Positions 1 through 33,529 of a stretch of DNA of 33,529 nt are shown piece by piece. Positions within the stretch are counted from its first letter, which is position 1, and every line of letters begins with the position of its first letter. The stretch covers positions 1 through 33,529 of the forward strand of contig JAIXMX010000010.1 in NCBI GenBank assembly GCA_020328155.1, read 5' to 3'. A program made the position numbers and the translations under genes. A model generated the notes under the pieces. It was not told where the DNA came from. It ran no database searches and worked only from the letters and a program-made list of their open reading frames with translations. The DNA comes from Candidatus Endomicrobiellum agilis. Lineage in GTDB: Bacteria > Elusimicrobiota > Endomicrobiia > Endomicrobiales > Endomicrobiaceae.

Positions 1-880
1 TTAAAAGATTTGATGAAGTGCTTGGCGGAGGCGTGCGAGACGGCAGGCTGTACGCTTTGGGAGCAATAAGCAGTTTAGGTAAAACAACATTTGCTTTGAA
101 CATTGCTGATAACGTTGCGAAGGCGGGACGAGATGTATTAATTTTCAGCCTCGAGATGAGCCGAATGGAATGGCAAATGAAAAGTCTATCGAGACAAACT
201 TATCAGAGGTGTTTAGATGAGAAGATAAACGCTAATGAGTGCGCCGTATCGTCTATGAAACTACTAACACAGGCAGAAAAGAATTAACCGAACAACAAAC
301 CGAAGCACTCCAGAATGCAATTACAGAATATGCGAAAACCAGCGAGAGAATTTATATCAAAGAGGGCATCGGCGATGTCGGTCATAATCAAATCCGCGAT
401 ACAATTGCAAACTTTATGCAAGTGAAAAAAAACAGCCGTCCGTTAGTCATTATTGATTATTTACAACTTATGTCGTCGCCTGACCCAAAAAGCCGATTGC
501 TGGATAAGCAAATTGTAGATAAAAATGTGCTGGAACTGAAACGCATGACGCGGGACTTCAACCTGCCGATAATCGTCATTTCATCTTTTAACCGCGAAAA
601 TTACACCAGCTCAGCAAGTTTTCAGGCGTTTAAGGAAAGCGGGGCAATCGAGTACTCTGCCGACGTTGTAATCGCGTTGGAGCTAAACGTAAATAAAGGC
701 AGTGACGGAAAGATACCAGAGGAAGCAATCAACAACGCTAAAAATGCAGACCCGAGAGATGTAAAACTTGTCATTTTAAAAAATAGATTTTATAAAGCGT
801 GGACAATTACGTTTTTTAATTATTATCCTGCATTTGATTATTTTGAAGAAGACGAGGAAAAAAATGAGAAAAAAAAATAA
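1..880 (+). pseudogene. DnaB-like replicative helicase (AAA/RecA fold), partial and frameshifted
   Basis: This is a RecA-fold helicase of the DnaB type found on phages and mobile elements; it would unwind DNA at a replication fork. The gene enters from the left edge. The first frame, open from base 3 to 287, holds the Walker A motif GAISSLGKTTF and the segment DVLIFSLEMSR. The second frame, open from 239 to 880, holds the Walker B region VIIDYLQLM, then ELKRMTRDFNLPIIVISSFNREN and FKESGAIEYSADVV, all typical of the family. The two halves join without loss of conserved sequence if one indel lies at about 239-250, so the gene is probably a recent frameshift pseudogene; no slippery sequence is visible there. 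The start is outside the window. It reads towards the lipoprotein array and is the best sign that this block belonged to a mobile element. The family call is firm; loss of function is inferred. Confidence 0.8.
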
Positions 881-941
881 GGAAGAAGCCGAGCAAGAAA
901 ACAACGAATGTCCTTTTTGAGTTTCCCGCTCGGGTGATACC

Positions 942-975
942 AAAAAAATAAACGCAACGGAATTACCCGCTGCGT
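942..975 (-). terminator. Rho-independent terminator of the lipoprotein array
   Basis: Bases 952-960 and 967-975 pair to form an 8-bp stem with one A-C mismatch and a 6-base loop. On the minus strand the stem is followed by a run of Ts broken by one A (bases 951-942). It lies about 45 bases after the last minus-strand gene. This indicates that the block is transcribed from right to left and ends here, facing the convergent helicase fragment. Confidence 0.7.
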
Positions 976-1018
976 CTATTAAAAAGGATAATCTTGATGT
1001 AGCAAGGTTAATCATGGT

Positions 1019-1231
1019 CTATTTCCATATCGTTCCAAATCGTCTATTCATATACTCAGCGACCGCATTATTATTTTTCTCGCAATATAAGGTCATCTGG
1101 TCATCGCAACAAACAAAGTGATTACACTTATCAACAATCATATCTTGGAACTCACGATTATCAATACGACGAGCAAATGCAATTTGAGTAAAGAATACTA
1201 GACAGAGCAAAATCACAATATTTCTTTTCAC
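1019..1231 (-). CDS. Small secreted cysteine-rich protein
   Basis: This predicted secreted protein of 70 residues has no recognised family. It starts with a basic N-terminus and a hydrophobic stretch, MKRNIVILLCLVFFTQIAFA, which is a classical signal peptide ending in AFA. The mature part is about 50 residues and contains four cysteines (CNHFVCCDD and YCEK), so disulfide bonding or metal binding is possible. The GTG at 1231 is preferred because AGAGG stands 8 bases before it; ATGs at 1252 and 1288 are in frame but have poorer spacing or would put charged residues before the signal peptide. It is the last gene before the terminator at 942-975. It lacks a lipobox, unlike its neighbours. Function unknown. 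Confidence 0.55.
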   Translation of the reverse strand: MKRNIVILLCLVFFTQIAFARRIDNREFQDMIVDKCNHFVCCDDQMTLYCEKNNNAVAEYMNRRFGTIWK

Positions 1232-1336
1232 TCTAATAACCTCTTTTTTCATTTCATCTTGACATCTCTCAGTCCTTAGAAGAACCAATACGATACCCTG
1301 GATGATTTACCTGATGCCCAGCATGATTTATTTGGA

Positions 1337-1675
1337 TTACCATCTTGGACGCTTGAACTCTATCTCCCAAAGCTTTGCCTCACTATCAGACCGATAAATA
1401 CCGTAACCAAAAGCAATAACACTAGCAATTGCAATTGCACACCCAACAATCCATTCCACGTCCCACCAGAAGTAATTAGTATTATAAGCTTTCACTTCAT
1501 TCTTTGGATTGCTTGCTTTGATATACGAAGTTATAGCAGTCGCTTCTTGTAACGGCTCTGTTTGTACTGATTCGGTAACATTTGTGACAGCGTCCAACGT
1601 GGATAGTTGACGAGGCAGAGAAACACAACCCGATATAAGCAACAGCGTTAATACAGCTGATATTGCTTTCTTCAT
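1337..1675 (-). CDS. Lipoprotein with shared leader and one membrane segment (array gene B)
   Basis: This is a predicted lipoprotein of 112 residues with no known family. The leader MKKAISAVLTLLLISGC is a signal peptide with lipobox LISGC, so Cys17 should be lipidated on the outer face of the inner membrane. A linker of about 55 residues follows, then a hydrophobic segment at about 75-93 and a short basic tail (YRSDSEAK...KRPRW), which suggests that the C-terminus is cytoplasmic. About 34 of its first 45 residues match the gene at 2512-3126 by eye, and the DNA is similar too, but the bodies then differ completely. The start ATG is preceded directly by nine ATAGG units that provide AGGA as ribosome binding site. 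A double anchor of lipid plus membrane helix is unusual. Function unknown; the topology is inferred. Confidence 0.7.
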   Translation of the reverse strand: MKKAISAVLTLLLISGCVSLPRQLSTLDAVTNVTESVQTEPLQEATAITSYIKASNPKNEVKAYNTNYFWWDVEWIVGCAIAIASVIAFGYGIYRSDSEAKLWEIEFKRPRW

Positions 1676-1733
1676 ACCTATCCTATCCTATCCTATCCTA
1701 TCCTATCCTATCCTATCCTATCCGGACAGGCGG
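1676..1733 (-). repeat. (ATAGG)9 start-site repeat plus conserved flank, before gene B
   Basis: Nine perfect CCTAT units (1677-1721, followed by CC) read ATAGG on the coding strand and end one base before the ATG. They are followed by CGGACAGGCGGAAG, a variant of a flank also seen beside the arrays at 3128 and 5997 and the two-unit copies at 2060 and 6505. Each unit carries a possible Shine-Dalgarno base triplet AGG and a TAG stop. Because the period is 5, three units are enough to place a stop in every reading frame. Confidence 0.9.
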
Positions 1734-1880
1734 AAGTAATAATAAATTTTTTAATGAAGTCGGAACTGCTTAAATTCTTCTTTGATTATTGGGCTTAGCC
1801 ACCAATAAGAGGAAAACTGTTTGGAGTTGCTTTATTTATTTATCATCGCCACTAGGAGGCGGAGACCTAGCAGAACCCTT

Positions 1881-2058
1881 TTACCAAGAGCAACTATAAA
1901 AACCTTTACAAATTAGACCAAGAACAATAAGAACAACACCTATACTGATACCGATTTTAGTTTTGGTATCAGTTTTGTCAGGTTGAGATTTGTTAAGCTG
2001 TTTGCCACATCCTGAGATTAAGACTATACATAATAATAACGATATTATTTTTTTTCAT
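1881..2058 (-). pseudogene. Short lipoprotein, out of frame by one base at an A8 run (array gene C)
   Basis: From the ATG at 2058 the frame is wrong because the A-run after the start (bases 2048-2055 on the plus strand) has eight residues. With one A fewer it would read MKKIISLLLCIVLISGC, then a short Lys/Thr/Asp-rich linker, one membrane segment (IGISIGVVLIVLGLI) and a short tail KGFYSCSW, ending at the TAA at 1881. The length of 178 bases is one more than a multiple of three. The leader is clearly homologous to those of the genes at 4421 and 6091. Two ATAGG units stand before the start. It is either a pseudogene or a gene switched by the homopolymer, through DNA slippage or RNA polymerase slippage. 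The sequence cannot tell which. Confidence 0.7.
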
Positions 2059-2059
2059 T

Positions 2060-2084
2060 CCTATCCTATCGGGACAGCGGGACG
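2060..2084 (-). repeat. (ATAGG)2 start-site element before gene C
   Basis: Two CCTAT units at 2060-2069 are followed by CGGGACAGCGGGACGG, the same flank as at the longer arrays. The element abuts the end of the upstream gene at 2087 almost directly, so it forms the whole junction between the two genes. Confidence 0.75.
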
Positions 2085-2086
2085 GA

Positions 2087-2443
2087 TTATTCGTCTGTTT
2101 TTATTTCTTCTTCGGTTTTTGCAAAAAAGCTTTTTATGTAATCAAAACCTGCTACAGCGTAGTGTTTTATTAAAGGCGAAAACATAACAAGCTGTGCCGC
2201 AATAATTACGGCATATTTCTTTTTGCTCCACGTTTTGTGCGATGTCCCTTTAATGCAAAAATGTGTTGCGCATGCGCCTATTACAACGGGCATAAATTTA
2301 TCGGCAACCTTTAGCAGCTCCCCGCACTCGTTTTGCACAGTCATGCCCATGCTTACGGGCATCATTCTTTCTCTCGGGGCTTGCTGCGTAGTTTTTGCAC
2401 ACCCCATATTCAATATCAGTATCAGTATCAATATTTTTTTCAT
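2087..2443 (-). CDS. Putative lipoprotein with one membrane segment (array gene D)
   Basis: This is a predicted exported protein of 118 residues with no recognised family. The leader MKKILILILILNMGC is very hydrophobic and ends in Cys15. The lipobox (LNMGC) is weaker than in the neighbours, so lipidation is probable but not certain. The region of about residues 20-70 contains three further cysteines (NEC, GAC, HFC). A hydrophobic helix lies at about 77-97, followed by an acidic tail (TEEEIKTDE). Only one ATAGG unit stands before the start, within GAAGGATAGGT, which provides the ribosome binding site. The leader is not close to the two main leader families, so this member is either older or independent. 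Function unknown. Confidence 0.65.
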   Translation of the reverse strand: MKKILILILILNMGCAKTTQQAPRERMMPVSMGMTVQNECGELLKVADKFMPVVIGACATHFCIKGTSHKTWSKKKYAVIIAAQLVMFSPLIKHYAVAGFDYIKSFFAKTEEEIKTDE

Positions 2444-2511
2444 ACCTATCCTTCAGAAGTAACAACGAAAATTAAAATTCTTTTTATCTTTTTATACCAC
2501 ACGGGTCTCTT

Positions 2512-3126
2512 TTATTTCTTGTTCCCAGTTTGTACGTCTATGTCATGACGATTCAGTATCCCAACTAATCTTTGGACTTCTAAGCTCCATTTATTAATCT
2601 CATCTTTGCATTCGGCTAATTCTTTTTTGAGGCGAAACCAACCTTGTGCGAAAGGACTCAGCGAACTCTCGTCAGGGTGTTCTATCACTCGCACCAACTC
2701 AGACTCTCTCTGTTCCCATTCTTTAATCGCACCTTTTAATCTGTCTATCTCGTCTTGCAACACTTTTCTGTCGTCAGTCGACAATGTCTCGTTTTTTCTT
2801 TGCATCGGCTTTTTTGCATTAGCCAGATTATACGAGTTGTGCCATTGCACTGTTTTCTGATATTGCTTGTAAAGACCAAACAACGAAGCGGCGCAAGCCA
2901 AAGATAACACGCCTATGGCTATCCAATATCCTTTTGTGCTTTTTTCTTGCAATACAGGGCATTCTTGTTGCTTTGGGCATATGTCGGCAGGTGCTTTTTG
3001 TAACGGCTCTGTTTGCATCGAATCAGAGACATCTGCAACAGTGTCCGACTTGGACAGTTGACGAGGCGGGGCAACACAACCCGATATAAGCAACAGCGTT
3101 AAAACAGCCGATATTGCTTTCTTCAT
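2512..3126 (-). CDS. Lipoprotein with membrane segment and coiled-coil tail (array gene E)
   Basis: This is a predicted lipoprotein of 204 residues. The leader MKKAISAVLTLLLISGC and the linker to about residue 45 are nearly the same as in the gene at 1337-1675. Beyond this the proteins share nothing. A membrane helix lies at about 67-86 (GYWIAIGVLSLACAASLFGL), followed by a long charged region of about 115 residues rich in Glu, Lys and Arg with heptad-like spacing (DEIDRLKGAIKEWEQRESEL), which looks like a coiled coil. The basic residues just after the helix suggest that this tail is cytoplasmic. Eight ATAGG units precede the ATG. The architecture loosely recalls phage spanin or transfer-gene proteins, but no family can be named. 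Confidence 0.7.
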   Translation of the reverse strand: MKKAISAVLTLLLISGCVAPPRQLSKSDTVADVSDSMQTEPLQKAPADICPKQQECPVLQEKSTKGYWIAIGVLSLACAASLFGLYKQYQKTVQWHNSYNLANAKKPMQRKNETLSTDDRKVLQDEIDRLKGAIKEWEQRESELVRVIEHPDESSLSPFAQGWFRLKKELAECKDEINKWSLEVQRLVGILNRHDIDVQTGNKK

Positions 3127-3183
3127 ACCTATCCTATCCTATCCTATCCTATCCTATCCTATCCTATCCGGACGGCAGGAGAT
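3127..3183 (-). repeat. (ATAGG)8 start-site repeat plus conserved flank, before gene E
   Basis: Eight perfect CCTAT units at 3128-3167 plus CC are followed by CGGACGGCAGGAGATTTTTA. The same flank, including GCAGGAGATTTTTACATC, recurs beside the array at 5997-6050. The distance from the last unit to the ATG is identical to that at gene B. Confidence 0.9.
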
Positions 3184-3273
3184 TTTTACATCTAGCGGAG
3201 TAGTTCAATTATTAGCAGATCGCTATCTTGGAATAGTACACACTTTCATGCGATTTCCGTCGTTTATTAATCA

Positions 3274-4176
3274 TTAATCATTGTTATATCCATCTTCTTG
3301 GTCGCTGTCTTCAACATACGCTTGACCAAAGATTTCAACAGTCTCTCTTCCCGGCGGTATTAAGCTTACAGGGTAATACCATTTTTCGGGTTTCCCTTCA
3401 GCTATATATCTTATTCTAAACCTGTGTTTAGAATTTTCAACAAATTTTAGCTTCTCTCTTTTTACCTGTTCTCTTCTTTGCCGTTCTTTCAGTCCTATTC
3501 TGGGTTCTCTTTTTTTTTTAGGTCTTTTCTTGGTAATTAGTTTTTTACTTATTACTTGAGTACCTTCTACTTCTTCTGTAATCTGCTCTTCTTCTTAGGT
3601 TTCAAACTCTGATTGTTTCTCTTCTTCTTCATTTTCGCTTACGTATTCAGATTCACTTTGGTCGCCTAAGGAATTCTTAGTCTTCTTTCTTTTTATTTTA
3701 CTCCTTTTTTTTGGAGTCTTAGGAATTAGGTCTGACTTATCAAGTGTCTGGTCGTCCTTGTTTTCATTCAACTCATCATTGGGCTTTTTTTTCTTTTGTG
3801 AGCCGCTAGAAAAAGCTGATTCTGCTTCTTTTTTAGTAAACATCTTCTTAATTCCGCCCCACGCTTTGCCGTGCAGGTTGTACTTGTAATCGCACAAGGC
3901 AAATATAAAAACCGCTATTGCAGCCGTAGTTATTGCTATAGATTTCCAATGAGCAACAGTCCAATTCCACGCTGGACGCAGGTATCCGTCAAAGGTTCCG
4001 ACCTCTTCCTTAGTCTTTTCATCATTTATCTTTTTTATTTCTGCGGGCGACCTGCTGTCGCTCCGACCTGCTGTTTCCTACTGCTGAGCTTTTGGCGCTT
4101 CTGGGGATTGTAAAGTCTTCCCACAGCCTAGCGCTAAGCTCACACATACAAGCAATGCCAATATCTTCCTTTTCAT
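3274..4176 (-). pseudogene. Lipoprotein gene with two in-frame stop codons (array gene F)
   Basis: A single frame of 300 codons runs from the ATG at 4176 (AGGA 8 bases upstream) to TAA at 3274, interrupted only by TAG at 4078-4080 (codon 33) and TAA at 3595-3597 (codon 194). The first part is a lipoprotein leader, MKRKILALLVCVSLALGC. After the TAG come a linker, a membrane helix at about codons 78-95 (SIAITTAAIAVFIFAL), a basic stretch and a long Lys/Glu-rich region. After the TAA the frame continues for 106 codons with composition like a protein (KHRFRIRYIAEGKPEKWYYP). The layout of leader, linker, helix and charged tail matches the other array genes. Two nonsense mutations without any frameshift point to recent inactivation, or to readthrough. 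No ATAGG array is present at this start. Confidence 0.7.
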
Positions 4177-4192
4177 TTGTTTTGTCCTTTTT

Positions 4193-4420
4193 TTACTTTA
4201 TCACCTCTTTAGCGTTTTCTATAGCTTTTTCTGCGGACAATTCTCCTCTATCTATAGCGTCAAGTATGTCAATCAGCTGGTCAACTTTCACATGAGTCAA
4301 ATCGCCTGTCCCCTTAGTCATCTTTTCAAGGAGCGGAACGATGAGCCGCAATGCTTCTTGCAGCACGAGCAATTTAGTTTCCATTTTTTTCCCTTTTCCT
4401 TCCATAGCGTATAAACCCAT
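4193..4420 (-). CDS. Small helical protein between lipoprotein genes (array gene G)
   Basis: This is a 75-residue cytoplasmic-looking protein without signal peptide or membrane helix. It is mostly amphipathic helix (LLVLQEALRLIVPLLEKM; VDQLIDILDAIDRGELSAEK) with an acidic and a lysine-rich face. GGAGG stands 5 bases before the ATG, and this ribosome binding site lies inside the last codons of the lipoprotein gene at 4421-4581; the two genes meet as TAAATG, which suggests translational coupling. No family recognised. It is the only member of the block that is clearly not exported, and might be a chaperone or regulator of its neighbours, which is speculation. Confidence 0.6.
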   Translation of the reverse strand: MGLYAMEGKGKKMETKLLVLQEALRLIVPLLEKMTKGTGDLTHVKVDQLIDILDAIDRGELSAEKAIENAKEVIK

Positions 4421-4581
4421 TTATACCTCCACTTTAGGCGACGCTGAAGCTAACAGCGATGATGATGGACTTGGATTGATCTGATTAGCAGTTTTGTCAG
4501 GTTCAGATTGAGATTTGCTAAGCAGTCTATCACAGCTTGAGATTAAGATTACAGCTAACAATAACGATATACTTTTTTCAT
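4421..4581 (-). pseudogene. Short lipoprotein with a one-base deletion in the leader (array gene H)
   Basis: Compared with the gene at 6091-6498, one A is missing in the fifth codon, so the frame from ATG 4581 closes at once. Restored, it reads MKKVISLLLAVILISSC, DRLLSKSQSEPDK and a Ser/Pro-rich tail without a membrane helix, about 53 residues in all, ending in TAA at 4421. Its last codons contain the GGAGG of the next gene. The leader and its upstream DNA are homologous to those of 6091-6498. One full ATAGG unit and part of another precede the start. A recent frameshift pseudogene is the simplest reading. Confidence 0.65.
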
Positions 4582-4596
4582 TCCTATCCTAATGAC

Positions 4597-4659
4597 CAAA
4601 ATAATCAATTATCTTTTTCCCGAAGGTCGCCTTCTTTTCCAAAAACTGAAATCGTTTTG
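4597..4659 (-). repeat. Leader-region direct repeat, copy 1 (upstream of gene H)
   Basis: The region shares a near-identical block with 6572-6648, upstream of gene J. Both begin CAAAATAATCA and end with an identical 23-base stretch (4637-4659 and 6626-6648). In the copy here GAAGG and CCTTC form a small hairpin. It is probably a duplicated 5' untranslated region or promoter module that travelled with the lipoprotein leader. Confidence 0.7.
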
Positions 4660-4750
4660 CTCTGTTTCGCACGTTCGCAACAAAAAAATAATAAATAATA
4701 AAAGGTCATTAGAGCAATCTTATATTGTGAGAACAAGAGTACCTGTCATT

Positions 4751-4780
4751 ATTATACAAGCATTTACTAAAATTTTGCAA
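4751..4780 (-). promoter_or_regulatory. Predicted sigma70-type promoter for genes H to A
   Basis: On the minus strand TTGCAA (4775-4780) and TATAAT (4751-4756) are separated by 18 bases. The site starts just after the stop codon of the gene at 4781-5995 and could start a transcript for the genes to its left. Confidence 0.5.
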
Positions 4781-5995
4781 TTATTGAGAGGAAAACTGTC
4801 TGAATGTTAAAAATGGAAAATTTGGTATTTGTGAAAAGTTAGGAAAATTCGGCGCCGATAAAGGAATTTGCGGAAACTGATTTGCGGACTGGGCGGGCGG
4901 TGGAAATGGTGAAAATAGCGGCTGATTTGAGGGCAATTTGAAAATCGGGATTCTGGGTATATCGCGATCCAAACCCTTATTATTTTGTCCAATTTCGTAG
5001 TCGATTATTTTAATATCATTCTCTGTGAGAGACAAAAAAGAACTAAATTTAAGCAAAGAATAAAGAAAATTATTATAACGATGAAATTGTTCTGTTTCAC
5101 ATGGATAGGATTTTTCCATTTGGTTATAATAATAATTTATAAACGCTTGTATACTACTAAACCAACCACGAAGATTTTGAAGAAAAGCTGGTTGTATAGG
5201 ATCCTTTTCATCAATGTAATTATTAATTTTTGATAATTCAGCATCCAACTTTTGAAGTTCATCTTCTTGCGTATATAAACAAGAATCTCTCAATGAAAAT
5301 AACATTTGTCTATAAGTCATAAATCTCGCTGTATCAGACATATCTTTATAATCTTCTCGAAGAATAAATTTATTAACTTTTTTATAACATAATGAAATCA
5401 TCTCTTCGACAGAATGCAGAGGATGATTTATGCGCTTATTTAAAGCTAGGACTTCATTTTCTTCCTTGTATATATTTGCATCCCTTAAATCAATGAGCGA
5501 TTTTATATAAGACCTATACCGCTCGCCTAAACGAGAATTATCACCATGTCTACAATAGCTAAATAACCATTTGTCCGCAATCATCTGCATTGTATGTTGG
5601 ACAGGCGGTATCTTATAAAGTTGATGTTTATCATCTTTATAAACATTATAAAGTTTACAGAAAAGGTCAATAAAAAACGCTGATAATAGAGTTATGGATA
5701 CTACCGATAATATCGTAAATGGGTGCCTAAATATCCACGATTTTAGCTTCTCTAAAGCGGTCTGTTTTGAAACTTCAATATTTGTTTGAAGATTATTTTT
5801 TTCGTTAATACTGACTTGCCTTTTTGAAGTTTCTTGAATATTTGAAAACTTAGGTTCAGAAGCAAGAACTTTTAAAGGCTGTGGTACAAGGGCGGGAGCA
5901 TTTGAAGACTGAGGCACAGGACTGACGCTGTTAGTCCACCTGTCACAACCTGAGATTAAGATTGCTATTAAGAACACAGCTATTAATCTCTTCAC
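4781..5995 (-). CDS. Large lipoprotein with membrane helix and Pro/Phe-rich tail (array gene I)
   Basis: This is a predicted lipoprotein of 404 residues, the largest of the array, with no recognised family. The leader MKRLIAVFLIAILISGC has lipobox LISGC and Cys17. A linker rich in Ser, Pro and Gln follows, then a membrane helix at about 93-113. A mostly helical, Tyr- and Lys-rich region covers about 120-350. The last 50 residues are of low complexity, rich in Pro, Phe, Asn and Gln (PLFSPFPPPAQSANQFPQIP), and may bind partners. The start codon is GTG at 5995 directly behind six ATAGG units (AGGATAGGAGTG). If topology follows the other members, the large body is cytoplasmic. The gene is intact. 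Confidence 0.7.
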   Translation of the reverse strand: MKRLIAVFLIAILISGCDRWTNSVSPVPQSSNAPALVPQPLKVLASEPKFSNIQETSKRQVSINEKNNLQTNIEVSKQTALEKLKSWIFRHPFTILSVVSITLLSAFFIDLFCKLYNVYKDDKHQLYKIPPVQHTMQMIADKWLFSYCRHGDNSRLGERYRSYIKSLIDLRDANIYKEENEVLALNKRINHPLHSVEEMISLCYKKVNKFILREDYKDMSDTARFMTYRQMLFSLRDSCLYTQEDELQKLDAELSKINNYIDEKDPIQPAFLQNLRGWFSSIQAFINYYYNQMEKSYPCETEQFHRYNNFLYSLLKFSSFLSLTENDIKIIDYEIGQNNKGLDRDIPRIPIFKLPSNQPLFSPFPPPAQSANQFPQIPLSAPNFPNFSQIPNFPFLTFRQFSSQ

Positions 5996-5996
5996 T

Positions 5997-6050
5997 CCTA
6001 TCCTATCCTATCCTATCCTATCCTATCGGGACAGCAGGAGATTTTTACAT
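5997..6050 (-). repeat. (ATAGG)6 start-site repeat plus conserved flank, before gene I
   Basis: Six perfect CCTAT units at 5997-6026 are followed by CGGGACAGCAGGAG and ATTTTTACATC. The flank is the same as beside the array at 3128. The start here is GTG instead of ATG, but the spacing is conserved. Confidence 0.9.
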
Positions 6051-6054
6051 CCGG

Positions 6055-6071
6055 CAGTAATGGTATTACTG
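6055..6071. other. Perfect 7-bp inverted repeat between genes J and I
   Basis: CAGTAAT and ATTACTG flank a 3-base centre, giving a perfect hairpin or operator-like dyad in the 65 bases between the end of gene J and the ATAGG array of gene I. There is no T-run, so it is not a typical terminator. Confidence 0.5.
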
Positions 6072-6090
6072 TGGAAGTAAGTCTTGTTTT

Positions 6091-6498
6091 TTATGAAATC
6101 CAATAGAAACCGCTGAGAGAACCTAAATACAATACCAAAACGAGTACTTTAACGTACAAATTTTTTGGCTTAAGATCTAGCTCACAAATCTCATCTTTTC
6201 CCAATTTGGCGGTATATGTAGCCACCGCAAAAGCGGCGAAGCTGATTACTGCCGTTACAATTCTGGCAGCGGTACTTCTGTTGTCTTCTGCTGCCACAAT
6301 GTCCGTCGTTAGGTTTGGTGTCGGTGTCGGTGTCGGTGTCGGCGTTGGCGTTGGATTTGGCGTCGGTGTCGGCGTTAGATTTTCCTGTTTAGCATTTTGA
6401 GTATCGGGCTTGGCAACTTCAGATTTAGATCTATTAAGCAGTCTATCACAGCCTGAGATTAAGATTACAGATAATAACAACGATATTACTTTTTTCAT
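6091..6498 (-). CDS. Lipoprotein with Pro-Thr repeat and two membrane segments (array gene J)
   Basis: This is a predicted lipoprotein of 135 residues. The leader MKKVISLLLSVILISGC carries lipobox LISGC; Cys17 begins the mature protein. A linker follows with a run of Thr-Pro dipeptides at about residues 42-61, likely an extended spacer through the periplasm. Two hydrophobic helices lie at about 79-98 and 115-134, joined by a charged loop, so the protein would be anchored by lipid and a helical hairpin. It is the promoter-proximal gene of the block and has two ATAGG units eight bases upstream of the ATG. Leader and upstream DNA are homologous to those of 4421-4581 and, more distantly, 1881-2058. 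Function unknown. Confidence 0.7.
   Translation of the reverse strand: MKKVISLLLSVILISGCDRLLNRSKSEVAKPDTQNAKQENLTPTPTPNPTPTPTPTPTPTPNLTTDIVAAEDNRSTAARIVTAVISFAAFAVATYTAKLGKDEICELDLKPKNLYVKVLVLVLYLGSLSGFYWIS
6317..6375 (-). repeat. Hexanucleotide repeat coding for Thr-Pro
   Basis: An imperfect 6-base repeat (GGTGTC and variants on the plus strand) encodes the Thr-Pro run of gene J. Because the unit is a multiple of three, changes in copy number would lengthen or shorten the spacer without breaking the frame. Confidence 0.8.
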
Positions 6499-6504
6499 TT
6501 TGTT

Positions 6505-6528
6505 CCTATCCTATCGGGACGGCAGGAG
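6505..6528 (-). repeat. (ATAGG)2 start-site element before gene J
   Basis: Two CCTAT units at 6505-6514 are followed by CGGGACGGCAGGAG. The distance to the ATG is six bases longer than at the other genes because of the insert TTTGTT. Confidence 0.7.
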
Positions 6529-6571
6529 TAATAACGGATTTCCTTTTTTGGGGTTCTCGCTCCGATGCGAT

Positions 6572-6648
6572 CAAAATAATCATTTATCATTTTTTCATTT
6601 ATCATTTTTTCGGAGGTCGGTTTTTTTCCAAAAACTGAAATCGTTTTG
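6572..6648 (-). repeat. Leader-region direct repeat, copy 2 (upstream of gene J)
   Basis: This is the counterpart of 4597-4659. In addition it holds a local duplication of a 15-base unit (CATTTATCATTTTTT) at 6581-6613. It lies between the predicted promoter at 6656 and gene J, so it would be part of the transcript leader. Confidence 0.7.
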
Positions 6649-6655
6649 TGTTGCA

Positions 6656-6685
6656 ATTATACTTTAGCTAAAAAGCCGCAACCAA
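6656..6685 (-). promoter_or_regulatory. Predicted promoter of the lipoprotein array
   Basis: On the minus strand TTGGTT (6680-6685) and TATAAT (6656-6661) are separated by 18 bases. The transcript would begin about 150 bases before gene J and run through the direct-repeat block. Confidence 0.5.
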
Positions 6686-6738
6686 GTCAAACTTTTGGTC
6701 TGCGTGCAAAAAAAGCAGTAAAAAAGTGTACGGGATTT

Positions 6739-6769
6739 GCGGCGCCTCTAAAATATTTAGAGGCTCCGC
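6739..6769 (-). terminator. Strong hairpin downstream of cysS
   Basis: GCGG-C-GCCTCTAAA pairs with TTTAGAGGC-T-CCGC around a 3-base loop: 13 pairs and one C-T mismatch. It lies 70 bases after the cysS stop. T-runs follow on the minus strand only after about 12 bases, so it is not a textbook intrinsic terminator. It may still end cysS transcription, or be a remnant of a repeat element at the edge of the accessory block. Confidence 0.45.
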
Positions 6770-6838
6770 TCCTTGTTCCATCGGCGACGCAGAATGTTTC
6801 ATCTATTTCGCCGATTTGCAGATACCAATAAAAACAAG

Positions 6839-8233
6839 TTAAACCTTCTTCATCAACACTGAACTGCCGTCTTCATTGTCCGATATCCTATAGCCTTTTT
6901 CATTTATAAGCTTTCTAAGCCTGTCAGATTCAGTCCAGTTTTTATTCTTTCTCGCTTCATTTCTCTCTTTTAAAAGTCCATGTACAACTCTATCCGCATT
7001 ATGCTCTTCAGGCAACGCAATACCCAAAGATGTTCCGGTAAAATCTTCAAAAAGTTTTCTCAATTGAGAAAGTCTTTCTCCGCCTGCGGTAAAAAGCTCT
7101 TTTAGCATAAGACTTTTCAGTTCGTGAAGATAAGATAAGGCTTTTTCAGAGTTGAAGTCATTGTCAAGCGCGCCTAAAAAATCTTCCTGCAAACCTGATA
7201 AATCTTTATCAGTTATTTCCGTCGCGGCTTCCTTAGCAGACGAAATAAGCTTCAGATAAGCGTCGTCCATTCCCTGTAAAGCGTTTTTTGCAGCCTCAAT
7301 GCCATCGTCGGAAAAATCCAACGGACTCGAATAGCGCTGCGTTAAAAGATAATAACGCACGGCACGAGGATTGTATTTTTCAAAAACCGCCTTTAACGTA
7401 AAAAAATTATTCAAGGATTTTGACATTTTCTCTTTGTTTACAGTGACAAATCCGTTATGTATCCAGTATATAACAAACCGTTTGCCGGTTTTTGATTCGC
7501 TCTGAGCAATTTCGTTTTCATGATGCGGAAATATCAAGTCCTGTCCGCCGCCGTGTATGTCTATTGTGTCGCCAAGCAACTCAGACGACATTACAGAACA
7601 CTCGATATGCCAGCCCGGGCGACCTTCGCCCCACGGACTTTCCCACGCGACTTCGCGCGGCTCGTTTTCTTTTGTTCTTTTCCACAGCGTAAAATCAAAC
7701 GCCGATGTTTTTTCGGCGCATATGCCTACTCTCGCTCCCGCTTTTAAATTTTTGAGTTTTCTTTTCGACAATTTCCCATAATCTTTAAACTTTTCAACAG
7801 AAAAGTAAACATCGCCGCCTGTTTCATAGGCAAAACCTCTATCAACAAGCTCTTTGATAAAATTGATTATTTCCGGTATCATCTGCGTGACGCGCGGGTA
7901 TTCTTCAGCTCTTAAAATATTTAATTTGTCAGTTTGAACAAAATAATCGTCTATATAAATCTGCGCAAGCTGCGAAGGTTTCATATTTTTTTCCCGCGAT
8001 CTTTTAATAATTTTATCGTCCACATCCGTAAAATTCTGCACGTGTTTTACTCTATAGCCCCTCCTCAAGAGATGTCTTTTCACAATATCAAACACCACAT
8101 AAACTCTCGCGTGCCCCAAATGCACTTCATCATAGGGAGTTATGCCGCATACGTACATAGAAACAAATTTTTCGTTCTGCGGATGAAATTCTTCTTTTTT
8201 ATTTGAAAGGGTGTTATGGATTTTTATCGTCAT
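6839..8233 (-). CDS. cysS: Cysteinyl-tRNA synthetase
   Basis: The enzyme charges tRNA-Cys with cysteine in the cytoplasm, a class I aminoacyl-tRNA synthetase. The HIGH motif is HLGH at residues 38-41 and KMSKS is present at 269-273. The zinc ligands are expected at Cys29, Cys212 (WHIECS), His237 and Glu241 (FPHHENE). The C-terminal helical domain ends in the usual region with [10 protein letters not shown]. The length of 464 residues is normal. The start at 8233 is chosen because GGGAG stands 8 bases upstream and the protein begins MTIKIHNTL as in the family; a further upstream ATG at 8260 would add nine unrelated residues. The gene overlaps the end of ispF by 20 bases, so the two are co-transcribed. 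Confidence 0.97.
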
Positions 8234-8711
8234 ATTTTCTCTCCCGTCGGATAGAAGCAACCGCCATCGCGGCTATGCCTTTGCCTCGTCCGAGAAAACC
8301 CATTTTTTCATTTGTAGTCGCCTTTATTCCGATTCTCTCTTTTTTCAATCCAATCGCTTTTGAAATATTTTCTTTCATGCCGTCAATAAAGAGACATATT
8401 TTCGGCGATTCGGCTATTACGGCAATATCAACATTATTAACAAAAAAGTTTTGATTCCTTAATTCTTTATAAACAAATTCTAAAAGAGAAATGCTTGAAA
8501 TGTTTTTATATTTCGGATCTGTATTTGGAAAAAAATATCCTATGTCGTTTAATCCCGCAGCGCCGAGCAACGCATCCATCAGAGCATGCGCAAGGACATC
8601 GGCATCGCTGTGTCCGTCAAGCCCTTTAGGACCTGCCATTTCGACACCGCCCAAAATAAGCTTTCTGCCTTTTTTAAATCTATGCACGTCATATCCGAAC
8701 CCAACATACAT
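8214..8711 (-). CDS. ispF: 2-C-methyl-D-erythritol 2,4-cyclodiphosphate synthase
   Basis: The enzyme forms the cyclic diphosphate intermediate of the MEP isoprenoid pathway with release of CMP. The zinc ligands lie in GYDVH (Asp, His) and the later HSDADVLAH (His); FFPNTD corresponds to the family FPPTD motif, and [14 protein letters not shown] closes the fold. The start at 8711 ([10 protein letters not shown]) is preferred: GGAAGG is 8 bases upstream and this is the usual distance from Met to GYDVH. An ATG two codons earlier is possible. The gene lies between ispD and cysS, and its end overlaps the cysS start. IspD makes the product that IspE phosphorylates before IspF acts, so two MEP steps are clustered here; no ispE is in the window. 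Confidence 0.96.
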
Positions 8712-9007
8712 TTCCATCGCCTTCCACCGCTATATAGAACCTACCGACAAAGAACCGCATTGATTTTTTAAACAGCATTGCGCCCTGCGCAATAAATTCC
8801 GCGTTAAGCCAAAAATTAAGCATCCGTCTCGCGCAACTTTTTTTTTTACGAGAGAGCGTTAGGAGCCGCTCTCCGACGGTCAAAGCAGGCAGGGGCAACA
8901 TAAGAAACGGCATGCTGTCGTTGCGGAACGGATATTTTCCTTTGCAAAACACAGACGCCGCGCCAAACACGCAACAATGTAAACAAACACCGAGCGGACG
9001 ACAGAAT
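8712..9007. other. Spacer between ispD and ispF, no gene supported
   Basis: In many genomes ispD and ispF abut or are fused; here nearly 300 bases separate them. The spacer contains a run of ten Ts (8838-8847) and a perfect 7-bp hairpin (GAGAGCG 8852-8858 with CGCTCTC 8867-8873). An overlapping open frame on the minus strand has no recognisable features and looks like chance. It may be an insertion that decayed. Confidence 0.4.
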
Positions 9008-9667
9008 TTAAAATTTTAATATTTTTTCCGCCAATTCAAAATCCCGTTTTGTCGTTATCTTAAAGTTTGGAAATTTTGTCTCAACGACGGAAACTCTAAT
9101 TTTTAGATTTTCCACAAGCTTAGAATCGTCAGTCGTACCGGCGGATATTTTTCTAGAATAAGCCTTTTTAAGAAGCTGCGCTTCAAAAATCTGCGGCGTC
9201 TGCGCATTTCTTAAAACCGTTCTATCCAAAGTTTTTAATATGCGCCCGTCGGCAGATATTAATTTAACGGTATCTTTTATATTCTCAACCGCAACAGCCG
9301 CTTTTGTTTTTACAGCCTTTTTTAAAACCGACAAAATATCTTTTTTTGATATAAGCGGTCTCGCCGCATCGTGTACGGCTATAAAGTCAACATCGTCCTC
9401 AACAAGAGCAAGACCATTTTTTACTGAATCAAATCTCTCATTTCCGCCTGCCGCACAAACAAAATCCGCTCTATATTTTAAAGATAAAAACCCAACCTTA
9501 TCAGACGGCGCAACTAAAATTATTTGTTTAAAACTTTTTATTGAAGCAAACGCTTCGACACTTCGCAAAAACACAGGTCTGCCGCCGAGATTTAAAAACT
9601 GTTTTAAAACTTTGCTACCGAACCTTTTACTGGATCCTGCTGCTACTATTATTGCGGCGTTTTTCAT
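9008..9667 (-). CDS. ispD: 2-C-methyl-D-erythritol 4-phosphate cytidylyltransferase
   Basis: The enzyme couples MEP to CTP, giving CDP-methylerythritol in the MEP pathway. The nucleotide-binding motif IIVAAGSSKRFGSKVLKQF is at the N-terminus, followed by VHDAARPLI, IKDTVK and LRNAQTPQIFE, with TDDSKLVE near the end; all are family hallmarks. Length 219 residues is slightly short but complete. AGGA lies 9 bases before the ATG. It sits between aroE (about 160 bases upstream) and ispF on the same strand. No anomalies. Confidence 0.96.
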   Translation of the reverse strand: MKNAAIIVAAGSSKRFGSKVLKQFLNLGGRPVFLRSVEAFASIKSFKQIILVAPSDKVGFLSLKYRADFVCAAGGNERFDSVKNGLALVEDDVDFIAVHDAARPLISKKDILSVLKKAVKTKAAVAVENIKDTVKLISADGRILKTLDRTVLRNAQTPQIFEAQLLKKAYSRKISAGTTDDSKLVENLKIRVSVVETKFPNFKITTKRDFELAEKILKF

Positions 9668-9828
9668 TTAAACTTTCCTGAATATGTTTCTCCTTGAGGA
9701 GCAAACGTCACGAACATAACCGCCAAAACGACATCTTTCCCGACAAAACTTGCCTATGGCAAAAAATTCAGTATTCTTAAAACGACAGCCGTACGCCGCA
9801 GGAAAAAACGGACAGACACAAACGCCGA

Positions 9829-10650
9829 CTATCCGATAAACTTCTTTAAAAGCTTTTCGGCAACTTCTATGTCGGGATATTTTCCCGTCCATATTTTAAA
9901 TCCGCAGGCGCCCTGCTGTATAAGCATTCCGTCGCCTGTAAATATTTTCAATCCTTTATCTCCCGCAAGTCTTGTAAAAGGCGTCATCTTATTATAAATC
10001 AAATCGTATACGACCAAACTGCTTTTAACTTTATCAACCTTAAACGGAAGGATATCGGTTTTCTTCATCCCGCAGGCAGAAGTATTTACAAGCAAATCTA
10101 TCTCAGGAAGCAGTTCTCCCGCCCTGCTTATATCAAAGACTTTTATTTTAAATATGCTTGCAAGTTTTTCGGCTTTTTCTAACGTTCTGTTCGCTATGTA
10201 CACATCTTTTGCGCCGCTGCTTACAAGAGCGTGCGCTATTGCTCTTGCTCCGCCGCCCGCGCCGATTACTAAAACATTTTTATTCTTTAAATTGACTTTT
10301 TTTGCAGCTAAATCCTGACTAAAGCCCAAATGATCGGTATTATATCCGTAAAGTTTACCGTTTTTAAAAGCTATCGTATTTACGCTTCCTATTTTTTCTG
10401 CGGCTTCGTCTATAAAGTCAACATATTTCATCACTTCAACTTTATGCGGAATTGTCACATTAACGCCCTGAAACCCGAGAATCTTTAAAGATTCTATTGC
10501 TCTTTCAAGATATTCAGGCGACGGTTCAAAAGCAAGATAAATACAGTTTAATTTTTCTTTTTCAAACCATTTATTCTGCATTTGTGGCGAAAAGGAGTGC
10601 TTTACTGGATATCCTAAAATTGCAAATAACTTCGTTTCGGCATTTAGCAT
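9829..10650 (-). CDS. aroE: Shikimate dehydrogenase
   Basis: The enzyme reduces 3-dehydroshikimate to shikimate with NADPH, a step of aromatic amino acid synthesis. The substrate-binding N-terminus has GYPVKHSFSPQMQN, the catalytic lysine lies in NVTIPHKVEVMKY, and GSVNTI and YNTDHLGF follow. The Rossmann fold shows GAGGGARAIAHAL and the NADP-binding NRTLEKAEKLA. It ends in GACGFKIWTGKYPD, normal for the family. Length 273 residues. It is the first gene of the minus-strand housekeeping group; a TATAAT box stands just upstream. Confidence 0.96.
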   Translation of the reverse strand: MLNAETKLFAILGYPVKHSFSPQMQNKWFEKEKLNCIYLAFEPSPEYLERAIESLKILGFQGVNVTIPHKVEVMKYVDFIDEAAEKIGSVNTIAFKNGKLYGYNTDHLGFSQDLAAKKVNLKNKNVLVIGAGGGARAIAHALVSSGAKDVYIANRTLEKAEKLASIFKIKVFDISRAGELLPEIDLLVNTSACGMKKTDILPFKVDKVKSSLVVYDLIYNKMTPFTRLAGDKGLKIFTGDGMLIQQGACGFKIWTGKYPDIEVAEKLLKKFIG

Positions 10651-10670
10651 TTTAATCTCTGTATTTCCGT

Positions 10671-10676
10671 ATTATA
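10671..10676 (-). promoter_or_regulatory. -10 box upstream of aroE
   Basis: TATAAT on the minus strand ends about 20 bases before the aroE ATG. No convincing -35 box is seen at the right distance, so the leader would be very short and the assignment is tentative. Confidence 0.35.
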
Positions 10677-10836
10677 GTAGAGCTAGAATTTCCACCGCAT
10701 CATTTTACCATAAAGCCAAAACGATTATCAATTACAACGCTGACGAAGCGCGCATAAACTTAATTCCAAATTCCAATTTTACGTTATGGCGCGTTTCCAA
10801 ACGTATATGCTTGCTAAAATAAATTAACTTTGCTAA

Positions 10837-10842
10837 TATAAT
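10837..10842 (+). promoter_or_regulatory. -10 box upstream of the cardiolipin synthase gene
   Basis: TATAAT lies 17 bases before the ATG, with TTGCTA 20 bases further upstream. The spacing is long. The aroE and plus-strand promoters diverge from this AT-rich region. Confidence 0.35.
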
Positions 10843-10859
10843 CTTAAAATATTTTATCA

Positions 10860-12308
10860 ATGATTACGAATACTTTTTTTAATTCTACAAACTTTGATTT
10901 GCAAACTTTCATTACGACCGGCATTTGTATAGTTCTATTTATAGGAACGACTGTTCATATATTGTTGCATAAAGACGATATCAAAAGTTCAATAGGATGG
11001 ATTGCGGTTGTTTTTTTTTCTCCGTTTATCGGCTCTATATTGTATATATTTTTAGGCATTAACAGAGTAAAAAGAAAAGGCGCGCGTTTAAGAAAAAAGA
11101 TTATTGTATCCAGCAATTATTCCATAGAAAACGTTTACAAAAATTTACCGGCAAACTATAGGCAGTTTATAACTTTCGGATACAATGCATATCCTCAAAA
11201 TTTTGTTTTCGGGAATTCGATAGAGCCTCTGCAAAACGGCGTTGAAGCCTACCCCGAAATGATAAAAACCATAAAAAACGCAAAAAAAGAAGTCTTAATC
11301 TCAAGTTATATTTTTGATTGCGACAGCGAAACGGATAAATTCCTAGAAGCTTTCAAAAACGCAATTAAAAACGGCGCCGCGGTAAAGGTTCTGGTTGACG
11401 GCATAGGCACTTTGAAGTTTTTTCACCGCTCAATAGAAAAAAAACTCGTCAGAATCAAAGGTTTGGAATACGCCGTATTTCTGCCTCCGTATATTCCTGT
11501 GGCGATGCCTTTCGTAAATTTACGAAACCATAGGAAAATTATGGTAATTGACGGAGAAACAGCCTTTTTTGGAGGAATGAATCTCTCAAAGAAAAACGTT
11601 TTAATCGACGACACCAAAAACGGTATTTTAGACATCACCTTTAAAGTTAAAGGGCATATCATAAATCAGATGTCGGAGGTATTCGAAGACGACTGGGAAT
11701 TTGCCACCGGAAAAATTTTTCAGTCTTCGTCCAAACGTTTGCCTAATATTGAAGCGGATACAACCCCCGCAAGGATAATTCCAGACGGTCCCGACAATAA
11801 AAGCGGAATTATAGAACTTATCGCGCACGGAGCAATAAACGCTGCAACAAAAAAAATCCTCATAACTACGCCTTATTTCTTGCCGGAAAATAATATTTTG
11901 ACGGCGATTGAAATGGCTGCTATGAGAGGCGTCGATGTTGATATAATAATTCCTGACAAGGGTGATTACGGTTTTATAAACCGGGCTGTCGAACCAAATT
12001 TTCTGCGTTTAATTAAAAGCGGCGTAAAAATTTACCGCACGCCGCGACCTTTCGATCACAGTAAAATTTTTGTAGTCGACGACGAGTGGATTTTTATAGG
12101 TTCGGCAAACTGGGACGTAAGAAGTTTTAAACTCAACTTTGAGTCTAACATAGAAATATTCAGCAAAAATTTGGCGAAAGAGCTTTCTGGCATTGCCGAA
12201 TCAAAAAAGAGAAAGGCAAAACTTACTACGGCTCACGAATGTAAGACTCAGCCGCTTCTAAAACGCATCAGAAACAATGCGTGCCGGTTGTTGACGCCTT
12301 ACGGCTAA
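10860..12308 (+). CDS. cls: Cardiolipin synthase (phospholipase D family)
   Basis: This membrane enzyme makes cardiolipin from phosphatidylglycerol, with a phosphatidyl-enzyme intermediate on histidine. Two N-terminal hydrophobic helices (about residues 17-33 and 45-64) are followed by the basic stretch RVKRKGARLRKK, as in bacterial Cls. The two HKD motifs are present: NHRKIMVIDGETAFFGGMN in the middle and FDHSKIFVVDDEWIFIGSAN near the C-terminus. The length of 482 residues is usual. No clear ribosome binding site precedes the ATG. It opens the plus-strand half and is followed by a nuclease gene about 170 bases later. The exact substrate cannot be proven from sequence. Confidence 0.9.
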   Translation: MITNTFFNSTNFDLQTFITTGICIVLFIGTTVHILLHKDDIKSSIGWIAVVFFSPFIGSILYIFLGINRVKRKGARLRKKIIVSSNYSIENVYKNLPANYRQFITFGYNAYPQNFVFGNSIEPLQNGVEAYPEMIKTIKNAKKEVLISSYIFDCDSETDKFLEAFKNAIKNGAAVKVLVDGIGTLKFFHRSIEKKLVRIKGLEYAVFLPPYIPVAMPFVNLRNHRKIMVIDGETAFFGGMNLSKKNVLIDDTKNGILDITFKVKGHIINQMSEVFEDDWEFATGKIFQSSSKRLPNIEADTTPARIIPDGPDNKSGIIELIAHGAINAATKKILITTPYFLPENNILTAIEMAAMRGVDVDIIIPDKGDYGFINRAVEPNFLRLIKSGVKIYRTPRPFDHSKIFVVDDEWIFIGSANWDVRSFKLNFESNIEIFSKNLAKELSGIAESKKRKAKLTTAHECKTQPLLKRIRNNACRLLTPYG

Positions 12309-12480
12309 CGCTTTAAAGAAGCGGATAATTTCTCGATAAAACGAACGTCTGTTTTAATTTGACAATTGCCGTAATTTGACATTTATACAAACATCTCCCG
12401 CACACCAAGCCGCAAAGGGAAAAAATTATTGAAGGCTTACAGCAGCAAGACAAAAAAAACAAGAGATAATTTAATAACCA

Positions 12481-13365
12481 ATGGAAAACATAAAGACATT
12501 TGAGTACACCAGCATTTTAGGATGGTCTGCGTCAAGATACGAAACTTTTTCAAACTGCAAAAGGCAGTATTTCTACCATTACTATGCAAAGTTTGACAAA
12601 GAAATACCGTTTGAAAAAATACAGTTTTTAAAAAGTTTGACCTCTAAGAATTTAGAAACCGGAAATATTGTACACGACATCATAAGGGACATGCTCAAAA
12701 GATATCAAAAAAGCACAAAAGAAATAAATAAAGAGAAATTTTTTAAATATTCTTTTGATATGACCGAAAAATATTGTGGCTCAAAAACTTTTTTTGAACA
12801 TTATTATAACGGCGAAATTATTTCAACTTCTAAAATTTACGAAAAAATAAAAAGTATATTGGAAAATTTCCTTAACAATCCAATATTTACATGGATAGAA
12901 AAAAACGCCGCTCTTCAAAGTTCCAAGTGGATTATAGAACCCGGAGGATTCGGGGAAACCAGAATAAACGACTATAAAGCTTTTTGTAAAGTAGATTTTT
13001 TGTTTCCGCACGATGATAAAATGTATATTATAGATTGGAAAACAGGAAAACCTGACGACAAAAAACATTCAAAACAGCTTACGGGATATGCGCTTTGGGC
13101 AAATCACCATTTTGGTAAAAAAGTTAGCGACATTATCCCTATGATAATTTATCTTTATCCGCAATACAATGAAAACAAAGTTAAAGTCGACGACTATTTA
13201 ATTGCAAAATTTGCAGATACCGTGATAAACGAAACGCAAGATATGTACGGATATCTCATAGACATAGAGAAAAATATACCTAAAGACAAAAAAGAGTTTC
13301 CTTTAAGCGATAACGCATTTTTTTGCAGCTATTGCCATTATAAAGAAATTTGCCCCGAACGCTAA
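12481..13365 (+). CDS. PD-(D/E)XK nuclease with AddB/Cas4-type Fe-S cluster
   Basis: This stand-alone nuclease of 294 residues resembles the C-terminal nuclease domain of AddB and RecB-family exonucleases. The N-terminus WSASRYETFSNCKRQYFYHY is the typical start of such domains. The catalytic core is KVDFLF (Asp172) and IIDWKTGK (Asp185, Lys187), followed by the helix motif QLTGYALWA. Cys26 and C-terminal Cys282, Cys285 and Cys291 (FFCSYCHYKEICPE) form the set of four that holds a 4Fe-4S cluster in AddB and Cas4. No helicase domain or cas gene is nearby in the window. The likely role is DNA end processing in repair, but its partner is unknown. Confidence 0.85.
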   Translation: MENIKTFEYTSILGWSASRYETFSNCKRQYFYHYYAKFDKEIPFEKIQFLKSLTSKNLETGNIVHDIIRDMLKRYQKSTKEINKEKFFKYSFDMTEKYCGSKTFFEHYYNGEIISTSKIYEKIKSILENFLNNPIFTWIEKNAALQSSKWIIEPGGFGETRINDYKAFCKVDFLFPHDDKMYIIDWKTGKPDDKKHSKQLTGYALWANHHFGKKVSDIIPMIIYLYPQYNENKVKVDDYLIAKFADTVINETQDMYGYLIDIEKNIPKDKKEFPLSDNAFFCSYCHYKEICPER

Positions 13366-13967
13366 AAAATTTTATAAATCTTTGCGCGTTCCAGCATAGA
13401 TAAAGAAGATTATCAATAAAAAATTCTTTGTCTTGCGGGATTATTTTGCCATATATACGCTACAGCACTCGCGCTAAATTAAATCCTAAACCTAAAAATA
13501 ACACTAGACTTGCGGTCGCTGCAAATAAAAGCACGCTTGAAAGATGCATAAATTTTTTTAGAAACATTGATAACAGAACTTGGATTATTATTGAGGCTGC
13601 CGATACGTTTCCAGTCGTTTTAGTTGAAGCAATACATTTGATTTTCTGGCTTACAAAATTTCAACGCTTTTTGAATACGGGAAAAACCTTACGCACAGAC
13701 ACTAACCAAGCTTTTATATGAACCAGCAAATTCAGCCTGTCCAGAAATTCGTTATCTCTATGAAAGTAACAAATACACGTTCGGCAATAAGCGGATTGTG
13801 TGGGGAAAAATATCTTCAAAACTATTTTATATGTTTTAATTATCTAAAGAACACGGCAGAAGAACGGATTTCAGTTTATCAATAACGACACAGTAAGATA
13901 AAGGTTTTGTCAAAAGACAATAAAAGAATTGTTTTTTTACGCGATGTTCTTAATAAAAAAGAGAGAT
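13366..13967. other. 600-bp spacer, no gene supported
   Basis: The stretch has an open frame of 97 codons on the plus strand (13428-13721), but it has no ribosome binding site, no motif and a composition unlike its neighbours. Other frames are closed. It may be the remains of a gene. Confidence 0.4.
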
Positions 13968-15155
13968 ATGAGCATAATAATTTCAATTTTACTTTTTCTG
14001 TTCGGAATTGCGGTGGGAGTTTGCTTATCTACATTAAAGTACATATCCTTATCAAAAGACAACGCCGCAAAAGAACAGAAAATAAACGACCTAACGGAAA
14101 ATATTGAAAAACAAACTTGCCTCAGCAACAATTTAAAAATTGAATTTGAAAACATCGCATCAAAAGTATTGGAAGAAAAAAACGCAAAAATTACAAACAT
14201 AAACTTAAACTCTCTGGAAAGCATTGTCGCTCCGGTTAAAGTGAAAATCGACGAGTTCAGAAATAAAATTGAAAATTTTCAGATTTACGAAGCTGAGAAA
14301 ATATCCGGACTTCAAAAAGAACTGGAAAAATTGATAAGTCTCAACAAACAGGTAAGCGAAGAAGCAAACAACCTCGCCGGCGCTTTAAAAGGAGAAAATA
14401 AACTACAGGGAATATGGGGAGAACTCAGCATTGAGAGAATTTTTGAATATGTGGGACTGATCAAAGGCGTAAATTACGTATCGCAGAAACAATTTAAAAC
14501 TGACGACGGCAAGAAAATTCCCGATTACACAGTAAATTTGCCAGATGAGAAACATATTATAATAGATGCAAAAACTTCGCTCACCGCTTATGAAAAATAT
14601 TACAATTCGCAAGTAGAAGCCGATAAAAAAATTTATTTAAAAGAACATTCCGCAAGCGTAAAAAAACATATTGATGAGCTTGCCTCAAAAGATTATGACG
14701 ATCTGTCCGATATCAACCATCCGGAATACGTATTGATGTTTGTTCCCTTAGAGGGAGCGGTTTCTCTCGCTCTTATTGACAAACCAGACCTTTTCGCATA
14801 CGCTTTTAAAAAAAATATAGTAATCGTCACGCCGGCTACGCTTTTGGCTACATTAAAAACCGTCGAATATATATGGCGGCAGGAATACCAGAAGAAAAAC
14901 GTGCTTGAAATAGCAAGACAAGGCGGCAGCCTTTACGATAAATTCGCAAGTTTTACCCAAACGCTAATAGAAGCCGATAAAAAAATATCGGAAGCGCAAA
15001 GCAAAACGCAGGAAGCCATAAAAAGACTTTCAGCAGCCGATAAAAAAGGCGACAGTCTTATAGAAAGAGCGCAGAGATTAAAAGACCTCGGCTCTCCAGC
15101 AAAAAAAGAAATACCCGGAATACTTTTAAAAAATATAGAAGAAGAACGGAGATAG
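13968..15155 (+). CDS. rmuC: RmuC-family DNA recombination protein
   Basis: RmuC proteins are membrane-anchored and limit recombination at inverted repeats; the fold contains a nuclease-like core. A helix spans about residues 2-22 (SIIISILLFLFGIAVGV), followed by a coiled coil to about 140. The conserved core starts at GIWGELSIERIFEYVGL and includes IPDYTVNLPDEKHIIIDAKTSL, HPEYVLMFVP, DKPDLFAYAFKKNIVIVTP and a C-terminal coiled coil. The start at 13968 is preferred because it places the membrane helix at the N-terminus behind AAGAGAG; a TTG 39 bases upstream is less likely. Length is 395 residues. The following RNase H-like gene starts 4 bases after the stop, so both are probably co-expressed. 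Confidence 0.93.
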   Translation: MSIIISILLFLFGIAVGVCLSTLKYISLSKDNAAKEQKINDLTENIEKQTCLSNNLKIEFENIASKVLEEKNAKITNINLNSLESIVAPVKVKIDEFRNKIENFQIYEAEKISGLQKELEKLISLNKQVSEEANNLAGALKGENKLQGIWGELSIERIFEYVGLIKGVNYVSQKQFKTDDGKKIPDYTVNLPDEKHIIIDAKTSLTAYEKYYNSQVEADKKIYLKEHSASVKKHIDELASKDYDDLSDINHPEYVLMFVPLEGAVSLALIDKPDLFAYAFKKNIVIVTPATLLATLKTVEYIWRQEYQKKNVLEIARQGGSLYDKFASFTQTLIEADKKISEAQSKTQEAIKRLSAADKKGDSLIERAQRLKDLGSPAKKEIPGILLKNIEEERR

Positions 15156-15159
15156 AGTA

Positions 15160-15846
15160 ATGACGCTATATAAAAAAGAACTCCGAAACAAAGCTTTAGA
15201 ACTGCAAAATATGCTTGAAAAACAAAACATAAAAGTTTCTTTTAATAACAATTCTTTTAGAGATTATCTCATCAGACTTGCCGTCGCAGCAAACGACATA
15301 CCCGGCGGAAACCTCTTAGTTTATTACAAACCTACAAAAAATACCTACTCTTTGAGAAAACAAATAAATAACTCCGAAATCGACACGATAATCGATTCGG
15401 TATGGAATAAAATAAACCGTTCGGAGACCTATCCCGCCGAAAGCGGCATATATGAAGCGTTTGTCGACGGCTCATATATTTCAGGCGTTACAGGCTACGG
15501 AGCAGCTATTTACCTTGGCAATGAGTTAAAAGCTGAAATTTCAGGCGCTATTTCAGACGCGCAATTTAGACAGTTCGACGGCGAACTGAAGTCAGTCGTT
15601 GAAACAATAAAATGGTGCAGGGATAATGGCATAAAAAAAATAAGAATCAATTACGATTATCAGGGTATAGAAAAATTCGCGACAGGCAAATGGAAAGCAG
15701 GCAACGACATTTCAAAAGAGTACGTAGATTTTATTCTCAAAGCGAAAATGGAAATCGAATGGCGGCACATAAAAAGCCACACCGGCAATCAAAAAAACAA
15801 TAAAGCCGACTTTCTGGCAAAAAAAGCCGCATTAAGAAAGAAATAG
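15160..15846 (+). CDS. RNase HI-fold protein with N-terminal extension
   Basis: The C-terminal half is a ribonuclease HI domain that would cleave RNA in RNA-DNA hybrids. The four acidic residues are in place: Asp103 (AFVDGSY), Glu142 (DGELKSV), Asp166 (INYDYQGIEKF) and Asp217 (KADFLAKKA), with His207 in WRHIKSHTGN. The first 95 residues are mostly helical and do not look like the usual hybrid-binding domain. Their role is unknown. The protein has 228 residues. It is coupled to rmuC, which links both to genome maintenance. It may not be the main RNase H of the cell. Confidence 0.85.
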   Translation: MTLYKKELRNKALELQNMLEKQNIKVSFNNNSFRDYLIRLAVAANDIPGGNLLVYYKPTKNTYSLRKQINNSEIDTIIDSVWNKINRSETYPAESGIYEAFVDGSYISGVTGYGAAIYLGNELKAEISGAISDAQFRQFDGELKSVVETIKWCRDNGIKKIRINYDYQGIEKFATGKWKAGNDISKEYVDFILKAKMEIEWRHIKSHTGNQKNNKADFLAKKAALRKK

Positions 15847-16204
15847 AACGTTGTTTTAAATCACAATTCATATCGTGGAAAGAAATTTCGGAAACATTAG
15901 TCAGATTCAAAAACCGACCTCAGAGTTTAGAAGCACGACGACAGTTAAAAAAACTTTTTTAGAACGCTTATATTATCTTCTTTTTGTAAACGTTCTCAAA
16001 AGACGAGACTAGACTTTGAGTATTCGACGATAAGTTTTCTATAAGAATTTCCATATCTTAAAAATTTCTCTCCGCTTTTTGACGATTTTCGTTACTTGTC
16101 CTGCTCGTTCCAAGAACTTCTATTTCAGCTCCCTTCTTCGCTAACTAGACAGCAACGACACGCTTTTATCTTCTCCGACAGCTTTTTAACAGCGTAACGT
16201 CCCT
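15847..16204. other. Spacer of 358 bp, no gene supported
   Basis: No open frame with start signals or motifs is seen on either strand. There is an inverted AGAACG/CGTTCT pair at 15960-15996 with a large loop. The remainder looks like decayed sequence leading into the glmU promoter. Confidence 0.4.
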
Positions 16205-16232
16205 TTGTTATTTTAAAAATCTTTGCTATAAT
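16205..16232 (+). promoter_or_regulatory. Predicted promoter of the glmU-prs-rplY-pth group
   Basis: TTGTTA (16205-16210) and TATAAT (16227-16232) are 16 bases apart. A leader of about 70 bases follows before the glmU ATG. This is among the better promoters in the window. Confidence 0.55.
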
Positions 16233-16309
16233 AAGTATGTTAGATTTATTATTCCCCCTCGAGGTAAAAAACGTTTATCCTGCAGAGGAAATTTTTTTGG
16301 ATCTTATTA

Positions 16310-17665
16310 ATGAAAAATTTTTCAGCGGTAATACTTGCGGCGGGATCAGGCACAAGAATGAAATCTTCTTTGCCTAAAGTTATGCACAGTCTTTCCGGCA
16401 AACCTTTAATAAAATGGGTTATAGATTCTGTTTCCGCTTTAAAACCTGACAATATAATTCTTGTGCTTGGACATGGCGCCGAACTCGTCAAAAAATCTTT
16501 GTCTGAAAACAATATAAAAATTGTCTATCAGACAGAACGACTCGGTTCAGCACACGCGGCAATGCAGGCTGAAAAAGTTTTAAAAAATTATGAGGGCGAT
16601 ATCTTGGTCATAAGCGCGGACGTGCCTTTGATTAAACCTTCAACTTTATTGTCTTTAATAAATAACAATAAAAAAATCGGCGCTTCTATTACGGTTCTAA
16701 CTGCGGAAGTTGAAAATCCTTTTGGATACGGCAGAATTGTAAAAAAAGGCGGCATTTTAGAAAAGATAGTTGAAGAAAAAGATGCAACTCCCGCTGAAAA
16801 ACACATAAAAGAAATAAATTCAGGCATTTATTGTTTCGATAAAAATTTATGGACAGCCCTTTCAAAAGTAAAACCTGATAACGCAAAAAAAGAATATTAT
16901 ATAACCGACGCCGTGTCTATACTCAAAGGATTCGGCAAAAAAGTTTCTTTAATCGCGGTTAAAGATAATTACGAAGTTAAAGGCATAAACAACAGAGCTG
17001 AACTCTCGCACGCAGAAAACATATTAAAAGACAGAAAAATTAAAGAACTTTTAAGCGACGGCGTCAGTATTATAGACACAAATAACGTGTATATATCTTA
17101 CGACGCAAAAATCGGCGGCGATACCGTCGTATATCCGGGCGTTTTTATAGATACGGGCGTTTCGATAGGCAAAAGTTGTATAATAAAAGGCACAAGCTAT
17201 ATAACAAATTCCAAAATCGGCGACGCAAGCACCATATCGTATTCTTACATAGAAGGCGCAGTCATAGGCAAGAACGCCAAAGTAGGTCCTTTTTCGCATA
17301 TAAGACAAGGGTCTGTGCTGAAGGAAAATGTCAGCATAGGCAATTTCTCCGAGACAAAAAAAGCCATTATAGCCAAAAATTCCAAAGCCAATCACCTCTC
17401 TTACATAGGCGACGCGCGAGTAGGCGAAAATGTCAACATAGGAGCGGGAACAATAACCTGCAATTATGACGGGAAAAAAAAGCATGAGACGATTATAGGC
17501 TCAGGATCATTTGTGGGTTCCAACGTGAATTTTATAGCTCCGGTTAAAATAGGACGTAGCGTTTTAGTTGCGGCGGGTTCGACTGTGACGCACAATGTTC
17601 CGTCTGGAAAACTTGTAATAGCAAGGGCAAAACAAGAACTTAAGCACAGAAAAATTGATGAATAA
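16310..17665 (+). CDS. glmU: Bifunctional GlcNAc-1-P uridylyltransferase / GlcN-1-P acetyltransferase
   Basis: GlmU makes UDP-GlcNAc for peptidoglycan and lipopolysaccharide. The N-terminal pyrophosphorylase domain shows ILAAGSGTRMKSSLPKVMH, followed by LGSAHAAMQAE, VISADVPLI, GYGRIV and EINSGIYCF. After a linker at about 230 begins the left-handed beta-helix of hexapeptide repeats (IGGDTV, IGKSCI, IGKNAKVGPFSHIRQG). The acetyltransferase signature NHLSYIGDA is present with His362 as likely base, then GAGTITCNYDG. Length 451 residues, complete. It opens a classic neighbourhood with prs, rplY and pth. The nearest ribosome-binding candidate is GGA, 9-10 bases upstream, and is weak. Confidence 0.97.
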   Translation: MKNFSAVILAAGSGTRMKSSLPKVMHSLSGKPLIKWVIDSVSALKPDNIILVLGHGAELVKKSLSENNIKIVYQTERLGSAHAAMQAEKVLKNYEGDILVISADVPLIKPSTLLSLINNNKKIGASITVLTAEVENPFGYGRIVKKGGILEKIVEEKDATPAEKHIKEINSGIYCFDKNLWTALSKVKPDNAKKEYYITDAVSILKGFGKKVSLIAVKDNYEVKGINNRAELSHAENILKDRKIKELLSDGVSIIDTNNVYISYDAKIGGDTVVYPGVFIDTGVSIGKSCIIKGTSYITNSKIGDASTISYSYIEGAVIGKNAKVGPFSHIRQGSVLKENVSIGNFSETKKAIIAKNSKANHLSYIGDARVGENVNIGAGTITCNYDGKKKHETIIGSGSFVGSNVNFIAPVKIGRSVLVAAGSTVTHNVPSGKLVIARAKQELKHRKIDE

Positions 17666-17737
17666 AACATTGATGCATTTTATTTAATCCGAACATTACA
17701 GTCCGAGATTTATTTTCAATAAACATAAAGAGGCATT

Positions 17738-18670
17738 ATGAAGCTTAAAATTATTTCGGGCAACGCCAACCCTAAACTTGCAAAACATATCGGGCAAAAA
17801 CTCGGAGTTGAGTTGAGCGGAGCAAAAGTGGAGCGTTTCAGCGACGGCGAGATACAGGTTAAAATTATTGACAGCGTAAGAGGAACGGATTGCTATATAA
17901 TCCAGCCTACAAGTTTCCCCGTCAATGAGAATTTAATGGAACTTTTAATTATTGCGGACGCTTTAAAGAGAGCATCGGCGAAAAGAATAACGGCGGTCGT
18001 GCCTTATTACGGGTACGGCAGGCAGGATAGAAAATCCGAACCGAGAGTTCCAATTACAGCAAGACTTGTCGCAAATCTTTTTGCTACTGCGGGCATTACA
18101 AGAGTTTTGACTATGGATTTGCACGCGGGGCAGATTCAGGGTTTCTTCGACATTCCTGTTGATCATCTTTACAGCAGACCGGTGATTCTAAGTTACCTTA
18201 AAGAGAAAAATCTGAAAAATGTCGCAATCGTTTCCCCTGACGCCGGCGGCGTGGAAAGAGCGAGATCTTTCGCTAAACATTTTAATGCCGAACTGGCGAT
18301 TGTCGATAAAAGAAGACCGTGTCCCAACGAAGCGTCGGTAATGAATATTATCGGCAAAGTGAAAGATAAAAATTGTATAATTCTAGACGATTTAGTCGAT
18401 ACTGCGGGAACTTTGACAAAAGTAGCCGAGGCGATAAAAGCAAAAGGAGCAGCAAAAGTTTTTACGGCAGTGTCTCACGGAGTTCTTTCAGGAGACGCAA
18501 AACAGAAAATTCAGAATTCGTGCATAGAAGAACTCATCATAACGGATTCGATTCCATTGTCAAAAGACGGACCGACGAAAAAAGTAGTTGTTTTAAGCAT
18601 TGCTCCGATTTTGGCGGAAGCTATAATGAGAATTTCAAATGACGAATCAATAAGCGCTCTTTTCTCATAA
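17738..18670 (+). CDS. prs: Ribose-phosphate pyrophosphokinase
   Basis: The enzyme makes PRPP from ribose 5-phosphate and ATP for nucleotide, histidine and tryptophan synthesis. Class I features are visible: FSDGEIQVKI, the flexible-loop region YYGYGRQDRKSEPRVPITA, DLHAGQIQGFFDIPVDHL and the PRPP-binding loop CIILDDLVDTAGTL. Length 310 residues is normal. AGAGG precedes the ATG. It lies about 70 bases after glmU. No anomalies. Confidence 0.97.
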   Translation: MKLKIISGNANPKLAKHIGQKLGVELSGAKVERFSDGEIQVKIIDSVRGTDCYIIQPTSFPVNENLMELLIIADALKRASAKRITAVVPYYGYGRQDRKSEPRVPITARLVANLFATAGITRVLTMDLHAGQIQGFFDIPVDHLYSRPVILSYLKEKNLKNVAIVSPDAGGVERARSFAKHFNAELAIVDKRRPCPNEASVMNIIGKVKDKNCIILDDLVDTAGTLTKVAEAIKAKGAAKVFTAVSHGVLSGDAKQKIQNSCIEELIITDSIPLSKDGPTKKVVVLSIAPILAEAIMRISNDESISALFS

Positions 18671-18803
18671 AAATAAAAAGAGGATATATGTCCGGCTTAG
18701 ATAAAAAAGCGTGACTGCGATTTATTTTTTGTCCGTTTTCTATAACTTCGGCGGATTTGTATCATAAAGCAGCGCGACTGTAACGACAATGTGGAGGATT
18801 TCA

Positions 18804-19496
18804 GTGAAGGAAGTAATTTTAGATGCGGAAGCGAGAACGACGGGATCAAAAGGGAACATTGCGGCTTTAAGAAAAAGCGGAAAAATTCCTGCGGTATTTT
18901 ACGGAAAAGGCATTAAGTCTGAATCCATAGCTGTCAACTCAAAAGCTTTTGTTTCAATAATGGAAGCAAACGGAGCAAATGTCATCATAAATTTGAGCTT
19001 TAAGGACGGAAAGAAAGCGGCAATAGTAAAATCATTAGATAGAGATATTTTAACTAGGAATCCGGTGCATATAGATTTTCACGTAATCTCGCTTGAAGAT
19101 AAAGTCGAAGTTTTGATTCCTATTCATATTGACGGTATTGCCGACGGGGTTAAAAATTTCGGCGGGGTTATGGAATTCATAGTCAGAGAAGTCAAAGTAG
19201 AGGCACTGCCTAAAAATATCCCTCAGAAAATCAGCATTGATGTCAGCGCATTGGGAATAGGACAGGAAATAACCGTCGCAGATTTGCCAGAATTAGACGG
19301 AATAAAATATATTCAGGATCCGTCAACGCTTATAGTCCACGTCATATCTGTCGCAGCCGAAGAGGAAAAACCTGAAGCGACAGCTGAAGCAACGGATGCG
19401 GCGCAGCCTGAAGTAATCAACAAAGGGAAGAAAGATAAAGAAGCCGAAGAAGGAGCGGCGACAGACGCGGCGGCGACTGGCGGAACAAAAAAATAG
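18804..19496 (+). CDS. rplY: 50S ribosomal protein L25/CTC family
   Basis: The protein binds 5S rRNA in the large ribosomal subunit; the long CTC form is also a general stress protein. The N-terminal L25 domain covers about residues 1-90 (LDAEARTTGSKGNIAALRKSG, IPAVFYGKG, ILTRNPVHIDFHVI), and the CTC beta domain lies at about 95-185. A low-complexity Ala/Glu/Lys tail of about 45 residues follows and is probably disordered. The GTG at 18804 is chosen because GGAGG stands 6 bases before it; an ATG 15 bases upstream overlaps that site. Length 230 residues. The order prs-rplY-pth is conserved in many bacteria. Confidence 0.94.
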   Translation: MKEVILDAEARTTGSKGNIAALRKSGKIPAVFYGKGIKSESIAVNSKAFVSIMEANGANVIINLSFKDGKKAAIVKSLDRDILTRNPVHIDFHVISLEDKVEVLIPIHIDGIADGVKNFGGVMEFIVREVKVEALPKNIPQKISIDVSALGIGQEITVADLPELDGIKYIQDPSTLIVHVISVAAEEEKPEATAEATDAAQPEVINKGKKDKEAEEGAATDAAATGGTKK

Positions 19497-19520
19497 GCGG
19501 ATGCGAGGCTACTTTAATTT

Positions 19521-20102
19521 ATGAGCGGGCAGATTAAGCTTTTCGTAGGACTCGGAAATCCCGGACGGAAATACGAAAATACTCGCCATAACTTGGGTTT
19601 CATTATTTTAAATGAAATAGCAGCATCAAAACGTCTGGAATTTAAAAAGTGGAATAACACGAGCGATATTTCTCTTTGCGGAGAGGCAGACAACAAAATA
19701 TGGTTTTTAAAACCTGCGAGTTTTATGAATCTCTCGGGAATAGCAGTTTCTTCTTTTTCAAAATATCATAAAATTAAGCCTGAAGAGACATTTGTCTTTT
19801 ATGACGATTTTTCAATACCTCTCGGCAGATATAGAATAAGAATGTCGGGATCGGCCGGCGGTCACAACGGAATAAACTCCATAATAGACTATATTCATAC
19901 GGACAATTTCCCAAGAATGAAGCTTGGCACAGGTCCGCTCCCTAAATTTATTAATACGGCAGATTTTGTGTTGTCAGAATTCAAGCAGGAAGATAAAGAA
20001 AAAATAAATTTAATGAAAAAAACGGCTGTCAGTCTTTTTGATGAAATATGCATATCGGGACTTGATAAAGCGGTTTCAAAACTTACGAATACAAAATTAT
20101 AA
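19521..20102 (+). CDS. pth: Peptidyl-tRNA hydrolase
   Basis: The enzyme releases peptides from prematurely dropped peptidyl-tRNA. Family motifs are GLGNPGRKYENTRHNLGF with the catalytic His, FLKPASFMNLSG, and YDDFSIPLGRYRIRMSGSAG followed by GHNGINSII. Length 193 residues is normal. It follows rplY by 24 bases, and its stop codon overlaps the start of metV in TAATG, which suggests translational coupling to the folate gene. Confidence 0.96.
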   Translation: MSGQIKLFVGLGNPGRKYENTRHNLGFIILNEIAASKRLEFKKWNNTSDISLCGEADNKIWFLKPASFMNLSGIAVSSFSKYHKIKPEETFVFYDDFSIPLGRYRIRMSGSAGGHNGINSIIDYIHTDNFPRMKLGTGPLPKFINTADFVLSEFKQEDKEKINLMKKTAVSLFDEICISGLDKAVSKLTNTKL

Positions 20103-20335
20103 TGATAGAAAAAAAACAACAAAGCGAAGTCTCAAAAGAATTGTATCCGAAATCGGGATGCGCCAAAGGTTTTGTCAACGGACCGTGCGGCGGATTCGTC
20201 AACGGCAAATGCGAGACAGACCATACAAAAGACTGCATGTGGGTTTTGATTTACGAAAAGTTAAAAAAGACTGGAAGGCTGGAAAACTTTCTCAATCAAT
20301 ATATAGAACCGAAAAAGACGCTATTTAAAAACTGA
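20102..20335 (+). CDS. metV: MetV-like methylene-THF reductase C-terminal zinc domain protein
   Basis: This small protein of 77 residues matches the cysteine-rich domain found at the C-terminus of some methylene-tetrahydrofolate reductases, called MetV when separate. The core is SGCAKGFVNGPCGGFVNGKC with Cys20, Cys29 and Cys37, and Cys45 (KDCMW) as likely fourth ligand. In acetogens MetV forms a complex with MetF and links it to electron carriers. Here a metF gene follows on the same strand, but 528 bases away. The start overlaps the pth stop. The family call rests on the Cys-Gly pattern and on the neighbour. Confidence 0.8.
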   Translation: MIEKKQQSEVSKELYPKSGCAKGFVNGPCGGFVNGKCETDHTKDCMWVLIYEKLKKTGRLENFLNQYIEPKKTLFKN

Positions 20336-20863
20336 CTCTTAACGACAACAACGCAATTCTCATTTTCTTATTCCTGTTTTTCACCCGCTTTTTTATACAT
20401 ATATTCGTTTATAGAGAAAATCATTTTCTATATTTGCGTCGCGGGAAACATCATGCATATGAGGTTTTTAGTTCGCAAAATTTTAACGGTTTTTGCTCGC
20501 ACCGAAATATATAAAACTGCATTTTAACGACACATCTCTATTTCGTCAAATTACTTTTCTTCTTGCAATTCTCTCTTAGCACGAAAGGGAGAACTCTTTT
20601 TTTTCTTTTACTCCCACAGGTAATAGAGCGGGCGCAAAAGTTGATATAGTCTGACAGTTTCAAGCTTTTTCCCGCGTTTACTGCAGGAAAGAGGAAAAAG
20701 AGCGTTGACATGCTGTCAAAAAAACACGCAACGGCAACAGAGCAACAAATATATAACACAGTTTTACGCACTAGCGGTTTTTTCAGCGCCGTCACCTTAA
20801 GTCGCCATAAGCCGCCGACGTTAACTTAATTTAGACATACAATAATAAAGGAAAAATAAAAAT
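20336..20863. other. Spacer of 528 bp between metV and metF
   Basis: Genes for MetV and MetF usually lie side by side. This spacer holds no supportable gene. The longest frames, on the minus strand, lack motifs. An imperfect palindrome is centred at about 20423, and a terminator-like hairpin is found at 20569-20604. It may mark loss of a gene. Confidence 0.45.
20569..20604 (+). terminator. Possible terminator after metV
   Basis: TTCTCTC (20569-20575) pairs with GGGAGAA (20587-20593), with one G-T pair and an 11-base loop, followed by CTC and a run of eight Ts. It could end the glmU to metV transcript, leaving metF with its own promoter. Confidence 0.45.
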
Positions 20864-21721
20864 TTGAAATTTAAAGAGAAACTAAAATCAGATAAATTTT
20901 TGATAACGGCGGAGCTGTATCCGCCTAAAGGCGTAGATACCTCTTCTTTTTTTCGCAGAGCAGCCTGTTTGTCCGGACTTGACGCCGTAAATGTCACAGA
21001 CAACCAAAGAGCTTCTATGAGAGCAGGTTCTCTTGCAATGAGCAAAATCCTGATAGACCATGCAATAGAGCCTATTTTACAGCTTACCGTAAGAGACAGG
21101 AACAGAATTGCATTACAGTCCGAATTGTTGAGCGCAAATATTTTAGGCGTAGAAAACGTTTTAATTTTAGGCGGCGACCATCCGTCTCTAGGCGAAAATC
21201 GCGAAGCAAAAGCAGTGTACGATTTGGACACTTTACAGCTTATAAAAACCGCTCGCCTTTTAGAAACAGGCGTAGATCTAGCGGGGAAAAAATTACGCGG
21301 CAATCCGAAATTCTGCGTTGGAGCAGTTGTAAATCCGTCGGCTCAACCAAGCGATTTACAAGCTTTAATGCTTGAAAAAAAAGCGAAAGCCGGAACCGAA
21401 TTTTTTCAGACGCAGGCAATTTTTGACGTAGAGATATATAAGAATTTTTTTGATAAGGTGAAACATTTAAAAGTAAAAATTTTACCCGGAATAATTCTCA
21501 TTAAATCCTTCGAATTTATGCAGTTTCTGCAGTCTTTATCCGGAATAAATATACCGATAGAAACACAGGACAGGATCAATTTTGCTTCCAACCCCTTGGC
21601 GGAAGGCATAAAAATTTGTTCTGAAATGATTAAAAAATTTCGTTCATTTGCAGACGGCGTCCATATAATGGCAATCGGCACGGAAGAATATATACCGGAA
21701 ATAATAAAAAACAGCCTATAA
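20864..21721 (+). CDS. metF: Methylenetetrahydrofolate reductase
   Basis: The enzyme interconverts 5,10-methylene-THF and 5-methyl-THF with FAD, feeding methionine synthesis or the methyl branch of one-carbon metabolism. Seen are FLITAELYPPKGVD, GLDAVNVTDNQRA, PILQLTVRDRNRIALQSELL, NVLILGGDHPSLG, CVGAVVNPSA, GTEFFQTQAIFD and KILPGIILI, all in family order. Length 285 residues. The start is TTG with AAAGGA upstream; no ATG fits. The presence of a separate MetV suggests the MetVF type and not the E. coli NADH-dependent type. No other Wood-Ljungdahl genes are in the window. Confidence 0.9.
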   Translation: MKFKEKLKSDKFLITAELYPPKGVDTSSFFRRAACLSGLDAVNVTDNQRASMRAGSLAMSKILIDHAIEPILQLTVRDRNRIALQSELLSANILGVENVLILGGDHPSLGENREAKAVYDLDTLQLIKTARLLETGVDLAGKKLRGNPKFCVGAVVNPSAQPSDLQALMLEKKAKAGTEFFQTQAIFDVEIYKNFFDKVKHLKVKILPGIILIKSFEFMQFLQSLSGINIPIETQDRINFASNPLAEGIKICSEMIKKFRSFADGVHIMAIGTEEYIPEIIKNSL

Positions 21722-22535
21722 ACGGACAAAATGTATTGCGAGGGCGAATTATTTGACAAAGACAAAAAAGTTGAGGCAATTCTGTTTATTCTTGTCGTTT
21801 TTATACGGACTTGCGGAAACAACTTTTTTAAATTTCTATAAAATATTCTGGAATGCGCTTCGGCAGTTTCAGTAAGATAGCAGCTTTCCGACATGAGAAT
21901 GTTTCCTTAAATCCTTATATCTACATAGTTGATAAATACAGATAATATTTGCTTTTGCTTACTCTCAAGACTTACGCTTTCTCCGCTTTCGCAGAAGTCA
22001 TTCGTCTTGCTTTTGGGGAAAGCAAACACCAAAGCAAAATATTTGATTTTTATTTCCCTCTCAAGTCTTATACCTTCGTCTCCAAAGCGGACGCTCTTTT
22101 GTTTTCTGAGAAATACGTAACAAAGCAAAACCATCAACTTATACTTTTGTTTCCAGCCAAAGATCACATCTACCATTTCTACTTATGTCTTTGTTTACTC
22201 TTAAGACTTTTGCCTTTGTTCTCATATACAATAGACTCAGTTTTTAGGAAAAACGAATAGGATAGAAAAATGATCGACTTATGTTTTTTGTTTCTGTTCA
22301 AAACTTATGTATGCGTTTCCTTGCCAACCGTTTTTTTTGCTTTCAAGGAAGGCAAACAGAATAGAAAAATGACTAGTTTACACATTTGTTTTTGCTCAAG
22401 TCTTATGCCCCTGCTTCCGCGGCAGCAGTTATAATTCGTTCAGTTTTTCATTTATATTGTTTTAAAAGATGAGACGCCGTTTTTAACGCGTAAATTGAAA
22501 TCTATACGTCTGCAGTTTACAGACTTAGTTAACTT
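21722..22535. other. Spacer of about 810 bp holding a degenerate tandem repeat
   Basis: No gene is supported. Open frames at 21949-22260 and nearby arise from repeat sequence. The part from 21945 on is described in the repeat entry; the first 220 bases show nothing clear. Confidence 0.5.
21945..22460. repeat. Degenerate tandem repeat, unit about 98 bp
   Basis: At least five units are recognisable by eye, starting near 21945, 22042, 22184, 22280 and 22381, with a shortened one at about 22133. The core of each is close to TTTGTTTTTGCTCAAGACTT followed by ATGCCTTTGTTTCC, and the end is close to GGAAGGCAAACAGAATAGA followed by AAAATGA. Within units TTTCC and GGAAA can pair over about 25-30 bases, as in CCTTG...CAAGG near 22320-22355. 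No unit is exact, so the array is old. Confidence 0.6.
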
Positions 22536-22563
22536 TTGGAAGAATGGAATAATATGATATAAT
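22536..22563 (+). promoter_or_regulatory. Predicted promoter of yifB-mazG-hppA
   Basis: TTGGAA (22536-22541) and TATAAT (22558-22563) are 16 bases apart, about 30 bases before the yifB ATG, which has AGAGG as ribosome binding site. Confidence 0.6.
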
Positions 22564-22592
22564 AAGTAGTGAGAAAGTAAAAGAGGTCTTAA

Positions 22593-24113
22593 ATGCTCTC
22601 GCTTATTTATTCCGCGACTATTAACGGCATAGAAGCAAACATAGTTGAAGTAGAAACATACATTTCATCTGGAATGCCTGTTTTTTCCATAGTAGGTCTT
22701 CCCGACGCTGTAGTCAGAGAATCGCGCGACAGAGTGGCAGCCGCAATGAAAAACTCGGGATTCGACTTTCCGTCAAAAAAAATTACCGTTAATTTAGCTC
22801 CGGCAGACATTAGAAAAGAGGGCGGCATTTTCGACTTGTCCATAGCTTTGGGGATACTTGCCGCAAATGGCAAAGTAAAAAAAGAGAATTTACAGAGATT
22901 TTGCGCCGTCGGCGAACTGTCTTTAGACGGTAAAATAAGGAAAGTTAAAGGCGTTCTGCCCATATCTTTAAGCTTGCAGGAAAACAAAATAAAAGATTTT
23001 ATAGTGCCTGTCGCAAATAAACAGGAAGCCGCTGTTGCGGGAAAGGTAAATGTATTTCCGTTTAAGACTCTTGTTGAAATTGTCAAGTTTATTAACGGCG
23101 AATTGAATTGCGAACCTCATATTTACAACGCGACGGATTTAAGCGATGGCGTTGGCACAAATCATGATTTTGCCGACGTAAAAGGACAGAAAAACGCAAG
23201 ACGGGCTGCTGAAATTGCGGCGGCGGGAAGCCATAATATAATAATGTCTGGTCCTCCCGGTTCGGGGAAAACTATGATAGCAAAACGTATTCCCGGAATA
23301 CTCCCCCCTATGACTTTTGAAGAAGCTATCGAAACTACAAAAATATGGTCTGCCTCAGGGCGCACTTTTGCCGGCGGTTTGATAAAGCAACGCGCTTTTA
23401 GAAGTCCGCACCATACTTCCTCAGCCGTTGCTTTAGCCGGCGGCGGAGCATATCCCAAACCCGGCGAAGTGAGTCTTTCGCACAACGGGGTTCTTTTTTT
23501 AGACGAATTTGCAGAGTTCAGAAGAGATGCGCTTGAAGTTCTGCGGCAGCCTTTAGAGGACAAAAAGATAACCGTTTCAAGGTCAAAAGGCAGTCTTATT
23601 TTTCCGGCTTCTTTTATGCTTATCGCGGCAATGAATCCCTGCCCATGCGGAAATCTGGGACACAGAGAAAAAGAATGCGTGTGCAATCCTTATCAGATAA
23701 AAAAATATCAAAGCAGGGTTTCAGGTCCTTTGATGGACAGAATCGACATTCACGTTGAAGTTCCAGCTCTAAAATTTTCCGAGCTTGCAACTTTAGACGA
23801 CGATTGTGAAAATTCGGCAAGCATAAGAGAAAGAGTTATAAAGGCAAGAGAAATTCAGAATGCGAGATTTACGGGAAACGACATATACGCAAACGCTCAA
23901 ATGGAATCAAAAGAAATAAAAAAATATTGTGTTTTAGACGACAAAGCTCATGAAACGTTTAAAATTGCGGCTGAAAAATTAAATTTCTCGGCAAGATCCT
24001 ACGATAAAATTTTAAAAGTTTCAAGAACGATCTCAGATTTAGACGGCAGCGATACGATTAAAACAAATCATATAGCGGAAGCCGTACAATATAGATTTTT
24101 TGACAGAACATAA
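22593..24113 (+). CDS. YifB/ComM-family Mg-chelatase-like AAA+ ATPase
   Basis: Family members include ComM, a helicase that promotes branch migration during natural transformation. The N-terminal domain resembles the Lon protease fold (VEVETYISSGMPVFSIVGLPD, SRDRVAAAMKNSGF, NLAPADIRKEG). The AAA+ core has Walker A GPPGSGKTMIAKRIPGILPP and Walker B GVLFLDEFAEF, followed by MNPCPCGNLGH, CNPYQIKKYQSRVSGPLMDR and IDIHVEVP, with the cysteine pattern of the family. The C-terminal helical domain ends in YDKILKVSRTISDLDGSD. Length 506 residues, complete. Whether the organism is competent is unknown. Confidence 0.93.
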   Translation: MLSLIYSATINGIEANIVEVETYISSGMPVFSIVGLPDAVVRESRDRVAAAMKNSGFDFPSKKITVNLAPADIRKEGGIFDLSIALGILAANGKVKKENLQRFCAVGELSLDGKIRKVKGVLPISLSLQENKIKDFIVPVANKQEAAVAGKVNVFPFKTLVEIVKFINGELNCEPHIYNATDLSDGVGTNHDFADVKGQKNARRAAEIAAAGSHNIIMSGPPGSGKTMIAKRIPGILPPMTFEEAIETTKIWSASGRTFAGGLIKQRAFRSPHHTSSAVALAGGGAYPKPGEVSLSHNGVLFLDEFAEFRRDALEVLRQPLEDKKITVSRSKGSLIFPASFMLIAAMNPCPCGNLGHREKECVCNPYQIKKYQSRVSGPLMDRIDIHVEVPALKFSELATLDDDCENSASIRERVIKAREIQNARFTGNDIYANAQMESKEIKKYCVLDDKAHETFKIAAEKLNFSARSYDKILKVSRTISDLDGSDTIKTNHIAEAVQYRFFDRT

Positions 24114-24190
24114 GGCGGGCAGAACGGGATTTACAGCGAAGAGAAAAGCTGGCGGCAAAGACTGAAGATAGAACGCGGCGAAAAAAATAC

Positions 24191-24586
24191 ATGAAAAAGC
24201 ATTTAACGGAATTCGACAAGTTGATAGGCATATTTGCAACTTTGCGTTCTAAAAAAGGATGTATGTGGGACAGAGAACAAACGCACAAATCTCTTATAAA
24301 ACACCTGTTCTCCGAAGCCAAAGAAGTGAAAAAAGCCGTTGAAAATAAAGATATGAAAAATCTTGAGGAAGAACTCGGCGATATTTTGCTTCAGGTTGTA
24401 TTTCACGCTCAGATTGCAAAAGAAAATAAAAACTTCAATATTGCGGGAGTAATAGAAAAGCTGAACAAAAAACTTGTCCGCAGACATCCGCACATATTCG
24501 GCAAATACAAGGTTAAAAATATAAGAGATATTGAAATTATGTGGAAAAAAATCAAAGAGCAAGAAAAAAACTTAAAAAAAATATAA
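24191..24586 (+). CDS. mazG: MazG nucleotide pyrophosphohydrolase, single-domain form
   Basis: MazG hydrolyses NTPs to NMP and pyrophosphate, removing faulty nucleotides. The N-terminus has LRSKKGCMWDREQTHKSL, the metal-binding helix has EAKEVKKA and EELGDILLQVVFHAQIA, and RRHPHIFG follows. The protein is 131 residues, about half of the E. coli two-domain MazG but normal for one-domain forms. No clear ribosome binding site is seen. It lies just before a membrane pyrophosphatase, which could use the pyrophosphate released; that link is an inference. Confidence 0.88.
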   Translation: MKKHLTEFDKLIGIFATLRSKKGCMWDREQTHKSLIKHLFSEAKEVKKAVENKDMKNLEEELGDILLQVVFHAQIAKENKNFNIAGVIEKLNKKLVRRHPHIFGKYKVKNIRDIEIMWKKIKEQEKNLKKI

Positions 24587-24590
24587 TACT

Positions 24591-24605
24591 AAGAAATAAT
24601 TTCTT
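24591..24605. other. Perfect dyad before the hppA ribosome binding site
   Basis: AAGAAAT and ATTTCTT flank a single A directly before GGAGG of hppA. The small AT-rich hairpin might affect translation start. Confidence 0.35.
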
Positions 24606-24614
24606 GGAGGAAAT

Positions 24615-27029
24615 ATGTTAAACAGAATTTTTTCATTGAAAAAAGTCGCAGCGGTTTTTACTTTCATGACCGCGTTTGCCAGTCGATCTTTTGCAAGCGA
24701 AGCAAATCTGATTATTCCAGATCTGTCTTCTGTCGGCTTTTTTGAAAATGCGGTTGACGGCAAAACGCTTTTGACAGCCGGTTTTTTTATTTGCGTTTGC
24801 GGTTTGCTATTTGGTCTTTACCATTTTATAAGCATTAAAAACTTGCCGGTTCACAAGTCGATGAAATCAATTTCAGAGCTTATATATGAAACCTGCAAAA
24901 CATATCTTGTAACTCAGGGGAAATTTATATTTATACTCGAAATTCTGCTTGCGGCTATAATAGTTGTATATTTCGGATTGCTGCAGCATTTTGAGGCAAT
25001 TAAAGTCGTTACCATCGTGCTTTGCAGTATTGTAGGAATTCTCGGAAGCTGCACTGTAGCATGGTTCGGCATGAGAATTAATACTTTCGCAAATTCAAGA
25101 ACCGCTTTTGCAAGTTTAAAAGGAAAACCTTTCCCTCTTTACGCTATACCGCTGCGGGCTGGCATGAGCATAGGAATGCTTTTGATAAGCATAGAACTTT
25201 TTATAATGCTCATAATTCTTCTTTTTATTCCCTCAGATTTTGCTGGAGCATGCTTTATAGGATTCGCAATCGGAGAATCTCTTGGCGCTTCGGTTCTTAG
25301 AATTGCGGGCGGAATATTTACAAAGATCGCAGACATCGGCTCGGATTTGATGAAAATTGTATTCAATATTAAAGAAGACGACGCAAGAAATCCGGGCGTT
25401 ATTGCAGATTGTACGGGCGATAATGCCGGCGATTCGGTAGGACCTACTGCGGACGGTTTCGAAACTTACGGCGTCACCGGAGTCGCTTTGGTAACGTTTA
25501 TAGTCCTTGCCGTCAGCGATCCCGTGTTACAGGTTAAACTTCTAGTATGGATTTTCGTAATGCGTTTAATAATGCTCATAGCAAGCGCCCTTTCATATGG
25601 AATAAACTCGGTAATTGCAAAAGTGAGATACGCTACTGCGGATAAAATGAATTTTGAAACTCCTTTGACGTTTCTCGTATGGATAACGTCAATAGTATCA
25701 ATTATATTTACTTTTGCAGTCTCTTACCTCATAATCGGCAATCTGGACGACGGAACCCTTTGGTGGAAACTTTCGCTTATTATAAGCTGCGGAACGATAG
25801 CGGGAGCGATAATACCCGAAATCGTAAAGATATTTACCTCCGTAAAAAGCGCTTTCGTACAGAACGTCGTTACTTCTTCAAAACACGGCGGCGCTTCGCT
25901 CAATGTTCTCGCAGGTCTTACGGCTGGAAATTTCAGCGCGTACTGGATGGGTGTCACAATAATAATCCTTATGGCTATCGCCTATGCAATCAGTCTGCAG
26001 GGACTCGACTCGATTATGATAGCTCCGGCAGTATTTGCTTTTGGTCTCGTGGCTTTCGGATTCCTAGGTATGGGACCTGTTACAATTGCGGTCGATTCTT
26101 ACGGACCCGTAACCGACAACGCACAGTCGGTATACGAGCTTTCGCTGATTGAAAATATTTCTAATATTGATAAAGAGATAGAGAAAGATTTTGGATTTAA
26201 ACCGTCTTTCAGCAAATCAAAAATACTGCTTGAGGAAAACGACGGCGCTGGAAACACGTTTAAAGCTACGGCAAAACCCGTCCTTATAGGAACCGCCGTC
26301 GTGGGCGCGACGACAATGATATTTTCAACGATAGTTATGCTCACCGACGGTCTCACTATCGGGCTTGAAAATTTATCGATCCTGCACGCCCCTTTCCTAT
26401 TGGGATTAATCGCCGGCGGAGCCGTAATTTACTGGTTTACTGGAGCCTCTAACCACGCCGTAACAAGCGGCGCATATAAAGCCGTAGAATTTATAAAAAA
26501 TAATATAAAACTTGACGGAAGCTCGGACAAAGCTTCAACTGAAGATTCCAAGAAAGTTGTTGAAATATGCACAAAATATGCACAAAAGGGTATGATAAAT
26601 CTGTTCTTGGTCATTTTCTTTACGACGCTCGCTTTCGCATTCATAGAACCTTATTTCTTTATAGGCTATCTCATTTCAATAGCATTGTTTGGACTTTTTC
26701 AGGCGATATTTATGGCAAATGCCGGCGGCGCATGGGACAACGCAAAAAAATACGTTGAAGTTGATTTGCGCGAAAAAGGAACCGAACTTCATAAAGCTAC
26801 CGTTGTCGGCGATACGGTCGGAGACCCGTTTAAAGACACTTCTTCCGTTGCGATGAACCCTATAATTAAATTCACAACGCTTTTCGGGCTTCTTGCGTTG
26901 GAACTTGCTCTAGTACTTGCAGAAAAAGAAGCACTAAACGCTGTTCTTGCGACGATATTTTTCGGCATCTCGGTTATATTCGTAGTAAGATCGTTTACGG
27001 ATATGCGAACTAATGACGAAGAAAAATAA
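24615..27029 (+). CDS. hppA: Membrane-bound ion-pumping pyrophosphatase
   Basis: The protein hydrolyses pyrophosphate and pumps H+ or Na+ across the membrane. It has 804 residues and about sixteen hydrophobic helices, preceded by an N-terminal segment like a signal peptide (ending ASRSFA). Catalytic-site motifs are DDARNPGVIADCTGDNAGDS, PTADGFETYGVTG, IAVDSYGPVTDNAQS and ANAGGAWDNAKKYVE, then VGDTVGDPFKDTS. The segment GNTFKAT has Lys at about residue 550, where K+-independent enzymes carry Lys and K+-dependent ones Ala, so this one is likely K+-independent. The motif GDSVGPTADGFETYGV departs from the common GDCAGMAADLFETY form. The pumped ion cannot be read safely. GGAGG stands 5 bases before the ATG. 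Confidence 0.93.
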   Translation: MLNRIFSLKKVAAVFTFMTAFASRSFASEANLIIPDLSSVGFFENAVDGKTLLTAGFFICVCGLLFGLYHFISIKNLPVHKSMKSISELIYETCKTYLVTQGKFIFILEILLAAIIVVYFGLLQHFEAIKVVTIVLCSIVGILGSCTVAWFGMRINTFANSRTAFASLKGKPFPLYAIPLRAGMSIGMLLISIELFIMLIILLFIPSDFAGACFIGFAIGESLGASVLRIAGGIFTKIADIGSDLMKIVFNIKEDDARNPGVIADCTGDNAGDSVGPTADGFETYGVTGVALVTFIVLAVSDPVLQVKLLVWIFVMRLIMLIASALSYGINSVIAKVRYATADKMNFETPLTFLVWITSIVSIIFTFAVSYLIIGNLDDGTLWWKLSLIISCGTIAGAIIPEIVKIFTSVKSAFVQNVVTSSKHGGASLNVLAGLTAGNFSAYWMGVTIIILMAIAYAISLQGLDSIMIAPAVFAFGLVAFGFLGMGPVTIAVDSYGPVTDNAQSVYELSLIENISNIDKEIEKDFGFKPSFSKSKILLEENDGAGNTFKATAKPVLIGTAVVGATTMIFSTIVMLTDGLTIGLENLSILHAPFLLGLIAGGAVIYWFTGASNHAVTSGAYKAVEFIKNNIKLDGSSDKASTEDSKKVVEICTKYAQKGMINLFLVIFFTTLAFAFIEPYFFIGYLISIALFGLFQAIFMANAGGAWDNAKKYVEVDLREKGTELHKATVVGDTVGDPFKDTSSVAMNPIIKFTTLFGLLALELALVLAEKEALNAVLATIFFGISVIFVVRSFTDMRTNDEEK

Positions 27030-27326
27030 TTGTTACTGTTCTTTTTTTCTGTATTTGTACGATAAAAGTGATAAGTTGGCGCAAAATGTCCGACAGCCGT
27101 CTTGGAAAAATATACCCCCCTCCTCTCTCCTTCCAGCAGAGGAAGAGACGTTGGGGGGATAGCGTATATTCTGTAAACGGATCAGTCTTTAAAAGAGGCA
27201 GTTTTTCAGCTGTTTCCATTGCGTTTATCAGGACAAGCAAAGCAAGCAGCCGCTATTTTCGTTCTCAAAATTTCTCCCTTTATTGCAGGTTCGGCCACAA
27301 AAATTTTTTGGCGTAAAGACGATAAA

Positions 27327-28016
27327 ATGAAATTTTTTAAAAATACTTTTGCATTTTTACTAGTGCCTGCAGTCGCCGCTGCGGGATATACTCTTATTAA
27401 AAATCTTTTGCGCTTTATGGTTTCAGCCGGAAATCAGTATATTCCGTTTTGGATAGGAATTTTATGTTATATAGCATTTCAAATTATCCTTTACAAACCG
27501 ATGAAAACCTACGTATTCGGTCACGAACTTTCCCACGCGATAGCGGGAATATTAAGCGGCGCAAAGATTAAAAAATTTAATATTGGAGAAGAGTCCGGAA
27601 GCGTAGCCTTGACTAAAAGCAATATTTGGACAACGCTCGCTCCGTATTTCTTTCCGATATATACTTCCGCGATAATAATAATTTATATTTCTCTCGGCTG
27701 GTTTACCGACATAAAACAGTTTTACGGATACTTCCTTTTTCTTGTCGGTTTCTCAATAGCTTTTCACATTGCTCTGACAATATATATCCTCTCTATAGAA
27801 CAGCCCGATTTGAGAATTCACGGAACTTTTTTTTCCTATGTTGTAATTTTTGCAGTAAACGCCGTAGTGTTTATTTTGCTTGCGGCTTTGGTTTTTCCGG
27901 GCAAAATAACCGTAAGAGATATTTTATTGCAAATCTGCGGCAATACAGCGGGCATCTATAAATTTATATATACCGGAGCATTGGAAATATGTTCGGCATT
28001 CCGAGAGACGAAATAA
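27327..28016 (+). CDS. M50-like membrane zinc metalloprotease
   Basis: This integral membrane protein of 229 residues has six or so hydrophobic helices. The zinc-binding motif HELSH lies at residues 66-70 in YVFGHELSHAIAGILSGAKI, next to a membrane helix as in the M50 family. Further family-like features are SGSVALTKSN and LAPYFFPIYT. A canonical second motif with an NPxxxxDG-type metal ligand is not seen, so it may belong to the M50B-like branch. The start at 27327 puts a membrane helix near the N-terminus; longer frames upstream lack a plausible start. The ribosome binding site is weak. It overlaps the next gene by 28 bases. Substrate unknown. Confidence 0.75.
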   Translation: MKFFKNTFAFLLVPAVAAAGYTLIKNLLRFMVSAGNQYIPFWIGILCYIAFQIILYKPMKTYVFGHELSHAIAGILSGAKIKKFNIGEESGSVALTKSNIWTTLAPYFFPIYTSAIIIIYISLGWFTDIKQFYGYFLFLVGFSIAFHIALTIYILSIEQPDLRIHGTFFSYVVIFAVNAVVFILLAALVFPGKITVRDILLQICGNTAGIYKFIYTGALEICSAFRETK

Positions 28017-28594
28017 AGAGAAAAGGGTTTCATTTGCTGTCTCTTATATATACATTTGGATATTGGCATCTTCCAAAAACTACAATCATCTGGGGTCTTG
28101 CCGTCGCAATCGCCATTGTCGTTCTATGCGAATGTTTAAGATTTAAAATCCCCAGATTCAACGATTTCTTCAAAAATAATTTTAAAGGTTTTTACAGACC
28201 TGAGGAAGCCGACAAAATCAGCGGTTTAATCGGCACGTTATCCGGCGCGCTGCTTACCGTTTTAATATTTCCGAACAGATATGCGGTGATCGCGAGTTTT
28301 CTTTATTTCGCGTTCGGCGATTCAGCGGCGGCTTTGGCGGGCAAAGCTCTCGGCAGACATAAGACTTTCGCGGAAAAAAGTTTGGAAGGCAGCTTGGCGT
28401 GTTTTGCAGTTTGTTTTACAATAGGACTTTTTATTTTCAATTGGCAGGTTGCGCTAATGGGAGCCGCCACAGCTATGATGGTTGAAGCAATCCCGTGGAA
28501 GATAAGCGACAATTTCTGGATGCAAATAATTAACGCAGGAATTTTAACGCTATTGTCAAATATGACGACGGCAAACTATAATCTTGCCGCATAA
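27989..28594 (+). CDS. Dolichol/polyprenol or diacylglycerol kinase-family membrane protein
   Basis: This protein of 201 residues has about six membrane helices and belongs to the family of CTP-dependent lipid kinases and phosphatidate cytidylyltransferase-like enzymes. The signature is FYRPEEADKISGLIGTLSGA and FAFGDSAAALAGKALGRHKT followed by FAEKSLEGSLACF, which is the nucleotide-binding region in SEC59/DGK1-type kinases. The N-terminus EIKRKGFHLLSLIY is also typical. The start lies inside the end of the M50-like gene, so translation is probably coupled. It could recycle undecaprenol or diacylglycerol; the substrate cannot be told from sequence. Confidence 0.8.
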   Translation: MFGIPRDEIKRKGFHLLSLIYTFGYWHLPKTTIIWGLAVAIAIVVLCECLRFKIPRFNDFFKNNFKGFYRPEEADKISGLIGTLSGALLTVLIFPNRYAVIASFLYFAFGDSAAALAGKALGRHKTFAEKSLEGSLACFAVCFTIGLFIFNWQVALMGAATAMMVEAIPWKISDNFWMQIINAGILTLLSNMTTANYNLAA

Positions 28595-28792
28595 GATTTT
28601 TGAGAAATTTCACCTGTTTTGCAACTGTAATCCGCCGGCGACAGACAAAATCCGGCAAAGAGACAAAATTCTAAAAATTGTCCTTGCTTTCGCGGCGGAA
28701 ATAACGTATGTTTCACCGGATTTTCTGCCGTCAGAAATTGTCGCGTCTTTTCCAGTTCATTTCGCTATAGGGTTAAAAAAAACACGTTTAAA

Positions 28793-29464
28793 ATGAAAAA
28801 ATTTATAGTTCCGGCATTTATTTTATTTACAGTTATATGTTTTGCTCAGGCAAAAACATTTTATTCCGACGGACCTAAAGATATTAAGAAAGTTGCTTTA
28901 ACTTTTGACGACGGTCCCGGCAAAGCAACCGAAAAAATATTAGAAATACTTAAAGAAAAAAACGTCAAAGCCACATTCTTTATGCTCGGCATAAGAGTAC
29001 AGAACGATCCAGACGCTGCAAAAGCGGTCGCTGCGGCAGGACACGAGATTGCAAACCACACTTACGAACACGTAAATTTCTACGCTTATAGAGGCAAAGA
29101 TAAAACGGACAAAATAGAAAAAGAACTCTTGCGAGGCAACAATATAATAAAGAAAGCGACGGGCATTAACCCGTATTTACTCCGCTTTCCAAACGGCTAT
29201 TCAAAACCCGACGCCGTAAAAGCGGCAAAAAAGCACAATTGCCATTTGATAAACTGGAGTTTCGGCTGCGATTGGCAAAATATGACCGCTGAAGAAATGC
29301 ACGAGAAATACAAAAAAGCCGTAAAGAACGGCGCAATATTTTTAATGCACGATTTATGCAAAAATGAAAGAATACTGTCTTTTTTAAGCGATTTTATAGA
29401 CGAGATTAAAAAAGCGGGTTACGAAATAGTTACTGTAAGCGAACTTTTAAATCTAAACCGCTGA
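28793..29464 (+). CDS. Secreted polysaccharide deacetylase (NodB/CE4)
   Basis: The enzyme removes acetyl groups from peptidoglycan or another GlcNAc polymer in the cell envelope. A signal peptide covers residues 1-20 (ends FAQA). The NodB domain follows: TFDDGP with the catalytic Asp39 and metal ligand Asp40, HTYEH with His89 and His93, RFPNGY in place of the usual RPPYG-type motif, and IFLMHD near the C-terminus. Length 223 residues is normal for a single-domain enzyme. Like the two genes before it, it could serve envelope metabolism, though a spacer of about 200 bases separates it. Confidence 0.9.
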   Translation: MKKFIVPAFILFTVICFAQAKTFYSDGPKDIKKVALTFDDGPGKATEKILEILKEKNVKATFFMLGIRVQNDPDAAKAVAAAGHEIANHTYEHVNFYAYRGKDKTDKIEKELLRGNNIIKKATGINPYLLRFPNGYSKPDAVKAAKKHNCHLINWSFGCDWQNMTAEEMHEKYKKAVKNGAIFLMHDLCKNERILSFLSDFIDEIKKAGYEIVTVSELLNLNR

Positions 29465-29809
29465 ACGATAGTTTTACAGCGGATACTTTTATCTGCAAGC
29501 AAAAGAAGAACTGTAAGCAAAGTTTGCCAAAACACAGCACAAGCTGACATTTTACAGCTTATAATAAATAATTCCCTATATTTAACATAAACTTCTTGAA
29601 ACAACGAACAATCTAAAATCTTCCTTCTGTCCCGTCTGCTGAAATAAATTCTGCATACAATCCCTATTATTCTGCTGAAATTTTACGATGAATCCGCTTT
29701 GCCAGCCGATACTTTTTTTCATCGAGCAATTTAAAATAGCAGCAAGTTCAACTGAAGAGTTCAAAAGAAAGGCTTTTCCCGGTAATGTTTTTGTAGAATA
29801 ATTTAAAAG
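29465..29809. other. Spacer of 345 bp between convergent genes
   Basis: A minus-strand frame to 29582 of about 75 codons reads as plausible protein (LNSSVELAAILNCSMKKS) but has no start signal and no recognised motif. It may be a fragment of a lost gene. No clear terminator is seen for either converging gene. Confidence 0.35.
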
Positions 29810-30520
29810 TCAATTGGACATAATATATTCAGTCGCAAGGATAACTATAGCGCCGGCAAACAGCATAAAAGGCACAAATCTGTTTTTGCATTTGTGAGTT
29901 TCAGGAATTAAATCCGAAGCGGAAAGAAAAATAAAAGAGCCTGCCGTCAAGCCCAGCAGAGAACCTAGAACAGGCAGAGACATATTTTTAAACAAAATTC
30001 TCCCTAAAATTGCGCCTATAGGAGTAAAACAAGCCGTAAGAAGCGAAAAATTAAAGATTCTCTTTTTGGAAGCGCCTCTGTGCAGCAAAATACCTGAAAT
30101 TGTTATTCCGTCAGGCAATTTGTGCAGCAAAATTGCAATTGCGGTGAGAATTCCTATACTATTATCCACTTCAAACCCTACGGCAATCATAAGTCCGTCA
30201 ATCATAGAATGTAAAGACAATCCCACAATTGACGTCACGCCCATGTGTTTAGAGCACTCGTCATCGTGGCAGGGATGAAATAAGACAATAAACTGCAAAA
30301 AAAACATAATTAAGAATCCCAGAAGAACATAAACCATTGTCTTGGGATTCAAGCCCATACCTTCAGGTATTAAATGAGTAAACGCAAGCGTAAGCATCAC
30401 GCCCGCTGAAAAATTTATTATAAAAAAAGAATTTTTTTCAGACCACTTATGGAACGCCAGCACTATAAGAGCGCCCAGCATTGCCGCGCCTGCGGCTATA
30501 AGCGAATAAATTACTTCCAT
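29810..30520 (-). CDS. ZIP-family metal transporter
   Basis: This transporter of 236 residues has eight hydrophobic helices and probably imports divalent metal such as zinc or iron. The metal-site motifs of the family are present: HSMIDG (His104, Asp108) in helix 4 and HKLPDG (His133) in helix 5. A metal-binding loop between helices 3 and 4 carries HPCHDDECSKH. GGAG stands 6 bases before the ATG. It is the last gene of a group with a CDF-like gene and pyruvate kinase on the same strand. Confidence 0.92.
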   Translation of the reverse strand: MEVIYSLIAAGAAMLGALIVLAFHKWSEKNSFFIINFSAGVMLTLAFTHLIPEGMGLNPKTMVYVLLGFLIMFFLQFIVLFHPCHDDECSKHMGVTSIVGLSLHSMIDGLMIAVGFEVDNSIGILTAIAILLHKLPDGITISGILLHRGASKKRIFNFSLLTACFTPIGAILGRILFKNMSLPVLGSLLGLTAGSFIFLSASDLIPETHKCKNRFVPFMLFAGAIVILATEYIMSN

Positions 30521-30593
30521 TTTTTCTCCAGTTTGTTTATAGTCGTCTTATAATCCCAGATTGCGGTTTTTGCAGACGACAGACAGAGCCGTC

Positions 30594-31130
30594 TCATTTA
30601 TTCTTCAATATTTTAACGGAATTTTTCATTAATAACACAGATTGCATCATAATTAAAATGGCAAAGAATACGCTTAAATAAGAATCTAAAAGAACCATTT
30701 TTTTTAAAACGGGAACTGAAAGCTCCATTATAATCAAAAGAGACAGCAACGCCGTAAAAATAAACTGTCCGTAAATGAAAAAACAGACAATAAGTCCGAC
30801 AAACGCCGTAGACGCGGTTATTTCCGCAAGCGGTATATTTATAATTTTCGGCGGAGACGCCGCGCCGAGAGTTCTGCTTATCATAACTAAAGCCAAAATA
30901 AAAAGAACCGACGCGTTTAAAACAACCGAGACAAACTGTGCTTTTCTGAAACCCTCATCCGTATCATTTAAATCCGCGAATTTCGTAAGAAGCGAAAAAG
31001 CGTCTGAAATAATCAAGCCCGCATAAGCAAACAAAGCAAAACTCTTAGAATAAAAAGCGCCTACCATTTGCAAGAATATCAATAAAAGACTAATATTCAA
31101 AACGGCAAGCAGATTTATAGATTCTTTCAT
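30594..31130 (-). CDS. CDF-like membrane protein without metal-site residues
   Basis: This membrane protein of 178 residues has five or six helices. The segment YSKSFALFAYAGLIISDAFSLL resembles helix 2 of cation diffusion facilitators, and LLDSYLSVFFAILIMMQSVLLMKNSVKIL resembles helix 6. Of the metal ligands normally in helices 2 and 5, only one Asp in helix 2 seems kept, and the cytoplasmic metal-binding domain is absent. It could be a degenerate relative with a new role or a distant look-alike. It starts 22 bases after the pyruvate kinase stop and precedes the ZIP gene, so the group may be co-transcribed. The family call is tentative. Confidence 0.5.
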   Translation of the reverse strand: MKESINLLAVLNISLLLIFLQMVGAFYSKSFALFAYAGLIISDAFSLLTKFADLNDTDEGFRKAQFVSVVLNASVLFILALVMISRTLGAASPPKIINIPLAEITASTAFVGLIVCFFIYGQFIFTALLSLLIIMELSVPVLKKMVLLDSYLSVFFAILIMMQSVLLMKNSVKILKNK

Positions 31131-31152
31131 TTTCTAAGCGGCAAACGGATTT

Positions 31153-32187
31153 CTATTTTACTTCATTAAATTCATAGTCGTTTTTTTCGGTAAACTTTAT
31201 AATATTTCCCATCATTTCCACAGCTTTATCGGGATACCGACCTACGGCTGTTTCTGCAGAAAGCATAACGTAATCAGTTCCATCTATAACGGCGTTTGCA
31301 ACGTCGCTTACTTCCGCCCTTGTCGGTATAGGGTTTTTAATCATGCTTTCAAGCATTTGAGTTGCAGTTATTACAAATTTCTTTTTCTCTTTGCATTTCT
31401 TTATTATATATTTTTGCATTGAGGGAACCGTCCACAAAGGTATTGAAATTCCCATGTCGCCCCTTGCAACCATTATGCCGTCACAGACTTCAAGAATCTC
31501 CATAAGATTGTCTATTCCCAATTTATCTTCAATTTTTGCAATAAGCCTGCATCTGGTATTTTTTTCCGATTTCAAAATATCCACCAACGGTTCCATATCC
31601 GCGGCATTTCTGACAAAAGAATTTGCGATAAAATCCGCATTATGCTTTAACGCAAAAAGCATATCTTCGCGGTCTTTTTCCTCAATCAGCGGAAACTTAA
31701 GATCAGCCTGCGGAATATTTACGCCCTTATGCGTTCTTAAAAAGTAATCTATTTGAACTTCGGTAATAAGCTCGTCTTCTTTTGAAGATAAAACCTTAAG
31801 ACTAAGATTGCCGTCGTCGATAAAAATGGTAAATCCTTCTTTAATGTCGCAGAAAGAATTGTGGTAATCTATAGAAACTCTATTATTGTCTCCGACGATT
31901 TTCTTGTTTGTAAGAATAAGTTGCTGATTCTTTTTCAGCTCCACTTTGCCGTCTTTAAGTTCACCTACTCTTATCCTATGCCCTTCAAGATCGGCAAGGA
32001 TTTTTACATTCTTCTTATATTTCTCGTTTAAAGTTTTTACTAAAGAAAAATTTTCCTCATGTTCTTCGTAAGTTCCGTGTGAAAAATTAAGTCTCACTAC
32101 AGTCATGCCGCTTTCGGACATTTTCTTCAAAATCTGAAGAGAATGCGTTGACGGTCCTATTGTACAAATAATTCCTGTCTTAGCCAC
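31153..32187 (-). CDS. pyk: Pyruvate kinase, short form lacking the C-terminal domain
   Basis: The enzyme converts phosphoenolpyruvate and ADP to pyruvate and ATP. Visible are [20 protein letters not shown], the B domain (about residues 70-160), the catalytic [11 protein letters not shown] (Lys218, Glu220), [12 protein letters not shown] (Asp244) and [10 protein letters not shown], then [16 protein letters not shown] and [12 protein letters not shown]. It has 344 residues, where usual forms have about 470; the C-terminal allosteric domain is missing and no remains of it are seen after the stop. [11 protein letters not shown] also differs from the common DTKGPEIR. The start is GTG with AAGGAG 7 bases upstream. 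All key active-site parts are present, so it is probably functional but not regulated by the usual effectors. Confidence 0.9.
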
Positions 32188-33196
32188 TTTACAGCTCCTT
32201 TATATTTTTACTTTTATACACTCAACGACGGCAAACACTTCAAAACTTGTTTGAAATTTGAAATATATTTTCGCCGACGGAATTGAGTATATAAAAGCCT
32301 TTTAGGGTAGCTCTTAAAGACGGCGATAGCTTCCAGATTTTGCGGGGTTTGCGACCCGTCCGGAATATAAATAAATTTCCCGTTGTGCCGTTTTTTTAGA
32401 AAAATTTTCTCGTCCCTGCATCGCCCTTTCCCTTCGCCGCGTTAAAAAGGCGGACAGGACGCACAGACAGCTTCGACTACGCGGCGTATTGTCGTTTAAG
32501 CATATCTTTTTCTTTAGGAAAAATTCCTTTAGGCAGTATGAACTGTCTCCTAAAATATATTTTTCTACGGTTTTATTTAACGATAATACGTTTCTTTGCT
32601 ATCAAAAATCCAGAGACTTGCAAGAATTGTTGAGTTGATTGAAAACAGCAAAAATCATTTTCTTTTAAAATTTATAATGGCGGTAAATGAAAAAAACACC
32701 ATATAATTTGTAGTATTATATATAAATTGCAGTGTTAAAGTCAATTTTTCAAATTATATTATATTTTAGGTAAAAAGACACTGAAAAAACAAAAATATTG
32801 AAACTAAAGCGGCGAAAGTTTTTAAAACAAGAGCGGGACAAGCACTGCAAATTATAAAAAAAATGGAAATGCCGCGTTTCTGATCCGTCTTTGTAAAACC
32901 TGAAAAACTGTCGAGGAAAATACACCGCGCTCAAATCGAATTTTATTTATCAAAACTTTTTTTACTATAAGCCCTTATTATTTTTCGGCGGCACTTTCGT
33001 TATTTCCATCAACATCGTTTTCTTTAAGTTAACAGCATAGTTTCTTTATTTTATAGATTAAAATATAATTCTAAGCTTTTAAAATCCGTTTGATTCCCGC
33101 TGTTTTTTCACTATGATATTTCTATTTTTTTCTCATTTTTTTTAACGATTCGGCAGAAAGAAAATTAATTGGCAAACGACGGAAACCGCAAACATC
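32188..33196. other. Spacer of about 1 kb, no gene supported
   Basis: No frame with start signals or motifs is seen. It includes a hairpin at 32528-32554 and, towards 32650-32760, very AT-rich sequence with several TATAAT-like boxes. Promoters for pyruvate kinase are probably within it but cannot be fixed. Confidence 0.45.
32528..32554. other. Hairpin in the large spacer
   Basis: TTTAGG-CAGT and ACTG-TCT-CCTAAA pair around ATGA: ten pairs with a 3-base bulge. An AT-rich stretch ending in five Ts follows on the plus strand. It may be a weak terminator or part of a small RNA. Confidence 0.4.
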
Positions 33197-33241
33197 AAAA
33201 AAAAAGACTTCAGCAGCGCATTATTCACCGCCAAAGTCTTT
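33197..33241 (-). terminator. Strong rho-independent terminator
   Basis: On the minus strand bases 33241-33226 pair with 33218-33203 through 16 continuous pairs, counting G-T pairs, with a 7-base loop and then nine Ts. It ends the repeat-protein gene to its right. Confidence 0.85.
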
Positions 33242-33268
33242 AAAAAGATTATATTTTTAAATTTATTT

Positions 33269-33529
33269 TTATTTCTTGACGCTTTTCTTTGCCGCCTTTC
33301 CAGCGCCGACAGTTTTACTTGCAGTTTCCTTAGTCTTCTTAGTTTTATTTTTCTCACCTCTGCCCATAACAGCTCTTGAAATATCGCCTTGCACATCAAG
33401 AAAATAAAAATATCCACTTTCTTTCTTTAAGCCGAGCTTTTTCACTTTTGACGATTTACTGCTTTTCTTGTTTTTGCCTCTCGCCATCAAAGCTCTTGAA
33501 ACATCGCCTTCTTTATCAATAAAATAAAG
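33269..33529 (-). CDS. Lysine-rich protein with duplicated GD-SRA motif, partial
   Basis: The frame is open to the right edge, so the start lies outside. The visible 86 residues contain the same motif twice: YFIDKEGDVSRALMARG and YFLDVQGDISRAVMGRG, each followed by a Lys/Ser/Thr-rich stretch (KNKKSSKSSKVKK and EKNKTKKTKETASK). The spacing is about 38 residues. The basic, low-complexity tail suggests nucleic acid binding, but no family can be named. A strong terminator follows at 33197-33241, which supports that the gene is expressed. Confidence 0.7.
   Translation of the reverse strand, partial: LYFIDKEGDVSRALMARGKNKKSSKSSKVKKLGLKKESGYFYFLDVQGDISRAVMGRGEKNKTKKTKETASKTVGAGKAAKKSVKK

Follow-up and report, generated by a model that had tools for sequence, protein, structure and literature searches.

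An eight-A run behind a start codon probably marks the recent loss of a single gene from a large, duplicated lipoprotein set of Candidatus Endomicrobiellum agilis

We found a run of exactly eight As directly behind the start codon of a lipoprotein gene copy in the 33,529-nucleotide stretch analysed here (the window), and this run is best read as a recent homopolymer slip that inactivated one copy of a large duplicated lipoprotein set, that is, as gene decay and not as a switch (probability roughly 0.7). The Lys-Lys codon run of an ordinary lipoprotein leader would recently have gained one A by replication slippage, and the extra A would have silenced one member of a set that is shaped by gene birth and death. 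The copy would then make no product, and the change would be a fixed mutation. An earlier note on this DNA had left the choice between a phase switch, a sequencing error and decay, with a lean towards rescue by slippage; decay fits best among these, while the lean to rescue is poorly placed, as set out below. The A8 run itself matters little; on this reading, it is an instance of how members of such an extensive gene set are routinely lost.

Read directly from the window, the minus strand has an ATG at 2058-2056 followed by eight As at 2055-2048, which appear on the plus strand as T8 at 2048-2055 and CAT at 2056-2058; the position and length given in the earlier note are thus correct. The start codon is preceded by the Shine-Dalgarno-like sequence ATAGGATAGGA (2059-2069, minus strand), an abbreviated version of the GGATA arrays found in front of other leaders. 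As the DNA stands, frame 0 closes after 21 residues (1993-2058, minus strand; 21 codons with stop). If one A is skipped, a 58-residue reading opens (MKKIISLLLCIVLISGC..., 1881-2058, minus strand), which comprises a leader, a short linker and a hydrophobic segment and ends in TAA at 1883-1881. Its lipobox (LISGC) and positively charged n-region mark it, by reading and by its homologues, as a bacterial lipoprotein, and the Pfam model LPAM_1 scores 13.9 bits against it, below the 20-bit cut-off. An alternative start for the lipoprotein frame was considered and rejected: a TGA in this frame overlaps the ATG, and no ATG, GTG or TTG was seen in it between that TGA and the lipobox. The claim that seven As would open a 58-residue lipoprotein therefore stands in frame, length and lipobox; "complete" must be qualified, however: next to its paralogues the body lacks a Pro/Thr-rich linker, and the conserved tail lies beyond the TAA.

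Both of these changes emerge from the comparison with the four closest paralogues (L026-5208, L027-3785, L027-2612 and L030-9461). Across codons 3-33, the A8 copy carries no substitution at any site where the four agree; it does have a letter of its own in codon 4, but there the four are not uniform either. The slip accordingly appears to be young. The paralogues' Pro/Thr-rich linker is missing at the junction 1956-1961 (minus strand), a loss that keeps the frame, and the TAA precedes a remnant of the conserved tail (KGSARSPPPSGDDK, 1836-1880, minus strand), which continues in the frame of the leader. The run thus breaks a frame that is homologous to others, and the body shows further, if modest, degradation, the rest of it being in frame. 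One of the four paralogues, L026-5208, is itself cut by a TAG. Their own A runs measure A4, A6, A6 and A6, and since none of them has A7, we can only infer A7 as the former state of the A8 copy; four other leaders do carry an in-frame A7 ahead of the identical letters ATAATA. With an undamaged leader and a linker loss that keeps the frame, a gene that had only just been switched off would look much alike.

The same comparison bears on a sequencing or assembly error, by which the true run would be A7 and the 58-residue lipoprotein would be made. This is a draft genome of 23 contigs with similar paralogues, and the A8 leader has no unique substitution where other paralogues agree, both of which such an error would accommodate. 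The four closest paralogues, however, have other letters at the run, so that collapsing them would not yield A8, and the missing linker and tail would persist whatever the run length. Moreover, sequencing tends to call long homopolymers too short, not too long. We therefore regard an error as unlikely.

The run is real but ordinary, and a length of eight is not special in this genome. Counted on both strands of the window, A8 occurs 34 times, where dinucleotide shuffling leads one to expect 41.8; a count of 34 or more came up in 82 of 100 shuffles, so that an enrichment of A8 in the window is rejected. The window's 21 long open frames, which total 19,986 bases and bear gene names of our own reading, contain 11 A or T runs of at least eight, and 535 of their 637 Lys codons (84%) are AAA. 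Across the genome, ATG followed by at least eight As is found at 16 places and the same pattern read backwards, as a control, at five. A runs are thus somewhat commoner behind ATG than in the control, an excess that AAA-coded lysines near gene starts would also give. By reading, two of the 16 places are in-frame starts of long open genes, of 430 residues (A8) and 87 residues (A9). The idea that missing mismatch repair makes such runs hypermutable was rejected as well, since the MutS and MutL frames of this genome are open over 864 and 636 residues. The earlier note had invoked rescue in AT-rich reduced genomes, but with a GC content of 38% the window is not very AT-rich.

The lipoprotein set to which the A8 copy belongs appears to be a large, duplicated, lineage-specific expansion under birth and death. 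The homology of its leader to others, already proposed from the sequence, is borne out by 72 matches of the 58-residue reading within its own genome at E<=10. At E<=0.01 this reading has no match in 17 genomes of the same genus and one in 12 more distant genomes; among the matches listed in named genomes, at least five leader matches come from unrelated bacteria. A profile of five paralogues matches, at E<=0.01, 68 places in the window's genome; in the 40 other genus genomes it matches six, spread over three of them. An A8 leader run is absent from all six; by reading, five keep their frame, and for the sixth no in-frame start codon was seen. They include no orthologue with which a kept frameshift could be compared, and the body of the A8 copy has itself changed. 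From scripted searches around the matches of the 58-residue reading we hand-picked 104 lipoprotein leaders in the 1.286-Mb genome, 92 with an in-frame start and 12 broken; rows resembling noise were left out by eye, and the list falls short of a complete census. For 12 of the 92 intact leaders a body homologue was not found within the list, and single members may therefore not belong to it. Three leaders stand outside the counts: C11:1798 (intact, A7), C11 near 122137 and C18 near 29925 (broken). Many members combine a lipobox and a linker with a second hydrophobic segment, which is present in 56 of the 66 intact-leader frames of at least 100 residues. Four contigs (C2, C7, C11 and C21) start or stop within about 600 bases of a listed leader. 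Our search of the literature on Endomicrobium and lipoproteins gave no title on this gene set, and the word "lipoprotein" is absent from the main text of two Endomicrobia papers (PMC11257099, PMC8809381).

How the leaders of this set break favours decay in several respects. The 12 broken leaders, with lesion types assigned by eye, divide into three that are broken by the length of the A run (one +1, two -1), five with indels elsewhere and four that lost the start codon; lesions are thus mixed and mostly lie outside the run (9/12), which favours decay. The three run-broken leaders are the A8 copy and two with A6, L030-3599 and L043-1696, whose following letters are shared by 28 sister leaders that have A7. 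Indels are about tenfold denser in A7-type runs than elsewhere in the leaders (3/280 versus 5/4680, Fisher p 0.008, with rough denominators), as is expected of a homopolymer. A second lesion, in the form of a body break, was detected in all three run-broken copies, whereas of the 80 intact-leader copies that have a homologue 22 show one (p 0.025; a crude tblastn test with n=3, in which some of the 22 flags look due to remnants further on). Among the nine leaders broken outside the run, two of the seven with a homologue have a body break, against the same 22 of 80; this counts against our reading, as the breakage of a leader does not, as a rule, bring visible decay of the body after it.

These observations also bear on a phase switch, in which DNA slippage between seven and eight or nine As would toggle the lipoprotein within the population. 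The placement of the run directly behind the start codon, the three leaders that differ at their A run in both directions, the excess of ATG with at least eight As over the reversed control (16 versus 5) and the wealth of other short tandem repeats in the gene set would all suit such a switch. Run-off copies with sound bodies were not found, however, as the crude test flags a second lesion in each of the three, and all 37 listed A7 leaders are in frame; both findings favour decay. The ordinary length of the run and the open MutS and MutL frames weigh in the same direction, and we consider a switch at this site quite improbable.

More striking than the A8 run are two kinds of tandem repeats that are associated with the lipoprotein genes. 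First, the genome contains 17 perfect GGATA arrays of three to nine copies, three of them in the window (1677-1723, 3128-3169 and 5996-6027) and 14 elsewhere. In 13 of the 17, three bases separate the end of the array from the start of an intact leader of our list, which puts the array in the position of a Shine-Dalgarno sequence. One (C11) lies a few bases further upstream of an unlisted leader, two (C18 near 29939 and C6 near 3297) are followed by leader-like remnants that contain a stop or lack the lipobox Cys, and behind one (C10 near 4725) no leader can be recognised. The 22-base form of this array is absent from 40 other genus genomes. Second, by our own matching of search outputs, 16 arrays of the hexamer ATATGT (L029:1798-2400, L033, L031, L041 and others) lie within coding sequence and all encode (Ile-Cys)n in signal peptides of the form MKKII(CI)n, whose length varies widely, up to about 12 copies; their 24-base form occurs in this genome only, out of 41 genus genomes. 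Neither repeat changes the coding frame, since GGATA lies upstream of the gene and each hexamer adds two codons. A literature search for pentanucleotide repeats combined with Shine-Dalgarno sequences and phase variation gave no paper. The whole lipoprotein set might be a contingency system of a protist endosymbiont, with start A runs, GGATA arrays and Ile-Cys arrays each varying on its own and the A8 copy representing an "off" state, but we hold this to be about as doubtful as the switch at the A8 site itself. The A8 copy does point to a lipoprotein expansion specific to this lineage, in which tandem repeats of two kinds occupy fixed functional places and which would merit a test for variable expression; its clade includes symbionts of termite gut flagellates.

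Varied breakage is also apparent in the immediate neighbourhood of the A8 copy. The window holds, by reading, eight lipoprotein genes between 1337 and 6498, three of which are broken, each in a different way. Besides the A8 copy these are a paralogue at 4421-4581 (minus strand), whose leader is out of frame by a one-base loss outside the A run according to our own reading against sister leaders, and a lipoprotein gene at 4081-4176 (minus strand), which the paralogue comparison and the body-break test show to be interrupted by a nonsense codon with homology continuing beyond. At the start of the window (1-880, plus strand) lies a dnaB-type helicase copy that is split in two: compared with the open C10 copy, a short CA repeat in it has two inserted bases. 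Copies of this helicase adjoin lipoprotein arrays here and at L026:2859-3705, and small-plasmid helicases are what the open C10 reading resembles most, with a best identity of 50% to Streptococcus thermophilus and 819 matching plasmid records. This resemblance hints at integrated plasmids. For a neighbouring 118-residue protein no relatives in viral contigs were confirmed, and a 204-residue neighbour gave no match in phages.

The relationship to known endosymbionts is given by a contig of another genus genome (G052) that matches pRSTT2, a plasmid of Candidatus Endomicrobium trichonymphae, without a difference over 5,752 bases; by its genus assignment the window genome is thus a congener of that species. 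The window genome is thus probably that of a symbiont of termite gut flagellates. Similarly built lipoprotein genes are seen on small plasmids of Ca. E. trichonymphae (L097, L098, L099 and L102-L104), and the annotated features of four of its plasmid records are all named hypothetical proteins. On these plasmids, a leader ending in KKIFAVILML has an in-frame A7 in four copies (three pTGRD and the 5,038-base pRSTT, all found with one sequence pattern); in a fifth homologue, on pRSTT2, the start region is shorter and the frame is likewise open. The two pRSTT plasmids other than pRSTT2 are numbered presumptively, by record length. A leader at 3686 on what is presumably pRSTT3 seemed out of frame, which proved to be a script artefact, as the frame opens at 3619. 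The pTGRD and pRSTT lipoproteins share with the A8 set the lipobox leader and, in some cases, the Pro/Thr-rich linker and a further hydrophobic segment, but differ from it in leader sequences and bodies.

The rescue of slipped genes by slippage of RNA polymerase has been described for Buchnera and Blochmannia. Like the genes rescued there, the A8 copy has its frameshift in a poly(A) run. In the cited portions of these studies, corrected transcripts make up 12-50% at long poly(A) runs in two endosymbionts (PMC5009743), and single-nucleotide deletions during transcription in Buchnera, more than half of them in homopolymers, rise with run length (PMC5574713). The E. coli polymerase is described, in the part of the work cited, as without detectable slippage below eight As (PMC6260861), which places A8 at the limit. 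The direction of the commonest slip is wrong here, however, and the run is of minimal length. Only the removal of one A, the addition of two or a +1 ribosomal shift would open the lipoprotein frame. From the sequence, one extra A in the RNA gives ATG AAA AAA AAA TAA, a stop after four codons, and a ribosome that shifts by -1 on the As runs into TAA as well, so a rescue is poorly placed. As far as the cited sections of the survey of E. coli and Buchnera go, insertions dominate A/T runs during transcription (151 of 157 Buchnera insertions, against 16 of 57 deletions, lie in such tracts), deletions are seldom tied to runs, and a restored reading frame was not detected (PMC5574713). Rescue of the A8 copy thus seems very improbable. 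Decay of the A8 copy has its closest likeness in Blochmannia vafer, for which the cited part of the genome report describes eight genes with tract frameshifts that are possibly corrected, and in which homopolymer frameshifts would start gene loss (PMC3017870). Both cases combine a one-base change in poly(A), an otherwise readable gene and a symbiont with a small genome, whereas the run described here is only eight bases long, lies in a window of 38% GC and belongs to a gene that is one of many paralogues and carries further lesions.

Follow-up and report, generated by a model that had tools for sequence, protein, structure and literature searches.

A lipoprotein frame broken by two stop codons in a 'Ca. 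Endomicrobiellum' genome is probably an inactivated copy within a decaying mobile element

Analysis of a 33,529-nucleotide stretch of DNA (the window, which is bases 1-33529 of contig 2 in an assembly that totals 1.286 Mb over 23 contigs) indicated that the interrupted frame at 3274-4176 very probably belongs to a large, species-confined lipoprotein family and represents a copy inactivated by nonsense substitutions in a decaying mobile element. The source is a member of the Endomicrobium/'Ca. Endomicrobiellum' lineage, symbionts of termite-gut flagellates, and the CysS encoded in the window shows 67-83% identity to those of termite-gut genomes of Endomicrobium and 'Ca. Endomicrobiellum'. The first-pass annotation had left two options for this frame, very recent loss or stop-codon readthrough; the loss option is supported by a sense codon in the nearest copies opposite the first stop, by uninterrupted homologues, and by frameshifted neighbours in the same block. 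The features concerned are as follows.

1..880, plus strand: 3' part of a DnaB-like helicase gene, with a frameshift near 240-287
981..4689, no strand: 3.7-kb lipoprotein block, both flanks of which are contiguous at three other places in the genome
1959..2067, minus strand: another lipoprotein copy, frame shifted just past its ATG A8 (signal-peptide match and reading of the sequence)
2512..3126, minus strand: open lipoprotein gene adjoining the target, with a (GGATA)n tract ahead of it
3274..4176, minus strand: interrupted lipoprotein frame (the target), made up of a signal peptide with lipobox, a linker, a single predicted membrane helix (WNWTVAHWKSIAITTAAIAVFIFALCDYKY), and a long charged tail
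3592..3594, minus strand: in-frame TAA, codon 195, in an acidic stretch of the tail
3848..3988, minus strand: 141-base patch between diverged flanks, sharing 96% identity with the lipoprotein copy on contig 6 and 92% with that on contig 23
4078..4080, minus strand: in-frame TAG, codon 33, with CAG at the aligned place in both nearest copies
4436..4579, minus strand: neighbouring lipoprotein copy, signal-peptide frame shifted relative to its ATG (signal-peptide match beginning at residue 2 and reading of the sequence)

The first-pass annotation had described a 300-codon lipoprotein frame with a TAG and a TAA inside and no frameshift. This description held once the frame was placed on the minus strand, running from 4176 to 3274; the plus strand of the same interval contains many stops when read directly. 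The minus-strand frame starts with an ATG preceded by an AAAGGA-type ribosome site, comprises 300 codons plus a stop with no frameshift inside, and translates as MKRKILALLVCVSLALGCGKTLQSPEAPKAQQ*ETAG...SEFET*EEEQ...GYNND*. It ends, as had been noted, in TAA TGA, with the TAA at 3276-3274 and the TGA immediately after it. The signal peptide and lipobox occupy residues 1-18, which are conserved in the copies, with the lipobox cysteine at position 18. An open frame of this kind is not expected by chance, since in none of 5,000 first-order Markov sequences matched to the dinucleotide makeup of the target did the best 900-base frame contain as few as three stops (mean, 17.5). The further claim that the frame is protein-like before, between, and after the stops was borne out for the second and third pieces, in which frame 1 had the highest codon-usage score among the six (0.181 and 0.202, respectively) with the 23 ordinary genes of the window as the reference; the first piece, at 32 codons, is too short to discriminate, and there frame 3 outscored frame 1.

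Comparison with homologues, which had been proposed as a check, supported loss. The nearest copies lie on contig 6 (63% protein identity) and contig 23 (50%), and more distant ones lie on contigs 9, 11, and 20. The contig 11 (247-amino-acid) and contig 20 (317-amino-acid) homologues are open from start to stop, and that on contig 9 is a 391-codon open frame without a stop, ended by the end of the contig. Both nearest copies read CAG GAA where the target reads TAG GAA, so that the first stop needs no more than one base substitution. At the TAA the tail has diverged too far for the original codon to be read from the alignment: the third piece and the tail of the copy on contig 6 share only a short match (WWYSV, YVQDSDQED), equaled by 1 of 500 shuffles, and the contig 6 copy contains an assembly gap; in the contig 23 copy, the signal peptide is frameshifted. 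With uninterrupted frames in homologues and a sense codon in relatives at the place of its TAG, the target fits a nonsense pseudogene.

The first-pass annotation had stressed two nonsense changes without any indel. The description is accurate, and such a pattern is slightly unusual for a decaying gene, which counts somewhat against loss; it is less remarkable than was supposed, because both kinds of lesion are common in the family. At least four other members (L014:5013, L016:10114, L207:5479, and L202:8659) carry one nonsense codon at a place where their relatives continue, and, in addition to the target's copy on contig 23, there are about seven frameshift candidates. Decay is also concentrated around the target: between the helicase and 6.5 kb, 4 of about 10 genes or gene pieces are broken (the helicase, the copies at 1959-2067 and 4436-4579, and the target), compared with 0 of the 22 window genes checked outside this block. 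The first 980 bases of the window are 88% identical to an intact copy of the DnaB-like helicase on contig 10 (497 amino acids); the dnaB gene on contig 16 is likely the chromosomal one.

These findings bear on the best-surviving alternative, that the gene is intact in the organism and that the stops are artefacts of sequencing error, misassembly, or strain mixture in a 23-contig draft. According to PMC11017572, stops inside genes of draft genomes frequently result from faulty assembly; in addition, a repetitive family invites misassembly, and the scaffolds contain gaps. However, no ordinary gene of the same window contains an in-frame stop, the sequence around both stops of the target is found in this copy alone, and the neighbours are broken as well, including a helicase that has diverged by 12% from its intact copy. 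We therefore consider an artefact unlikely.

On the preferred explanation, loss of the copy, the intact product would have been exported, cut, and lipidated at Cys18, and would carry a membrane helix as well as a charged tail. We infer that the target no longer works, as we do the order of the mutations: a recent copy most probably lost its use inside the element and gained nonsense mutations, and its frame would still be readable because the loss is recent. Translation would now end at codon 33 to give a 15-residue lipopeptide, and neither the second nor the third piece contains a credible start. According to PMC13345370, transcripts of symbiont pseudogenes may meet ribosomes yet rarely yield detectable protein.

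The other option of the first-pass annotation, that the TAG and TAA are read through or recoded to give a 300-residue lipoprotein, fared poorly and appears very improbable. In its favour, the frame is open and coding-like past both stops, and an in-frame TAG also occurs in some other family members. On the other hand, an alternative code in which TAG and TAA do not end genes does not apply, as both terminate ordinary genes in the window (5 and 15 of 23, respectively). The anticodons CTA, TTA, and TCA are all absent from the 41 tRNAs found; since the assembly lacks a few standard tRNAs, the list is incomplete, and this negative result is strong rather than exhaustive. Nor is a stop conserved at one place in the family, the nearest copies having a sense codon at the TAG site, and no relative shows a conserved readthrough arrangement for the second and third pieces. 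We also considered the TAG common to several members as a case of conserved readthrough and rejected it: the conserved segment that follows it (MPENVESVTEDILKE...) is found elsewhere in the family in varying reading frames and thus represents a separate downstream gene, whose start region overlaps the lipoprotein gene in varying frames.

That the target is really three separate genes, or a genuine short lipopeptide gene followed by others, is less credible still: a TTG in the second piece does open a 100-amino-acid frame, but it sits at the end of the membrane helix, the third piece contains no ATG at all, and in the homologues a single frame spans the signal peptide, the helix, and the charged tail, the arrangement of three separate genes named earlier as evidence against a single frame being seen in none of them.

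The setting of the target is consistent with decay of a mobile element. Window positions 1-980 and 4690-4820 adjoin each other on contig 10, and the sequences around this junction are also adjacent on contigs 15 and 23; the 3.7-kb block is therefore either extra here or lost from the other three sites. A possible insertion site lies next to a hairpin (AACGCAACGG/CCCGCTGCGT) that resembles a terminator of the array. On contig 15, a primase-like protein, a DnaB-like helicase, and a tyrosine integrase are encoded together with lipoproteins, and element-type helicases, an integrase, and a replication-like protein are among the neighbours of the family; judged by such gene content, the lipoprotein arrays appear to be mobile-element cargo. 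The putative decaying element with the target sits beside cysS. Related genomes that have sequence downstream of cysS carry no lipoprotein relatives there, and the nearest relative has ordinary genes at this place.

The family as a whole comprises about 70 lipoproteins and is nearly confined to this one genome. A signal-peptide query gave 32 matches at E values up to 0.001 and 80 at E values up to 10, and scanning 250 kb of selected stretches for lipoboxes gave 72 frames, a few of them by chance. The same query found family matches in only 2 of 41 congeners and none among plasmids, which also lacked a DNA match to the target. Relatives of the target's own subfamily were absent from 60 relatives and 77 family genomes, apart from two insignificant matches, and from GTDB contigs and viral contigs. 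Pfam and PHROGs contained no clear family for the lipoproteins.

Several repeats and associated sequences were observed in the arrays. The six-base repeat TATGTA forms 24 tracts of 2 to 12 units; in L010, L011, L012, L014, L063, L203, L206, and others these stand just after the ATG, within the signal peptide (MKKIICICICIC...SGC), so that changes in unit number would alter signal-peptide length in frame. There are 14 tracts of (GGATA)4-9, nearly all directly ahead of lipoprotein start codons (GGATAGGTATG); they occur at window positions 3126-3170 and 1675-1720 and in L009, L010, L011, L014, L015, and L205, and perhaps double as a ribosome site. A small gene (MPENVESVTEDILKETRNIYISAQSLIRRLCDRF...), without a match in Pfam, follows or overlaps lipoprotein 3' ends in varying frames in L206, L012, L063, L203, L205, L207, and L014. 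Lipobox proteins made of (YGYDKDG)n-like repeats are encoded at L013:15483-16160, L013:12155-12778, and L009:1-4000.

We speculate, with little confidence, that broken copies serve as silent donors from which gene conversion moves short patches between members, helped by the simple repeats within signal peptides and ahead of start codons, to generate new surface lipoproteins. The 141-base patch, with 96% identity to a copy on another contig and diverged flanks, fits such a role and plain duplication followed by decay alike. The family is a useful by-product of this work and of more interest than the two stops; its products could be exposed to the host protist, and variation in length can be tested at its repeats. 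For the target itself, loss removes one candidate for stop-codon readthrough and provides an example of ongoing decay in a host-restricted genome.

Among comparable systems, a congener (G067) has, on three 5-kb contigs, lipoprotein genes with the same kind of signal peptide and lipobox, as well as a replication-like protein with 41% identity to one on contig 23 of the present genome; it has only three family matches, however, compared with some 70 here, and none to the subfamily of the target. The pseudogenes of 'Ca. Endomicrobium trichonymphae' Rs-D17 (PMC2613244, PMC4505116) come from the same lineage as the genome studied here, and those of the host-restricted symbionts Rs-D17 and Sodalis (PMC7067036) resemble the present case in that genes of a small genome remain readable yet are broken by stops or frameshifts. 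The difference lies in what is decaying: here decay was seen in a lipoprotein family that appears to be borne on mobile elements, not in old metabolic genes.
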